Shown: positions 1 through 42,432 of the stretch, piece after piece
Numbering within the stretch: the first letter of the stretch is position 1
How the letters are laid out: each line of letters starts with the position of its first letter
Assembly (NCBI GenBank): GCA_028285085.1
Contig: JANQQI010000056.1
Location: 1-42,432 of the forward strand
Reading direction: 5' to 3'
From: Saprospiraceae bacterium
Lineage (GTDB): Bacteria > Bacteroidota > Bacteroidia > Chitinophagales > Saprospiraceae
Length of the DNA stretch: 42,432 bases
The notes under the pieces: model-generated
What the model saw: the letters and a program-made list of their open reading frames with translations, nothing else
Told to the model about the DNA's origin: nothing
Database searches by the model: none
Position numbers and translations under genes: made by a program

Positions 1-1
1 C

Positions 2-2407
2 GCTTTCGAGCAAAATATGCCTTACGATCAATTCGTCAAAAAACAGTTGGCTGGCGATCTGCTGCCCGACGCCCAAGCCGATGATGTGCTCGCCACCGCC
101 TTTCAGCGTAACCACCCTATGACTGCCGAAGGTGGTGTGATCGACGAGGAATTCCGACTTTCCTACGTTTTTGACCGCCTCGCCACCGCCTCAACGGCCT
201 TCTTGGGGCTGACGATGGACTGTGCACGCTGCCACGATCACAAATTCGACCCTATTTCGCAAAAGGAGTACTACAGCATGGCGGCCTTTTTTAATAATAT
301 CAAAGAATTGGGAATGACCGGAGATGATGGCAATTTCGGTCCCATTGCCTACGTCATGACCGATTCTCTACAGCAAGTGATCAATCAATGCCAGGAAAAA
401 TTACAAGCCATTGAAACGCAACGAGCAAGCAATCGTGATTCCCTGTTGCAAATCGCCTCTTTTATAAAACAAATCTCCAATGAAGTAACGCCTAAAGCAG
501 CCATACACGTCGATTTCGAAAAACCAAAAAGTAAAGATTACGGCTACCTGATCAACGAGAGTCCTAAAAGTAAGGCGACCGCAAGCAAGGGGGTCACTTT
601 TGTAGAAGGTCGAAATGGACAAGCCGTTTTATTTGACAATCAGTACGATGATGTCTACACCGATAAGGTAGGGTTCAAAGAATTGTATGAGCCATTTAGC
701 GCAGCGGCTTGGATCAATACCGCCCAAAGGCGAGCCGATAAAATGCAACAAATTTGTGGAACGACGGGAGATAAAAATAATGCGTGGCGTGGCTGGGAGT
801 TTTATCTCACCAATGAAAATCGCTTAGCCGTCCGACTCATCTCCGTTTTACCTCACAACTATCGCCATTTCGAAACACGCGATAGTATTGCCATTAACCA
901 ATGGACCCACGTCGCTTTTAGTTACGATGGCACCAATGCCGATCAATCAATTAGCATTTATATTGATGGCCAACGGGTGGAAATGGTCGTAAAATATAAC
1001 CAACTGACGGAAAGCATTTTGTCCTGTACTGCTAATGTCTATGAACCAGAAAATCGCTCCATTCGATGGGGAGCTGCCTATCGATCATTCACCGGTGAAT
1101 ATGGCTTATTCGTGGGAATGATGGATGATTTATACTTTTTTGAAAAGACCATCTCTCCTCTCGAAGTCGCGCAACTGGCTGAATTACCCGAAACAGCAAT
1201 CACGGAAGAGATGAGAAAGGACCATGCCTGGTTGCAGTCACCAACTTATTCTGCTGACGTTAAGCAGCGCCAAGCACTACAAAAACAATCGCTAACTGCC
1301 TACAACCAACTTACCGAAGTCATGGTTATGCAGGAAATGGACCAGCCGCGCGCCATGCATGTCCTAAATCGCGGCGCCTACGATCAGCCGCGCCAGCGCG
1401 TTGAGCCTAATACGCCTACCGCCGTTTTAACGTACCCAGACGATCTGCCAAAGAACCGTTTAGGTTTGACCGAATGGCTCTTTTCGCCCGAGCATCCACT
1501 CACAGCACGCGTTACTGCTAATCGTTACTGGCAAATGATTTTCGGCGAAGGTTTAGTTAGGACGCCACACGATTTCGGTAGTCAAGGTGAGTTACCTTCG
1601 CATCCCGAATTGCTGGACTGGCTCGCCCTTGAGTTACAATCATCCGAGTGGAATCTCAGAACTTTCTTACGAACCTTGGTTCTGTCCGCAACCTATCGAC
1701 AATCTTCAATGGCCAGCCCAGAGCTCAGTGAGCAAGATCCAACGAACAAATGGCTGGCTCGAGCCCACCCTCAGCGCCTGACCGCCGAAATGATCCGAGA
1801 TAATGCACTGGCTAGTAGTGGAATGTTATCTAAAAAAGTCGGGGGCCCTAGTGTTAAGCCTTACCAGCCCGAAGGCCTCTGGATTGAGCTGGGGAACTTC
1901 TCCGCCAAGCTACTCCACTTTGAGCAAGATCAAGGAGAAGCCAGTCGCCGGCGTTCCATGTACACCTTCATTCGACGGACTTCGCCGCCGCCCTTCATGA
2001 CTAATTTTGATGCACCCAACCGGGATATTTGCACTGTAAAGCGTGAACAAACCAATACCCCTTTGCAAGCACTGAATCTGCTCAACGACCCTCAATTTGT
2101 GGAAGCGGCTAGAGTGATGGCGCAACGGGTGCAAAGCGAGTGGCCGGAGCATACCCCTGAGCAACAAATTACACAAATGTACCGCCTCGTCGTTGGTCAA
2201 AAACCCAATGCCGCGCAATACAAAATACTTGTGGAACATTACGCCGAACAGCTTCAACATTTTCAAAATACACCAACGGCCATTGATGAATTATTAAGTG
2301 TGGGGCAATATCCTATTCCAAAAGATTTGAAAACGGCCCAAACGGCGGCACTGGCCATCGTCAGCAGCACGTTGTTCAATTCTGATTTATTTTACACCAA
2401 GCGCTAA
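2..2407 (+). CDS. DUF1549/LamG/DUF1553 (PSD1-type) protein, 5' partial
   Basis: The reading frame is open to the left edge (A-F-E-Q-N precedes the first Met at 17), so the N-terminus, probably a signal peptide, cytochrome c domain and most of DUF1549, lies outside the window. Visible from 17: the DUF1549 end with a CARCH motif (around residues 69-73) followed by DHKFDP; a LamG/concanavalin-like domain (about 165-385) with WTHVAFSYDG; then DUF1553 (about 480-790) with NRYWQMIFGEGLV, LVLSATYRQSS and NTPLQALNLLNDPQF. Families of this kind are exported proteins of unknown biochemistry common in Planctomycetes and polymer-degrading Bacteroidota, nearly always next to a DUF1501 gene, as here. The downstream gene begins 6 bases after the stop, so they are co-transcribed. 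Family assignment is firm; function is not known. Confidence 0.9.
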   Translation, partial: AFEQNMPYDQFVKKQLAGDLLPDAQADDVLATAFQRNHPMTAEGGVIDEEFRLSYVFDRLATASTAFLGLTMDCARCHDHKFDPISQKEYYSMAAFFNNIKELGMTGDDGNFGPIAYVMTDSLQQVINQCQEKLQAIETQRASNRDSLLQIASFIKQISNEVTPKAAIHVDFEKPKSKDYGYLINESPKSKATASKGVTFVEGRNGQAVLFDNQYDDVYTDKVGFKELYEPFSAAAWINTAQRRADKMQQICGTTGDKNNAWRGWEFYLTNENRLAVRLISVLPHNYRHFETRDSIAINQWTHVAFSYDGTNADQSISIYIDGQRVEMVVKYNQLTESILSCTANVYEPENRSIRWGAAYRSFTGEYGLFVGMMDDLYFFEKTISPLEVAQLAELPETAITEEMRKDHAWLQSPTYSADVKQRQALQKQSLTAYNQLTEVMVMQEMDQPRAMHVLNRGAYDQPRQRVEPNTPTAVLTYPDDLPKNRLGLTEWLFSPEHPLTARVTANRYWQMIFGEGLVRTPHDFGSQGELPSHPELLDWLALELQSSEWNLRTFLRTLVLSATYRQSSMASPELSEQDPTNKWLARAHPQRLTAEMIRDNALASSGMLSKKVGGPSVKPYQPEGLWIELGNFSAKLLHFEQDQGEASRRRSMYTFIRRTSPPPFMTNFDAPNRDICTVKREQTNTPLQALNLLNDPQFVEAARVMAQRVQSEWPEHTPEQQITQMYRLVVGQKPNAAQYKILVEHYAEQLQHFQNTPTAIDELLSVGQYPIPKDLKTAQTAALAIVSSTLFNSDLFYTKR

Positions 2408-2413
2408 TTGCCT

Positions 2414-3844
2414 ATGCATTGTCACGATTACCAAAAAGGATACACTCGCCGCGAATTTTTAGGCAAGACTTCATTAGGACTTGGTGCTCTGGCCCTAAGC
2501 GGCCTAATGAATCCACTGCAAGCGTTCGCACCGCCCGTCCATTCTGGGCTGCCTCATTTTCCAGCCAAAGCTAAAAGGGTGATCTACCTGTTCCAGAGCG
2601 GCGGACCGTCGCAGCAAGACATTTTCGATTACAAGCCGCTCTTGAATAAGATGCACGGCCAGGAAATTCCACCAAGCGTCAAAGGTGAAGGCCGTGTGAC
2701 GGGGATGACTGCCGGGCAATCTAGTTTTCCTCTGGTAGCCGGCCCATTTCAGTTTAAGCAATACGGGCAAAGTGGGGCCTGGATCAGCGACCTGATGCCT
2801 TATCTATCGCAGATCAGTGATGAGCTTTGCTTTATCAAAAGCATGCATACGGATGCCATCAATCACGATCCGGCCATTACCTTTTTGCAGACCGGGTCGC
2901 AATTCCCGGGGCGGCCCAGCATTGGAGCTTGGGTAAGCTACGGGCTGGGATCGGACAACGAGAACCTACCGGCCTTTGTCGTTTTAGTCACTAAGAATCA
3001 GCGGGGGCAACCCCTCTACGCGCGCTTGTGGGGCAATGGCTTTTTGCCGTCGGAGCATCAAGGGGTGCAATTTCGGGCGGGTGAAAACCCGGTTTTATTC
3101 CTCAGCAACCCGCCGGGCGTAGATGCTAAAAGCCGACGGGCTCAACTGGATGCCCTCAAAGCACTGCAACAGCAACAACTAGAACACACTCAAGATCCAG
3201 AGGTTGCCGCCAAGATCGCGCAATACGAAATGGCCTACCGGATGCAAACCTCAGTGCCCGAGATTATGGATGTGAGCAAAGAACCAGAATACATTTACGA
3301 TATGTACGGGCCAGCTAGTCGCATTCCCGGTAGCTTCGCCGCAAATGCCTTGCTGGCCAGGCGGCTGGTGGAACGCGGTGTAAAATTTGTCCAATTGTAC
3401 CACCAAGGCTGGGATGCCCACGGCAATGCCATCAATAACCATCGCCGGCAATGCACCGATGTAGATCAACCGACAGCCGCACTGATCATGGATTTGAAAC
3501 AGCGCGGGCTTTTGGAAGATACACTGGTGATTTGGTCCGGTGAATTTGGGCGGACCTCCTATTCACAAGGCAAGATCACACCTACGGAATACGGTCGTGA
3601 CCATCATCCGTCTTGCTTTACCCTGTTTATGGCGGGGGCCGGCGTAAAAAAAGGATTCAGCTACGGTACCACGGATGACTTTTCGTATAACATCGTTTCG
3701 AATCCGGTACACGTCCACGATTTTCAAGCTACGTTAATGCATCTATTGGGCATTGACCACGAGCGCTTTACCTTTAAGTATCAGGGTCGCCGCTTCCGCC
3801 TGACGGATGTGCACGGCTCGGTAGTACACGATATTTTAGCTTAA
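2414..3844 (+). CDS. DUF1501 family protein, Tat-exported
   Basis: 476-residue protein of the DUF1501 (sulfatase-fold-like) family. The N-terminus has a twin-arginine signal, T-R-R-E-F-L-G-K at residues 11-18 followed by a hydrophobic Leu/Ala/Gly stretch, so it is folded in the cytoplasm and exported by Tat. Motifs typical of the family: FQSGGPSQQDIFDYKP near the N-terminus, HQGWDAHG, WSGEFGRTSYSQG and GRDHHPSCFTLFMAGAGVKKG. The frame is open from a TTG at 2408, but I choose the ATG at 2414. Partner of the preceding DUF1553 gene and separated from the next gene by 3 bases. The family resembles alkaline phosphatase/sulfatase folds, but no substrate can be named. Confidence 0.9.
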   Translation: MHCHDYQKGYTRREFLGKTSLGLGALALSGLMNPLQAFAPPVHSGLPHFPAKAKRVIYLFQSGGPSQQDIFDYKPLLNKMHGQEIPPSVKGEGRVTGMTAGQSSFPLVAGPFQFKQYGQSGAWISDLMPYLSQISDELCFIKSMHTDAINHDPAITFLQTGSQFPGRPSIGAWVSYGLGSDNENLPAFVVLVTKNQRGQPLYARLWGNGFLPSEHQGVQFRAGENPVLFLSNPPGVDAKSRRAQLDALKALQQQQLEHTQDPEVAAKIAQYEMAYRMQTSVPEIMDVSKEPEYIYDMYGPASRIPGSFAANALLARRLVERGVKFVQLYHQGWDAHGNAINNHRRQCTDVDQPTAALIMDLKQRGLLEDTLVIWSGEFGRTSYSQGKITPTEYGRDHHPSCFTLFMAGAGVKKGFSYGTTDDFSYNIVSNPVHVHDFQATLMHLLGIDHERFTFKYQGRRFRLTDVHGSVVHDILA

Positions 3845-3847
3845 TTT

Positions 3848-5200
3848 ATGGATTGGGGAACATTTCTTGGCCGTTTTCATCCTTTGTTGGTCCATCTACC
3901 CATTGGAATGGTCATCTTAGCCGTCATTTTAGAATGGCTCGACCGCTACTGTCAGCCTAATACACGGCGCTTAGTCTGGGGACTGGCAGGCCTCTCTGCC
4001 GTTTTATCTATCGTTGCTGGCTGGCTCCTGGCTAACCAAGGTGCTTACGAAAACATGACCTTATTCTGGCATCGCTGGTCGGGCATTGCGATCGGTATTT
4101 GCGCCGTTTTAGCAACCTTCTGGCAACCCAAAAATCAGCTGGTCAAAAAATACTTTTCGGTATTCACCATCCTGCTCCTCACGCTAGCTGGCCACTTAGG
4201 TGGACGATTGACCCACGGGGAACACTATCTTACCGAGCATGCGCCAGGTTGGTTACAAGATTGGAGCGGACATCCTGCACCGGCGCCTCATCCCAGCACT
4301 CACCTCCCGGTAGATAGTCTTCGATTTTATCCCCACCTTATCCAGCCTTTTTTGGATCAAAAATGTGTCCACTGCCACGATGCTGCAGGGCCAAATGGTG
4401 GGCTTCGGGTAGATGACGCAGCAGCCGTTTTTGTCGGAGGCGATGAAGGTCCGGCGGTCATTCCCGGGCGAGCCGAGGAAAGCAGTTTATACGAGCGTGT
4501 CATTATTGATCCAGGGCATCGGAAATTTATGCCGCCTAATGGTGACCCGCTGAGTTATGGTGAAATCCGTTTGCTGGAATTTTGGATTCAGAGCGGAGCC
4601 GATACGGTGCAGCATCTTAAAGCGATGGCGATTCCTAAGGATATTGAGGCTTTGCTGGCGCGGGACTATGCGTTGGATCTTCGGCCCAAGCCTTTTGCGG
4701 AACAGTTTGATTTTCCTCCACTTGATTCAAGTTTGGTGGTTGATTTAAAAAATAAAAACTTTCTCGTTCGAAACGTATCGACAAATTCTCATGCCGTTGA
4801 GGTCAATGTTCCCTACGGTTCAGTCAACACTGCTGATTTGGAACCTATAGCCGGAAACATTATTGCCTTGAAGTTGGAACAGCAAACGATTAATGATTTT
4901 TCTATTTTTCAAAAAATGACTTATCTCCAATCGCTATCGCTTCGCCAAGCACAATTCCCATCTGCATCTGATTTATTACAACTCAAAACCCTCCCCTATC
5001 TGGAGATATTAAACCTGGGACAGACTACCATCAACAAAGAAGATATCATTGCACTTTGCCAGCAACTGCCCCGTTTACGCAAACTGTTTATTTGGGAAAC
5101 CGGAATCACACCCGAAGAACACGAGGCGCTACAACAACAATTTGAATCCATCGAGATTATCCATCACTTTTCATTTACCACTAAAAACAATGACCAATGA
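3848..5200 (+). CDS. DUF2231 membrane / cytochrome c-like / LRR protein
   Basis: 450-residue composite protein. Residues 1-110 form a DUF2231-like membrane domain (HPLLVHLPIGM at 11-21, several hydrophobic helices). A planctomycete-type cytochrome c segment follows, with C-V-H-C-H at 173-177, GGLRVDDAAAVFVGG and a later KFMPPNGDPLS carrying a possible axial Met. The C-terminal 120 residues are leucine-rich repeats (LQSLSLRQAQF, LEILNLGQTTI, LRKLFIWETGI). It starts 3 bases after the DUF1501 stop and its stop overlaps the next start (ATGA), so it belongs to the same operon. The DUF2231-cytochrome-LRR arrangement recurs in PSD1/DUF1501 loci. It may pass electrons for, or anchor, the exported partners; that is inference. 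Confidence 0.85.
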   Translation: MDWGTFLGRFHPLLVHLPIGMVILAVILEWLDRYCQPNTRRLVWGLAGLSAVLSIVAGWLLANQGAYENMTLFWHRWSGIAIGICAVLATFWQPKNQLVKKYFSVFTILLLTLAGHLGGRLTHGEHYLTEHAPGWLQDWSGHPAPAPHPSTHLPVDSLRFYPHLIQPFLDQKCVHCHDAAGPNGGLRVDDAAAVFVGGDEGPAVIPGRAEESSLYERVIIDPGHRKFMPPNGDPLSYGEIRLLEFWIQSGADTVQHLKAMAIPKDIEALLARDYALDLRPKPFAEQFDFPPLDSSLVVDLKNKNFLVRNVSTNSHAVEVNVPYGSVNTADLEPIAGNIIALKLEQQTINDFSIFQKMTYLQSLSLRQAQFPSASDLLQLKTLPYLEILNLGQTTINKEDIIALCQQLPRLRKLFIWETGITPEEHEALQQQFESIEIIHHFSFTTKNNDQ

Positions 5201-6228
5201 GCAATCGTCGGCGTTTTATGCAAACCGCAGGAGCCGGGCTATTAGGACTTAGCCTGCCGAATATCACTACAGCACGAACTCCCTCTCGTCACGACAAACC
5301 GATCATTGGCCACGGTGATTATCGCTATCGCCTGCATCAGGATTGGGGTATTCAGGACGCGCGACAGTTTCCGGTACAACACTGCCATGAAATGGTGATC
5401 GATCGTCGAGGACGTATTTTTTTACTCAATTCTCACCCCAAAAACAACATCCTCATCTATGATCGCTCGGGTAAAGTACTCGATAGCTGGACGCTGAATT
5501 TAGATGGTGCTCATGGCTTAACGCTCATCGATGAAGGCGGAACGGAATATTTGTGGATCACCGATCCCGATAACCATAAAGTCGTTAAAACCACGCTTGA
5601 CGGCAAAGTCGTGCAAGAATTATTTCCTCCTGGCGACATTTATGAAAAAGCGGATTATTGGAAACCGACCGAAACAGCCGTAGCCCCTAATGGCGATATA
5701 TACGTTGCGGACGGTTATGGCCAAAATTATATCACGCAATACGATGCGCAAGGCAAGGTCGTCCGTTACTTCGGTGGAAAAGGACGAGCGGACGCCCTTT
5801 TTGATTGTTGTCACGGGGTAACGCTCGATACCCGTGGCTCGGAAGACCGTCTAATCATCACCTCTCGTTCTAATCAGTGCTATAAATACTTTAGCCTCGA
5901 CGGGCAGCATCAGCGCACGGTGGAGCTCAACAACATGTGGATTTGCCGGCCGGTATTGAAAGGTGATATGCTCTATTTCGCAGTCATCGTTTCGGAAGAC
6001 TGGGGTCGCTACGATGGGATGCTTGCCGTCATTGATGCCAATGATCAGGTTGTTTCCCTACCCGGTGGTGCTGCGCCTAATTACGAAAAGGATACACTCC
6101 AAAAAGTTGTTTACGATGACTTTAGTTTTTTGAATCCCCACGATGTTTGCATCGATAGTGACGATAACCTCTACGTCGCCCAATGGAATTCGGGGCGGAC
6201 GTATCCGTATATGCTGGAGCGGGTGTAA
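5197..6228 (+). CDS. NHL-repeat beta-propeller protein, Tat-exported
   Basis: 343 residues. The N-terminus has a twin-arginine-type signal (S-N-R-R-R-F-M-Q-T-A-G-A-G followed by a Leu-rich stretch), so export by Tat is likely. The rest is a six-bladed NHL/SMP-30-like propeller with repeated GRIFLLNSHP, GLTLIDEGG, DPDNHKVVKTTLDGK, APNGDIYVADGYGQNYITQYDAQGKVV and DNLYVAQWNSGR blades. The start overlaps the preceding stop by four bases (ATGA), implying translational coupling. It is the last gene of the PSD1/DUF1501 operon; the next gene is convergent with a 33-base gap and no clear terminator. Related propellers include peptidylglycine-alpha-hydroxyglycine lyase-like proteins and sugar lactonases; the reaction cannot be assigned. 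Confidence 0.85.
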   Translation: MSNRRRFMQTAGAGLLGLSLPNITTARTPSRHDKPIIGHGDYRYRLHQDWGIQDARQFPVQHCHEMVIDRRGRIFLLNSHPKNNILIYDRSGKVLDSWTLNLDGAHGLTLIDEGGTEYLWITDPDNHKVVKTTLDGKVVQELFPPGDIYEKADYWKPTETAVAPNGDIYVADGYGQNYITQYDAQGKVVRYFGGKGRADALFDCCHGVTLDTRGSEDRLIITSRSNQCYKYFSLDGQHQRTVELNNMWICRPVLKGDMLYFAVIVSEDWGRYDGMLAVIDANDQVVSLPGGAAPNYEKDTLQKVVYDDFSFLNPHDVCIDSDDNLYVAQWNSGRTYPYMLERV

Positions 6229-6261
6229 ATTATTTAGCGGTTGCAGATCACCAAACAAGCG

Positions 6262-8202
6262 CTAAAAAGCATTCAGGCCAGCCCCAAAAGGATAAAGCGG
6301 TGCTTCGGAATCGTAAGGGACATCTTCGAGTTGTTGCTCGACGGCCTGCACCGAAGCTGGAATCTCAATTGGCAATTTTCCGCTCGGCTGAAATCTGCCG
6401 AAGATTAATTCAAGGATGACTTCATCGCTGCAATAAAAATCAGCGATAACCCCTTTGCTCGCTGCGTTGATTTCTGGAAACACGGGGGGCCGTTGTACTG
6501 TCATTACGGTAATCGTCGGTTTTGCATTAATCAATTCCAGCAACTCCGCTTTTTCTTCTGCGGGAAAATCCAGACGCCCCTGTTTGAAAAATCGTTCTAG
6601 CAAATGTGTACTGCGTGGCTCAAAAGGCGTACTGAGTTTTAAAATAATCACATCGGCATCTTGAGGATCAGCGACCACGCTGGAAAACTTGCTAACCATT
6701 TTTTCCTCCATCCCTTGGATGTAAATTTTCGTACTTTGGGAAAGGGGTAAAACGTTATCCTCATTTTTTAATAGCACTAGTGATCGACGCTGCGCCTCCA
6801 GTCCCTTGGCTGCGTAGGTAGCATTATCCAATATGTCCAAGCCAGCTTCCTCTAAATAGGGTTGATCAAAAAGGCCCAAGCGAAATTTATCTCGCAGCAC
6901 CCGACGTACTGAAACGTCAAGGCGATCTTCCGAAATTTGTCCTTCTTCCACCAACGCAATGACCTGATCTGGAATCGCCTCACCACCAAACATATCGCAG
7001 CCTGCATCCAGAACCTTCGCGACGCGCTGTTTAGTTGATAAATCCTCTACGCCCCAAGCCGAAGCGGGTTTAACAAACATATCGGAAACGATCCCCCAAT
7101 CTGTACACACTACACCATCGTATTGATAGCGCTCCCGCAGCAGTCCTGTGATAATTTCTTTGTTATACCCAAAGGCTACCGCTTCGCTGGTTTGTCCTAC
7201 CGGCAAACCGTAATAGGGCATAATCTGTGCGGTTCCGGCCGCAAAAGCTGCCTCGAAAGGCTCCAAATGGTAAGCGAAATTATTGCCAGGATAAACTTGC
7301 TCCGCACCGTAAGAAAAATGCGCATCTTCGCCATCTTTTTGAGGGCCGCCACCCGGAAAATGCTTGGTCATACAGGCCACGCTATTTGCTTGCAGACTAT
7401 CGCCCTGAAAGCCGAGCACATATGCCTTGGTAAGCCGAGCACTGAGGGCAGCGTCTTCTCCGAAAGTACCATCTGTACGACCCCAACGAGGTTCTGTAGA
7501 CAGATCTGCCATTGGCGACAACGCCAATCGTAACCCTATCGCTCTATATTCTTGACGAGCGATATCACCGAACTCACGAGTCAGTAAGGTATCATCAATG
7601 GCTGCAAACCCCAAAGGGGATGGCCAGGCCGAAAAAGCAGGTGTCTCGATACCGGCCCCCGGATTATCAACGGCACCGTGTCGAGGGTCAGAAGCCACAG
7701 TAACCGGAATACCCAAACGGGTACGCTCGGCCATTTTTTGAATATTATTGTGCCAGGTCAGCATCACCTGGGGCGAGTAAGTTTGGATCAAATTGAAGTG
7801 GTTCATCTTTCGTTTGGCGACCAATTCAGAATTTGAATCAAAGGCAAAAGTCATGGGATCTTTAAAGGTCGGCACCTCCGTGGGAAGCCCATCGGGATTC
7901 ATCGTAATCATGGTAATGAACAATAGGCCAGCCTTTTCCTCCAGATTCATTTGACTCATCAAGTTATCGATGCGTTGCTCCATATCTACTCGTATATCCT
8001 CATAAGGATCCAGCCGGCCATTTTTATTTAAATCCCGGAATGTCCATCCGTCAAGGGTCAAAGTGGGAGCGGGCTCACCGAGTAAATTGAGATTTGCGGT
8101 GGAGGCACGGCTCCACTTGATGTAGAAAAAGATATAGACTATGATTAGAATAAGTAATAATCCGAGGAGGATGTAGAGAAGGATTTTGAGCAGCTTTTTC
8201 AT
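6262..8202 (-). CDS. Glycoside hydrolase family 3 (beta-glucosidase-like)
   Basis: 646 residues. The N-terminal hydrophobic segment (about residues 4-28) followed by K-W-S-R looks like an uncleaved membrane anchor. Residues 57-69 form an EF-hand-like calcium loop (D-L-N-K-N-G-R-L-D-P-Y-E-D). The GH3 TIM-barrel domain has SEPRWGR-type (STEPRWGRTDGTFGED), KHFPGGG at 280-286 and V-V-C-T-D-W with the predicted nucleophile D368. The C-terminal alpha/beta sandwich domain (VLLKNEDNVLPL, IIADFYCSDEVILELIFG-like, FQPSGKLPIEIP) follows; there is no fibronectin III tail. Exo-acting removal of beta-linked glucose or related sugars outside the inner membrane is expected. A possible promoter and a CRP-like palindrome lie upstream at 8378-8445. 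Family is firm; substrate is not. Confidence 0.9.
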   Translation of the reverse strand: MKKLLKILLYILLGLLLILIIVYIFFYIKWSRASTANLNLLGEPAPTLTLDGWTFRDLNKNGRLDPYEDIRVDMEQRIDNLMSQMNLEEKAGLLFITMITMNPDGLPTEVPTFKDPMTFAFDSNSELVAKRKMNHFNLIQTYSPQVMLTWHNNIQKMAERTRLGIPVTVASDPRHGAVDNPGAGIETPAFSAWPSPLGFAAIDDTLLTREFGDIARQEYRAIGLRLALSPMADLSTEPRWGRTDGTFGEDAALSARLTKAYVLGFQGDSLQANSVACMTKHFPGGGPQKDGEDAHFSYGAEQVYPGNNFAYHLEPFEAAFAAGTAQIMPYYGLPVGQTSEAVAFGYNKEIITGLLRERYQYDGVVCTDWGIVSDMFVKPASAWGVEDLSTKQRVAKVLDAGCDMFGGEAIPDQVIALVEEGQISEDRLDVSVRRVLRDKFRLGLFDQPYLEEAGLDILDNATYAAKGLEAQRRSLVLLKNEDNVLPLSQSTKIYIQGMEEKMVSKFSSVVADPQDADVIILKLSTPFEPRSTHLLERFFKQGRLDFPAEEKAELLELINAKPTITVMTVQRPPVFPEINAASKGVIADFYCSDEVILELIFGRFQPSGKLPIEIPASVQAVEQQLEDVPYDSEAPLYPFGAGLNAF

Positions 8203-8377
8203 TGGTTTTGAATTCTGGTCTTAGAAAGAAGATACATCTCGATTAGAGATAACGCCCTTGGACATAATAATAAAAACAAAGCACCTGACGCCATAGTTCG
8301 TTTAATGGTACCAAGCAATTTTGCTCATAACTAAAGAGCGGTTCTTTGTCCCAAGGACTTTATCGTAGATCACCCCA

Positions 8378-8385
8378 CAAAATTA
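8378..8385 (-). promoter_or_regulatory. Candidate -7 box for the GH3 gene
   Basis: Reads TAATTTTG on the minus strand, matching the Bacteroidota -7 consensus TAnnTTTG. Initiation would fall near 8372, giving a leader of about 170 bases before the GH3 start at 8202. No good -33 TTTG is seen at the usual distance, so this is a weak call unless helped by an activator at 8430-8445. Confidence 0.3.
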
Positions 8386-8429
8386 AATAGAACACATAGG
8401 ATCGAACAGGGTGTAAATCATCAATTTAA

Positions 8430-8445
8430 TATGACGTAGATCACA
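8430..8445. promoter_or_regulatory. CRP/FNR-family-like palindrome
   Basis: The sequence TATGA-CGTAGA-TCACA matches the CRP consensus TGTGA-N6-TCACA at nine of ten fixed positions. It lies on the distal side of the candidate GH3 -7 box, centred roughly 65 bases upstream of the expected start. Such a place would suit a class I activator. Whether this organism's CRP-family protein binds it is inference. Confidence 0.4.
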
Positions 8446-8500
8446 TCTTAAGTAAAAATAAAAAGGAAATGAATGGAAAGAATAAAAATTGCGGGGACGC

Positions 8501-8944
8501 TTATTCAATCTTTTGAACTAAGTATGGACCTAATTCTTTTTGTATCGCCGGGGCAAGTATCCCCGTTTCCACCTCCAAGTCTGCATCTTGTAAAATCTTT
8601 AAGCCAGCCCCTTGATTGCGCGGATGGGGATCAATGATGCCTACGTAAACATACCGAATCTGACGGCGAACGATAGCCCGGGCGCAGGAGGGCGTACGCC
8701 CTTGAAAAGAGCAAGGCTCGAGTGTCACGAAAAGTGATAATTCCGTCAATTCGTCGGGGAGCTGAGCCAGCGCCATGGCTTCAGCATGGTGTTCACCGGG
8801 GCGTTGCGTATAGCCGCGCGCGATCACCTGCCCTTCGTGCACGATGACGCAACCGACAGGTGGGTTAGGCAAGCAATCAGGTAGCGCTTTACGCCCCTCC
8901 TCAATGGCCAATTGCATGAAATATTCTATCGCTATTCGCTCCAT
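8501..8944 (-). CDS. Stand-alone RibD-type zinc deaminase
   Basis: 147 residues of the cytidine deaminase fold most like the N-terminal half of RibD. Visible: N-P-P-V-G-C-V-I-V near residues 27-35, zinc-site H-A-E-A-M and P-C-S-F-Q-G-R-T-P-S-C, and the RibD-like G-I-I-D-P-H-P-R-N-Q-G-A-G segment. Complete RibD is about 350 residues and carries a C-terminal reductase; here the protein stops after the deaminase domain with a clean stop codon. It could deaminate diaminohydroxyphosphoribosylaminopyrimidine in riboflavin synthesis, with the reductase elsewhere, or act on another pyrimidine or guanine-like substrate. No riboflavin genes are adjacent. Start is the ATG at 8944; the neighbour upstream is divergent. 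Confidence 0.75.
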   Translation of the reverse strand: MERIAIEYFMQLAIEEGRKALPDCLPNPPVGCVIVHEGQVIARGYTQRPGEHHAEAMALAQLPDELTELSLFVTLEPCSFQGRTPSCARAIVRRQIRYVYVGIIDPHPRNQGAGLKILQDADLEVETGILAPAIQKELGPYLVQKIE

Positions 8945-9083
8945 AAATGTTTAAACCATACGCTTTACTTCAGGGTAAAAGTAACAGATTTAGAAATGGA
9001 TAAAAAATCATTTCTGATTCCACTTCTTTTCCCACTTCAACGTTTGTCAAGGCCATAAGGTTAGTGTCTCCCTCATTTTTTTT

Positions 9084-9114
9084 GTCACGTTTTTCTCCAG
9101 TCGGCTTTATAGGA
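9084..9114 (+). promoter_or_regulatory. Alternative sigma promoter motif, copy A
   Basis: GTCACGTTTTT (9084-9094), 11 bases, then TTTATAGGA (9106-9114). The same two blocks with the same spacing occur at 17513-17543 (minus) and 17927-17957 (plus). Read as a promoter this is GTCACG, 17 bp, TTATAGG, with a start near 9120, about 100 bases before the first T9SS cargo gene at 9218. No TAnnTTTG box lies between it and that gene. The likely reader is the sigma-like factor at 17989-18666 (inference). Confidence 0.7.
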
Positions 9115-9217
9115 GCAAAGTTTTTAAATACATCCGTCAGAATTGCGGCCGCACTTCTCCCGAGATGGAGCCTAAGCTTTCAAAATAATCAATCATCCTT
9201 TTCAAAATTGTTAGATT

Positions 9218-9841
9218 ATGCAACTCATCTTAACTCTTGCCTTATGTCTCAGTGGGGCGTTTTTGTTCGGCCAGTCTGTTTTTTTAGAACCCTTGGATTG
9301 CCATGGGCTAAAAGTCAGCGATTATCAAGCGGAAGATGGACAAAGACAAATCCTGCATCTAGAGAAAGAAATCATTCCTGGTGTTTGGCAGCAGGTTGAT
9401 TTCGTTACTGCAAAAACGACAAACTATTCTTTTACTCAACTGGCCCCCGGTACTTATCGCGTCACTGCCTTAGCAGAAGCGATTCGCCCAGGAAAAACAG
9501 ATCGCTATACCAAGACCAAGGTTGAGAATCATATTTCAAACGCGATCACAATTGGTTGTATCGATGAACGTGGTGAAGTCGTGGCTACTGATCTGATCGG
9601 ACAGGTTCGACTTACTCCTAATCCGGTACAAGATCGTTTGCTTATTCATTTTAGCCGTCACCCCAAAGCACCAGTCCAATATGAAATCATAAACCTCAAC
9701 GGAGAGAGCTTGTACGAGGGTACGATCCGAGGGCATCAGGCCGCGGTAGCAGTAGACGAGCTCACTAACGGCCTGTACTTCATTCGATTGTACAGCGGTC
9801 AAACCTTTAGCCACAGCGCCCGCTTTGTGGTCTCTAAGTAA
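9218..9841 (+). CDS. Small T9SS type A cargo protein
   Basis: 207 residues. A Sec signal peptide (MQLILTLALCLSGAFLFGQ) is followed by an approximately 100-residue domain I do not recognise (contains FTQLAPGTYRVTALAEA, a beta-sandwich-like strand pattern) and a C-terminal T9SS type A sorting domain starting at V-R-L-T-P-N-P-V-Q-D-R-L and ending G-L-Y-F-I-R-L-Y-S-G...F-V-V-S-K. The product is expected to cross the outer membrane through the type IX secretion system and be released or anchored at the surface. It is 30 bases upstream of another T9SS cargo gene and lies behind promoter motif copy A, so the two likely form one transcription unit ending at the hairpin at 12710. Confidence 0.8.
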   Translation: MQLILTLALCLSGAFLFGQSVFLEPLDCHGLKVSDYQAEDGQRQILHLEKEIIPGVWQQVDFVTAKTTNYSFTQLAPGTYRVTALAEAIRPGKTDRYTKTKVENHISNAITIGCIDERGEVVATDLIGQVRLTPNPVQDRLLIHFSRHPKAPVQYEIINLNGESLYEGTIRGHQAAVAVDELTNGLYFIRLYSGQTFSHSARFVVSK

Positions 9842-9871
9842 TCTCTTTCTCAATTCAAAAAGATCAACCTC

Positions 9872-12631
9872 ATGAAAAATATATTGTGTCTTATTTTATT
9901 TACCCTGAGCGCCCAACTTAGTTTTGCTCAATTGGGTACCGGCGATGGCCGCCCCGGTGATGATCGTCCTGAAGATCGACTCGTTCGTATGGACAAAAGT
10001 CCACTCCAAGCTTTCCAATCTACGACTGCCGGTGAGCATGAAGCCAAATTTGCGATTGACGATGATTATGAGTCAAATTCTTTGACGTACCAAGATCCAA
10101 TTTGTTGGTGGCGCACGGATTTTGGCGCCAATGTCGCTCTGCAAGGCATTAGCCTGGAAACTACTTTAACTAACTTCTACATTTTCACCTCTGAAGCCCC
10201 ATTCCAATCTTTCGCCATTGAAGAACTGATTCAAGATCCTTGGGTAGATTATTTTCACGTAACGGACGGTATCCTCCCAGAGACCATTATTCCCACTACT
10301 TTTCCGGTACGACACGTGAGTGTCATCTCCGTGAATCCGGTTAAAATCAAAATCAGAGAAATTGACTTCTGGATTGGTCCAGATGGAAGCGGTCCCGGTG
10401 TGGGTTTCGCTGAGGATTGTACTGACGGTATCGACAACGATGGAGATGGCCTAGTCGACTGTGAAGACTATCCCTGCGGTATCGGTTTTATGAATGTAAG
10501 TTATACCGAGCCGACCTGTCCAATTTGCGATGATGGCGAAATCTGTATTCAGGCGGGTAATGCCGATGAGGTCAGCTTAGATGGTGGTGAGACTTGGTTA
10601 CCTATCCAGATTGGTGTAAACTGTTTCGACAATTTACCTGAAGGCACCTACAACGTAATCGCACGCAAGTCTTCAACTGGTTGCACTAAAACATGGTCAG
10701 ATCCTATTATTTTAGAAGCACCGAGAGGTGAGAATGGTGATTGTGTAAATGGTGGCTTTGAAGAAGGATCATTCGAAGGCTGGACTGGTGGTTTGGGAGC
10801 TAACAACAATGGAACAATCGATATTAGTAACCAGGATTTTGACCTTAACAACCGCCATACCATCATCCCTAGCAGTGGTTTTCAAGATCCTTTTGCACCT
10901 GCTATTAATGGGGCATGGGGGGCTTTGGGTACTTACATTACTCGTCTGGGGAACAGCACAAGAGGATCCGAAGCGGAGCGTCTGACTTATTGTTTTACTG
11001 TAGATAGTGACAATGCGGATTTCCATTTCAACTATGCCGTGGTTTTGGAAGAACCAGGACATACTGGTCCTCCCCTATTCCGTTATAAAATCTACAATCA
11101 GTCGACGCCAAATGTCTCTATCGTAGAGAACGAAATTTCTTCCGAAGCGCCATTTCTGATTGTATCACCTTCAAATGCACACGTAGAGTATCAAGGCTGG
11201 ACCTGTGTTGAAGCGGATTTATCCAACTTGATCGGGGAAACAGTATGTGTAGAATTCATCACTGCAGATTGTAAAGATGGCGGGCATTTCGGTTATGCCT
11301 ACATTGATGGCCTCTGTACTCCAATCAGCGCACCTTCAGTCACTCTGGAAGCAAATGAAATCTATTGCGTCGGTCAAACCGTAGAGGTTACGGCAGCGGG
11401 TGCTGGTTATAATCAGTTTGAATGGCAAATATCGAAATTAGATGCTGATGGGCAAGAATACGAGACCGTAACACTTAGTCAAGCGGCGGATTTCAATACG
11501 ATGATTTCAGATTTAGTTGGAGAATACGAAGCGAACTCAAACTATACTTTAAGTTGTGATCAACAGGTCCGTGTCAAGTTTATCTCTGGCAATGGTTGCG
11601 CAAGTTCGGTAAGTAAACTTGATTTTAAAATTGTTTGCCCAGAGTACGATATCGATTATTGTGATAATGTCATTCACTGTAGCGGCAGCTTTTTGGAAGT
11701 ACCTATTTTGGGTGAAGTCGATTGCCCGGGTTGCACTTACCAATGGAGTCCACCGCAGTATTTAGATGATGAGACCGCTCAGTTTCCGGTTATTGAAACA
11801 GCTAATTGGGGCAATGCTTTGAATCGCACCTACTCCGTGACAGTAACTAGTCCAGAGGGTTGTCTTTATACAGACCAGGTTTATGTAGATGATGATAATG
11901 GGTATAAAGTCACATTAGAAGTGGAATCTACTTCTTGCTCTTACGTGGTCACCGCTACGATTACTTTCCTCGAGCCCATAGCGGACAACAATATTACCCT
12001 CGTCGGTACCGACCAGGAGGATAACGATGCCCCTGTCAATTTTACATTAACAGGGAGTTCTCCTACTGTCAAAGTATTCACTTCGGAAGTAATCGATCGC
12101 GATGCAGACTCCCGAGTTCGAGTAGATGTCGATGTCATTTACGATTCTTATGCTTGTGTCATCGGTACAAATTGTAGTACGACTAAGGTTGCCCCTACCG
12201 TTCCGGAAAGCGCTTACTCAACACCTTGGGCGATCACTTGGCCTAACATCTTTGCACCGCAAAGTCAAAACAATAATCAATGGCGCACTTTCATCTCGGG
12301 AATAGATGCTGCCAATTGTACAACCAATAGTATCAGCAGTGTGAGCTTCCTTAAGATTTCCATCTTCGACCGTTGGGGTAATCTGGTATTCCAAGAGTCC
12401 GAGTCTAAGCAGGGTTTGAATGGTTTGGATGGCTCAGGAATCGTTTGGGACGGTACTTTCAATGGCTCTTTTGTAGAAGCGGGAGTGTACGCGATTCTTA
12501 TCGAGGCAGAAAGCTGCTGGAGTGGTAGCCACCCTTGTCCGGCCTTCTGCCAAGGGAATAACGCCCCATTTGAAGAATGTCCAACGGAAAACTCTGTCAT
12601 CTTTTCTGCGGACGTAACGGTAGTCTACTAG
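9872..12631 (+). CDS. Large T9SS type B (gliding-associated C-terminal) surface protein
   Basis: 919 residues with a signal peptide ending S-F-A-Q. The N-terminal region resembles a discoidin-like/unknown domain. Around residues 180-200 is a DxDxDG calcium-type motif (D-G-I-D-N-D-G-D-G-L-V-D-C-E-D). Residues about 290-480 look like a jelly-roll domain (CVNGGFEEGSFEGW ... GHFGYAYIDGLC). Cysteine-rich Ig-like segments follow. The C-terminus (about 815-919) is the gliding motility-associated CHU_C/T9SS type B domain (ISIFDRWGNLVFQ, WDGTFNG, EAGVYAILIEAE). It is a large secreted or cell-surface protein, possibly an adhesin; no enzymatic motif is visible. Second gene of the two-gene cargo unit. 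Confidence 0.85.
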   Translation: MKNILCLILFTLSAQLSFAQLGTGDGRPGDDRPEDRLVRMDKSPLQAFQSTTAGEHEAKFAIDDDYESNSLTYQDPICWWRTDFGANVALQGISLETTLTNFYIFTSEAPFQSFAIEELIQDPWVDYFHVTDGILPETIIPTTFPVRHVSVISVNPVKIKIREIDFWIGPDGSGPGVGFAEDCTDGIDNDGDGLVDCEDYPCGIGFMNVSYTEPTCPICDDGEICIQAGNADEVSLDGGETWLPIQIGVNCFDNLPEGTYNVIARKSSTGCTKTWSDPIILEAPRGENGDCVNGGFEEGSFEGWTGGLGANNNGTIDISNQDFDLNNRHTIIPSSGFQDPFAPAINGAWGALGTYITRLGNSTRGSEAERLTYCFTVDSDNADFHFNYAVVLEEPGHTGPPLFRYKIYNQSTPNVSIVENEISSEAPFLIVSPSNAHVEYQGWTCVEADLSNLIGETVCVEFITADCKDGGHFGYAYIDGLCTPISAPSVTLEANEIYCVGQTVEVTAAGAGYNQFEWQISKLDADGQEYETVTLSQAADFNTMISDLVGEYEANSNYTLSCDQQVRVKFISGNGCASSVSKLDFKIVCPEYDIDYCDNVIHCSGSFLEVPILGEVDCPGCTYQWSPPQYLDDETAQFPVIETANWGNALNRTYSVTVTSPEGCLYTDQVYVDDDNGYKVTLEVESTSCSYVVTATITFLEPIADNNITLVGTDQEDNDAPVNFTLTGSSPTVKVFTSEVIDRDADSRVRVDVDVIYDSYACVIGTNCSTTKVAPTVPESAYSTPWAITWPNIFAPQSQNNNQWRTFISGIDAANCTTNSISSVSFLKISIFDRWGNLVFQESESKQGLNGLDGSGIVWDGTFNGSFVEAGVYAILIEAESCWSGSHPCPAFCQGNNAPFEECPTENSVIFSADVTVVY

Positions 12632-12709
12632 CCTTATTTCCCTGGGTAAAACAGCTTCACCAGCAGGAGAATAGGCAAGTGCAAAGTTTATAAAGCTATG
12701 CACATATTG

Positions 12710-12740
12710 GCCACCCCTTAACGGGGGTGGCTTTTTCTTT
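12710..12740 (+). terminator. Rho-independent terminator of the T9SS cargo pair
   Basis: Perfect 8-bp stem GCCACCCC / GGGGTGGC with a 6-base loop followed by TTTTTCTTT. It overlaps the last bases of the convergent CHAT gene. There is no T-run on the minus strand, so it serves the plus strand only. Confidence 0.85.
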
Positions 12741-15597
12741 ATGACTTAGCTCGCCGGCGCCAAACGGTTATTAAAAGGAGCACACCTAAACCGCCCAACC
12801 ACCAAGCCCATTGCCAACTACGGGCCGCAGTCAGTTCCATCGCATTAGGATCTCCGATGAGGATAAAATTGGACCAGTAGGCAGGCAAAGCCTGGCTCGG
12901 CGGAGCCGCCGCCAGATAGTCTTGCTTAGCAGCCCGCAAGGCCGCAGCCTTAGACATGCCTGCTTGCAGATTTTGGTAAAACGATAACAAAATATCCCGC
13001 GTCGATTTTTCTGCTGCCGGCCACTGACTGGCTACTATCGACGGGCAGCCGGCATAGGCAAAGCTGCGCGCCAAACTTCGGATGCCCTCTCCTTTGCTCA
13101 ACTTTCCAGCCGCGGTGTTGCACGCACTGAGCACAACCAAATCGGCTTGCAAATCAAGATTGTAAATTTCTAACGAACGGAGCAGAAAAGGATCCTTAGC
13201 TTTCCCACCGTGAAAGACCAGCGCAGTCTGCTCGGGAAATTGCTCGTTCATCAACGCATGCATCGATAAATGTAAAATCTGCGCTGCCCCGGCCTCGCCG
13301 ACAAAGTGAGCCAGCGTAGCGGCCGCCCCCAGACGCGTTTGGCCATCAAACAGCGCCGCCGAACGGAGCGTCTCTTCTTCCGAAAACTGCAAGCGACTCA
13401 GGCTTTGTCCATTCCAGCCCTCTTCGTCCAATCGTCCTAATGTCATTTCATCGTAAGCCAGTCCCACGCCATAAAAAGGAGCTACACTGCTTGCTAAAGT
13501 AGCGGAAGGAGCATCCGTCAGCAAGCGGGTACTGTATACATAAGATAGCATATAATTCTCCAGAAGATAGCCTTTGAGTCCTGCGGCTTGGCCATCGTTT
13601 TGATACTTCAGGGCTTCGAAGGGCACTTGATGGAGGACATTATCGGGAACCACAATTAGATGGTCAATTTCTGCATGTGCTTGCAAATGGGCGACGAGGG
13701 CCTCCGGGAAAAGTTGTTGATAGAGTTGAAAAGAAAGGTCCGTAAAATCAACCTGATTTTGCTCCAAATTTTGTCGAAACGCAATAAAATCTTGATCAAG
13801 ATCTTGTGTTTTGGGTTGACGTAAAAATAGGGTCGTATCCTGATCAATAAAAAAGATGAACAGCTCGTCGACACCGTAGAAATATTCTAACAATCCCTGA
13901 CCTGCTTGCAAAGAAGATCGAATCTCTGTAAAATCAGGCGGCCGCAAAAAGGCATAATTATCATTGTAGTATTGGGGATAAGTTCGAGCAATCTCATCCA
14001 ATAGTCGTTCCTTGGCACGTACTTGCTCGAAATAGGCTGAATATAGGCTATCACGCACCGACAATTGATTGATTTCAGCCTTTTGGATCGCCAAGGTTGT
14101 TGCTCTTAAGTCGGCATCTAATGCGGCACTTTGTTGTTGGATCGCCTCCGGCAATTGCTTTTGTGTACGCTGCGTCCGTATGCCTTCCAAAAGAATGATC
14201 GCTTTATTTCGCGCAACGAAGCGATAGGCATTATCCAGATATTGCTGGTTGTTTGTTTGCAGGAAAAGCTGGTGTGCGTTGGCAATGGCTCGCTCGTAAA
14301 TCTGCAGGCTTCGCGCAATCTGCGAAAACTTAGAGTCTGTAGCAAGAAAACGCTGTCGCAGTAAAACAATCAAGCTATCCGTTTTTAAATCAATGCGATG
14401 CGCATTTTCCAGCCAGCTTAAATCGCCTGTATTTTCGAAAATCTTTTGATAAAGGCGAGACTGTAGACCAAACAATCGAATCAAATCATTGCGATCCGAA
14501 ATAAAAGTACGCTGAATAGCGATTTGCTCGACGGCATCTCCCGACCAGGCAGGCATTAGAATTGAAATCGCCCGGTTGAAATAATCCCGTGCACGGTCCA
14601 ACTCCCCCATTTCCAGATAGAGTTCACCAATATTTTCGTATTCCGCGGCAATGGTAGGATGATTAGATTTATTGTAATGCTGTTGTTTTAAAACGAGTTG
14701 CTCTTCGTACAGTCCCAAAGCCTCAGAAAATCGACCTTGCCGCTTCCGAATGGCGGCCAAAACAGAGTTGTCGGTAATTCGGCCCTCGATCCATTCTAAT
14801 TCATCGGCCATCTTCAGGCCACGCTGCACATAGGTGGTTGCCAACTCCAGCTCATTCATTACGCCGTAGGTACGACCAATATTCTGGTAAATATTATGGA
14901 GTTCTACACTCGCTTCGGCCGTTTCACCGTAATAATCCACTGCTTGCAAAAGATCTGCTAAACCTTCTGCATAATTCTGCATCTCAACTTTAATCACACC
15001 TAACTCGCGGTAAACATTTGCCCGAATCGCCTTATCCGAAGGTTGGGTTAAAAGAAGAGCACGTTCCGAGTAGATTTGGGCCTGATACAGATCTGCTTTT
15101 TCTAATAAAAAATCGGCCACTTCTACGTATTTATCCGCCAGTCCCAGTGAATCGGCCACTGGAAGTTGATCATACATCGCTAAAGAACGTTCGAAGTATA
15201 TTCTGGCTTGCTCATCTTCAAATAAATACTTGTGGGCACTTGCTAGGTTATACAGCAAATTCGCATTTTTGGCGTGGACCACCCCGAAGTGTTCCTCACT
15301 TAACTGTAGTGCCGTTTCCCACTTCTCGATCGCCTGTCGTTCTTCATCCAGGTAATAATAACAAACCCCCGCTTTGCGCACGACTTCTAGTCGCAAAGAA
15401 TCACTCAACGGATAATCTGCTGCCAAAGTATCGAGTAGAGCAATCGCCGCTCGATAAGCTGGTCGTTCATCCTGATCCATTAAGGTCAGGGCTTCCTGAT
15501 ATAGCTTCATCGCATCTTGAGCTTGCCCACGATGAGTTAGAAAGATCAAAAAAATGCAGCAGAGGAGAGGCCTAAAAAAAGAATAGGAGCGCAACAT
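12739..15597 (-). CDS. Exported TPR-CHAT protease-like protein
   Basis: 952 residues. A Sec signal peptide (hydrophobic LLCCIFLIFL, cut after G-Q-A-Q) is followed by tetratricopeptide repeats over about residues 30-400, a helical linker, and a C-terminal CHAT domain (about 560-920). The CHAT His-Cys dyad is present: H780 in L-S-M-H-A and C826 in L-S-A-C-N-T-A-A-G. A single membrane helix near 926-945 (W-W-L-G-G-L-G-V-L-L-L-I) precedes a basic tail W-R-R-R-A-K-S, so the bulk should sit in the periplasm anchored in the inner membrane. CHAT proteins are caspase-like proteases; TPR-CHAT proteins include Csx29 of Craspase. Upstream on the same strand is the S8 protease gene, separated by a terminator-like hairpin. 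It lacks the GTCACG promoter motif. Target unknown. Confidence 0.9.
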   Translation of the reverse strand: MLRSYSFFRPLLCCIFLIFLTHRGQAQDAMKLYQEALTLMDQDERPAYRAAIALLDTLAADYPLSDSLRLEVVRKAGVCYYYLDEERQAIEKWETALQLSEEHFGVVHAKNANLLYNLASAHKYLFEDEQARIYFERSLAMYDQLPVADSLGLADKYVEVADFLLEKADLYQAQIYSERALLLTQPSDKAIRANVYRELGVIKVEMQNYAEGLADLLQAVDYYGETAEASVELHNIYQNIGRTYGVMNELELATTYVQRGLKMADELEWIEGRITDNSVLAAIRKRQGRFSEALGLYEEQLVLKQQHYNKSNHPTIAAEYENIGELYLEMGELDRARDYFNRAISILMPAWSGDAVEQIAIQRTFISDRNDLIRLFGLQSRLYQKIFENTGDLSWLENAHRIDLKTDSLIVLLRQRFLATDSKFSQIARSLQIYERAIANAHQLFLQTNNQQYLDNAYRFVARNKAIILLEGIRTQRTQKQLPEAIQQQSAALDADLRATTLAIQKAEINQLSVRDSLYSAYFEQVRAKERLLDEIARTYPQYYNDNYAFLRPPDFTEIRSSLQAGQGLLEYFYGVDELFIFFIDQDTTLFLRQPKTQDLDQDFIAFRQNLEQNQVDFTDLSFQLYQQLFPEALVAHLQAHAEIDHLIVVPDNVLHQVPFEALKYQNDGQAAGLKGYLLENYMLSYVYSTRLLTDAPSATLASSVAPFYGVGLAYDEMTLGRLDEEGWNGQSLSRLQFSEEETLRSAALFDGQTRLGAAATLAHFVGEAGAAQILHLSMHALMNEQFPEQTALVFHGGKAKDPFLLRSLEIYNLDLQADLVVLSACNTAAGKLSKGEGIRSLARSFAYAGCPSIVASQWPAAEKSTRDILLSFYQNLQAGMSKAAALRAAKQDYLAAAPPSQALPAYWSNFILIGDPNAMELTAARSWQWAWWLGGLGVLLLITVWRRRAKS

Positions 15598-15728
15598 AAA
15601 CGATCGATTAAGAAATGCTAATCGACCAATTTAGAGGATGTTTGATAGGAAGTCAAATTGAAAACCAAAAGATTATGCCTCAATTTGCAGCTTCAGTAGT
15701 GAATTAGGGTCAAAAAAATATAATATCT

Positions 15729-15766
15729 AAAAAATCAGGGCTATTCCCATTTGCTGGAAATAGCCC
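15729..15766 (-). terminator. Terminator-like hairpin between S8 and CHAT genes
   Basis: On the minus strand GGGCTATTTCC pairs with GGGAATAGCCC (one bulged base), followed by TGATTTTTT. It lies 40 bases after the S8 stop and about 130 bases before the CHAT start. It should end most S8 transcripts and allow at most partial read-through into the CHAT gene. Confidence 0.7.
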
Positions 15767-15805
15767 GATGTTCAGTCGCAAAATATGCTTAAAAAACTAT
15801 TTCTT

Positions 15806-17347
15806 TTATTCCTTTACCACGACGCGTGTATCTTCCCAGGTATCCGTCATCACGTGCAACATCAAGGCGCCTTTTGCCTCCACTTGCCGCAGATCGATAG
15901 CTACTCCGACGTCTCCTGCCTCAAGCTGTGCTTGTCCAGCAGCTAACTGCTGCCCCATAAGATTATAGATTTGCCATCGGAGCATTGCTGGCACCGTTTG
16001 TTCGGTTTGAATGAAGAGTTGATCCGTAAAAGGATTAGGACTAATTCTCCATTCGGAGGAGGTCATTACCTCCATATCTGCCTCACTATTTGTCCCGGCC
16101 AGAGAGCAGCTATTGGCCAATAGACGCTGCAATGCATTCGAAGCATTTAATACCCCACCGGTTACGGTGAAATCCTCTAGTTCTGTAACCAGAGTTGTCC
16201 CTTCGAGAAGTGCACATTTGATTGCCTCCGGATCAGCAATAGTTTGTCGGGTCGACATGCCAATCGCGACAGCACTGGTCAAGGCTGCAGCTTGAGATGT
16301 TCCTGACATCTGCTTGATCCCTCCTACTAAGTCTGGTCCTTCAACGCCTTCTCCAATAGTGGCCAAGTCGACATTGGTTTCTCCATAATTACTAAATATA
16401 CTTAAGTTTTCTGCACAGTCTACCGAAGCGACGCTCACGATATTATCCAAGCGGAAGCTAGCCGGAAAGGCACGCAAATCGGGGGCATCATTATCGTGAT
16501 GATCATTACCCGCCGAGGCGATGACTAAAACACCTTCAGCCGCTGCAGTCTGGATCGCAATTTCAAAAGGAACCGGCTCGTCCTCTGGTTCTGCGTAATA
16601 GGAAAAACACATCGTCGCAATTCGAATATCAGCTTGTAAGATCGATTCATCGAGTGCTAAAATGACATCAGAAATATAGCCATAGCCTTCGTCATCGTGG
16701 GTTTTACGAATATCATACTCAATTCTACTACTTGGATAAAAACTATTCGCGATGTAATTAACACCCGCAATGGATCCGGCAACGTGAGTACCATGGCCAT
16801 TATCATCAAGTACCGAAGCCGAAGCATCAACGTAACCTCTGCCAGTATAATTATCAATAGCGAATTGTCCCGTTGACCCAATTGTGGAGGAAATCCCGGT
16901 ATCAAAAATACCAATGCGCACGATCTCGGCGCCTAAGGCATTATCCAAATCGAACTGTCCTTGACAATCCGCAGGTTCTCGTCCAGTGCCTCGATTAAAC
17001 GGCTCTATGTTAGCAATGAAGTCATAATCACCACCGGTCACTTTCGATTTTTTCTTAGCTCGGTCGATTACCTCATTGATATCCGTGATCGTAATTAAAA
17101 ACCCGCCTTCATTAATTGTAAATGGAAAAAATTTCACTTCGCACAGATGTACATCCGATAATGGGCTCACCCAGACTTGTTCGGAATTCAATTCCAACAT
17201 CAAATCATCAATATACGTTTGTGCGGTCCCGGCGTCAAATACAAGCATGTAGCGATCGGGAGAATAAGGGCTTTGCGCATTTAACTGGTAAAATAATCCA
17301 ATAGAACAGAGGGCCATAAAAATGGCCAAGGTTGTTGTCTTTTTCAT
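15806..17347 (-). CDS. S8 (subtilisin-like) serine protease with T9SS tail
   Basis: 513 residues from the ATG at 17347 (M-K-K-T-T-T-L-A, a good signal peptide; the frame is open 10 codons further but that start would spoil the signal). A pro-region of about 110 residues precedes the catalytic domain. The full triad is visible: D149 in R-I-G-I-F-D-T-G, H185 in N-G-H-G-T-H-V-A-G and S351 in S-G-T-S-Q-A-A-A; the oxyanion Asn is in A-S-A-G-N-D. The last 80 residues are a T9SS type A sorting domain (W-R-I-S-P-N-P-F-T-D-Q-L ... R-V-V-V-K-E). It should be secreted to the surface or medium. Its promoter is probably the GTCACG motif at 17513-17543, which faces the sigma factor gene's own copy. Confidence 0.9.
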   Translation of the reverse strand: MKKTTTLAIFMALCSIGLFYQLNAQSPYSPDRYMLVFDAGTAQTYIDDLMLELNSEQVWVSPLSDVHLCEVKFFPFTINEGGFLITITDINEVIDRAKKKSKVTGGDYDFIANIEPFNRGTGREPADCQGQFDLDNALGAEIVRIGIFDTGISSTIGSTGQFAIDNYTGRGYVDASASVLDDNGHGTHVAGSIAGVNYIANSFYPSSRIEYDIRKTHDDEGYGYISDVILALDESILQADIRIATMCFSYYAEPEDEPVPFEIAIQTAAAEGVLVIASAGNDHHDNDAPDLRAFPASFRLDNIVSVASVDCAENLSIFSNYGETNVDLATIGEGVEGPDLVGGIKQMSGTSQAAALTSAVAIGMSTRQTIADPEAIKCALLEGTTLVTELEDFTVTGGVLNASNALQRLLANSCSLAGTNSEADMEVMTSSEWRISPNPFTDQLFIQTEQTVPAMLRWQIYNLMGQQLAAGQAQLEAGDVGVAIDLRQVEAKGALMLHVMTDTWEDTRVVVKE

Positions 17348-17512
17348 GATAATTCCGTTTTTGAAAGTGAAGGCCAAACAGTGAATCCATCGAGTAAATA
17401 ATATTTAATCTGCTGGTTTTCCTAATGCTGGAAAGAATGCTTAAGATTAAAATAAATACTCGCTCGCCTTGTTCACACTATGCTAACCTCAAGTTATTAT
17501 TAAAAAATCTGC

Positions 17513-17543
17513 CCCTATAAGACCTGACCTCAAAAAACGTGAC
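17513..17543 (-). promoter_or_regulatory. Alternative sigma promoter motif, copy B (S8 protease)
   Basis: On the minus strand: GTCACGTTTTT, 11 bases, CTTATAGGG. It is identical in both blocks and in spacing to copy C and nearly so to copy A. Initiation would be near 17507, leaving a leader of about 160 bases before the S8 protease start at 17347. Confidence 0.75.
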
Positions 17544-17926
17544 CTGTATATGAAAAAAAATTTAGCCCTTTTTAAAATTAAAAAAAGAAGGGGCACAGAA
17601 ACGGAAAGCCATGCCCCCAAGAAAAAGACAACGTGCACTTCACGCGCGATCCGTACATACATATGGTAAAAGTCTTTATTGTCAAAAATGTGACTAAAAA
17701 TTATCTTTTTCTCTCTTTCGCGGATTTCCTCCTAAAGATTTCAGCAGAACTCAGCTACAAGGATGCGTTAGCTAAGGTCTTGAAGTTGTTGCTAATTTAT
17801 TTCCAGGCTTTCTTGAGTCGAGACTAAGTACTCTTTAGTTAGTATAGTCAAAAAGCATTTTGCTTCGCATCTTTTGATTAGTTAGCTACCCTTTGGAGCT
17901 GTTTTTCCAAAAAAATGAAAAAAGAA

Positions 17927-17957
17927 GTCACGTTTTTCCAAAAACTGACTTATAGGG
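17927..17957 (+). promoter_or_regulatory. Alternative sigma promoter motif, copy C (sigma gene)
   Basis: GTCACGTTTTT (17927-17937), 11 bases, CTTATAGGG (17949-17957). The -10-like block ends 31 bases before the ATG of the sigma-like gene, which suits a short leader and suggests autoregulation. The spacer between GTCACG and TTATAGG is 17 bp. Confidence 0.75.
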
Positions 17958-17988
17958 TCGAATCTCCTTAGACTGTATTATTACAATT

Positions 17989-18666
17989 ATGGTAAAGAAA
18001 AGACAACGTACTGATTACCAGTCTGAATTGCAACTTAATGCTATTTTTGTCAAGCGAAATCAGCAAACTCAACAGATTGGTATGAGTAAAAACTTTGGGC
18101 TAAACCAACAAGACTTCGATGGGCTGGTGCACGAATTGCAATCCGGCAATCAAACACTCTTTGAAGCGATTTTTCTCAAACATTTCAAAGATTGTATGCA
18201 CTATCTGATCAATAATTTTGGGACACAACAACCTGATGCTTATGACTTGACCATGGATACGCTCCTGGAATTTCGACAACGCCTGATCGACGGAAAGGTG
18301 GAATATGGTAATCTCCAGTTTCTCTTCACTCGAATGGCCGTACAAAAGTATTGGCGTTGGGCGGGCAAGCAAAAAAAACAGCAAAACCCCATGCCCTCTT
18401 CCACCACTGAAACGATGTATGTTTCGCAAGAAGAAGAGGAACCAATCAGTGAATCGGAAATCAATTTGTTGAACAAGGCTTTGGAAAAAATCAGCACGGA
18501 ATGCCGTCAGTTGCTCCAGAGCTTCTACGTCCACAGAGTCAAACTCCGAGAACTAGCCATCGAAACCGACCGAAAACCCGAAGCTGTTCGCAAGCAGAAG
18601 CAGCGATGCATTAACCGACTTAGACAATTATTTTTACAATATTCCAAGCAGTATGTCAAAAGATAA
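17989..18666 (+). CDS. Sigma-70 family (ECF-like) RNA polymerase sigma factor
   Basis: 225 residues. Residues about 45-135 fit sigma region 2 (LVHELQSGNQTLFEAIFLKHFKDCMHYLI, the DAYDLTMDTLLEFRQRL core helix, then FTRMAVQKYWRWAGKQKKQQ). Residues about 155-215 fit region 4 with a helix-turn-helix (LNKALEKISTECRQLL, KLRELAIETDRKPEAVRKQKQRCINRLRQLF). There is no region 1.1 or 3, as in ECF-type factors. Start: ATG at 17989 fits the promoter motif ending at 17957; an internal ATG at 18082 (M-S-K-N-F-G) would give a more usual family length and cannot be excluded. The stop overlaps the next gene by 14 bases. It probably reads its own promoter and those of the S8 protease and T9SS cargo genes (inference). 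Confidence 0.85.
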   Translation: MVKKRQRTDYQSELQLNAIFVKRNQQTQQIGMSKNFGLNQQDFDGLVHELQSGNQTLFEAIFLKHFKDCMHYLINNFGTQQPDAYDLTMDTLLEFRQRLIDGKVEYGNLQFLFTRMAVQKYWRWAGKQKKQQNPMPSSTTETMYVSQEEEEPISESEINLLNKALEKISTECRQLLQSFYVHRVKLRELAIETDRKPEAVRKQKQRCINRLRQLFLQYSKQYVKR

Positions 18667-19330
18667 TTTTATCCGCGGCAATATGTCCGCGGACGAGCAA
18701 GATCACTATCTACAGAAATTATTCGATCAACGTGCAAATGCACTACGAAAACAACGTTGGGCCAAACTACTGGCCGAGCAAGAACAAATCATTCGCGAGC
18801 CCTCTCCCACCAAGCCGTCAAATAATTGGCGATCTTTTCTCTTTATCGCAGCGGGCTTAGCCATGCTCATGGCCTTCTGCCTCTGGTGGCTACAGCCACA
18901 AAACGAGCCGATGCAACTGGCCGATCAATACCTTAATTCAGCAGATATTCACGACCCACGCGGTATCAAAGGTGAGATAGAGACAGAAACCCTGCGTTTA
19001 CAAGCCGTTGAAGCCTTTAACGATGGCAATTACACCGAGGCCATCACCGCATACGAAGCATTGGAAAGAAACACAAATACTTTAACTATCGAAGATCAAT
19101 TCCATTTTGCCTTAGCGTTTTTGCTGGATAAACGTTCTGCGGAAGCTATTCCCCGCTTGCAATCTTTACAAGGTGAACCGCGCTATCAGCAGGAAGTCCA
19201 ATGGTATCTGGGGTTAGCTCATTTGCAAAATAATGATCCCGAAGCGGCCCAAGGTGTTCTTGAGCAAATTCAGGCTGCCGAATGGCAGTACCAGGCAGCA
19301 CAAGAAATTTTATCCAAACTCAGTCGGTAA
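18653..19330 (+). CDS. Membrane-anchored TPR protein, candidate anti-sigma factor
   Basis: 225 residues. The N-terminal 60 residues are charged and helical (DEQDHYLQKLFDQRANALRKQRWAKLLAEQ), then one membrane helix at about 61-80 (W-R-S-F-L-F-I-A-A-G-L-A-M-L-M-A-F) and a periplasmic part with TPR-like repeats (about 112-220: EAFNDGNYTEAITAYEALE, QWYLGLAHLQNNDPEAAQGVLEQI). The gene starts inside the end of the sigma gene (14-base overlap), the usual arrangement for a sigma and its membrane anti-sigma. No zinc-type anti-sigma motif (HxxxCxxC) is seen. The cytoplasmic stretch is the likely sigma-binding part, and the TPR part could sense or be cleaved by periplasmic partners. Role is inference from topology and gene order. 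Confidence 0.6.
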   Translation: MSKDNFIRGNMSADEQDHYLQKLFDQRANALRKQRWAKLLAEQEQIIREPSPTKPSNNWRSFLFIAAGLAMLMAFCLWWLQPQNEPMQLADQYLNSADIHDPRGIKGEIETETLRLQAVEAFNDGNYTEAITAYEALERNTNTLTIEDQFHFALAFLLDKRSAEAIPRLQSLQGEPRYQQEVQWYLGLAHLQNNDPEAAQGVLEQIQAAEWQYQAAQEILSKLSR

Positions 19331-19633
19331 AAGCTATTGACATCTCTTTTAACATTAAAAATGGTCGGCAGAAAACTACCGACCACGTCGTTAGGGCTTC
19401 CATACTATATAAGTACTTAACCCTTTTAACACGAAAGTTAAATCTCTTTGAGTGTATGTTTTTTTAGTGTTTTTTCTGGAGGTTATACCACTAAGATAAG
19501 GTTTTAAAAAAGAGTATGGCGGGTGTACTTTAGTCGTTAGTCCCACATAATGAGTGTTTAGTAGGTCTCTATGCTTGCCAGGATAAAGCTAGCCAGGTAC
19601 AATAACGCAAAAATTTTAACCGATAGATATGCA
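19331..19633. other. Intergenic stretch between converging genes
   Basis: 303 bases between the sigma/TPR operon and pcm, whose 3' ends face each other. The only structure I see is the minus-strand terminator hairpin at 19357-19385. The rest is AT-rich without a credible ORF or RNA. Confidence 0.5.
19357..19385 (-). terminator. Minus-strand terminator (pcm side)
   Basis: TGGTCGG / CCGACCA stem with a 10-base loop; on the minus strand it is followed by TTTTT. It would end transcripts running out of pcm about 250 bases past the stop. No T-run follows on the plus strand. Confidence 0.6.
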
Positions 19634-20290
19634 CTAATCCGTTGACCGTTCGGTACCGGGAAGAAAAGGAACAAAGCGAAAGCGATCGAAACGTTCTTCT
19701 ATATATTCTTTTTCACTCACCTTTTGTAAACGCAACATCCACTGGCCTTTACGATCACCTACCGGGATTACCATCAATCCTCCGATTGCCAATTGTTCCA
19801 GCAAAGTTTTAGGGATTTCACTAGCTCCGGCGGTTACCAAGATTTTATCAAAAGGCGCAAATTCAGGTAAGCCTTTGAAACCATCTCGATAGTACATCCG
19901 AATATTTCCAAAAGATAAGTTTTTAAATAGTGCCCGAGTTTTTAAAAATAGCGCCTCTTGCCGTTCCAAAGTATATACTCTTGCGCCTAAAACAGCCAGA
20001 ATGGCCGCCTGATACCCCGAGCCGGTACCAATTTCCAGTACTTTTTCACGTTTCTTGACTTGTAATAAAGTGGTTTGGTAAGCGACCGTAAAAGGTTGGG
20101 AAATCGTTTGCTCGTTACCAATTGGAAAGGGCTTGTCCTCATAGGCCCATTCTTCGAACGCTTTATCCAGAAAGAAATGACGCGGCACTGCAGATATAGC
20201 CTGTAAAACTGTTTCGTCCTTGACGCCTTTCTCTCGCAGCCGATCAATCAATTGTCTTCTTAACCCCCGATGTCGATAAGTATCTTCCAA
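19634..20290 (-). CDS. pcm: Protein-L-isoaspartate O-methyltransferase
   Basis: 218 residues, normal length. It uses S-adenosylmethionine to methylate L-isoaspartyl residues and so repairs aged proteins. Visible: V-P-R-H-F-F, the substrate-site segment PIGNEQTISQPFTVAYQTTLL, SAM motif I V-L-E-I-G-T-G-S-G-Y-Q-A-A-I-L, then DGFKGLPEFAPFDKILVTAGA and L-A-I-G-G-L-M-V-I-P-V-G. There is no in-frame ATG before the conserved region; the first plausible start is TTG at 20290, preceded 15 bases upstream by an in-frame stop. A strong AGGAGG lies about 18 bases before that TTG, farther than usual. Transcribed alone. Confidence 0.9.
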   Translation of the reverse strand: MEDTYRHRGLRRQLIDRLREKGVKDETVLQAISAVPRHFFLDKAFEEWAYEDKPFPIGNEQTISQPFTVAYQTTLLQVKKREKVLEIGTGSGYQAAILAVLGARVYTLERQEALFLKTRALFKNLSFGNIRMYYRDGFKGLPEFAPFDKILVTAGASEIPKTLLEQLAIGGLMVIPVGDRKGQWMLRLQKVSEKEYIEERFDRFRFVPFLPGTERSTD

Positions 20291-20357
20291 TTGGTCTTTA
20301 TTTTAACACCTCCTAGAGTCGTTTAAACCTACATTTAAAGTAAACTTTATATGTACA

Positions 20358-20390
20358 TTTGCGTACAATTAACAAAAGCCAATAGTTTTG
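20358..20390 (+). promoter_or_regulatory. Housekeeping-type promoter of the phosphohexomutase gene
   Basis: TTTG at 20358-20361, a 21-base spacer, then TAGTTTTG at 20383-20390. This matches the Bacteroidota sigma-A pattern TTTG-N19-21-TAnnTTTG. Initiation near 20396 would leave a leader of about 60 bases before the ATG at 20458. Confidence 0.6.
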
Positions 20391-20457
20391 CTCCGCAAAA
20401 TTTGCCAGCAAAGTTAAAAGCTATTAGCGATCTCCTAGACAAAAATCATTTTTTATT

Positions 20458-21864
20458 ATGACAAAAATAAAATTTGGAACCGACGGCTGGCGCGCCATTA
20501 TCGCCAAAGAATATACGGTCGATAATGTCATCCGTGTAGCAGAAGGCACGGCCCTTTGGATGCAAAAGCACAACTACAATAAGGTCGTTATTGGCCACGA
20601 TTGCCGCTTTGCTGGACAGCTATTTGCCGAAACCGCCACTCGAGTGTTTGGTGCTTACAACATTCGCGTTAATCTTGCTAAAGGCTTCGTGTCTACGCCA
20701 ATGGTTTCACTCGGTGTTGTTAAAACCAAATCCGATCTTGGCGTTGTGATTACGGCTAGCCACAACCCGCCTTCTTATAATGGTTTCAAACTCAAATCAG
20801 CCTTCGGTGGCCCAACCATTCCTTCGGATATTGCCGCTGTAGAAAACATGATCCCGGAAGCTGTGAAGACGGACTTACCTGAGTTGAGCGATATGTTCGA
20901 TCAGGGATTATTAAACTATATTGATCTCGAGAATATTTATATCGATCATGTCCGGGCCAATTTTGATCTGGATGTCATTAAAAATGCGGACTTTAAAGTC
21001 GCTTATGATGCTATGTACGGAGCTGGCCAACGGGCCATGGCGCGGATTCTGCCCAATGCGGTTTTGCTACATTGCGAAGATAACCCGTCCTTCATGGGCC
21101 AGGCTCCCGAACCTATTCACCGCAATTTGGGTGAACTATCAGATTTGATCAAGCAAAGTCCCGATATCCATCTTGGTATTGCCAATGATGGTGATGCTGA
21201 TCGGATTGGTATGTACGATGAAGATGGCAATTTTGTTGATTCCCACCACATTCTGCTCCTCTTGTTATTGTATATGTACAAATACAAGTCGCTCAACGGT
21301 AAAGTCGTCATCACCTTCTCCGTCACGGATAAAATGAAGCGACTGGCCGAACAATTTGGCTTAGAATGCGAAGTCACCAAGATCGGCTTCAAATACATCG
21401 CAGAAATTATGACCAAGGAAGATGTACTGGTAGGTGGTGAAGAATCCGGTGGATTAGCAGTCAAAGGCCACATTCCCGAGCGGGATGGTATTTGGATTGG
21501 TTTATTGATCCTGGAGTTCATGGCTAAAACCGGCAAATCAGTCAAAGCTTTAATCCAGGACGTTTATGATCTTGTTGGTCCTTTTGCTTTTGATCGCGAC
21601 GATTTACACATCAAAGAAGAGCAAAAGCAGTCGATTATTGCCGCTTGCAAAGCCAATGCTTACCAATCTTTCGGCGAATACCCAATCCAAAAAACGGAAA
21701 CGATTGATGGCTTTAAGTTCTATTTAAACGAGAACGAGTGGATAATGATTCGCCCTTCGGGTACCGAGCCAGTTCTACGAGTGTACGCCCAGGCGCCAAG
21801 TGCCGAGAGGGTACGCACTATTCTAGACGCAGCTCGCGATACGGTGCTGGGGGTTGAAGTGTAG
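20458..21864 (+). CDS. Phosphoglucomutase/phosphomannomutase family (alpha-D-phosphohexomutase)
   Basis: 468 residues with all four domain signatures. N-terminal K-F-G-T-D-G-W-R; the phosphoserine loop T-A-S-H-N-P-P at 99-105 (S101); the magnesium loop D-G-D-A-D-R at 244-249; the sugar-binding loop G-G-E-E-S-G-G; and the phosphate-binding loop R-P-S-G-T-E-P near the C-terminus. It interconverts hexose 1- and 6-phosphates in the cytoplasm; specificity (glucose, mannose or glucosamine) cannot be decided from motifs. A good housekeeping promoter lies upstream, and the gene ends at a strong bidirectional hairpin shared with the convergent cupin gene. Confidence 0.9.
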   Translation: MTKIKFGTDGWRAIIAKEYTVDNVIRVAEGTALWMQKHNYNKVVIGHDCRFAGQLFAETATRVFGAYNIRVNLAKGFVSTPMVSLGVVKTKSDLGVVITASHNPPSYNGFKLKSAFGGPTIPSDIAAVENMIPEAVKTDLPELSDMFDQGLLNYIDLENIYIDHVRANFDLDVIKNADFKVAYDAMYGAGQRAMARILPNAVLLHCEDNPSFMGQAPEPIHRNLGELSDLIKQSPDIHLGIANDGDADRIGMYDEDGNFVDSHHILLLLLLYMYKYKSLNGKVVITFSVTDKMKRLAEQFGLECEVTKIGFKYIAEIMTKEDVLVGGEESGGLAVKGHIPERDGIWIGLLILEFMAKTGKSVKALIQDVYDLVGPFAFDRDDLHIKEEQKQSIIAACKANAYQSFGEYPIQKTETIDGFKFYLNENEWIMIRPSGTEPVLRVYAQAPSAERVRTILDAARDTVLGVEV

Positions 21865-21884
21865 GCCGCCAAATGCCCCATATG

Positions 21885-21922
21885 AAAAAAGCGTCATCGG
21901 ATCAATTCCCATGACGCTTTTT
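21885..21922. terminator. Bidirectional terminator between phosphohexomutase and cupin genes
   Basis: AAAAAGCGTCAT pairs with ATGACGCTTTTT around a 13-base loop. The A-run and T-run flank the stem, so it can stop transcription from both sides of the convergent pair. Confidence 0.85.
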
Positions 21923-21953
21923 CATTTGCTCTACAGCGTTAAGCCATAGATAG

Positions 21954-22823
21954 TTAAACGGGGATCTGATCTTGCTCACGCGCACGTCGCTTGGCCATTC
22001 CCGCTTTCATCTTACGCCAATTCTCTCCCATCAGACGATTCATGCCTTTATCGACGACATAGTGCCGAGCAATATTGAATAATCCCTTGGCGCGACGAAC
22101 GTAGGATTCGTTGGAACGCAAGCTAATCGAATAGCCACTATCAGTATATTCAATGTAATGCCAGTGACCACTCGGCATAAAGAGGGTTTCTCCTGGATAA
22201 ACAATACAATCATATCCCCAAGCCTTACGTAGGGCCGGGTAACGACCAAAGTCCGGATTATTTACATCAATATAACTAGCAACCGTGAAGGGATGGTGAT
22301 AAATATTGGTCGATTGCTCAGGAGGGAACAAGACCACGCGTTTACGTCCGTGTAGTTGATTCAGAAAGACGTGAGATAAATCAATATCAAAATGCAAGGC
22401 TACCGAAGATCCCTCTCCTCCGAAGAACATAAAAGGGAAACTATCGATAAAGCCATCCATAATCTCAGGGGTGCGATAATCTTCTAGTAATTCCGGTGCG
22501 TGGCGGAAAATATTAAACAGGAACATCCGTAGGTCAGTCGGTCCTTTTTCCAAGATTTCCAGATACTCCCGAAATGGAACGTGACGGTCTGGTGACATGT
22601 AAGATTTACCAGATTTAGAAACATCTGCAGAATATACTGGCACTTCTAAGTCACCGTATTCTGTTTTGAAAAAGTCAATCGTCCATTTGTTCTTTGCAGG
22701 CCAAGTGTCCATCAAATCCGTAAAAATGACGGGCTTCATCTCCTTGAGGTATTCCTCCGCAAACTGTTCTCGGGTTAATCCTGACCTTCTGTCTACTGGC
22801 TTCAAATTCAGCATAGCTTTCAA
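21954..22823 (-). CDS. Cupin-like JmjC-type Fe(II)/2-oxoglutarate oxygenase
   Basis: 289 residues of the cupin_8/JmjC hydroxylase-like family. Iron ligands are visible: H144 and D146 in A-L-H-F-D-I-D, and the distal histidine in P-S-G-H-W-H-Y (H220; H222 is the alternative). Other family segments are the N-terminal P-V-I-F-T-D-L-M-D-T-W-P and G-R-K-R-V-V-L-F-P-P-E-Q. Members hydroxylate proteins, tRNA or small molecules using 2-oxoglutarate; the target here is not known. The C-terminal 50 residues are basic and helical. Start ATG at 22823; the codon at 22814 is an alternative. Transcribed alone, away from ftsK. Confidence 0.8.
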   Translation of the reverse strand: MKAMLNLKPVDRRSGLTREQFAEEYLKEMKPVIFTDLMDTWPAKNKWTIDFFKTEYGDLEVPVYSADVSKSGKSYMSPDRHVPFREYLEILEKGPTDLRMFLFNIFRHAPELLEDYRTPEIMDGFIDSFPFMFFGGEGSSVALHFDIDLSHVFLNQLHGRKRVVLFPPEQSTNIYHHPFTVASYIDVNNPDFGRYPALRKAWGYDCIVYPGETLFMPSGHWHYIEYTDSGYSISLRSNESYVRRAKGLFNIARHYVVDKGMNRLMGENWRKMKAGMAKRRAREQDQIPV

Positions 22824-23242
22824 CTTTTGGTTAACAGATTTAGAGTGTGTTACAATTTTTGCCTTTTGAAAATCAACCTTTTAAGTCGCACTAAGTCGGA
22901 TTTTTTACGATTCAACACCAGGAAAAACCAAGTCATTAAATCCTTTGTCCAACCCTTAATTAGCCAATTTTCAAATTGTTTAATAGTTCAAATCTACTAT
23001 TGGGACAATGAGCAAAAATAAGGACTTAAGTCCTAATCTGCCCTGATTCTTAACGTTAAAATTTAGTTTAAATCCAGAATTAGAGACAAGAAAAAACCGT
23101 GATGGATTTCAAAACCGACCTAGAATCCCTAATTTTGTGGGGTCTATTTTACGGCATTTTTTATAAATTGTCCGTATAAACACGCTATAGAAACACGAAT
23201 TGGCGCAGTGAATCGTTACAGCGTCCGCAACAAACAAAAACA
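22824..23242. other. Divergent intergenic region, cupin / ftsK
   Basis: 419 AT-rich bases between divergent genes. Candidate -7 boxes are TAGATTTG (22989-22996) and TATTTTTG (23013-23020) on the minus strand for the cupin gene, and TAATTTTG (23130-23137) on the plus strand for ftsK. None has a well-placed -33 element. No ORF or structured RNA is evident. Confidence 0.4.
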
Positions 23243-25780
23243 ATGGCCGCAAAAAAAAGGAGTTCGGGAAAGAAGCAGCTAGCCCTCAAGGTCGGTGTAA
23301 ATGACGAGCGTATTCCTAAATTGATTGGCATCCTATGCCTCCTGCTAGCACTCTATCTGTTCATAGCCTTTACCTCCTACCTGTTCACCTGGAAGATTGA
23401 TCAAAATTTTGTATTTCAACATTCGTGGGGTTTACTTTTTAAAGGTGAGCTAGAAATGGCCAATTGGCTGGGACGACTCGGTGCAATTGTTTCCAATATG
23501 TTCATGCATTGGGGCTTCGGATTACCCGCTTTTATCTTCGTCTATATTTTGGTCAAACTCGGTCTGGGCCGTATTCGTCGGGTGCCCTTTCGCCAACACA
23601 TTCCAATGCTGTGGAATAGCTTTTGGATATTGTTGGTCTCTTCGGTCTTTCTCGAATTTGTCTTTCGTAATTCCGCCTTCCTTTGGGGAGGGACTTTTGG
23701 CGAAGAGATGTGTAACTGGCTGACGAGTTTCCTTGGTAATATTGGTCTCATCTTCTTGTTCCTTTTCATAGCCGCTGGTGGTTTAATCTGGTCGTTTAAT
23801 CCCAATTTCAACGACATGACTTTCGATAGCGCTTTGCGGGATATTAAAGCCTATTTCAATAATCTGCTTAATAGTCGCCCGCAGCGCACCAAACCGCGAC
23901 CACTACCACGTAGTCAGCCCGCAGCGACGAGTAATCGACCAGCTGCAGCTACCAATCAATCCACGGAAGAGGTACCAGCGAATACACTTCGCCCGCGTAG
24001 TGAAGAAGAACGACAAGCCATTCTTGATCGACAAAATCAAGCCGCAAAAACGGATAGTGAAGCGCCCTCGAAGGATTCTTCTGTAACCGTGGACGAAGAC
24101 GGCCAGCTGGCATTCGACTTGGCTGCGCGCGCTAAAAAAGAACGTCCCCAAAGCCTCAAGATCGGAGAAGGTGATTTGGAAATTGCTTCAAATCAACCGT
24201 CCAATGTCGAGCCGCCGGATACGATGGCCTCCAGCCTGCAATCTGACAATCAAAATCATAGCGAGCCGTACGATCCAACTCTTGAGTTGTCATCCTACGA
24301 GCATCCTGTCCTAGCGATGCTTGAAGATTACGCCGAGACAAAGGTGGAAATCGACCGGGCTGAACTGGAGCAAAATAAGGATCAGATTATCGAGACCTTG
24401 CTCAATTACAAGATCGAGATTGTCAAGATCAAGGCAACCATCGGTCCTACCGTTACCCTTTACGAGATTGTACCGGCACCAGGTGTACGAATTTCCAAAA
24501 TCAAAAACCTGGAAGATGACATTGCATTGAGTCTCGCAGCGTTGGGAATTCGGATCATTGCACCAATTCCGGGCAAAGGAACGATCGGTATCGAGGTCCC
24601 TAATAAGAACAAGCAAATCGTTTCGCTCAAAGAAGTATTGATCAGCGATAAGTTCAAGCGCGCCAAGATGGACCTACCGGTCGCGCTTGGTAAAACAATT
24701 TCCAATGAAGTCTTCGTCGCCGATTTGGCGAAGATGCCGCACTTGCTCATTGCCGGTGCTACCGGTCAAGGTAAATCGGTGGGGATCAACGTTATCTTGA
24801 TGTCTTTGCTCTACAAAAAGCACCCTTCGCAGTTGAAGTTGGTGCTGATCGATCCTAAAAAAGTGGAGCTTTTCCCTTATAGCCGAATCGAAAATCACTT
24901 CTTGGCTTATCTACCGGGATTGGATGAACCCATCGTTACCGATATTACGAAGGTCGTACATACGCTCAACTCTCTGATCATTGAGATGGAAACGCGCTAC
25001 GATCTACTGAAAAAAGCACAAGCGCGAAATATTCGCGAGTACAATGATAAATTCGTCGCTCGGCGCCTGAATCCGAACAATGGACACAAGTTCTTGCCGT
25101 TCATTGTACTCATCATTGATGAGTTTGCGGATTTGATTATGACGGCCGGCAAAGAAATTGAATTGCCAATCGGTCGTCTCGCTCAATTGTCGCGAGCCGT
25201 CGGTATTCACCTCATCATCGCGACCCAACGCCCCTCGGTCAATATCATTACCGGGGTTATCAAAGCCAACTTCCCCGCCCGAATCGCCTTTAAGGTAACC
25301 GCCAAGGTAGATTCAAGAACCATCCTTGATACGGGTGGTGCGGATCGTCTGATCGGTCGCGGGGATATGCTCTTATCCTTTGGTAGTGACATTGTCCGCT
25401 TGCAGTGCGCCTTTGTCGATACCCCCGAAGTAGAAAAAGTCCTCACCTTTATAGGTGACCAGCAAGGTTACCCCATGCCCTATTTTCTCCCTGAGTTCCA
25501 CGGAGATGAAGACGATACCAAGCCCGGTGCCGTCAACTTCAACGATCTGGACGACATGCTCAACGACGCTGCTCGTTTAGTCGTCCAAAATCAACATGGC
25601 TCGACGTCCATGATTCAGCGCCGCCTCAAGCTCGGCTACAATCGCGCCGGCCGAATTATGGACCAACTCGAAGCGCTCGGCATTGTCGGACCGAGCGAAG
25701 GAAGTAAAGCCCGTGAAGTTTTAGTTTACGATGAAGTAGAATTGGAACGATATTTGGAGAATATCCAAAATAGGAAATAG
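23243..25780 (+). CDS. ftsK: DNA translocase FtsK
   Basis: 845 residues, normal for Bacteroidota FtsK. It is the septal double-stranded DNA pump that clears chromosomes and aids dimer resolution. An N-terminal domain with four membrane helices (about 25-190) is followed by a Pro/Gln/Ser-rich linker (about 200-350), the alpha/beta motor with Walker A G-A-T-G-Q-G-K-S at 505-512 and Walker B F-I-V-L-I-I-D-E-F-A-D-L, the R-A-V-G-I-H-L-I-I-A-T-Q-R-P-S segment, and a C-terminal winged-helix gamma domain (S-M-I-Q-R-R-L-K-L-G-Y-N-R-A-G-R). It ends at a strong terminator at 25814. In many Bacteroidota lolA follows directly; here an antisense ABC pair intervenes. Confidence 0.95.
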   Translation: MAAKKRSSGKKQLALKVGVNDERIPKLIGILCLLLALYLFIAFTSYLFTWKIDQNFVFQHSWGLLFKGELEMANWLGRLGAIVSNMFMHWGFGLPAFIFVYILVKLGLGRIRRVPFRQHIPMLWNSFWILLVSSVFLEFVFRNSAFLWGGTFGEEMCNWLTSFLGNIGLIFLFLFIAAGGLIWSFNPNFNDMTFDSALRDIKAYFNNLLNSRPQRTKPRPLPRSQPAATSNRPAAATNQSTEEVPANTLRPRSEEERQAILDRQNQAAKTDSEAPSKDSSVTVDEDGQLAFDLAARAKKERPQSLKIGEGDLEIASNQPSNVEPPDTMASSLQSDNQNHSEPYDPTLELSSYEHPVLAMLEDYAETKVEIDRAELEQNKDQIIETLLNYKIEIVKIKATIGPTVTLYEIVPAPGVRISKIKNLEDDIALSLAALGIRIIAPIPGKGTIGIEVPNKNKQIVSLKEVLISDKFKRAKMDLPVALGKTISNEVFVADLAKMPHLLIAGATGQGKSVGINVILMSLLYKKHPSQLKLVLIDPKKVELFPYSRIENHFLAYLPGLDEPIVTDITKVVHTLNSLIIEMETRYDLLKKAQARNIREYNDKFVARRLNPNNGHKFLPFIVLIIDEFADLIMTAGKEIELPIGRLAQLSRAVGIHLIIATQRPSVNIITGVIKANFPARIAFKVTAKVDSRTILDTGGADRLIGRGDMLLSFGSDIVRLQCAFVDTPEVEKVLTFIGDQQGYPMPYFLPEFHGDEDDTKPGAVNFNDLDDMLNDAARLVVQNQHGSTSMIQRRLKLGYNRAGRIMDQLEALGIVGPSEGSKAREVLVYDEVELERYLENIQNRK

Positions 25781-25813
25781 GAGGCAACCTTGTGAGCGAT
25801 TTCACAAGGCATT

Positions 25814-25853
25814 AAAAACCTAACGGAGTTTCTTCGTTAGGTTTTGTTTTTTT
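25814..25853 (+). terminator. Terminator of ftsK
   Basis: AAAACCTAACG pairs with CGTTAGGTTTT around a 9-base loop, followed by GTTTTTTT. The A-rich 5' arm gives some activity on the minus strand too, serving the convergent ABC genes. Confidence 0.85.
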
Positions 25854-25882
25854 AGAAAATGTTCATTTTAACCATCTATCCC

Positions 25883-26566
25883 TTATACTAAACCGTCTAG
25901 CGCATCTCCGATGCGATCTTGAATTTCCAGCCGTAAACTATTCTCTAGTTCAGGGAACTGTTCACGCGTATAGGTTCCCGCAATCCCACCACTTTTCAAG
26001 ACACTGATTTGGTCGCACACCGTCGTGAAGGAGGCCAAAATATGAGAAGAGATAAGAATTGTCCGATCTTGTTTTACCCGCTGTAGGATTTGAAAAATTT
26101 GCTCGTTGCCTTCGACATCGACTCCACTGAAAGGCTCATCGAGTATCCAGATGGGACGATCTAGCGCTAAAAGTCCCAAAAAAGCCAGCTTCTTTTTCAT
26201 CCCGGTAGAATAAGTATCGATTAAGGTATCTAATGGTAATTCAAATACCGCATTCCAACGATCGATGGCAAAATCAGTTCGGTGCATCGATAAAAGTTCG
26301 AGATATTCCCGGCCTCGCATGTAGTCATAAAAGAACGTATCCGTTTCCATAAACGCGATATCCTCAGCACGCACTTTTCGACCTTGAAAGTAACAGCGCC
26401 CTTTGTCCCGCTTTTTAAAACCATAAATCGTTCTAAATAAAGTTGTCTTTCCCGCACCGTTGAAGCCTAAGATACCGTGTACAGTATTAGGCTGGCACCG
26501 CAAGTTGAGGTCTTGCAGTACCACTTTTTCACCAAATGCAACCGTCAGACCATCAATTTCGAGCAT
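25883..26566 (-). CDS. ABC transporter ATP-binding protein
   Basis: 227-residue ATPase with Walker A G-F-N-G-A-G-K-T-T, signature Y-S-T-G-M-K-K-K-L-A (a degenerate LSGGQ typical of exporter and ABC-2-like ATPases), Walker B P-I-W-I-L-D-E-P-F-S-G and the H-loop L-I-S-S-H-I-L. Its start lies inside the end of the upstream membrane-protein gene (14-base overlap), so the two form an ABC exporter or membrane-remodelling pair of unknown substrate. The pair is antisense to, and between, ftsK and lolA. Confidence 0.9.
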   Translation of the reverse strand: MLEIDGLTVAFGEKVVLQDLNLRCQPNTVHGILGFNGAGKTTLFRTIYGFKKRDKGRCYFQGRKVRAEDIAFMETDTFFYDYMRGREYLELLSMHRTDFAIDRWNAVFELPLDTLIDTYSTGMKKKLAFLGLLALDRPIWILDEPFSGVDVEGNEQIFQILQRVKQDRTILISSHILASFTTVCDQISVLKSGGIAGTYTREQFPELENSLRLEIQDRIGDALDGLV

Positions 26567-27512
26567 AGTAATATTGAATGTTTTTACGGGCTTTACGCCA
26601 ATAATAGAGGATATACAAAACCGTTACGGGGAAAAAGAAAGGCACCAAAATAGAGAAAATAAAAACAGAATTGACGGTAGAATTATATATGCGCCGTCGA
26701 TAGGGTGTATAATGCGCGTACTTATAAAGAATATTAAAAATGATGGTCGAACTACTCAACACCAGCGCGACCAGCAATAAGTACCAATAATCGAAATGAA
26801 AAAGCAAAAACAGGATACTCGGAGGGGTTACTAGAACACTAAAGCAACTCAGATAAATGGCTACCTTTCGGTGGATGATCCCTGATCGAAGGTGAAAGGA
26901 TTCGAATAACTCTTTGTTTTCACAACCATCAAAAACGCCCATGAAATAAATGCCGATAGCTAAAACCAGTAGCAATGGCGCCGCAATGAATGGGCTTAAG
27001 GCCAAGCAAAGAATATATAAAAGTGTCGCGGCCAAAAACGAGCGGCGCAAATAGGCACGCCATTCAAACCACGCTAGCGGAATCCAAGACAAGCCCAAAC
27101 GCTGTTGCCAACCGGTGGAAGTACGTTGCCCGTTGGGTAACCAAGCCAGGCCGACGGCGCCGATGGCTTGTACTACGAAAGCGCCAGCGTTACCCGCCGC
27201 CGTAAAAATCATGAACCAAGGTATGCTCAGCAAGAGATACTCCGCAATGTAAACTCTTCGAATCGGGATCATCATTTGCTGTAAAAAATGACCATCCCGA
27301 CGCTGTAAATGCAAATATCCTATGCCCAAAACGCCCAACAAACCTATACTTGCTTCTTGGCTTTGCATCAATGAATTAATAGTCGCCAAGATCAACCCCA
27401 AACACAACACCAAAGCGAATATCAGATAGCCAATCCCTATGGCCTTCAGCATCCGGCCACATTGTCGCCAGCGAAAGCCCAAAAATTGTAGCAATGGATA
27501 TTGATTTTTCAT
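26553..27512 (-). CDS. ABC transporter membrane subunit, uncharacterised
   Basis: 319 residues, strongly hydrophobic, with about six to eight predicted membrane segments (for example LIFALVLCLGLILATI, FLAATLLYILCLALSPFIAAPLLLVLAIGIYF, YWYLLLVALVLSSSTIIF, SVFIFSILVPFFFPVTVLYILYY). No family motif is recognised. It overlaps the downstream ATPase gene by 14 bases, which is the main evidence that it is the permease partner. Promoter: a minus-strand TTG-N19-TATGTTTG at 27633-27662 is possible. Confidence 0.7.
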   Translation of the reverse strand: MKNQYPLLQFLGFRWRQCGRMLKAIGIGYLIFALVLCLGLILATINSLMQSQEASIGLLGVLGIGYLHLQRRDGHFLQQMMIPIRRVYIAEYLLLSIPWFMIFTAAGNAGAFVVQAIGAVGLAWLPNGQRTSTGWQQRLGLSWIPLAWFEWRAYLRRSFLAATLLYILCLALSPFIAAPLLLVLAIGIYFMGVFDGCENKELFESFHLRSGIIHRKVAIYLSCFSVLVTPPSILFLLFHFDYWYLLLVALVLSSSTIIFNILYKYAHYTPYRRRIYNSTVNSVFIFSILVPFFFPVTVLYILYYWRKARKNIQYYYARN

Positions 27513-27545
27513 CTGATGAACGCTAGTTCTTGATTAACAATAGTT

Positions 27546-27590
27546 TAACTTTGCGCGCCTTTTTAAATGATCTTTAACCCTTTATTTTTG
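27546..27590 (+). promoter_or_regulatory. Candidate -7 boxes for lolA
   Basis: Two plus-strand TAnnTTTG matches, TAACTTTG (27546-27553) and TATTTTTG (27583-27590), lie 70 to 115 bases before the lolA start. Neither has a -33 TTTG at the ideal distance, so which one is used is open. Confidence 0.35.
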
Positions 27591-27632
27591 TTTATAATAG
27601 ACGATTTGAAACTTAGAGTCGTTTTATTATTC

Positions 27633-27662
27633 CAAACATACTACAAAAAGAAATACAAGCAA
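27633..27662 (-). promoter_or_regulatory. Candidate promoter of the ABC pair
   Basis: On the minus strand TTG (27662-27660), 19 bases, then TATGTTTG (27640-27633), fitting the Bacteroidota pattern. It overlaps the start of the divergent lolA gene. Initiation would be about 115 bases before the permease start. Confidence 0.35.
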
Positions 27663-28348
27663 TGCAAAAATACTTGATGTCCTTCGTTCTGTTATTATTG
27701 ACAGTTGCCGCTTACGCTCAAAATCCTCCGGGTTCTGGCTTTCAGGATAAATCCGATCCCGAAGCGAAAGTGATCCTAGATAAAGTTAAAAGCACTTACG
27801 ATAGTTATAAAAGCTTAGAGATTAGTTTCAAACTGGCCATCGAAGTACCAGAAGAGCCGAAGGAAGAGCAAAACGGCAATATGAAACAGCTCGGCGATAA
27901 GTTTAAACTAGAGTTATCCGACCTCGCGATTTATTGCAACGGTGAGTTCGTCTGGACACACATCAAAAAGAACAAGCAAGTGCAAATCAATGACTTCGAA
28001 GAGGTCGAAGACAGCGAAGAATTCCTCTCTCCCCAGGATTTACTGAAGGCTTACGAAAGTGGAGATTACTATTATGTGCTCATGAACGAGTCTTACGAGG
28101 GGAAGACGCCGATACAGCAAGTTGAGTTTAAGCCGAAAGATCCTGATTCAGAATATTCCAAAATGCGCGTGACGATCAACAAGAAAACATCTCAGATCAT
28201 GCGCTTGAAAATATTCAGCCGAGATGGGACCCGCTATACTTTGACGATCAATAATACCAAGCCAAATCAAGATTTTGCAACATCTACTTTCGTTTTGGAT
28301 ACGAAAACACTAGAAAAAGATGTTAAGATAGAAGACCTAAGGTTATAA
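27662..28348 (+). CDS. LolA-like outer-membrane lipoprotein carrier
   Basis: 228 residues with a clear Sec signal peptide (MQKYLMSFVLLLLTVAAYAQ). The mature part follows the LolA half-barrel pattern: DKVKSTYDSYKSLEISFKL, then alternating strands (GDKFKLELSDLAIYCNGEFVWTHIKKNKQVQIND), ending RYTLTINNTKPNQDFATSTFVLD. LolA moves lipoproteins through the periplasm from LolCDE to the outer membrane. The ftsK-lolA neighbourhood, common in Bacteroidota, supports the call. It ends at the hairpin at 28373. Confidence 0.85.
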   Translation: MQKYLMSFVLLLLTVAAYAQNPPGSGFQDKSDPEAKVILDKVKSTYDSYKSLEISFKLAIEVPEEPKEEQNGNMKQLGDKFKLELSDLAIYCNGEFVWTHIKKNKQVQINDFEEVEDSEEFLSPQDLLKAYESGDYYYVLMNESYEGKTPIQQVEFKPKDPDSEYSKMRVTINKKTSQIMRLKIFSRDGTRYTLTINNTKPNQDFATSTFVLDTKTLEKDVKIEDLRL

Positions 28349-28372
28349 TCAACTCATAAGATACTATTTATG

Positions 28373-28404
28373 AAAGCGCTTACCGATCACGGTAGCGCTT
28401 TTTT
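28373..28404 (+). terminator. Terminator of lolA
   Basis: AAAGCGCTTACCG pairs with CGGTAGCGCTTT (one bulged T) and runs into TTTTTT. Confidence 0.8.
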
Positions 28405-28482
28405 ATTTGCTGCTCGGAGATACAACCTGGGTGGCGAAAATTCTGTTATTTTGAATATAGATCGATCATATCGTAGCTACTT

Positions 28483-29292
28483 ATGAAAAGTACCACAAGT
28501 TTCACCATCCATCGCTACCAGCAAAATCAATTAACCACGACTGATGACTTGCTGGCGATCGAAGAGCCTTTGGAGATTCAGCTGGCTAGCTCCGGCCAGT
28601 TGCCGCGTAGTATTTCAATTACCATGCGCACGCCCGGACAAGATGAGCATTTGGCCGTAGGTTTTTTATTTACCGAAGGTATTCTGCACGAGCCTAGCCA
28701 AATCGAGCGTGTCCAGATGACTGACGAAAATGTCATTCAGGTGTACTTGGCCGAGGGGGTCACCGTGGATACCCAACGTTTAGAACGTCATTTTTATACC
28801 TCTTCCAGTTGTGGTGTTTGCGGCAAAACATCCATCGAAGCAGTACGGACACAATCGCTGCCAACTATCCCGCCCGGTGAGCCCGGTATTGCCGCCGCGC
28901 TCATCACCGGGCTATCTGATAAGCTTCGCCAGCAGCAGCAAGTGTTTGCACAAACCGGAGGCATTCACGCTGCCGGTTTATTCAATCACCAAGGTCAATT
29001 AATGGCGCTTCAGGAAGACGTCGGCCGCCACAATGCCGTAGATAAATTGATCGGCCAAGCCTTTTCCGCGGGGTGGCTCCCACTCCATCAGCACCTCATC
29101 ATGGTCAGCGGTCGCGCTAGTTTCGAATTAGTACAAAAGGCCGCGATGGCTGGCATTCCCATTCTGGTGGCCGTCGGTGCCCCGTCTAGCCTAGCCATTG
29201 AACTAGCCAATGAAGCGAATATGACCATCGTCGGCTTCGCCCGCCACCAACAATTTAATATTTATTGTGGGGCCGAAAGAATCCTTGCATAA
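28483..29292 (+). CDS. fdhD: Formate dehydrogenase accessory sulfurtransferase FdhD
   Basis: 269 residues. FdhD carries sulfur from a cysteine desulfurase to the molybdenum cofactor before its insertion into formate dehydrogenase-type enzymes. The sulfur-carrying loop is present as S-S-S-C-G-V-C-G-K, C110 and C113, followed by ASIEAV-like TSIEAV. Other family motifs are EEPLEIQL, TMRTPGQDEHLAVGFLFTEGI, TGGIHAAGLF, EDVGRHNAVDKLIG and VSGRASFELVQKA. The presence of a YdeP-type molybdoenzyme gene downstream (29953) fits its role. A 282-base gap separates it from the next gene. Confidence 0.93.
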   Translation: MKSTTSFTIHRYQQNQLTTTDDLLAIEEPLEIQLASSGQLPRSISITMRTPGQDEHLAVGFLFTEGILHEPSQIERVQMTDENVIQVYLAEGVTVDTQRLERHFYTSSSCGVCGKTSIEAVRTQSLPTIPPGEPGIAAALITGLSDKLRQQQQVFAQTGGIHAAGLFNHQGQLMALQEDVGRHNAVDKLIGQAFSAGWLPLHQHLIMVSGRASFELVQKAAMAGIPILVAVGAPSSLAIELANEANMTIVGFARHQQFNIYCGAERILA

Positions 29293-29574
29293 TCCACCAA
29301 AAAAGGTTTAAATTAGCGTACCACTACCGGACTTTGGACCACGATTTTGAGATAAAAAGGCTAAACTTGTTCTCCCATTCGGGCTAATCTACCTTGGTTT
29401 TACGGCCTAAGAAATATCATTAGTCCACTATCAAGGTCACAGAAGTAAGCCATCAGTCACTTTTATCTGGAATAAAGTCCTTTTCATACAGAAGGGACTA
29501 TTTGCTGCGTTTAAAAAAGGATTCTGGTTATCCCGGAATGCTGAACCACGCACGGAACACCAAACTACACTAGC

Positions 29575-29949
29575 ATGAAACTTAAGATCAGAGGTAACCT
29601 TCTGCGTATTCGTTTGTCCAGAGCTGAAGTAGATACTTTCGATGCTACTGGCAAAGTAGAAGCGTCCATCCAGCATGGCCGCACCCCAGCAGAATCCCTT
29701 CGTTACTCCATCGAACGTGGTGCTTACAGTGATATCCAAACCAGCTACGGCCCCAATCAACTACGCATCTTTGTACCTGATGAACTGGCACGCCGCTGGG
29801 TTAATTCACCCTTAACCAATATTGAACAACCGGCCTCTCCCCATGCTATGCATATCCGTATGGAAAAGGATTATCAATGCTTACGGGGTCAGGAAATGGG
29901 CTCGGGCAGGGATGAACATCCCCCCGGGACCTTGCGCCAAATTCGCTAA
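29575..29949 (+). CDS. Small conserved-looking protein of the fdh locus
   Basis: 124 residues, no signal peptide and no membrane segment. The N-terminal part (KLKIRGNLLRIRLSRAEVDTF, then GKVEASIQHG) and the pattern LRYSIERG...LRIFVPDELARRWV suggest a small beta-rich fold. The C-terminus is Gly/His/Pro-rich. It ends 3 bases before the FdhF/YdeP gene, so the two are co-transcribed. I recall similar small genes beside YdeP-type oxidoreductase genes in Bacteroidota but cannot confirm a named family. Possibly an accessory factor for the molybdoenzyme. Confidence 0.7.
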   Translation: MKLKIRGNLLRIRLSRAEVDTFDATGKVEASIQHGRTPAESLRYSIERGAYSDIQTSYGPNQLRIFVPDELARRWVNSPLTNIEQPASPHAMHIRMEKDYQCLRGQEMGSGRDEHPPGTLRQIR

Positions 29950-29952
29950 TTT

Positions 29953-32250
29953 ATGTCTACATCCGATCGGCTCTGTGTGACGCCTCCCTTAGAAGATGAA
30001 AAAATCAAAATCACCCGACCCGATACCATAGCGGCGGGTATCCCGGCAGTCGTCTCCGCCATGCAGCACGTATTCCGAGAGATGAAGCTCCGCCAGTGCG
30101 TCAGCACCCTTTTTAGTGTCAACCAAATGGAGGGCTTCGATTGCCCGGGTTGTGCCTGGCCCGACCCCGACGATCACCGTTCTTCGTTGGGAGAATATTG
30201 TGAAAATGGCGCCAAAGCAATTGCCGAAGAGGCAACTTCTAAGCGAGTTGAGCCCGATTTTTTTGCTAAGCACAGTATTTATGAGCTGTCACAGTGGTCG
30301 GATTACAAATTAGGGAAAAGCGGGCGTCTCACTCATCCCATGATTCTGGAAGCTGGACAAGAACACTATCAACCTATCAGTTGGGAAGCTGCTTTTCAAC
30401 GGATTGCTCAAGAACTTAACGGCTTAGCTCATCCTGACGAAGCCATTTTTTATACCTCCGGTCGTACCAGCAACGAGGCGGCCTTCATGTATCAACTCTT
30501 CGTCCGGCAATTTGGTACTAACAATTTGCCCGATTGTTCCAATATGTGCCACGAATCCAGTGGTACCGCCCTATCTCAAACGGTAGGCATCGGAAAAGGC
30601 TCGGTACGCCTCGAAGATTTCTATCTGACCGATCTCATTATCGTTATTGGTCAAAATCCAGGGACAAATCATCCCCGCATGCTCACTGCATTACAAAAAG
30701 CCAAGCGAGCGGGAGCTAAGATCATCTCTATCAACCCATTACCCGAAGCTGGCTTAGAAAGGTTTCGCAATCCACAGGAAATCAGTGGCTTACTCGGTAG
30801 TTCTACCCCACTGAATGATCTGTTTCTTCAGGTCACCATCAATGGAGATGTGCCTTTATTGAAAGCCATCATGTGCCTTTTGCTGGAGGCCGAGCGTCAA
30901 CAAGCGGGCAGTGTATTTGATCGTGACTTCATTGACGCTCATACGGACGGCTACGACGCTTTGATTGCTGACCTCGAGCAACAAGATGTCGAAGCGCTGG
31001 CTCAAGCCAGTGGGGTGTCATTGGCAGAGATTCGAAAAGCGGTAGAGATGATTCTCGCTGGCCCGAAGATGATTGTTTGCTGGGCCATGGGCCTGACACA
31101 ACATCGCAATGGGGTGCAAAATATTCGCGAAGTGGTCAACTTATTACTCCTTCGTGGAAGCATCGGTAAGCCCGGTGCCGGTACTTGCCCGGTGCGCGGA
31201 CATAGCAATGTACAGGGTGATCGGACCATGGGTATCTGGGAGAAACCTAAACCTGCTTTCCTCGATAAACTAGCGGCGAATTTTGATTTTTCGCCTCCCC
31301 GTGAGCACGGCCACGATACCGTCGGTGCCATCGAGGCCATGGCGAATGGCCAGGGTAAAGTATTTTTTGCGATGGGCGGCAATTTCCTCTCGGCCACTCC
31401 GGATACGGAATATACTGCTCGGGCATTGCAAAATTGTAATTTGACGGTACAAGTGTCCACTAAGCTCAATCGGAGCCATCTCGTCACGGGAAAAACGGCC
31501 ATTATTCTTCCTTGCCTGGGCCGGACCGAGCGAGATCAACAGGCTTCCGGCCCGCAATTCGTGAGCGTCGAAAACTCCATGGGCGTGGTGCACGCTTCGC
31601 GTGGCGGTTTACCCCCCGCATCTCCTCAGCTATTGAGCGAGCCCGCGATTATTGCTAGTTTAGCCCAGGCGACGCTGAAAAAACGTAGTAAGGTGCCGTG
31701 GCAAAAGTGGATTGATAATTACGATCTCATCCGAGATGCCATCGAGCAATCCATCCCGGGCTTTGAACGCTACAATGAGCGCGTGCGTAACCACGGCGGC
31801 TTCTACTTGCCTAATGGCGCGCGCGATGGCGCTTTCCATACCCAAAATGGTAAAGCCAATTTCACTCTGAACCCGGTTCCAAAGCACGATATTAAAGATG
31901 GAGAGCTCATCATGATGACCATCCGAAGTCACGATCAGTTTAATACCACGATCTACGGCTTGGACGATCGCTATCGGGGTATTTTCAATGGCCGACGCGT
32001 TATTCTGATGCATACATCGGATATTCAGGCTCAGGGATTCCGCCCGGGCGACTATGTTGACCTCACCAGTGAGTACGATGGTCAGATCCGTCGTGCTCCT
32101 AAATTTATGATCGTAAAATATCCTATTGCAAGAGGTTGTGTAGCAACTTACTTTCCGGAGGCAAATGTCTTGGTCCCCTTACAGCATTATGCAGAAAAAA
32201 GTCGTACACCGGTATCGAAACACGTCCGTATTCGCTTAGAAAAGAGCTAA
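29953..32250 (+). CDS. FdhF/YdeP-family molybdopterin oxidoreductase
   Basis: 765 residues, near the usual length for FdhF/YdeP-like proteins. The N-terminus has G-F-D-C-P-G-C-A-W-P (C64, C67), typical of this branch in place of the standard four-cysteine iron-sulfur motif. The active-site segment is S-N-M-C-H-E-S-S-G with C199-H200, matching the (Sec/Cys)-His pair of formate dehydrogenases, so the molybdenum ligand would be cysteine; no in-frame TGA is present. Later segments fit bis-MGD binding (TSGRTSNEAAF, GQNPGTNHPRM, KPGAGTCPVRGHSNVQGDRTMG). E. coli YdeP is linked to acid resistance; the substrate is not settled. No signal peptide, so cytoplasmic. FdhD upstream would sulfurate the cofactor. 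Confidence 0.88.
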   Translation: MSTSDRLCVTPPLEDEKIKITRPDTIAAGIPAVVSAMQHVFREMKLRQCVSTLFSVNQMEGFDCPGCAWPDPDDHRSSLGEYCENGAKAIAEEATSKRVEPDFFAKHSIYELSQWSDYKLGKSGRLTHPMILEAGQEHYQPISWEAAFQRIAQELNGLAHPDEAIFYTSGRTSNEAAFMYQLFVRQFGTNNLPDCSNMCHESSGTALSQTVGIGKGSVRLEDFYLTDLIIVIGQNPGTNHPRMLTALQKAKRAGAKIISINPLPEAGLERFRNPQEISGLLGSSTPLNDLFLQVTINGDVPLLKAIMCLLLEAERQQAGSVFDRDFIDAHTDGYDALIADLEQQDVEALAQASGVSLAEIRKAVEMILAGPKMIVCWAMGLTQHRNGVQNIREVVNLLLLRGSIGKPGAGTCPVRGHSNVQGDRTMGIWEKPKPAFLDKLAANFDFSPPREHGHDTVGAIEAMANGQGKVFFAMGGNFLSATPDTEYTARALQNCNLTVQVSTKLNRSHLVTGKTAIILPCLGRTERDQQASGPQFVSVENSMGVVHASRGGLPPASPQLLSEPAIIASLAQATLKKRSKVPWQKWIDNYDLIRDAIEQSIPGFERYNERVRNHGGFYLPNGARDGAFHTQNGKANFTLNPVPKHDIKDGELIMMTIRSHDQFNTTIYGLDDRYRGIFNGRRVILMHTSDIQAQGFRPGDYVDLTSEYDGQIRRAPKFMIVKYPIARGCVATYFPEANVLVPLQHYAEKSRTPVSKHVRIRLEKS

Positions 32251-32565
32251 AGTATGGTTTAGGGAAGCTTGTCAGTAAAGCCACAAAATTAATTGCACTG
32301 TTTGAAATGCTTTCTCACTAATAGCGCATAATCTCCTGTTAAACAAGGCCTTTCTATCCTAACTTGCATTAAAAATATGCTAAAGCGATAAAATCCCCTG
32401 TCACAGCTTGTCGTATTTTTATTGTTTCAACAGCCTAGTTCTATCTAATTTGCCCATAGCAGCTCAAGCATATAACACAAGACAATAAGATTCCCGTAAT
32501 AATTAACCCAGCTGGCAATAGATTGCTGTTTTGGCTATCTAGCCAGTTGATTGACCTTTTGTAAT
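32251..32565. other. Intergenic stretch after the fdh locus
   Basis: 315 AT-rich bases. I see no terminator with a T-run, no TAnnTTTG box and no credible ORF. A short GGCTA-TC-TAGCC palindrome sits about 30 bases before the next start. Confidence 0.4.
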
Positions 32566-32886
32566 ATGAGCTATACTTTACCACTAAAAAAACTACTTAC
32601 ACAACGCATCAATGAGGTAATCTGCTCGATTGAATTGAGAATATCCCTTAACACTCAACAAGTCGAATTAGTCAACTCCCCCACAACGACATCTGTTGAA
32701 TTACCCAATGATCAAGCCCAAGAAGTCATTGCAGAATGCACTGAGACCATCAATAAATTGACTTTCTTACGATCTTATATGGATCGCCTACACCTTAACC
32801 AAAGTCTATATTTTCTGGATAATTATCACAAATATTCATTACAAGAGTTTTACGCTTCCCTCAAAACTGCTTGTAAAAAGCCATAG
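32566..32886 (+). CDS. Hypothetical small protein
   Basis: 106 residues from the ATG at 32566 (the frame is open from a TTG at 32551). Soluble and helical, with KKLLTQRINEVICSIELRIS at the start and QAQEVIAECTETINKLTFLRSYMDRL in the middle, a coiled-coil-like pattern. No signal peptide or known motif. It stands alone between two gene-poor stretches. Codon content looks like real coding sequence, but homologue support would be needed to be sure. Confidence 0.45.
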   Translation: MSYTLPLKKLLTQRINEVICSIELRISLNTQQVELVNSPTTTSVELPNDQAQEVIAECTETINKLTFLRSYMDRLHLNQSLYFLDNYHKYSLQEFYASLKTACKKP

Positions 32887-33141
32887 ACCAAGACTTTCTG
32901 ACCTGTGCTCTCATTACCCTTTTCTGCAAAACGTTTGTTTTACAATGTCACATATTGTTATTTTTAATCATATTTCATCTCCAGAGATTACTTAGTTTCA
33001 TTTCAAGGAAACGTATTAACCATTGCTTACCGTTTTCCTATCTACTGCATAGATCAGTCGTATCCACATATTCTGGATAGTATTGATGCTATTTCCAACA
33101 TTATTTAATCCTACATTTTCCCATTAACACATGATTGTTTT

Positions 33142-33160
33142 CGATTGAAATATTCAATCG
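33142..33160. repeat. Perfect inverted repeat CGATTGAA-ATA-TTCAATCG
   Basis: Eight-base arms around an ATA centre. The arms are too AT-rich for a good terminator and no T-run follows, so an operator-type site is more likely than an RNA hairpin. No protein gene starts nearby on either strand. Confidence 0.5.
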
Positions 33161-33236
33161 GACAAGACACCTATAGCCATCGGCATAAGATAAAGAGAGA
33201 GGAACTACACATTTCTCTAACCATGGAGGTTGAGTG

Positions 33237-33277
33237 TAAAAAAGCCGTCCCAAAACCTCTGGGACGGCTTTCCTTTT
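33237..33277. terminator. Bidirectional terminator
   Basis: AAAGCCGTCCCA pairs with TGGGACGGCTTT around a 7-base loop. It is flanked by six As on the left and CCTTTT on the right. It lies 27 bases after the stop of the copper/cytochrome gene on the minus strand, where the T-run is best. Confidence 0.85.
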
Positions 33278-33297
33278 AATTTGTATGATGATATCGT

Positions 33298-34950
33298 CTA
33301 TTCTACAAACAACTTCCCACTAATCTGTCTCCCTGTTTGGTCCCGAAACTGGTAAATGTAAGTTCCAGACAATAAGCCATCACGTTCTAAATCAAAAACG
33401 GAAGCATTAATCCCTTTTTTCCGCCGAATCGCTCTTCCCAATAAGTCGTAGAGTGTGAAGTCTAGTTCTCCCAGTTCGGCTGGCAGCCAAAATGAAGTTC
33501 GCTCTGACATTGGATTGGGTCCCACGATAATCTCGGACAAGGGGTTGGATGGGGTTGGTAGAGACGTCACCAATCCTGTAGTATCATCCGTGTACATCAG
33601 GACTAACACCATCATCTCGTCGTCGGAGGTGGGGCCGAACCATACAGGATTAGGACCATTATTAACGTAAGTCGCTTCGTGCATAATCCCACGAGAAGAA
33701 CTGAAGGTCAACGGATACAAGGGATCCATATATCTCAGCGGAATATGCTGATAATCAAAATAAGGATTCATACAACCGGGGATACCACCGGGACAAGCTG
33801 CATCGTAGATCAAATCGCCAGTTTGTCCATTCTCTCGTTCGTAAACCTTGTAGCCAGTCCCCCATTGGTGGGTATGGCCCATAATCCCCCAAACGAATAC
33901 TTCACCGGCGTTGTAGTTCACCACCTGTGTTTCTATATCTTCATTACCATTATTGTTGATGTAAATGTTGTCTTTGATCAGCAATTCTGTTTTCATTTCG
34001 TGTAAAGCCGTCCCGCTTGGTTTGGTATACACGTTAACATAAGCTTCGGCCTGATAGGTATGTGTTGGAGAGTAATTAATGTAATGCGCATTGAGATCCA
34101 AGGTGATATTATTATCCCAGAAAAAAGCCGTTCCTGTTGGCAGCTCCAGACTGGTCGCCTCTTGTACCGCTGCGACAATGCTGATATCAAAGTGGTTCGG
34201 ATCGGTGCGATAACCAGGTTCTACCAAAGCGGCACCGGCCTGACTCGGGAAGTTGTATAGGATAAAATGATGGGAAAAGTTAGAAATCTCGAATTCAATG
34301 TGATCAACTTCTACATCTTCAGGCAGATTCAATTCATATTTTAGAAAATATTCTATTTCAGCACCGGGTTGCCCTCCGGGTGGCAAGTAGAAAGGCCCCA
34401 TTTTGAGCTGAAATCCTTCGGAAGGGGCTGGTGCTGGTGGCGGTCCGTCCGGGAAGCTGGCCAAGCCATTCAGATTGTAATAGTCGCTAATCAAATCCTG
34501 GTCTACAACATTGCCGTTGGCGGGTGCACCAAAGAGAATCCATTGGCGGATAAGTTCTTTTTCTTCGTTGGTCAATTCAGCCTGATCTTTGGGCATCGGG
34601 TCTCCCTCTCCTGCTTCCAGAGCAACCGTTGGCTCAAAGCTATGATTGATCTTTCGGAAGAGAAAACTTCGGTCAGGACGCCCCGGATAAATATACTGAT
34701 CCTCTTTGGTGGCGGCCGTCGTATTTGCTGGTGTTACCTCAACAATGCTATTAAAAACGGCCTGTGCTTTTTGCAAATCAGTAGCTCCACTTCCCTCCAA
34801 ATCGAGGCCGGCCTCAGGGGCATCGTGGCTATGGCAACTTATGCATTTTTGGTTGAAAATTTGATAGACATCCAACAGTGTAGATTGGCTGTGAAGTGGC
34901 AGGAAGCTTCCGAAGAATACGAAAGCTAATAAGGTATACAAGGTTTTCAT
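33298..34950 (-). CDS. Cytochrome c / PHM-like copper monooxygenase with T9SS tail
   Basis: 550 residues with a signal peptide ending L-H-S-Q. Residues 36-40 are a haem motif C-I-S-C-H with a possible axial Met in G-D-P-M-P (M119). Residues about 180-450 resemble the two-copper fold of peptidylglycine alpha-hydroxylating monooxygenase: S-H-H (H227, H228) and N-A-H-Y (H289) for the first copper; G-H-T-H-Q-W-G (H359, H361) and D-D-E-M-M (M446) for the second. The C-terminus is a T9SS type A sorting domain (V-G-P-N-P-M-S-E-R ... I-S-G-K-L-F-V-E). It should be a secreted or surface oxidase or monooxygenase that could take electrons through the haem domain; substrate unknown. Transcribed alone. 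Confidence 0.82.
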   Translation of the reverse strand: MKTLYTLLAFVFFGSFLPLHSQSTLLDVYQIFNQKCISCHSHDAPEAGLDLEGSGATDLQKAQAVFNSIVEVTPANTTAATKEDQYIYPGRPDRSFLFRKINHSFEPTVALEAGEGDPMPKDQAELTNEEKELIRQWILFGAPANGNVVDQDLISDYYNLNGLASFPDGPPPAPAPSEGFQLKMGPFYLPPGGQPGAEIEYFLKYELNLPEDVEVDHIEFEISNFSHHFILYNFPSQAGAALVEPGYRTDPNHFDISIVAAVQEATSLELPTGTAFFWDNNITLDLNAHYINYSPTHTYQAEAYVNVYTKPSGTALHEMKTELLIKDNIYINNNGNEDIETQVVNYNAGEVFVWGIMGHTHQWGTGYKVYERENGQTGDLIYDAACPGGIPGCMNPYFDYQHIPLRYMDPLYPLTFSSSRGIMHEATYVNNGPNPVWFGPTSDDEMMVLVLMYTDDTTGLVTSLPTPSNPLSEIIVGPNPMSERTSFWLPAELGELDFTLYDLLGRAIRRKKGINASVFDLERDGLLSGTYIYQFRDQTGRQISGKLFVE

Positions 34951-35349
34951 CAGATTTTTGACAGTTTAAAGGCGGTAAAATCGAAATTAATGCTTAATAT
35001 TGTAAATCCTTTGAAGATCTATTGTTTTCTATTATTAAGTGATACAAATGCACCCACTCGGTTGCATATATAGATCATTATATTTCCAAATACCACGAAT
35101 GTATAAGCGTCAAGGTACCACCCAAAGGTACTTTTGCCAGCTATTTAAATTACTATACGCCGTTTAATGCGAAAAACGGACAAGTCGGTGGATAATTCAG
35201 CAAAAAACGCATTAAGATTTAACAATATGTTAAATTTTGTTAAATATGTAAGTAATAGTGAAAAAACAGTACCATTCTTAGTGTACGTTCCACACTTTTA
35301 CTAATTTTAACTCAGAAATTATTTTTTAATCTATAAAGTGTATGAACTT
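34951..35349. other. Divergent intergenic region
   Basis: 399 AT-rich bases between the copper/cytochrome gene (minus) and the small T9SS gene (plus). The only clear structure is the inverted repeat with an extra half-site at 35217-35245. I found no exact TAnnTTTG box for either gene. Confidence 0.4.
35217..35245. promoter_or_regulatory. Candidate operator: inverted repeat plus third half-site
   Basis: ATTTAACA-ATA-TGTTAAAT is a perfect 8-3-8 palindrome (35217-35235), and a further TGTTAAAT follows at 35238-35245. Three copies of one half-site upstream of 35350 suggest binding by a dimeric regulator. The regulator is unknown. Confidence 0.45.
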
Positions 35350-36069
35350 ATGAAAAAAATCTACATGTTTTTAGCTTTCGCGCTATGCGCTAGTCTTGCA
35401 ACTGCTCAGGTTGAGGTAACTTTCAACGTCGATATGAACGCTGAGGGTGCTTCTGCTGATGGTATTTTCGTTACAGGTAGCTGGATGGCTGCTGCAGGCC
35501 TCGGTGGTGACTGGCAAGAGCCAGGTTCAAATACTGATGCTCAGTTGACCGATGATGACGGTGATGGTATCTTTACCTTGACTGTTACCATGGCTGCTGG
35601 TGACTACTTCTACAAGTACTCTAACGGTACAGGCTGGCCAAATGCCGAAGCTGGTGGCGGTGGTGATAACTATCAGGCTGATTTGTCTGGCTGCGATGGT
35701 CAGGATAATGGCTATGGTGGATACAACCGTACAGTGACTATCCCAGATCAAGAATCTTACACGTTGGATCTCTTCTCTTTCAACTCTTGCAATATTACTG
35801 TTGATGTGAAGAACTTGTCTACAATCACTGACATCTCTATCGTTCCTAACCCAGCTACTGAGAAGGCAACTGTATTATTCACTAACTTGAATAACGTTGA
35901 TCACAATGTTGTTGTAACGTCTTTGACTGGTCAAGTTGTTGATCAATTCTACAGCGTAAACGGTAACAACCTTGAGATCAATACTTCTGCTTACTCAGCG
36001 GGTATGTACTTCATCACTTTCACTAACGAAAAAGGTGAGCAAGGTACTGAGAAATTGATCGTACGCTAA
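35350..36069 (+). CDS. T9SS protein with carbohydrate-binding-like domain
   Basis: 239 residues from the ATG at 35350 (M-K-K-I-Y-M-F-L, a proper signal peptide ending A-T-A-Q; a GTG at 35338 is in frame but less likely). Residues about 17-150 resemble starch-binding/CBM20-48-like beta-sandwich domains (VEVTFNVDMN, GIFVTGSW, DDDGDGIFTLTVTMAAGDYFYKY). A T9SS type A sorting domain follows (I-V-P-N-P-A-T-E-K-A ... E-K-L-I-V-R). Codon choice is strikingly uniform (GCT, GGT, AAC, ATC and TAC dominate), unlike its neighbours, suggesting high expression. It is followed by tandem hairpins at 36096-36163 and is transcribed alone. Confidence 0.82.
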   Translation: MKKIYMFLAFALCASLATAQVEVTFNVDMNAEGASADGIFVTGSWMAAAGLGGDWQEPGSNTDAQLTDDDGDGIFTLTVTMAAGDYFYKYSNGTGWPNAEAGGGGDNYQADLSGCDGQDNGYGGYNRTVTIPDQESYTLDLFSFNSCNITVDVKNLSTITDISIVPNPATEKATVLFTNLNNVDHNVVVTSLTGQVVDQFYSVNGNNLEINTSAYSAGMYFITFTNEKGEQGTEKLIVR

Positions 36070-36095
36070 TTCGATCTTAACAGATAATACCAAGC

Positions 36096-36163
36096 TGATC
36101 TGGTCTCATTAAAGCCAGATCAACTGAAGAGCCAGATTTGTACAAATCTGGCTCTTGTTTTTT
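36096..36163 (+). terminator. Tandem terminator hairpins
   Basis: First hairpin TGATCTGG / CCAGATCA (36096-36122). Second, AAGAGCCAGATTTG / CAAATCTGGCTCTT (36127-36156), is a nearly continuous 14-bp stem followed by GTTTTTT. The 8-mer AGCCAGAT occurs in both (36113 and 36130), so the two hairpins can also pair in alternative ways. Confidence 0.85.
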
Positions 36164-36276
36164 CGCTCCTACAACCTTTTTCCCTCAATTTCACACTTTT
36201 ATACAAAATAGACTTCCATTCCCTGCGTTTGACTTTGAAATCCAGCAGGGCGCTAGATTATATCACCAAAAAATTG

Positions 36277-36284
36277 TATTTTTG
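36277..36284 (+). promoter_or_regulatory. -7 box of the bamD operon
   Basis: TATTTTTG, an exact TAnnTTTG match, ends 7 bases before the bamD ATG at 36292, so the transcript would have almost no leader. No TTTG at the ideal -33 distance is seen. Confidence 0.55.
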
Positions 36285-36291
36285 CAGCCTT

Positions 36292-37095
36292 ATGAAAAGT
36301 AGGTTTTTTCTATTTCTTTTATTGGGTTCGATAGCAGTGCTGAATAGTTGTAAAAACGAGTTCGAGCGCTTGCGTGCAACCGGCGACGAGGAGACCCTCT
36401 ATCAGAAAGCATTTGAGTATTACGAAGAGGAAGAGTACCTGAAGGCTCAAACGCTTTTTGAACTGATCATTAACAACTTACGTGGTAAAGTGGAAGCAGA
36501 GAAAGTTTACTTCTACTACGCGTACACGCATTATCATCTGAATCGCTTTATTCTGGCGAATTACTATTTCAAAAATTTTGCTAATACCTTCCCCAACAGT
36601 GAATATCGGGAAGAAGCGGATTTTATGGCGGCTTACTCGCATTATGAGATGTCACCCAGTTATCGACTGGATCAGACTTTCACGGAAAAGGCCATCGACG
36701 AATTCCAGATTTTTGCTAATACCTATCCCAATAGTAGTCGACTAGTAAGGGTAAATGCTCTGATCGAGGAGATGCGTGCTAAACAAGAAACTAAAGCCTT
36801 CGCCGAAGCGAAGCTCTACTTCGACTTACGTCAATATCAATCGGCAACCCGTAGCCTGGAAAATATCCTGAAGGACTTCCCGGATACTAAAGAAGCCGAG
36901 CGCATTCGTTATTTAATGGTCAAAGCCACTTTCTTACTGGCTGAAAACAGCGTTTATGCTAAGATGGAAGAACGTTATACCGAAGCAATTCAATACGCTG
37001 AAGTTTTTGTTCGTAAATTTCCTGATAGCAAATATCTGAAGGAGGTGCTGTCGATCAACGAAAGTTCATCTAAAAAAGTAAAAGAGTTATTATAA
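36292..37095 (+). CDS. bamD: Outer membrane assembly lipoprotein BamD
   Basis: 267 residues from the ATG at 36292; the frame is open further upstream but that would run through the promoter box. The N-terminus is a lipoprotein signal with lipobox L-N-S-C (Cys at about residue 20). The rest is five TPR-like repeats of the BamD/YfiO type (YQKAFEYYEEEEYLKAQTLFELII, YYFKNFANTFPNSEYREEADFMAAYSHY, DEFQIFANTYPNS, YAEVFVRKFPDSKY). It acts with BamA at the inner face of the outer membrane to insert beta-barrel proteins. First gene of bamD-rpoZ-coaBC-DUF4835; its stop overlaps the rpoZ start by one base (TAATG). Confidence 0.92.
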   Translation: MKSRFFLFLLLGSIAVLNSCKNEFERLRATGDEETLYQKAFEYYEEEEYLKAQTLFELIINNLRGKVEAEKVYFYYAYTHYHLNRFILANYYFKNFANTFPNSEYREEADFMAAYSHYEMSPSYRLDQTFTEKAIDEFQIFANTYPNSSRLVRVNALIEEMRAKQETKAFAEAKLYFDLRQYQSATRSLENILKDFPDTKEAERIRYLMVKATFLLAENSVYAKMEERYTEAIQYAEVFVRKFPDSKYLKEVLSINESSSKKVKELL

Positions 37096-37448
37096 TGAGT
37101 GATATCAAATCAAAAGTCCAGGGACTGGAACCTAACGTCCAGGCACGTAACATCCAGCAAATGATCAAAGACACCGGCAATATTTATGAGTCGTTGGCGA
37201 TCATTTCGATACGTGCACGTCAAATTTCTGTGGACCTCAAGCACGAATTGCACAACAAGCTCGAAGAGTTTGCCGTCAATTCGGATACGATCGAAGAGAT
37301 TCACGAAAACAAGGAGCAAATCGAGATTTCAAAATTCTACGAACGACTCCCTAATCCGGTATTGATTGCTACGGATGATTATCTGCAGGATGAGATTCAC
37401 CACCATTATCGTGATCAAAAACGTGAAAACTTCGGCGACGAAGCTTAA
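37095..37448 (+). CDS. rpoZ: RNA polymerase omega subunit (Bacteroidota type)
   Basis: 117 residues, the size and position typical of the Bacteroidota omega/Rpb6-like subunit. Recognisable segments are N-I-Y-E-S-L-A-I-I-S-I-R-A-R-Q-I and the acidic C-terminal region with F-Y-E-R-L-P-N-P. It helps assemble and stabilise the polymerase core. The start overlaps the bamD stop (TAATG). It is followed by a hairpin and a possible short leader ORF ahead of coaBC. Confidence 0.92.
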   Translation: MSDIKSKVQGLEPNVQARNIQQMIKDTGNIYESLAIISIRARQISVDLKHELHNKLEEFAVNSDTIEEIHENKEQIEISKFYERLPNPVLIATDDYLQDEIHHHYRDQKRENFGDEA

Positions 37449-37464
37449 TCAACGATATTCTTTC

Positions 37465-37542
37465 ATGGCCACGGCCAACCATCAGGTTCGTAATAAATTA
37501 CGCCACTTGCTGGTTCGCCGTGGCTTTTGTCTATTCTTATGA
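37465..37542 (+). CDS. Possible 25-codon leader peptide before coaBC
   Basis: ATG at 37465, 25 codons, and a TGA at 37540-37542 that overlaps the coaBC ATG (37539-37541) as ATGA. The peptide is basic (several Arg, Lys and His) and ends G-F-C-L-F-L. The same bases form a hairpin (37468-37524). Translation to the end would open the hairpin and deliver ribosomes to the coaBC start. It could equally be a chance ORF across a terminator-like stem. Confidence 0.25.
   Translation: MATANHQVRNKLRHLLVRRGFCLFL
37468..37524 (+). terminator. Hairpin upstream of coaBC (terminator or attenuator)
   Basis: GCCACGGC (37468-37475) pairs with GCCGTGGC (37517-37524); after a C-C mismatch, AACCA pairs with TGGTT. 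The loop is long (29 bases). TTTTG follows and coaBC starts 15 bases later. The T-run is short, so partial termination is more likely than a full stop. Confidence 0.45.
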
Positions 37543-38741
37543 GGCTGGCTGGCAAAAAAATCTTACTTGGTATCTGCGGCAGCATCGCTGCCTACAAAGC
37601 CGCTTTCCTCACCCGACTCCTCATCAAAGCCGGCGCTGAAGTCCAAGTGTTAATGACACCTACGGCCACTTCATTTATCAGCCCACTGACTTTATCGACT
37701 TTATCCAAGCGTCCCGTCCACAGTGAAGTAAGCTCCGAAGAGAGCTGGAATAATCACGTTGAATTAGGCCTCTGGGCCGATGCGATGATTATTGCCCCAA
37801 CCACGGCAACCACTTTGGCCAAACTGGCGCACGGCATCTGCGATAACGTCATCGTGGCTACTTATCTATCCGCGCGTTGCCCCGTTTTCTTCGCCCCGGC
37901 GATGGATCTCGATATGTGGCAACATCCCGCTACGCTGGATAATGTACAACGCCTGCAAAGCTTTGGTAATCATCTGATTCCCGTAGAGCACGGTGAATTA
38001 GCCAGCGGCCTCGTTGGTAATGGCCGAATGGCCGAACCGGAGCATATCGTCAGCCTACTCGAGCAGTGGTTCTCTAATGCACAGGATTTGGAAGGGCAAC
38101 AGGCTTTAGTCACGGCCGGACCAACCTACGAGCCACTCGACCCAGTTCGCTTCATCGGTAATCGCTCCACAGGGAAAATGGGTATCGCTCTGGCACAAGA
38201 GCTGGCACATCGAGGTGCTAGTGTAAAGTTAATCCTCGGCCCAGCCAGCCCTCCCCCAGAACAGGCCGGCATTGAATTAATCCGCGTCCAAACCGCCGCA
38301 GAGATGTACGAAGCAGCGGCTCAACACTTTCCGAGTTGTAACATTGCCGTTTTAGCAGCCGCCGTTGCGGATTACCGCCCGAAGGTCGTGGCTGAACAAA
38401 AAATGAAGAAAAAAGGCGGCGACTTACATATTGAGCTGGAACGTACGGTAGATATTGCCGCGACCCTTGGCCAGCAAAAACAAGCAGGCCAAACCCTCAT
38501 TGGGTTTGCCTTAGAAACCAATAATGAATTAGAACACGCCAAAGGTAAATTAGAGCGCAAAAACTTCGATTTTATCGTCCTTAATTCGCTGCGTGATCAT
38601 GGCGCGGGCTTTGCCCACAATACTAATAAAATCACAATCTTACACCGTAATGGCAATAAGCCGTTATATTTTGAGTTAAAGTCTAAGCGGGCCGTTGCGA
38701 CCGATATTGTGGATCAAATTGTGGGCTTGCAGCAATCATAA
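37539..38741 (+). CDS. coaBC: Bifunctional phosphopantothenoylcysteine decarboxylase/synthetase
   Basis: 400 residues from the ATG at 37539 (an in-frame TTG at 37527 falls just after the hairpin and is less likely). It makes 4'-phosphopantetheine for coenzyme A: CoaB ligates cysteine and CoaC, a flavoprotein, decarboxylates. CoaC half (about 1-175): L-L-G-I-C-G-S-I-A-A-Y-K, the histidine in W-N-N-H-V-E-L, A-P-A-M-D-L-D-M-W. CoaB half (about 180-400): V-T-A-G-P-T-Y-E-P-L-D-P-V-R, N-R-S-T-G-K-M-G, A-A-V-A-D-Y-R-P, G-F-A-L-E-T-N. Third gene in the conserved bamD operon order. Confidence 0.95.
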   Translation: MRLAGKKILLGICGSIAAYKAAFLTRLLIKAGAEVQVLMTPTATSFISPLTLSTLSKRPVHSEVSSEESWNNHVELGLWADAMIIAPTTATTLAKLAHGICDNVIVATYLSARCPVFFAPAMDLDMWQHPATLDNVQRLQSFGNHLIPVEHGELASGLVGNGRMAEPEHIVSLLEQWFSNAQDLEGQQALVTAGPTYEPLDPVRFIGNRSTGKMGIALAQELAHRGASVKLILGPASPPPEQAGIELIRVQTAAEMYEAAAQHFPSCNIAVLAAAVADYRPKVVAEQKMKKKGGDLHIELERTVDIAATLGQQKQAGQTLIGFALETNNELEHAKGKLERKNFDFIVLNSLRDHGAGFAHNTNKITILHRNGNKPLYFELKSKRAVATDIVDQIVGLQQS

Positions 38742-38762
38742 GTTAAAGATCGTTTTAGAAAC

Positions 38763-39668
38763 ATGAAGAAATATTTTTTACTCTTTTCGCTTTTGATCAG
38801 CAGCTTGTATTTACAAGCGCAAGAGTTCAGCTATCAGGTGAACATCAATACTCCGAAATTGCAGACGACCGATCCCCGAGTGTTTGAAACCCTACGGGAG
38901 ACCATGCTGCAATTTTTAAACAATACACGCTGGACGGACGATAATTTCGCGCCGGAAGAGCGCATTCGTTGCAATATCCAATTGACCATCACCGAAGAGC
39001 TTTCTAATAATACGTTCAGCGCCGATATGGCCATTCAAGCGGTTCGTCCGATTTTTGGCAGCTCATCGGAAACGGTGATTTTCACGCACGTCGACAAAGA
39101 TGTCACCTTTTTATACGAGCAGTTCCAACCACTGGAATTTAGCCGAAACACCTTCAATGACAACTTTGCGTCTATCCTCTCATTTTATGTTTATCTGATT
39201 CTTGGCATGGATTACGATTCTTTTTCACCTTTTGGAGGTGAGCCTTATTTTCAGATTGCGAATGACATCCTGAATACGATCCCACCTGGTGTTGCATCCC
39301 AATTTGGAGGCTGGCGCTCACTGGATGGAAATCAAAATAACCGCTACTGGTTGATCGAAAATATTCTTAGTCCGCGTTTCCGTCCCTTCCGTGAGGCCAA
39401 CTACGAATACCATCGCCAAAGCCTGGATTTGATGCACGAGGATGCCAACACGGGACGGGCTTTAATGGTACAGGCGCTAGATAAGGTTTCGAAAGTCAAT
39501 CGTGCTTATCCTAACTCGATGATGATACAGGTGTTTTCTAATTGTAAAGGGAACGAGGTAGTTGAAATTTTCAAGGAAGGCACCCGAGACGAAAAAACCA
39601 AGGTTAAAAATATAATGCAAAAGATAGATGCGGCTAATGCTTCGAAATATCGGGCAATTGGCCGATAA
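38763..39668 (+). CDS. DUF4835 family protein
   Basis: 301 residues with a signal peptide (MKKYFLLFSLLISSLYLQAQ). DUF4835 proteins are Bacteroidota-specific, unknown in function, and regularly found after coaBC. Typical segments here are F-S-Y-Q-V-N-I-N-T-P, FLNNTRWTDDNF, Y-E-Q-F-Q-P-L-E-F and ILGMDYDSFSPFGGEPYFQ. It is expected in the periplasm or at the outer membrane. recN often follows in this order but is absent; the operon ends at the hairpin at 39706. Confidence 0.88.
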   Translation: MKKYFLLFSLLISSLYLQAQEFSYQVNINTPKLQTTDPRVFETLRETMLQFLNNTRWTDDNFAPEERIRCNIQLTITEELSNNTFSADMAIQAVRPIFGSSSETVIFTHVDKDVTFLYEQFQPLEFSRNTFNDNFASILSFYVYLILGMDYDSFSPFGGEPYFQIANDILNTIPPGVASQFGGWRSLDGNQNNRYWLIENILSPRFRPFREANYEYHRQSLDLMHEDANTGRALMVQALDKVSKVNRAYPNSMMIQVFSNCKGNEVVEIFKEGTRDEKTKVKNIMQKIDAANASKYRAIGR

Positions 39669-39705
39669 GCGCTCTGCGCGCAGCTACTTTTGTTAACAGA
39701 ATCCT

Positions 39706-39743
39706 AAAAAAGTGTAGGCCCTGCTGGTTGCTTACACTTTTTT
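39706..39743. terminator. Terminator of the bamD operon
   Basis: AAAAAAGTGTA pairs with TACACTTTTTT around a 16-base loop; the T-run is part of the stem and the trailing sequence. It closes the bamD-rpoZ-coaBC-DUF4835 unit. Confidence 0.8.
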
Positions 39744-39850
39744 CTGATTTTGAGCATTTCATAAATAGAGACAAAATGCTGGCTGAGAACAAGATATGTG
39801 ATAAAGTTAGAACATTTCCAGCAGTCATTTTTTTTAGAAGAAAAGGGATT

Positions 39851-41473
39851 ATGAAAAAATTAATTTGGATTGTAGCCTTAGTGGGATGCTTCTTACCACT
39901 CAATATGATGGCACAGGTCTTATCAAAAGGAGCTCCGGCAAAGATCAGTTGGGGACAAGAATACTCCGAAGCAGGTAGTACCGTCATTCAAAAAACGATT
40001 GAAGATGGCGAACACATCTTTGCGATTCGAGAACGCGCCACAGGTACCATGTTTAACGTTGATACCAAGAAAATCTACTTGGAGCGTTACGATAAAAATC
40101 TTCGATTAAAGAAGTCTAAAGAGTATAAACTCAAATACAAAGGCAAAAATCTGGAGTTTGAGGATTTGATCCGTCTTGGTGGCAATTTATATCTGCTTAC
40201 CTCTTATCACAACAAGAGTAAAAAGATCAATTATTTGTTTTACCAACAGATTAATAAACGCTCCCTAAACATCAATAAGAAGTACACCAAGATATCTGAT
40301 ATACCCACGCGTAGTCAAAACCGGGATGGCTTTTTTGACTTACATATCTCGCGGGATAGCTCCAAGCTACTCATTTACAGTAAACTGCCCTACAAAAAAG
40401 GGACCCCTGAACGCTTTGACCTCCAAGTTTATAATAACCAATTTGAGCTACTTTGGGACAAAGAGATTGCTCTCCCCTACGATGATGAAAATTTCACTGT
40501 AGAAGAATACCGTGTGGACAATAAAGGAAATGTGTATTTGCTCGGTGTGAACTCCAGAGATCGACTGCGTTCCCGATACCGTGGGGCCCCAACTTATCAG
40601 TACACGATTCTGGCTTATACCGAAGGAGGAACGGATTTCGAAGAATACCCAATCAAATTTCGCGACAAGTTTATTACCGATCTGACCTTTCGAGTTGCCG
40701 ATGATGGTAACCTGGTCTGCTCTGGATTCTATTCGGAGAGAAATAGTTCTGGGGTTCGGGGCACCTACTTTTTCCGCCTTGATGCCGAAACGAAAAAGGT
40801 ATATAATAAAAATCTCCACGAATTTGAGTTCAACTTCCGCTCCGAAGATCTTTCTAACCGCCGCAGAGCCAAGGCAGCTAAGGCGGAGAGTAGAGGAGAT
40901 GACGAAAAAGGCGCTGAACTGACCAACTACGAATTGGATCGGCTCATTTTGCGTAGTGATGGTGGCGCTTTGCTCATCGCCGAGCAATATGATGAATTCC
41001 AGCGCCAAGCTGGCATTGATTACTACACCCGGATGTACGGCAATAATAATCTGATGCAGCAAGTCTTTATTTACGATGATATTATTGTGGTAAATATTCG
41101 ACCGAATGGAGAAATTGAGTGGTCGGCGCGTATCCCCAAGCATCAGATGACCATTGACGATAATGGCTATTTTTCATCCTATGCCATGACTATTGTTCGG
41201 GATCGCTTGTTTTTCATTTACAATGACAACGCAAGGAATTACCGTTCCGATCGAAAATCCAATCGTTGGTACAGCTACAATGGTAGTAATTCTATTATTG
41301 TCTTGGCCGAAGTCCGCCGCGATGGTCAGGTGAATACTTATCCTCTGTTCAACAATGAGGATTTGGATATCATTTCGCGGCCGAAAGTCAGCAAACAGAT
41401 CGGCCGACAAGAAATGTTAGTCTACGGTGAACGCGGTCGCCGCTATCGATTTGGTAGTATTACTTTTGATTAG
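39851..41473 (+). CDS. Exported protein of unknown function
   Basis: 540 residues from the ATG at 39851 (M-K-K-L-I-W-I-V-A-L-V-G, signal peptide ending N-M-M-A-Q); the frame is open 41 codons further upstream but those codons overlap the terminator. The mature protein is rich in basic residues and Tyr and shows repeated strand-like units (KIYLERYDKNLRLKKSKEYKL, GNVYLLGVNSRDRLRSRYRG, DDGNLVCSGFYSERNSSG, VVNIRPNGEIEWSARIPKHQ), compatible with a beta-propeller. No T9SS tail, lipobox or catalytic motif is seen. I do not recognise the family. Confidence 0.75.
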   Translation: MKKLIWIVALVGCFLPLNMMAQVLSKGAPAKISWGQEYSEAGSTVIQKTIEDGEHIFAIRERATGTMFNVDTKKIYLERYDKNLRLKKSKEYKLKYKGKNLEFEDLIRLGGNLYLLTSYHNKSKKINYLFYQQINKRSLNINKKYTKISDIPTRSQNRDGFFDLHISRDSSKLLIYSKLPYKKGTPERFDLQVYNNQFELLWDKEIALPYDDENFTVEEYRVDNKGNVYLLGVNSRDRLRSRYRGAPTYQYTILAYTEGGTDFEEYPIKFRDKFITDLTFRVADDGNLVCSGFYSERNSSGVRGTYFFRLDAETKKVYNKNLHEFEFNFRSEDLSNRRRAKAAKAESRGDDEKGAELTNYELDRLILRSDGGALLIAEQYDEFQRQAGIDYYTRMYGNNNLMQQVFIYDDIIVVNIRPNGEIEWSARIPKHQMTIDDNGYFSSYAMTIVRDRLFFIYNDNARNYRSDRKSNRWYSYNGSNSIIVLAEVRRDGQVNTYPLFNNEDLDIISRPKVSKQIGRQEMLVYGERGRRYRFGSITFD

Positions 41474-41482
41474 ATCCAGGCG

Positions 41483-41538
41483 CGATGCAGAAAAATTGTG
41501 GAATTTCATCGATTTTGTAGCGACACATCTCTGCATCG
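41483..41538 (+). promoter_or_regulatory. Leader hairpin upstream of purN
   Basis: CGATGCAGA (41483-41491) pairs perfectly with TCTGCATCG (41530-41538), enclosing 38 bases. It starts 10 bases after the preceding stop and ends 24 bases before the purN ATG. The T-run after it is short (TTTAG). It could be a weak terminator or a leader structure. Confidence 0.35.
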
Positions 41539-41562
41539 TTTAGTGTAATCTGTGAAAATACA

Positions 41563-42141
41563 ATGTCAAAACAAAACCAACACCTTGCGATTTTTGCGTC
41601 GGGCACTGGTAGCAATGCCCGGCAGATCGTAAAATATTTTGAGCAACATCCATCCATTTCGGTGGCTCTCATTATTTCCAATAAAGCTTCGGCCCCTGTA
41701 TTGGAAATGGCCCGCCAAGCGGGCATAGACACTTTAGTCATCGATCGCCCATTTTTCTACGAAAGTGAAGATATTCTAAAAAAATTAGCTGCGTATCCCG
41801 TTGATTTATTGGTATTGGCGGGTTTTTTGTGGTTAATTCCAGGATATCTGGTGCAGGCTTATCCCAATCGGATTGTGAACGTCCACCCTGCTCTACTTCC
41901 CAAATACGGTGGAAAAGGCATGTACGGCATGCATGTCCATCGAGCGGTGAAAGCAGCAGGAGAAGCTGAGAGTGGTATGACCATCCACTTTGTCAACGAA
42001 CACTACGATGAAGGAGCAGTCATTTTTCAGGCGCGCTGCGCGCTAAGCCCGAAAGACGATGCCGAGCAAATTGCTGCTAAGGTATTGGCATTAGAACACC
42101 ATCATTTTGCACCAGTTATCGAACAAGTACTGGCAAAATAG
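41563..42141 (+). CDS. purN: Phosphoribosylglycinamide formyltransferase
   Basis: 192 residues, normal length. It transfers a formyl group from 10-formyltetrahydrofolate to GAR in purine synthesis. Visible: the phosphate-binding loop A-S-G-T-G-S-N-A-R at 12-20, L-V-L-A-G-F-L-W-L-I-P near 83-93, and the catalytic set N106 and H108 in I-V-N-V-H-P-A-L-L-P-K-Y, with D149 in E-H-Y-D-E-G. There are no other purine genes nearby. Confidence 0.95.
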   Translation: MSKQNQHLAIFASGTGSNARQIVKYFEQHPSISVALIISNKASAPVLEMARQAGIDTLVIDRPFFYESEDILKKLAAYPVDLLVLAGFLWLIPGYLVQAYPNRIVNVHPALLPKYGGKGMYGMHVHRAVKAAGEAESGMTIHFVNEHYDEGAVIFQARCALSPKDDAEQIAAKVLALEHHHFAPVIEQVLAK

Positions 42142-42180
42142 TGCTAACCAGTCAACGCTTGCCAGTTGCCGTTTTTATTT
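42129..42180 (+). terminator. Terminator at the end of purN
   Basis: ACTGGCAA (42129-42136, inside the last purN codons) pairs with TTGCCAGT (42159-42166); TGCCG then TTTTTATTTT follows. The loop of 22 bases contains the purN stop. Confidence 0.5.
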
Positions 42181-42200
42181 TGAAAATATCAAATGGATAT

Positions 42201-42432
42201 ATGAATTGCCGATGGTTAATGCTCGTGCTGGCATGCTGCTTTGTGAGTAGCGCCGCTGCTCAAAAGATGAGTTGGAAAAAACATCTCAAAGTTGCTGAGG
42301 AAGCACTCAAAGATGGCGCACTTGAACGCGCCGCTCAACACTTCCAGAGTGCTTGGCAGCAAAAGAAAAGTAAACCCGAATTAGCCTATCGGGCCGGTAG
42401 CTGTTTGCTACAATTACGGGACTACCGGCAAG
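42201..42432 (+). CDS. Exported TPR protein, 3' partial
   Basis: The ATG at 42201 opens a frame that runs off the right edge (77 complete codons). The protein has a signal peptide (M-N-C-R-W-L-M-L-V-L-A-C-C-F-V-S-S-A-A-A-Q) followed by TPR-like helices (KHLKVAEEALKDGALERAAQHFQSAWQQK, AYRAGSCLLQLRDYR). Such an N-terminus is common in TPR-propeller-OmpA proteins such as the T9SS component PorE, but the rest is missing, so no function is assigned. Confidence 0.65.
   Translation, partial: MNCRWLMLVLACCFVSSAAAQKMSWKKHLKVAEEALKDGALERAAQHFQSAWQQKKSKPELAYRAGSCLLQLRDYRQ

Follow-up and report, generated by a model that had tools for sequence, protein, structure and literature searches.

The window analysed here, a stretch of 42,432 nucleotides from a Saprospiraceae bacterium, carries an ECF-type sigma factor gene and an S8 subtilase gene that face apart, each preceded by the same bipartite motif. 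Which factor reads the motif, and which genes does it control? The sigma factor gene (17989..18666, plus strand) encodes a protein of 225 residues, assigned by TIGR02937 (51.2 bits, cut-off 42.9) and by the alignment of its relatives. The S8 subtilase (15806..17347, minus strand; PF00082, 87 bits) has a signal peptide and a weak type A tail of the T9SS that scores below cut-off. A pattern search found two copies of GTCACGTTTTT-N11-CTTATAGGG, at 17927-17957 on the plus strand ahead of the sigma gene and at 17513-17543 on the minus strand facing the S8 gene, as the sequence-only reading had claimed; they are identical in 20 of 20 fixed bases, and their spacers and flanks are not alike. The mean number of such 31-bp patterns in 100 shuffles of the window was 0.00. 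As putative promoters, both copies read GTCACG-N17-TTATAGGG. Known Bacteroidota promoters are dominated by the TAnnTTTG type, and the claim that this box is absent between the copies and their genes also holds, with none on either strand at 17222-18041. The -10 element of the window sites is TTATA and lacks a CGT; GTCAC-N18-TTATA differs in this respect from the ECF motif reported in Flavobacterium, which has CGT in its -10 box as outlined in PMC9723704.

The whole genome (7,470,950 bases, or 7.47 Mb, on 140 contigs) was scanned for the 31-bp pattern at up to three mismatches, giving three matches, all in the window, against none for the reversed control. The third copy, overlooked in the sequence-only reading, lies at 9084-9114 on the plus strand with two mismatches, ahead of a T9SS cargo gene. 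That reading had named random occurrence inside genes as an outcome that would count against it; GTCACG-N17-TTATAG instead occurs exactly five times, each ahead of the start of an open reading frame, and its reversed control gave no match. The five comprise the three window sites and two on another contig, C124, ahead of lipoprotein-like genes. From the end of the motif to the start codon, the distance is 31 nt for the sigma gene, 165 nt for the S8 gene, 103 nt for the gene at 9218, and 20 and 21 nt for the two C124 genes. Two looser patterns were rejected as unspecific: GTCACG-N16-CTTATAGG at up to two mismatches (11 matches, 41 in the reversed control) and GTCACR-N16-CTTATAG at one mismatch (7 against 13). 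Because these scans matched the reversed control more often than the pattern itself, weak matches were not used. Between the two divergent promoters, at 17694 on the minus strand, stands GTCACA-N16-CTTTTACC, which agrees in 5 of 8 bases of the -10 part and may be the degenerate remnant of a third intergenic copy.

Behind the S8 gene on the minus strand lies a TPR-CHAT protease gene (12739..15597; PF12770, 192 bits), whose product has a signal-like N-terminus and a C-terminal hydrophobic helix. The two genes are separated by 208 nt, including a terminator-like hairpin (15738..15766, minus strand; -23.9 kcal/mol, z -5.6) followed by a run of T's; CHAT in the window may therefore be reached only by read-through. 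The gene behind the third copy, a predicted target (9218..9841, plus strand), encodes a small secreted protein with a T9SS type A tail (PF18962, 39.3 bits), and the adjoining gene for a 919-residue secreted protein (9872..12631, plus strand), with a weak type B tail below cut-off, is a candidate member of the same unit. The C124 genes (L045, 9235-12492) form a tandem pair of 490-494 residues, 70% identical to each other, with no Pfam match to either protein; the motif is kept ahead of both and the surrounding DNA has diverged. Elsewhere in the window (17-6225, plus strand), PSD1/PSCyt2, DUF1501, PSCyt1 and NHL-repeat genes are clustered; genes of this kind take their name from the Planctomycetes.

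We propose, with good confidence and on comparative sequence evidence, that the locus encodes an autoregulated ECF sigma factor with a candidate membrane anti-sigma factor and exported proteases as its output. The candidate is a single-span membrane protein of 225 residues with an outer TPR domain (18653..19330, plus strand), whose gene overlaps that of the sigma factor at 18653-18666. In 52 of 54 relatives, some 60 residues precede the single span, and the structural model is divided into an inner helical part, residues 1-57, and an outer TPR part. It thereby shows the layout of membrane anti-sigma factors, namely an inner N-terminal domain, one span and a gene adjoining that of the sigma factor; this protein is most likely the anti-sigma of the factor encoded at 17989. 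ECF sigma factors with a membrane anti-sigma and an autoregulated promoter are known as the RseA-RpoE type. The present locus resembles it in the single-span membrane gene that overlaps the sigma gene and in the promoter-like motif ahead of the latter, and differs in that the outer part is a TPR domain. Regulation of this type is also among the subjects touched on in PMC10028731.

The strongest competing account retains all of this except the inhibitor: the membrane TPR protein would be no anti-sigma, and the factor would be ruled by proteolysis or by its level alone, as proposed for ECF54. Domain searches of the membrane protein gave TPR matches only and none to known anti-sigma domains. ECF54, which also has subtilase and CHAT proteins encoded beside the ECF gene and is thought to have no anti-sigma, as summarised in PMC8999054, provides a precedent for the company of ECF, S8 and CHAT genes. 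The comparison is one of descriptions, in which ECF54 is controlled without an anti-sigma, whereas here a membrane gene overlaps the sigma gene. This overlap, the single span at a constant position in the relatives and the division into inner and outer parts speak against the account, which we consider unlikely but still a serious contender.

To what extent the motif follows the sigma gene was addressed in 198 genomes of the family, of which at least 46 were sigma-bearing, as defined by a relative at E 1e-18 or better. Exact GTCACR-N16-CTTATAG was present in 23 of the 46 sigma-bearing genomes (46 being a lower bound) against 5 of 152 others (p 6e-13), and 44 of the 49 sites fell in sigma-bearing genomes. 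The reversed control gave 50 sites, in 9 of 46 sigma-bearing and 33 of 152 other genomes (p 0.84). About 28 of the 49 sites were inspected as loci. The five sites in sigma-free genomes all fall within open frames that are 612-1009 codons long. Among 23 motif loci in sigma-bearing genomes, 10 sites precede a sigma or S8 gene and four a gene with a signal-like start, with N-termini read by eye; the remaining nine precede none of these, and one of the nine (L098) lies inside open frames. In one genome (G149, L138 3916-8399), an S8-CHAT pair has its own motif, with no sigma relative within the 12 kb examined, and another copy, at 8426, lies ahead of the gene for a 290-residue protein that looks secreted.

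A scan of nine chosen named genomes for GTCACRTTT-N13-YTTATA gave 15 sites, 13 of them around the sigma locus, against one for the control. Lewinella cohaerens DSM 23179 has three, one of which lies 15 nt ahead of a gene read as S8-like, and the copy opposed to its sigma promoter faces a gene that reads as NUDIX-like, not S8. In Aquimarina algicola, one site stands ahead of the S8 gene and one ahead of a carboxylase-like gene, and Flagellimonas and Poritiphilus each have one site before similar genes, the one scanned being DUF2490. The S8 proteases of the Aquimarina cassettes (L174 7313-8920; L216) have an Asp/Glu run soon after the signal peptide.

These associations bear on the possibility that another sigma factor of the genome reads the motif, the adjoining one being merely one of its targets. 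A candidate for this role exists on contig C5, where a second member of the subfamily, 44% identical, is also preceded by GTCAC, and the genome has further ECF genes. The C5 locus (L046, 1076-10399) is a paralogous cassette that encodes a sigma factor, a TPR protein with one span and an S8 protease, together with a tandem pair of lipoprotein-like genes. However, the promoter of the C5 sigma gene keeps GTCACA and has CTTCTATT in place of CTTATAGG, giving GTCACA-N16-CTTCTATT, and no GTCACG-N17-TTATAG lies nearby. Two other ECF genes of the genome beside TPR-CHAT genes (L047 on contig C137 and L049 on C83), distant from the subfamily, have no site at up to two mismatches. Together with the concentration of the motif around the sigma locus in the nine named genomes, this makes recognition by another factor improbable, and recognition by the factor encoded at 17989 is the reading we retain.

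Conservation of the motif was analysed upstream of 54 loci, comprising that of the window and 53 sigma relatives of the same family that are 31-45% identical (tblastn E below 1e-18); L115 nearly duplicates L116, and the upstream region is incomplete in three cases. An unbiased search of all 5-mer pairs at gaps of 10-22 in 700 bp upstream, excluding low-complexity words, returned GTCAC-N18-TTATA as the top dyad, in 25 of 54 loci in sense and 27 of 54 in antisense orientation, compared to 4 of 53 for the best pair downstream. It is found on at least one strand in 34 of 54 loci, on both in 18 and on neither in 20; in 200 first-order shuffles, the mean was 0.1 and the maximum 2. The reversed upstream set mirrors the motif and is unfit as a control. 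The motif is not due to chance. In many relatives (e.g. L058, L059 and L063), open frames reach 60-120 codons upstream of the KNFGL signature, which suggests an N-terminal extension in those with the longer frames.

Named genomes, when scanned, yielded 65 loci, 20 of them from Flavobacteriaceae by record title or by genera placed there. The dyad lies upstream of sigma in 18 of these 20, both misses reading TTATT, with a mean of 0.016 in 500 shuffles. As the downstream dyad control was full of GATGA-type repeats, the specific dyad and the shuffles were used instead; the specific dyad is found downstream in 1 of 20. Fifteen exact dyads in these loci fall outside the upstream windows, and only some of these are accounted for. 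Aquimarina belongs to the class Flavobacteriia and the Saprospiraceae to the class Saprospiria, so the promoter is kept across a class-level distance. In a phylum sample of 296 genomes, eight match the sigma profile at E 1e-15; outside the factor's own genome, no match reaches 70 bits, a level typical of generic ECF factors, and the distribution of the subfamily is therefore patchy.

The anatomy of the sites is promoter-like. The gap between GTCAC and TTATA is 18 in 82 of 96 sites, and the remaining 14 are spread over the other gaps between 10 and 27. Among 78 distinct sites, position 6 is a purine in about 98%, a C directly precedes TTATA in 60%, the bases ahead of it are A+T rich, and a purine lies 33 bases past the first G in 91%. 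If this purine is the transcription start, as we assume, TTATA would occupy -10 to -6 and GTCAC -33 to -29. The starts in the window are placed by the same assumption, near 17960 for the sigma operon, near 17510 for the S8 gene, with a leader of about 160 nt, and near 9117 for the third copy; all three predicted start bases are purines on their own strand. Conserved bipartite sites can also be operators of DNA-binding regulators. Nevertheless, the motif is non-palindromic with one fixed gap and A+T-rich bases upstream, the purine recurs at the expected start, and at the sigma and C124 genes the start codon is as close as 20-31 nt; moreover, the sigma gene is the constant partner, and the TAnnTTTG box is absent beside the motif. 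An operator is thus very improbable, and a sigma promoter remains our interpretation.

The ECF sigma, single-span TPR protein, S8 and TPR-CHAT genes are arranged either in one collinear row behind one motif or in two divergent units. Both sigma and S8 genes are present in 51 of 84 loci. In the 17 collinear loci (15 from Flavobacteriaceae), with S8 downstream of sigma in the same orientation, the dyad is found within 500 bp of sigma in 15 and of S8 in one, the latter being the locus with the longest distance from sigma to S8. In the 34 divergent loci, it is found within 500 bp of S8 in 20 and of sigma in 17, leaving 14 S8 and 17 sigma genes without it. An S8 promoter of its own is accordingly present in 20 of 34 divergent against 1 of 17 collinear loci (p 2.5e-4). 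Of the 44 loci that contain both S8 and CHAT, 43 have CHAT behind S8 in the same orientation, and in these 43 the dyad is absent from the 400 bp ahead of CHAT. Where the exact dyad is missing upstream of sigma (20 loci), GTCAC/GTGAC occurs at 2.6 per kb upstream, compared to 0.85 per kb over the loci, and in some of these loci (L109, L052 and L125) both directions share one altered -10.

The opposed promoters also covary. The comparison covered 36 loci in which both strands carry GTCAC[AG] and took the best-matching pair of opposed promoters over base 6 and the -10 region, 15 positions in all. Promoters of one locus share 9.22 of these 15, permuted partners 7.18, and 0 of 2000 permutations reached the observed value. 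The spacer control gave 4.11 of 11 against 3.60 (22 of 2000), which assigns a small share of the covariation to composition. Such covariation locus by locus is expected if one factor reads both promoters. That the pair in the window is a recent functionless inverted duplication, as its agreement in all 20 fixed bases might suggest, is next to negligible, since spacers and flanks differ, 18 of 54 relatives have opposed pairs with other sequences, and collinear gene rows are served by single copies.

Altogether, conservation in two families, the rigid gap, the association across genomes and the replacement of two promoters by one in collinear rows support the claim of the sequence-only reading that the encoded sigma factor drives itself and the S8 gene; the motif is best regarded as the predicted promoter of an ECF sigma subfamily. 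Against the full explanation stand the 20 of 54 upstream regions without an exact dyad, the divergent S8 and sigma genes that lack one, the nine inspected motif loci ahead of other genes, the NUDIX-like gene opposite sigma in L. cohaerens, the exact dyads of Flavobacteriaceae outside the upstream windows, the long leaders of the S8 and 9218 genes, and the strong hairpin between S8 and CHAT. In the proposed mechanism, the factor encoded at 17989 would recognize GTCAC at about -33 and TTATA at about -10 across the 18-base gap, and transcribe its own operon of sigma factor and membrane TPR protein, together with the divergent S8 gene, the T9SS cargo gene at 9218 and the two C124 lipoprotein-like genes. 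TPR-CHAT, which follows S8 in nearly all relatives, probably joins the same output, in the window only by reading through the hairpin. We infer that the membrane TPR protein most likely keeps the sigma factor at rest until an envelope signal frees it, and the freed factor would then enter a positive feedback loop that raises the exported proteases.

For the release step, TPR-CHAT might cleave the outer TPR part of the membrane protein, a speculation from topology and fold by analogy to the action of Csx29 on Csx30 (described in outline in PMC10028731) and, as a second case, to DdvA (PMC4374960, likewise in outline). His780 and Cys826 of TPR-CHAT are invariant in 30 sequences, and the protein combines the TPR-CHAT fold with His and Cys, as in type III-E Craspase. 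A PDB search with the single TPR-CHAT sequence returned TPR proteins only, and PADLOC gave just weak matches to general subtilase, IetS and TPR models. Compared to the Craspase system of Csx29, Csx30 and CASP-sigma, TPR-CHAT here has a signal-like N-terminus and a C-terminal hydrophobic helix, and is accompanied by an S8 protease. The sigma factor was rejected as a CASP-sigma (NF041236, 22.1 bits against a cut-off of 100), and there are no Cas proteins among the 18 window proteins scanned. The locus departs from Myxococcus DdvS-DdvA in that TPR-CHAT is encoded apart from the candidate anti-sigma and is joined by an S8 protease. The ECF-caspase neighbourhoods outlined in PMC8195603 are different ones. 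Going by the search listings, no report of the cassette or the motif was found in the open-access literature searched, nor of the membrane TPR protein, the GTCAC-N18-TTATA promoter, or the split and collinear layouts. By this analogy, the locus might be a CRISPR-free envelope counterpart of Craspase in at least two Bacteroidota families, in which TPR-CHAT would sense an event, cleave the TPR anti-sigma and free the ECF factor to produce more sigma, TPR-CHAT and secreted S8; we put this forward tentatively, as a somewhat doubtful extension.

These results define from sequence an ECF sigma subfamily with its predicted promoter, gene row, candidate anti-sigma and a small regulon of five genome sites, in a phylum known mainly for promoters of another type. 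If TPR-CHAT acts on the anti-sigma, the circuit of sigma factor, inhibitor and protease known from type III-E CRISPR would have an envelope version that is independent of CRISPR.
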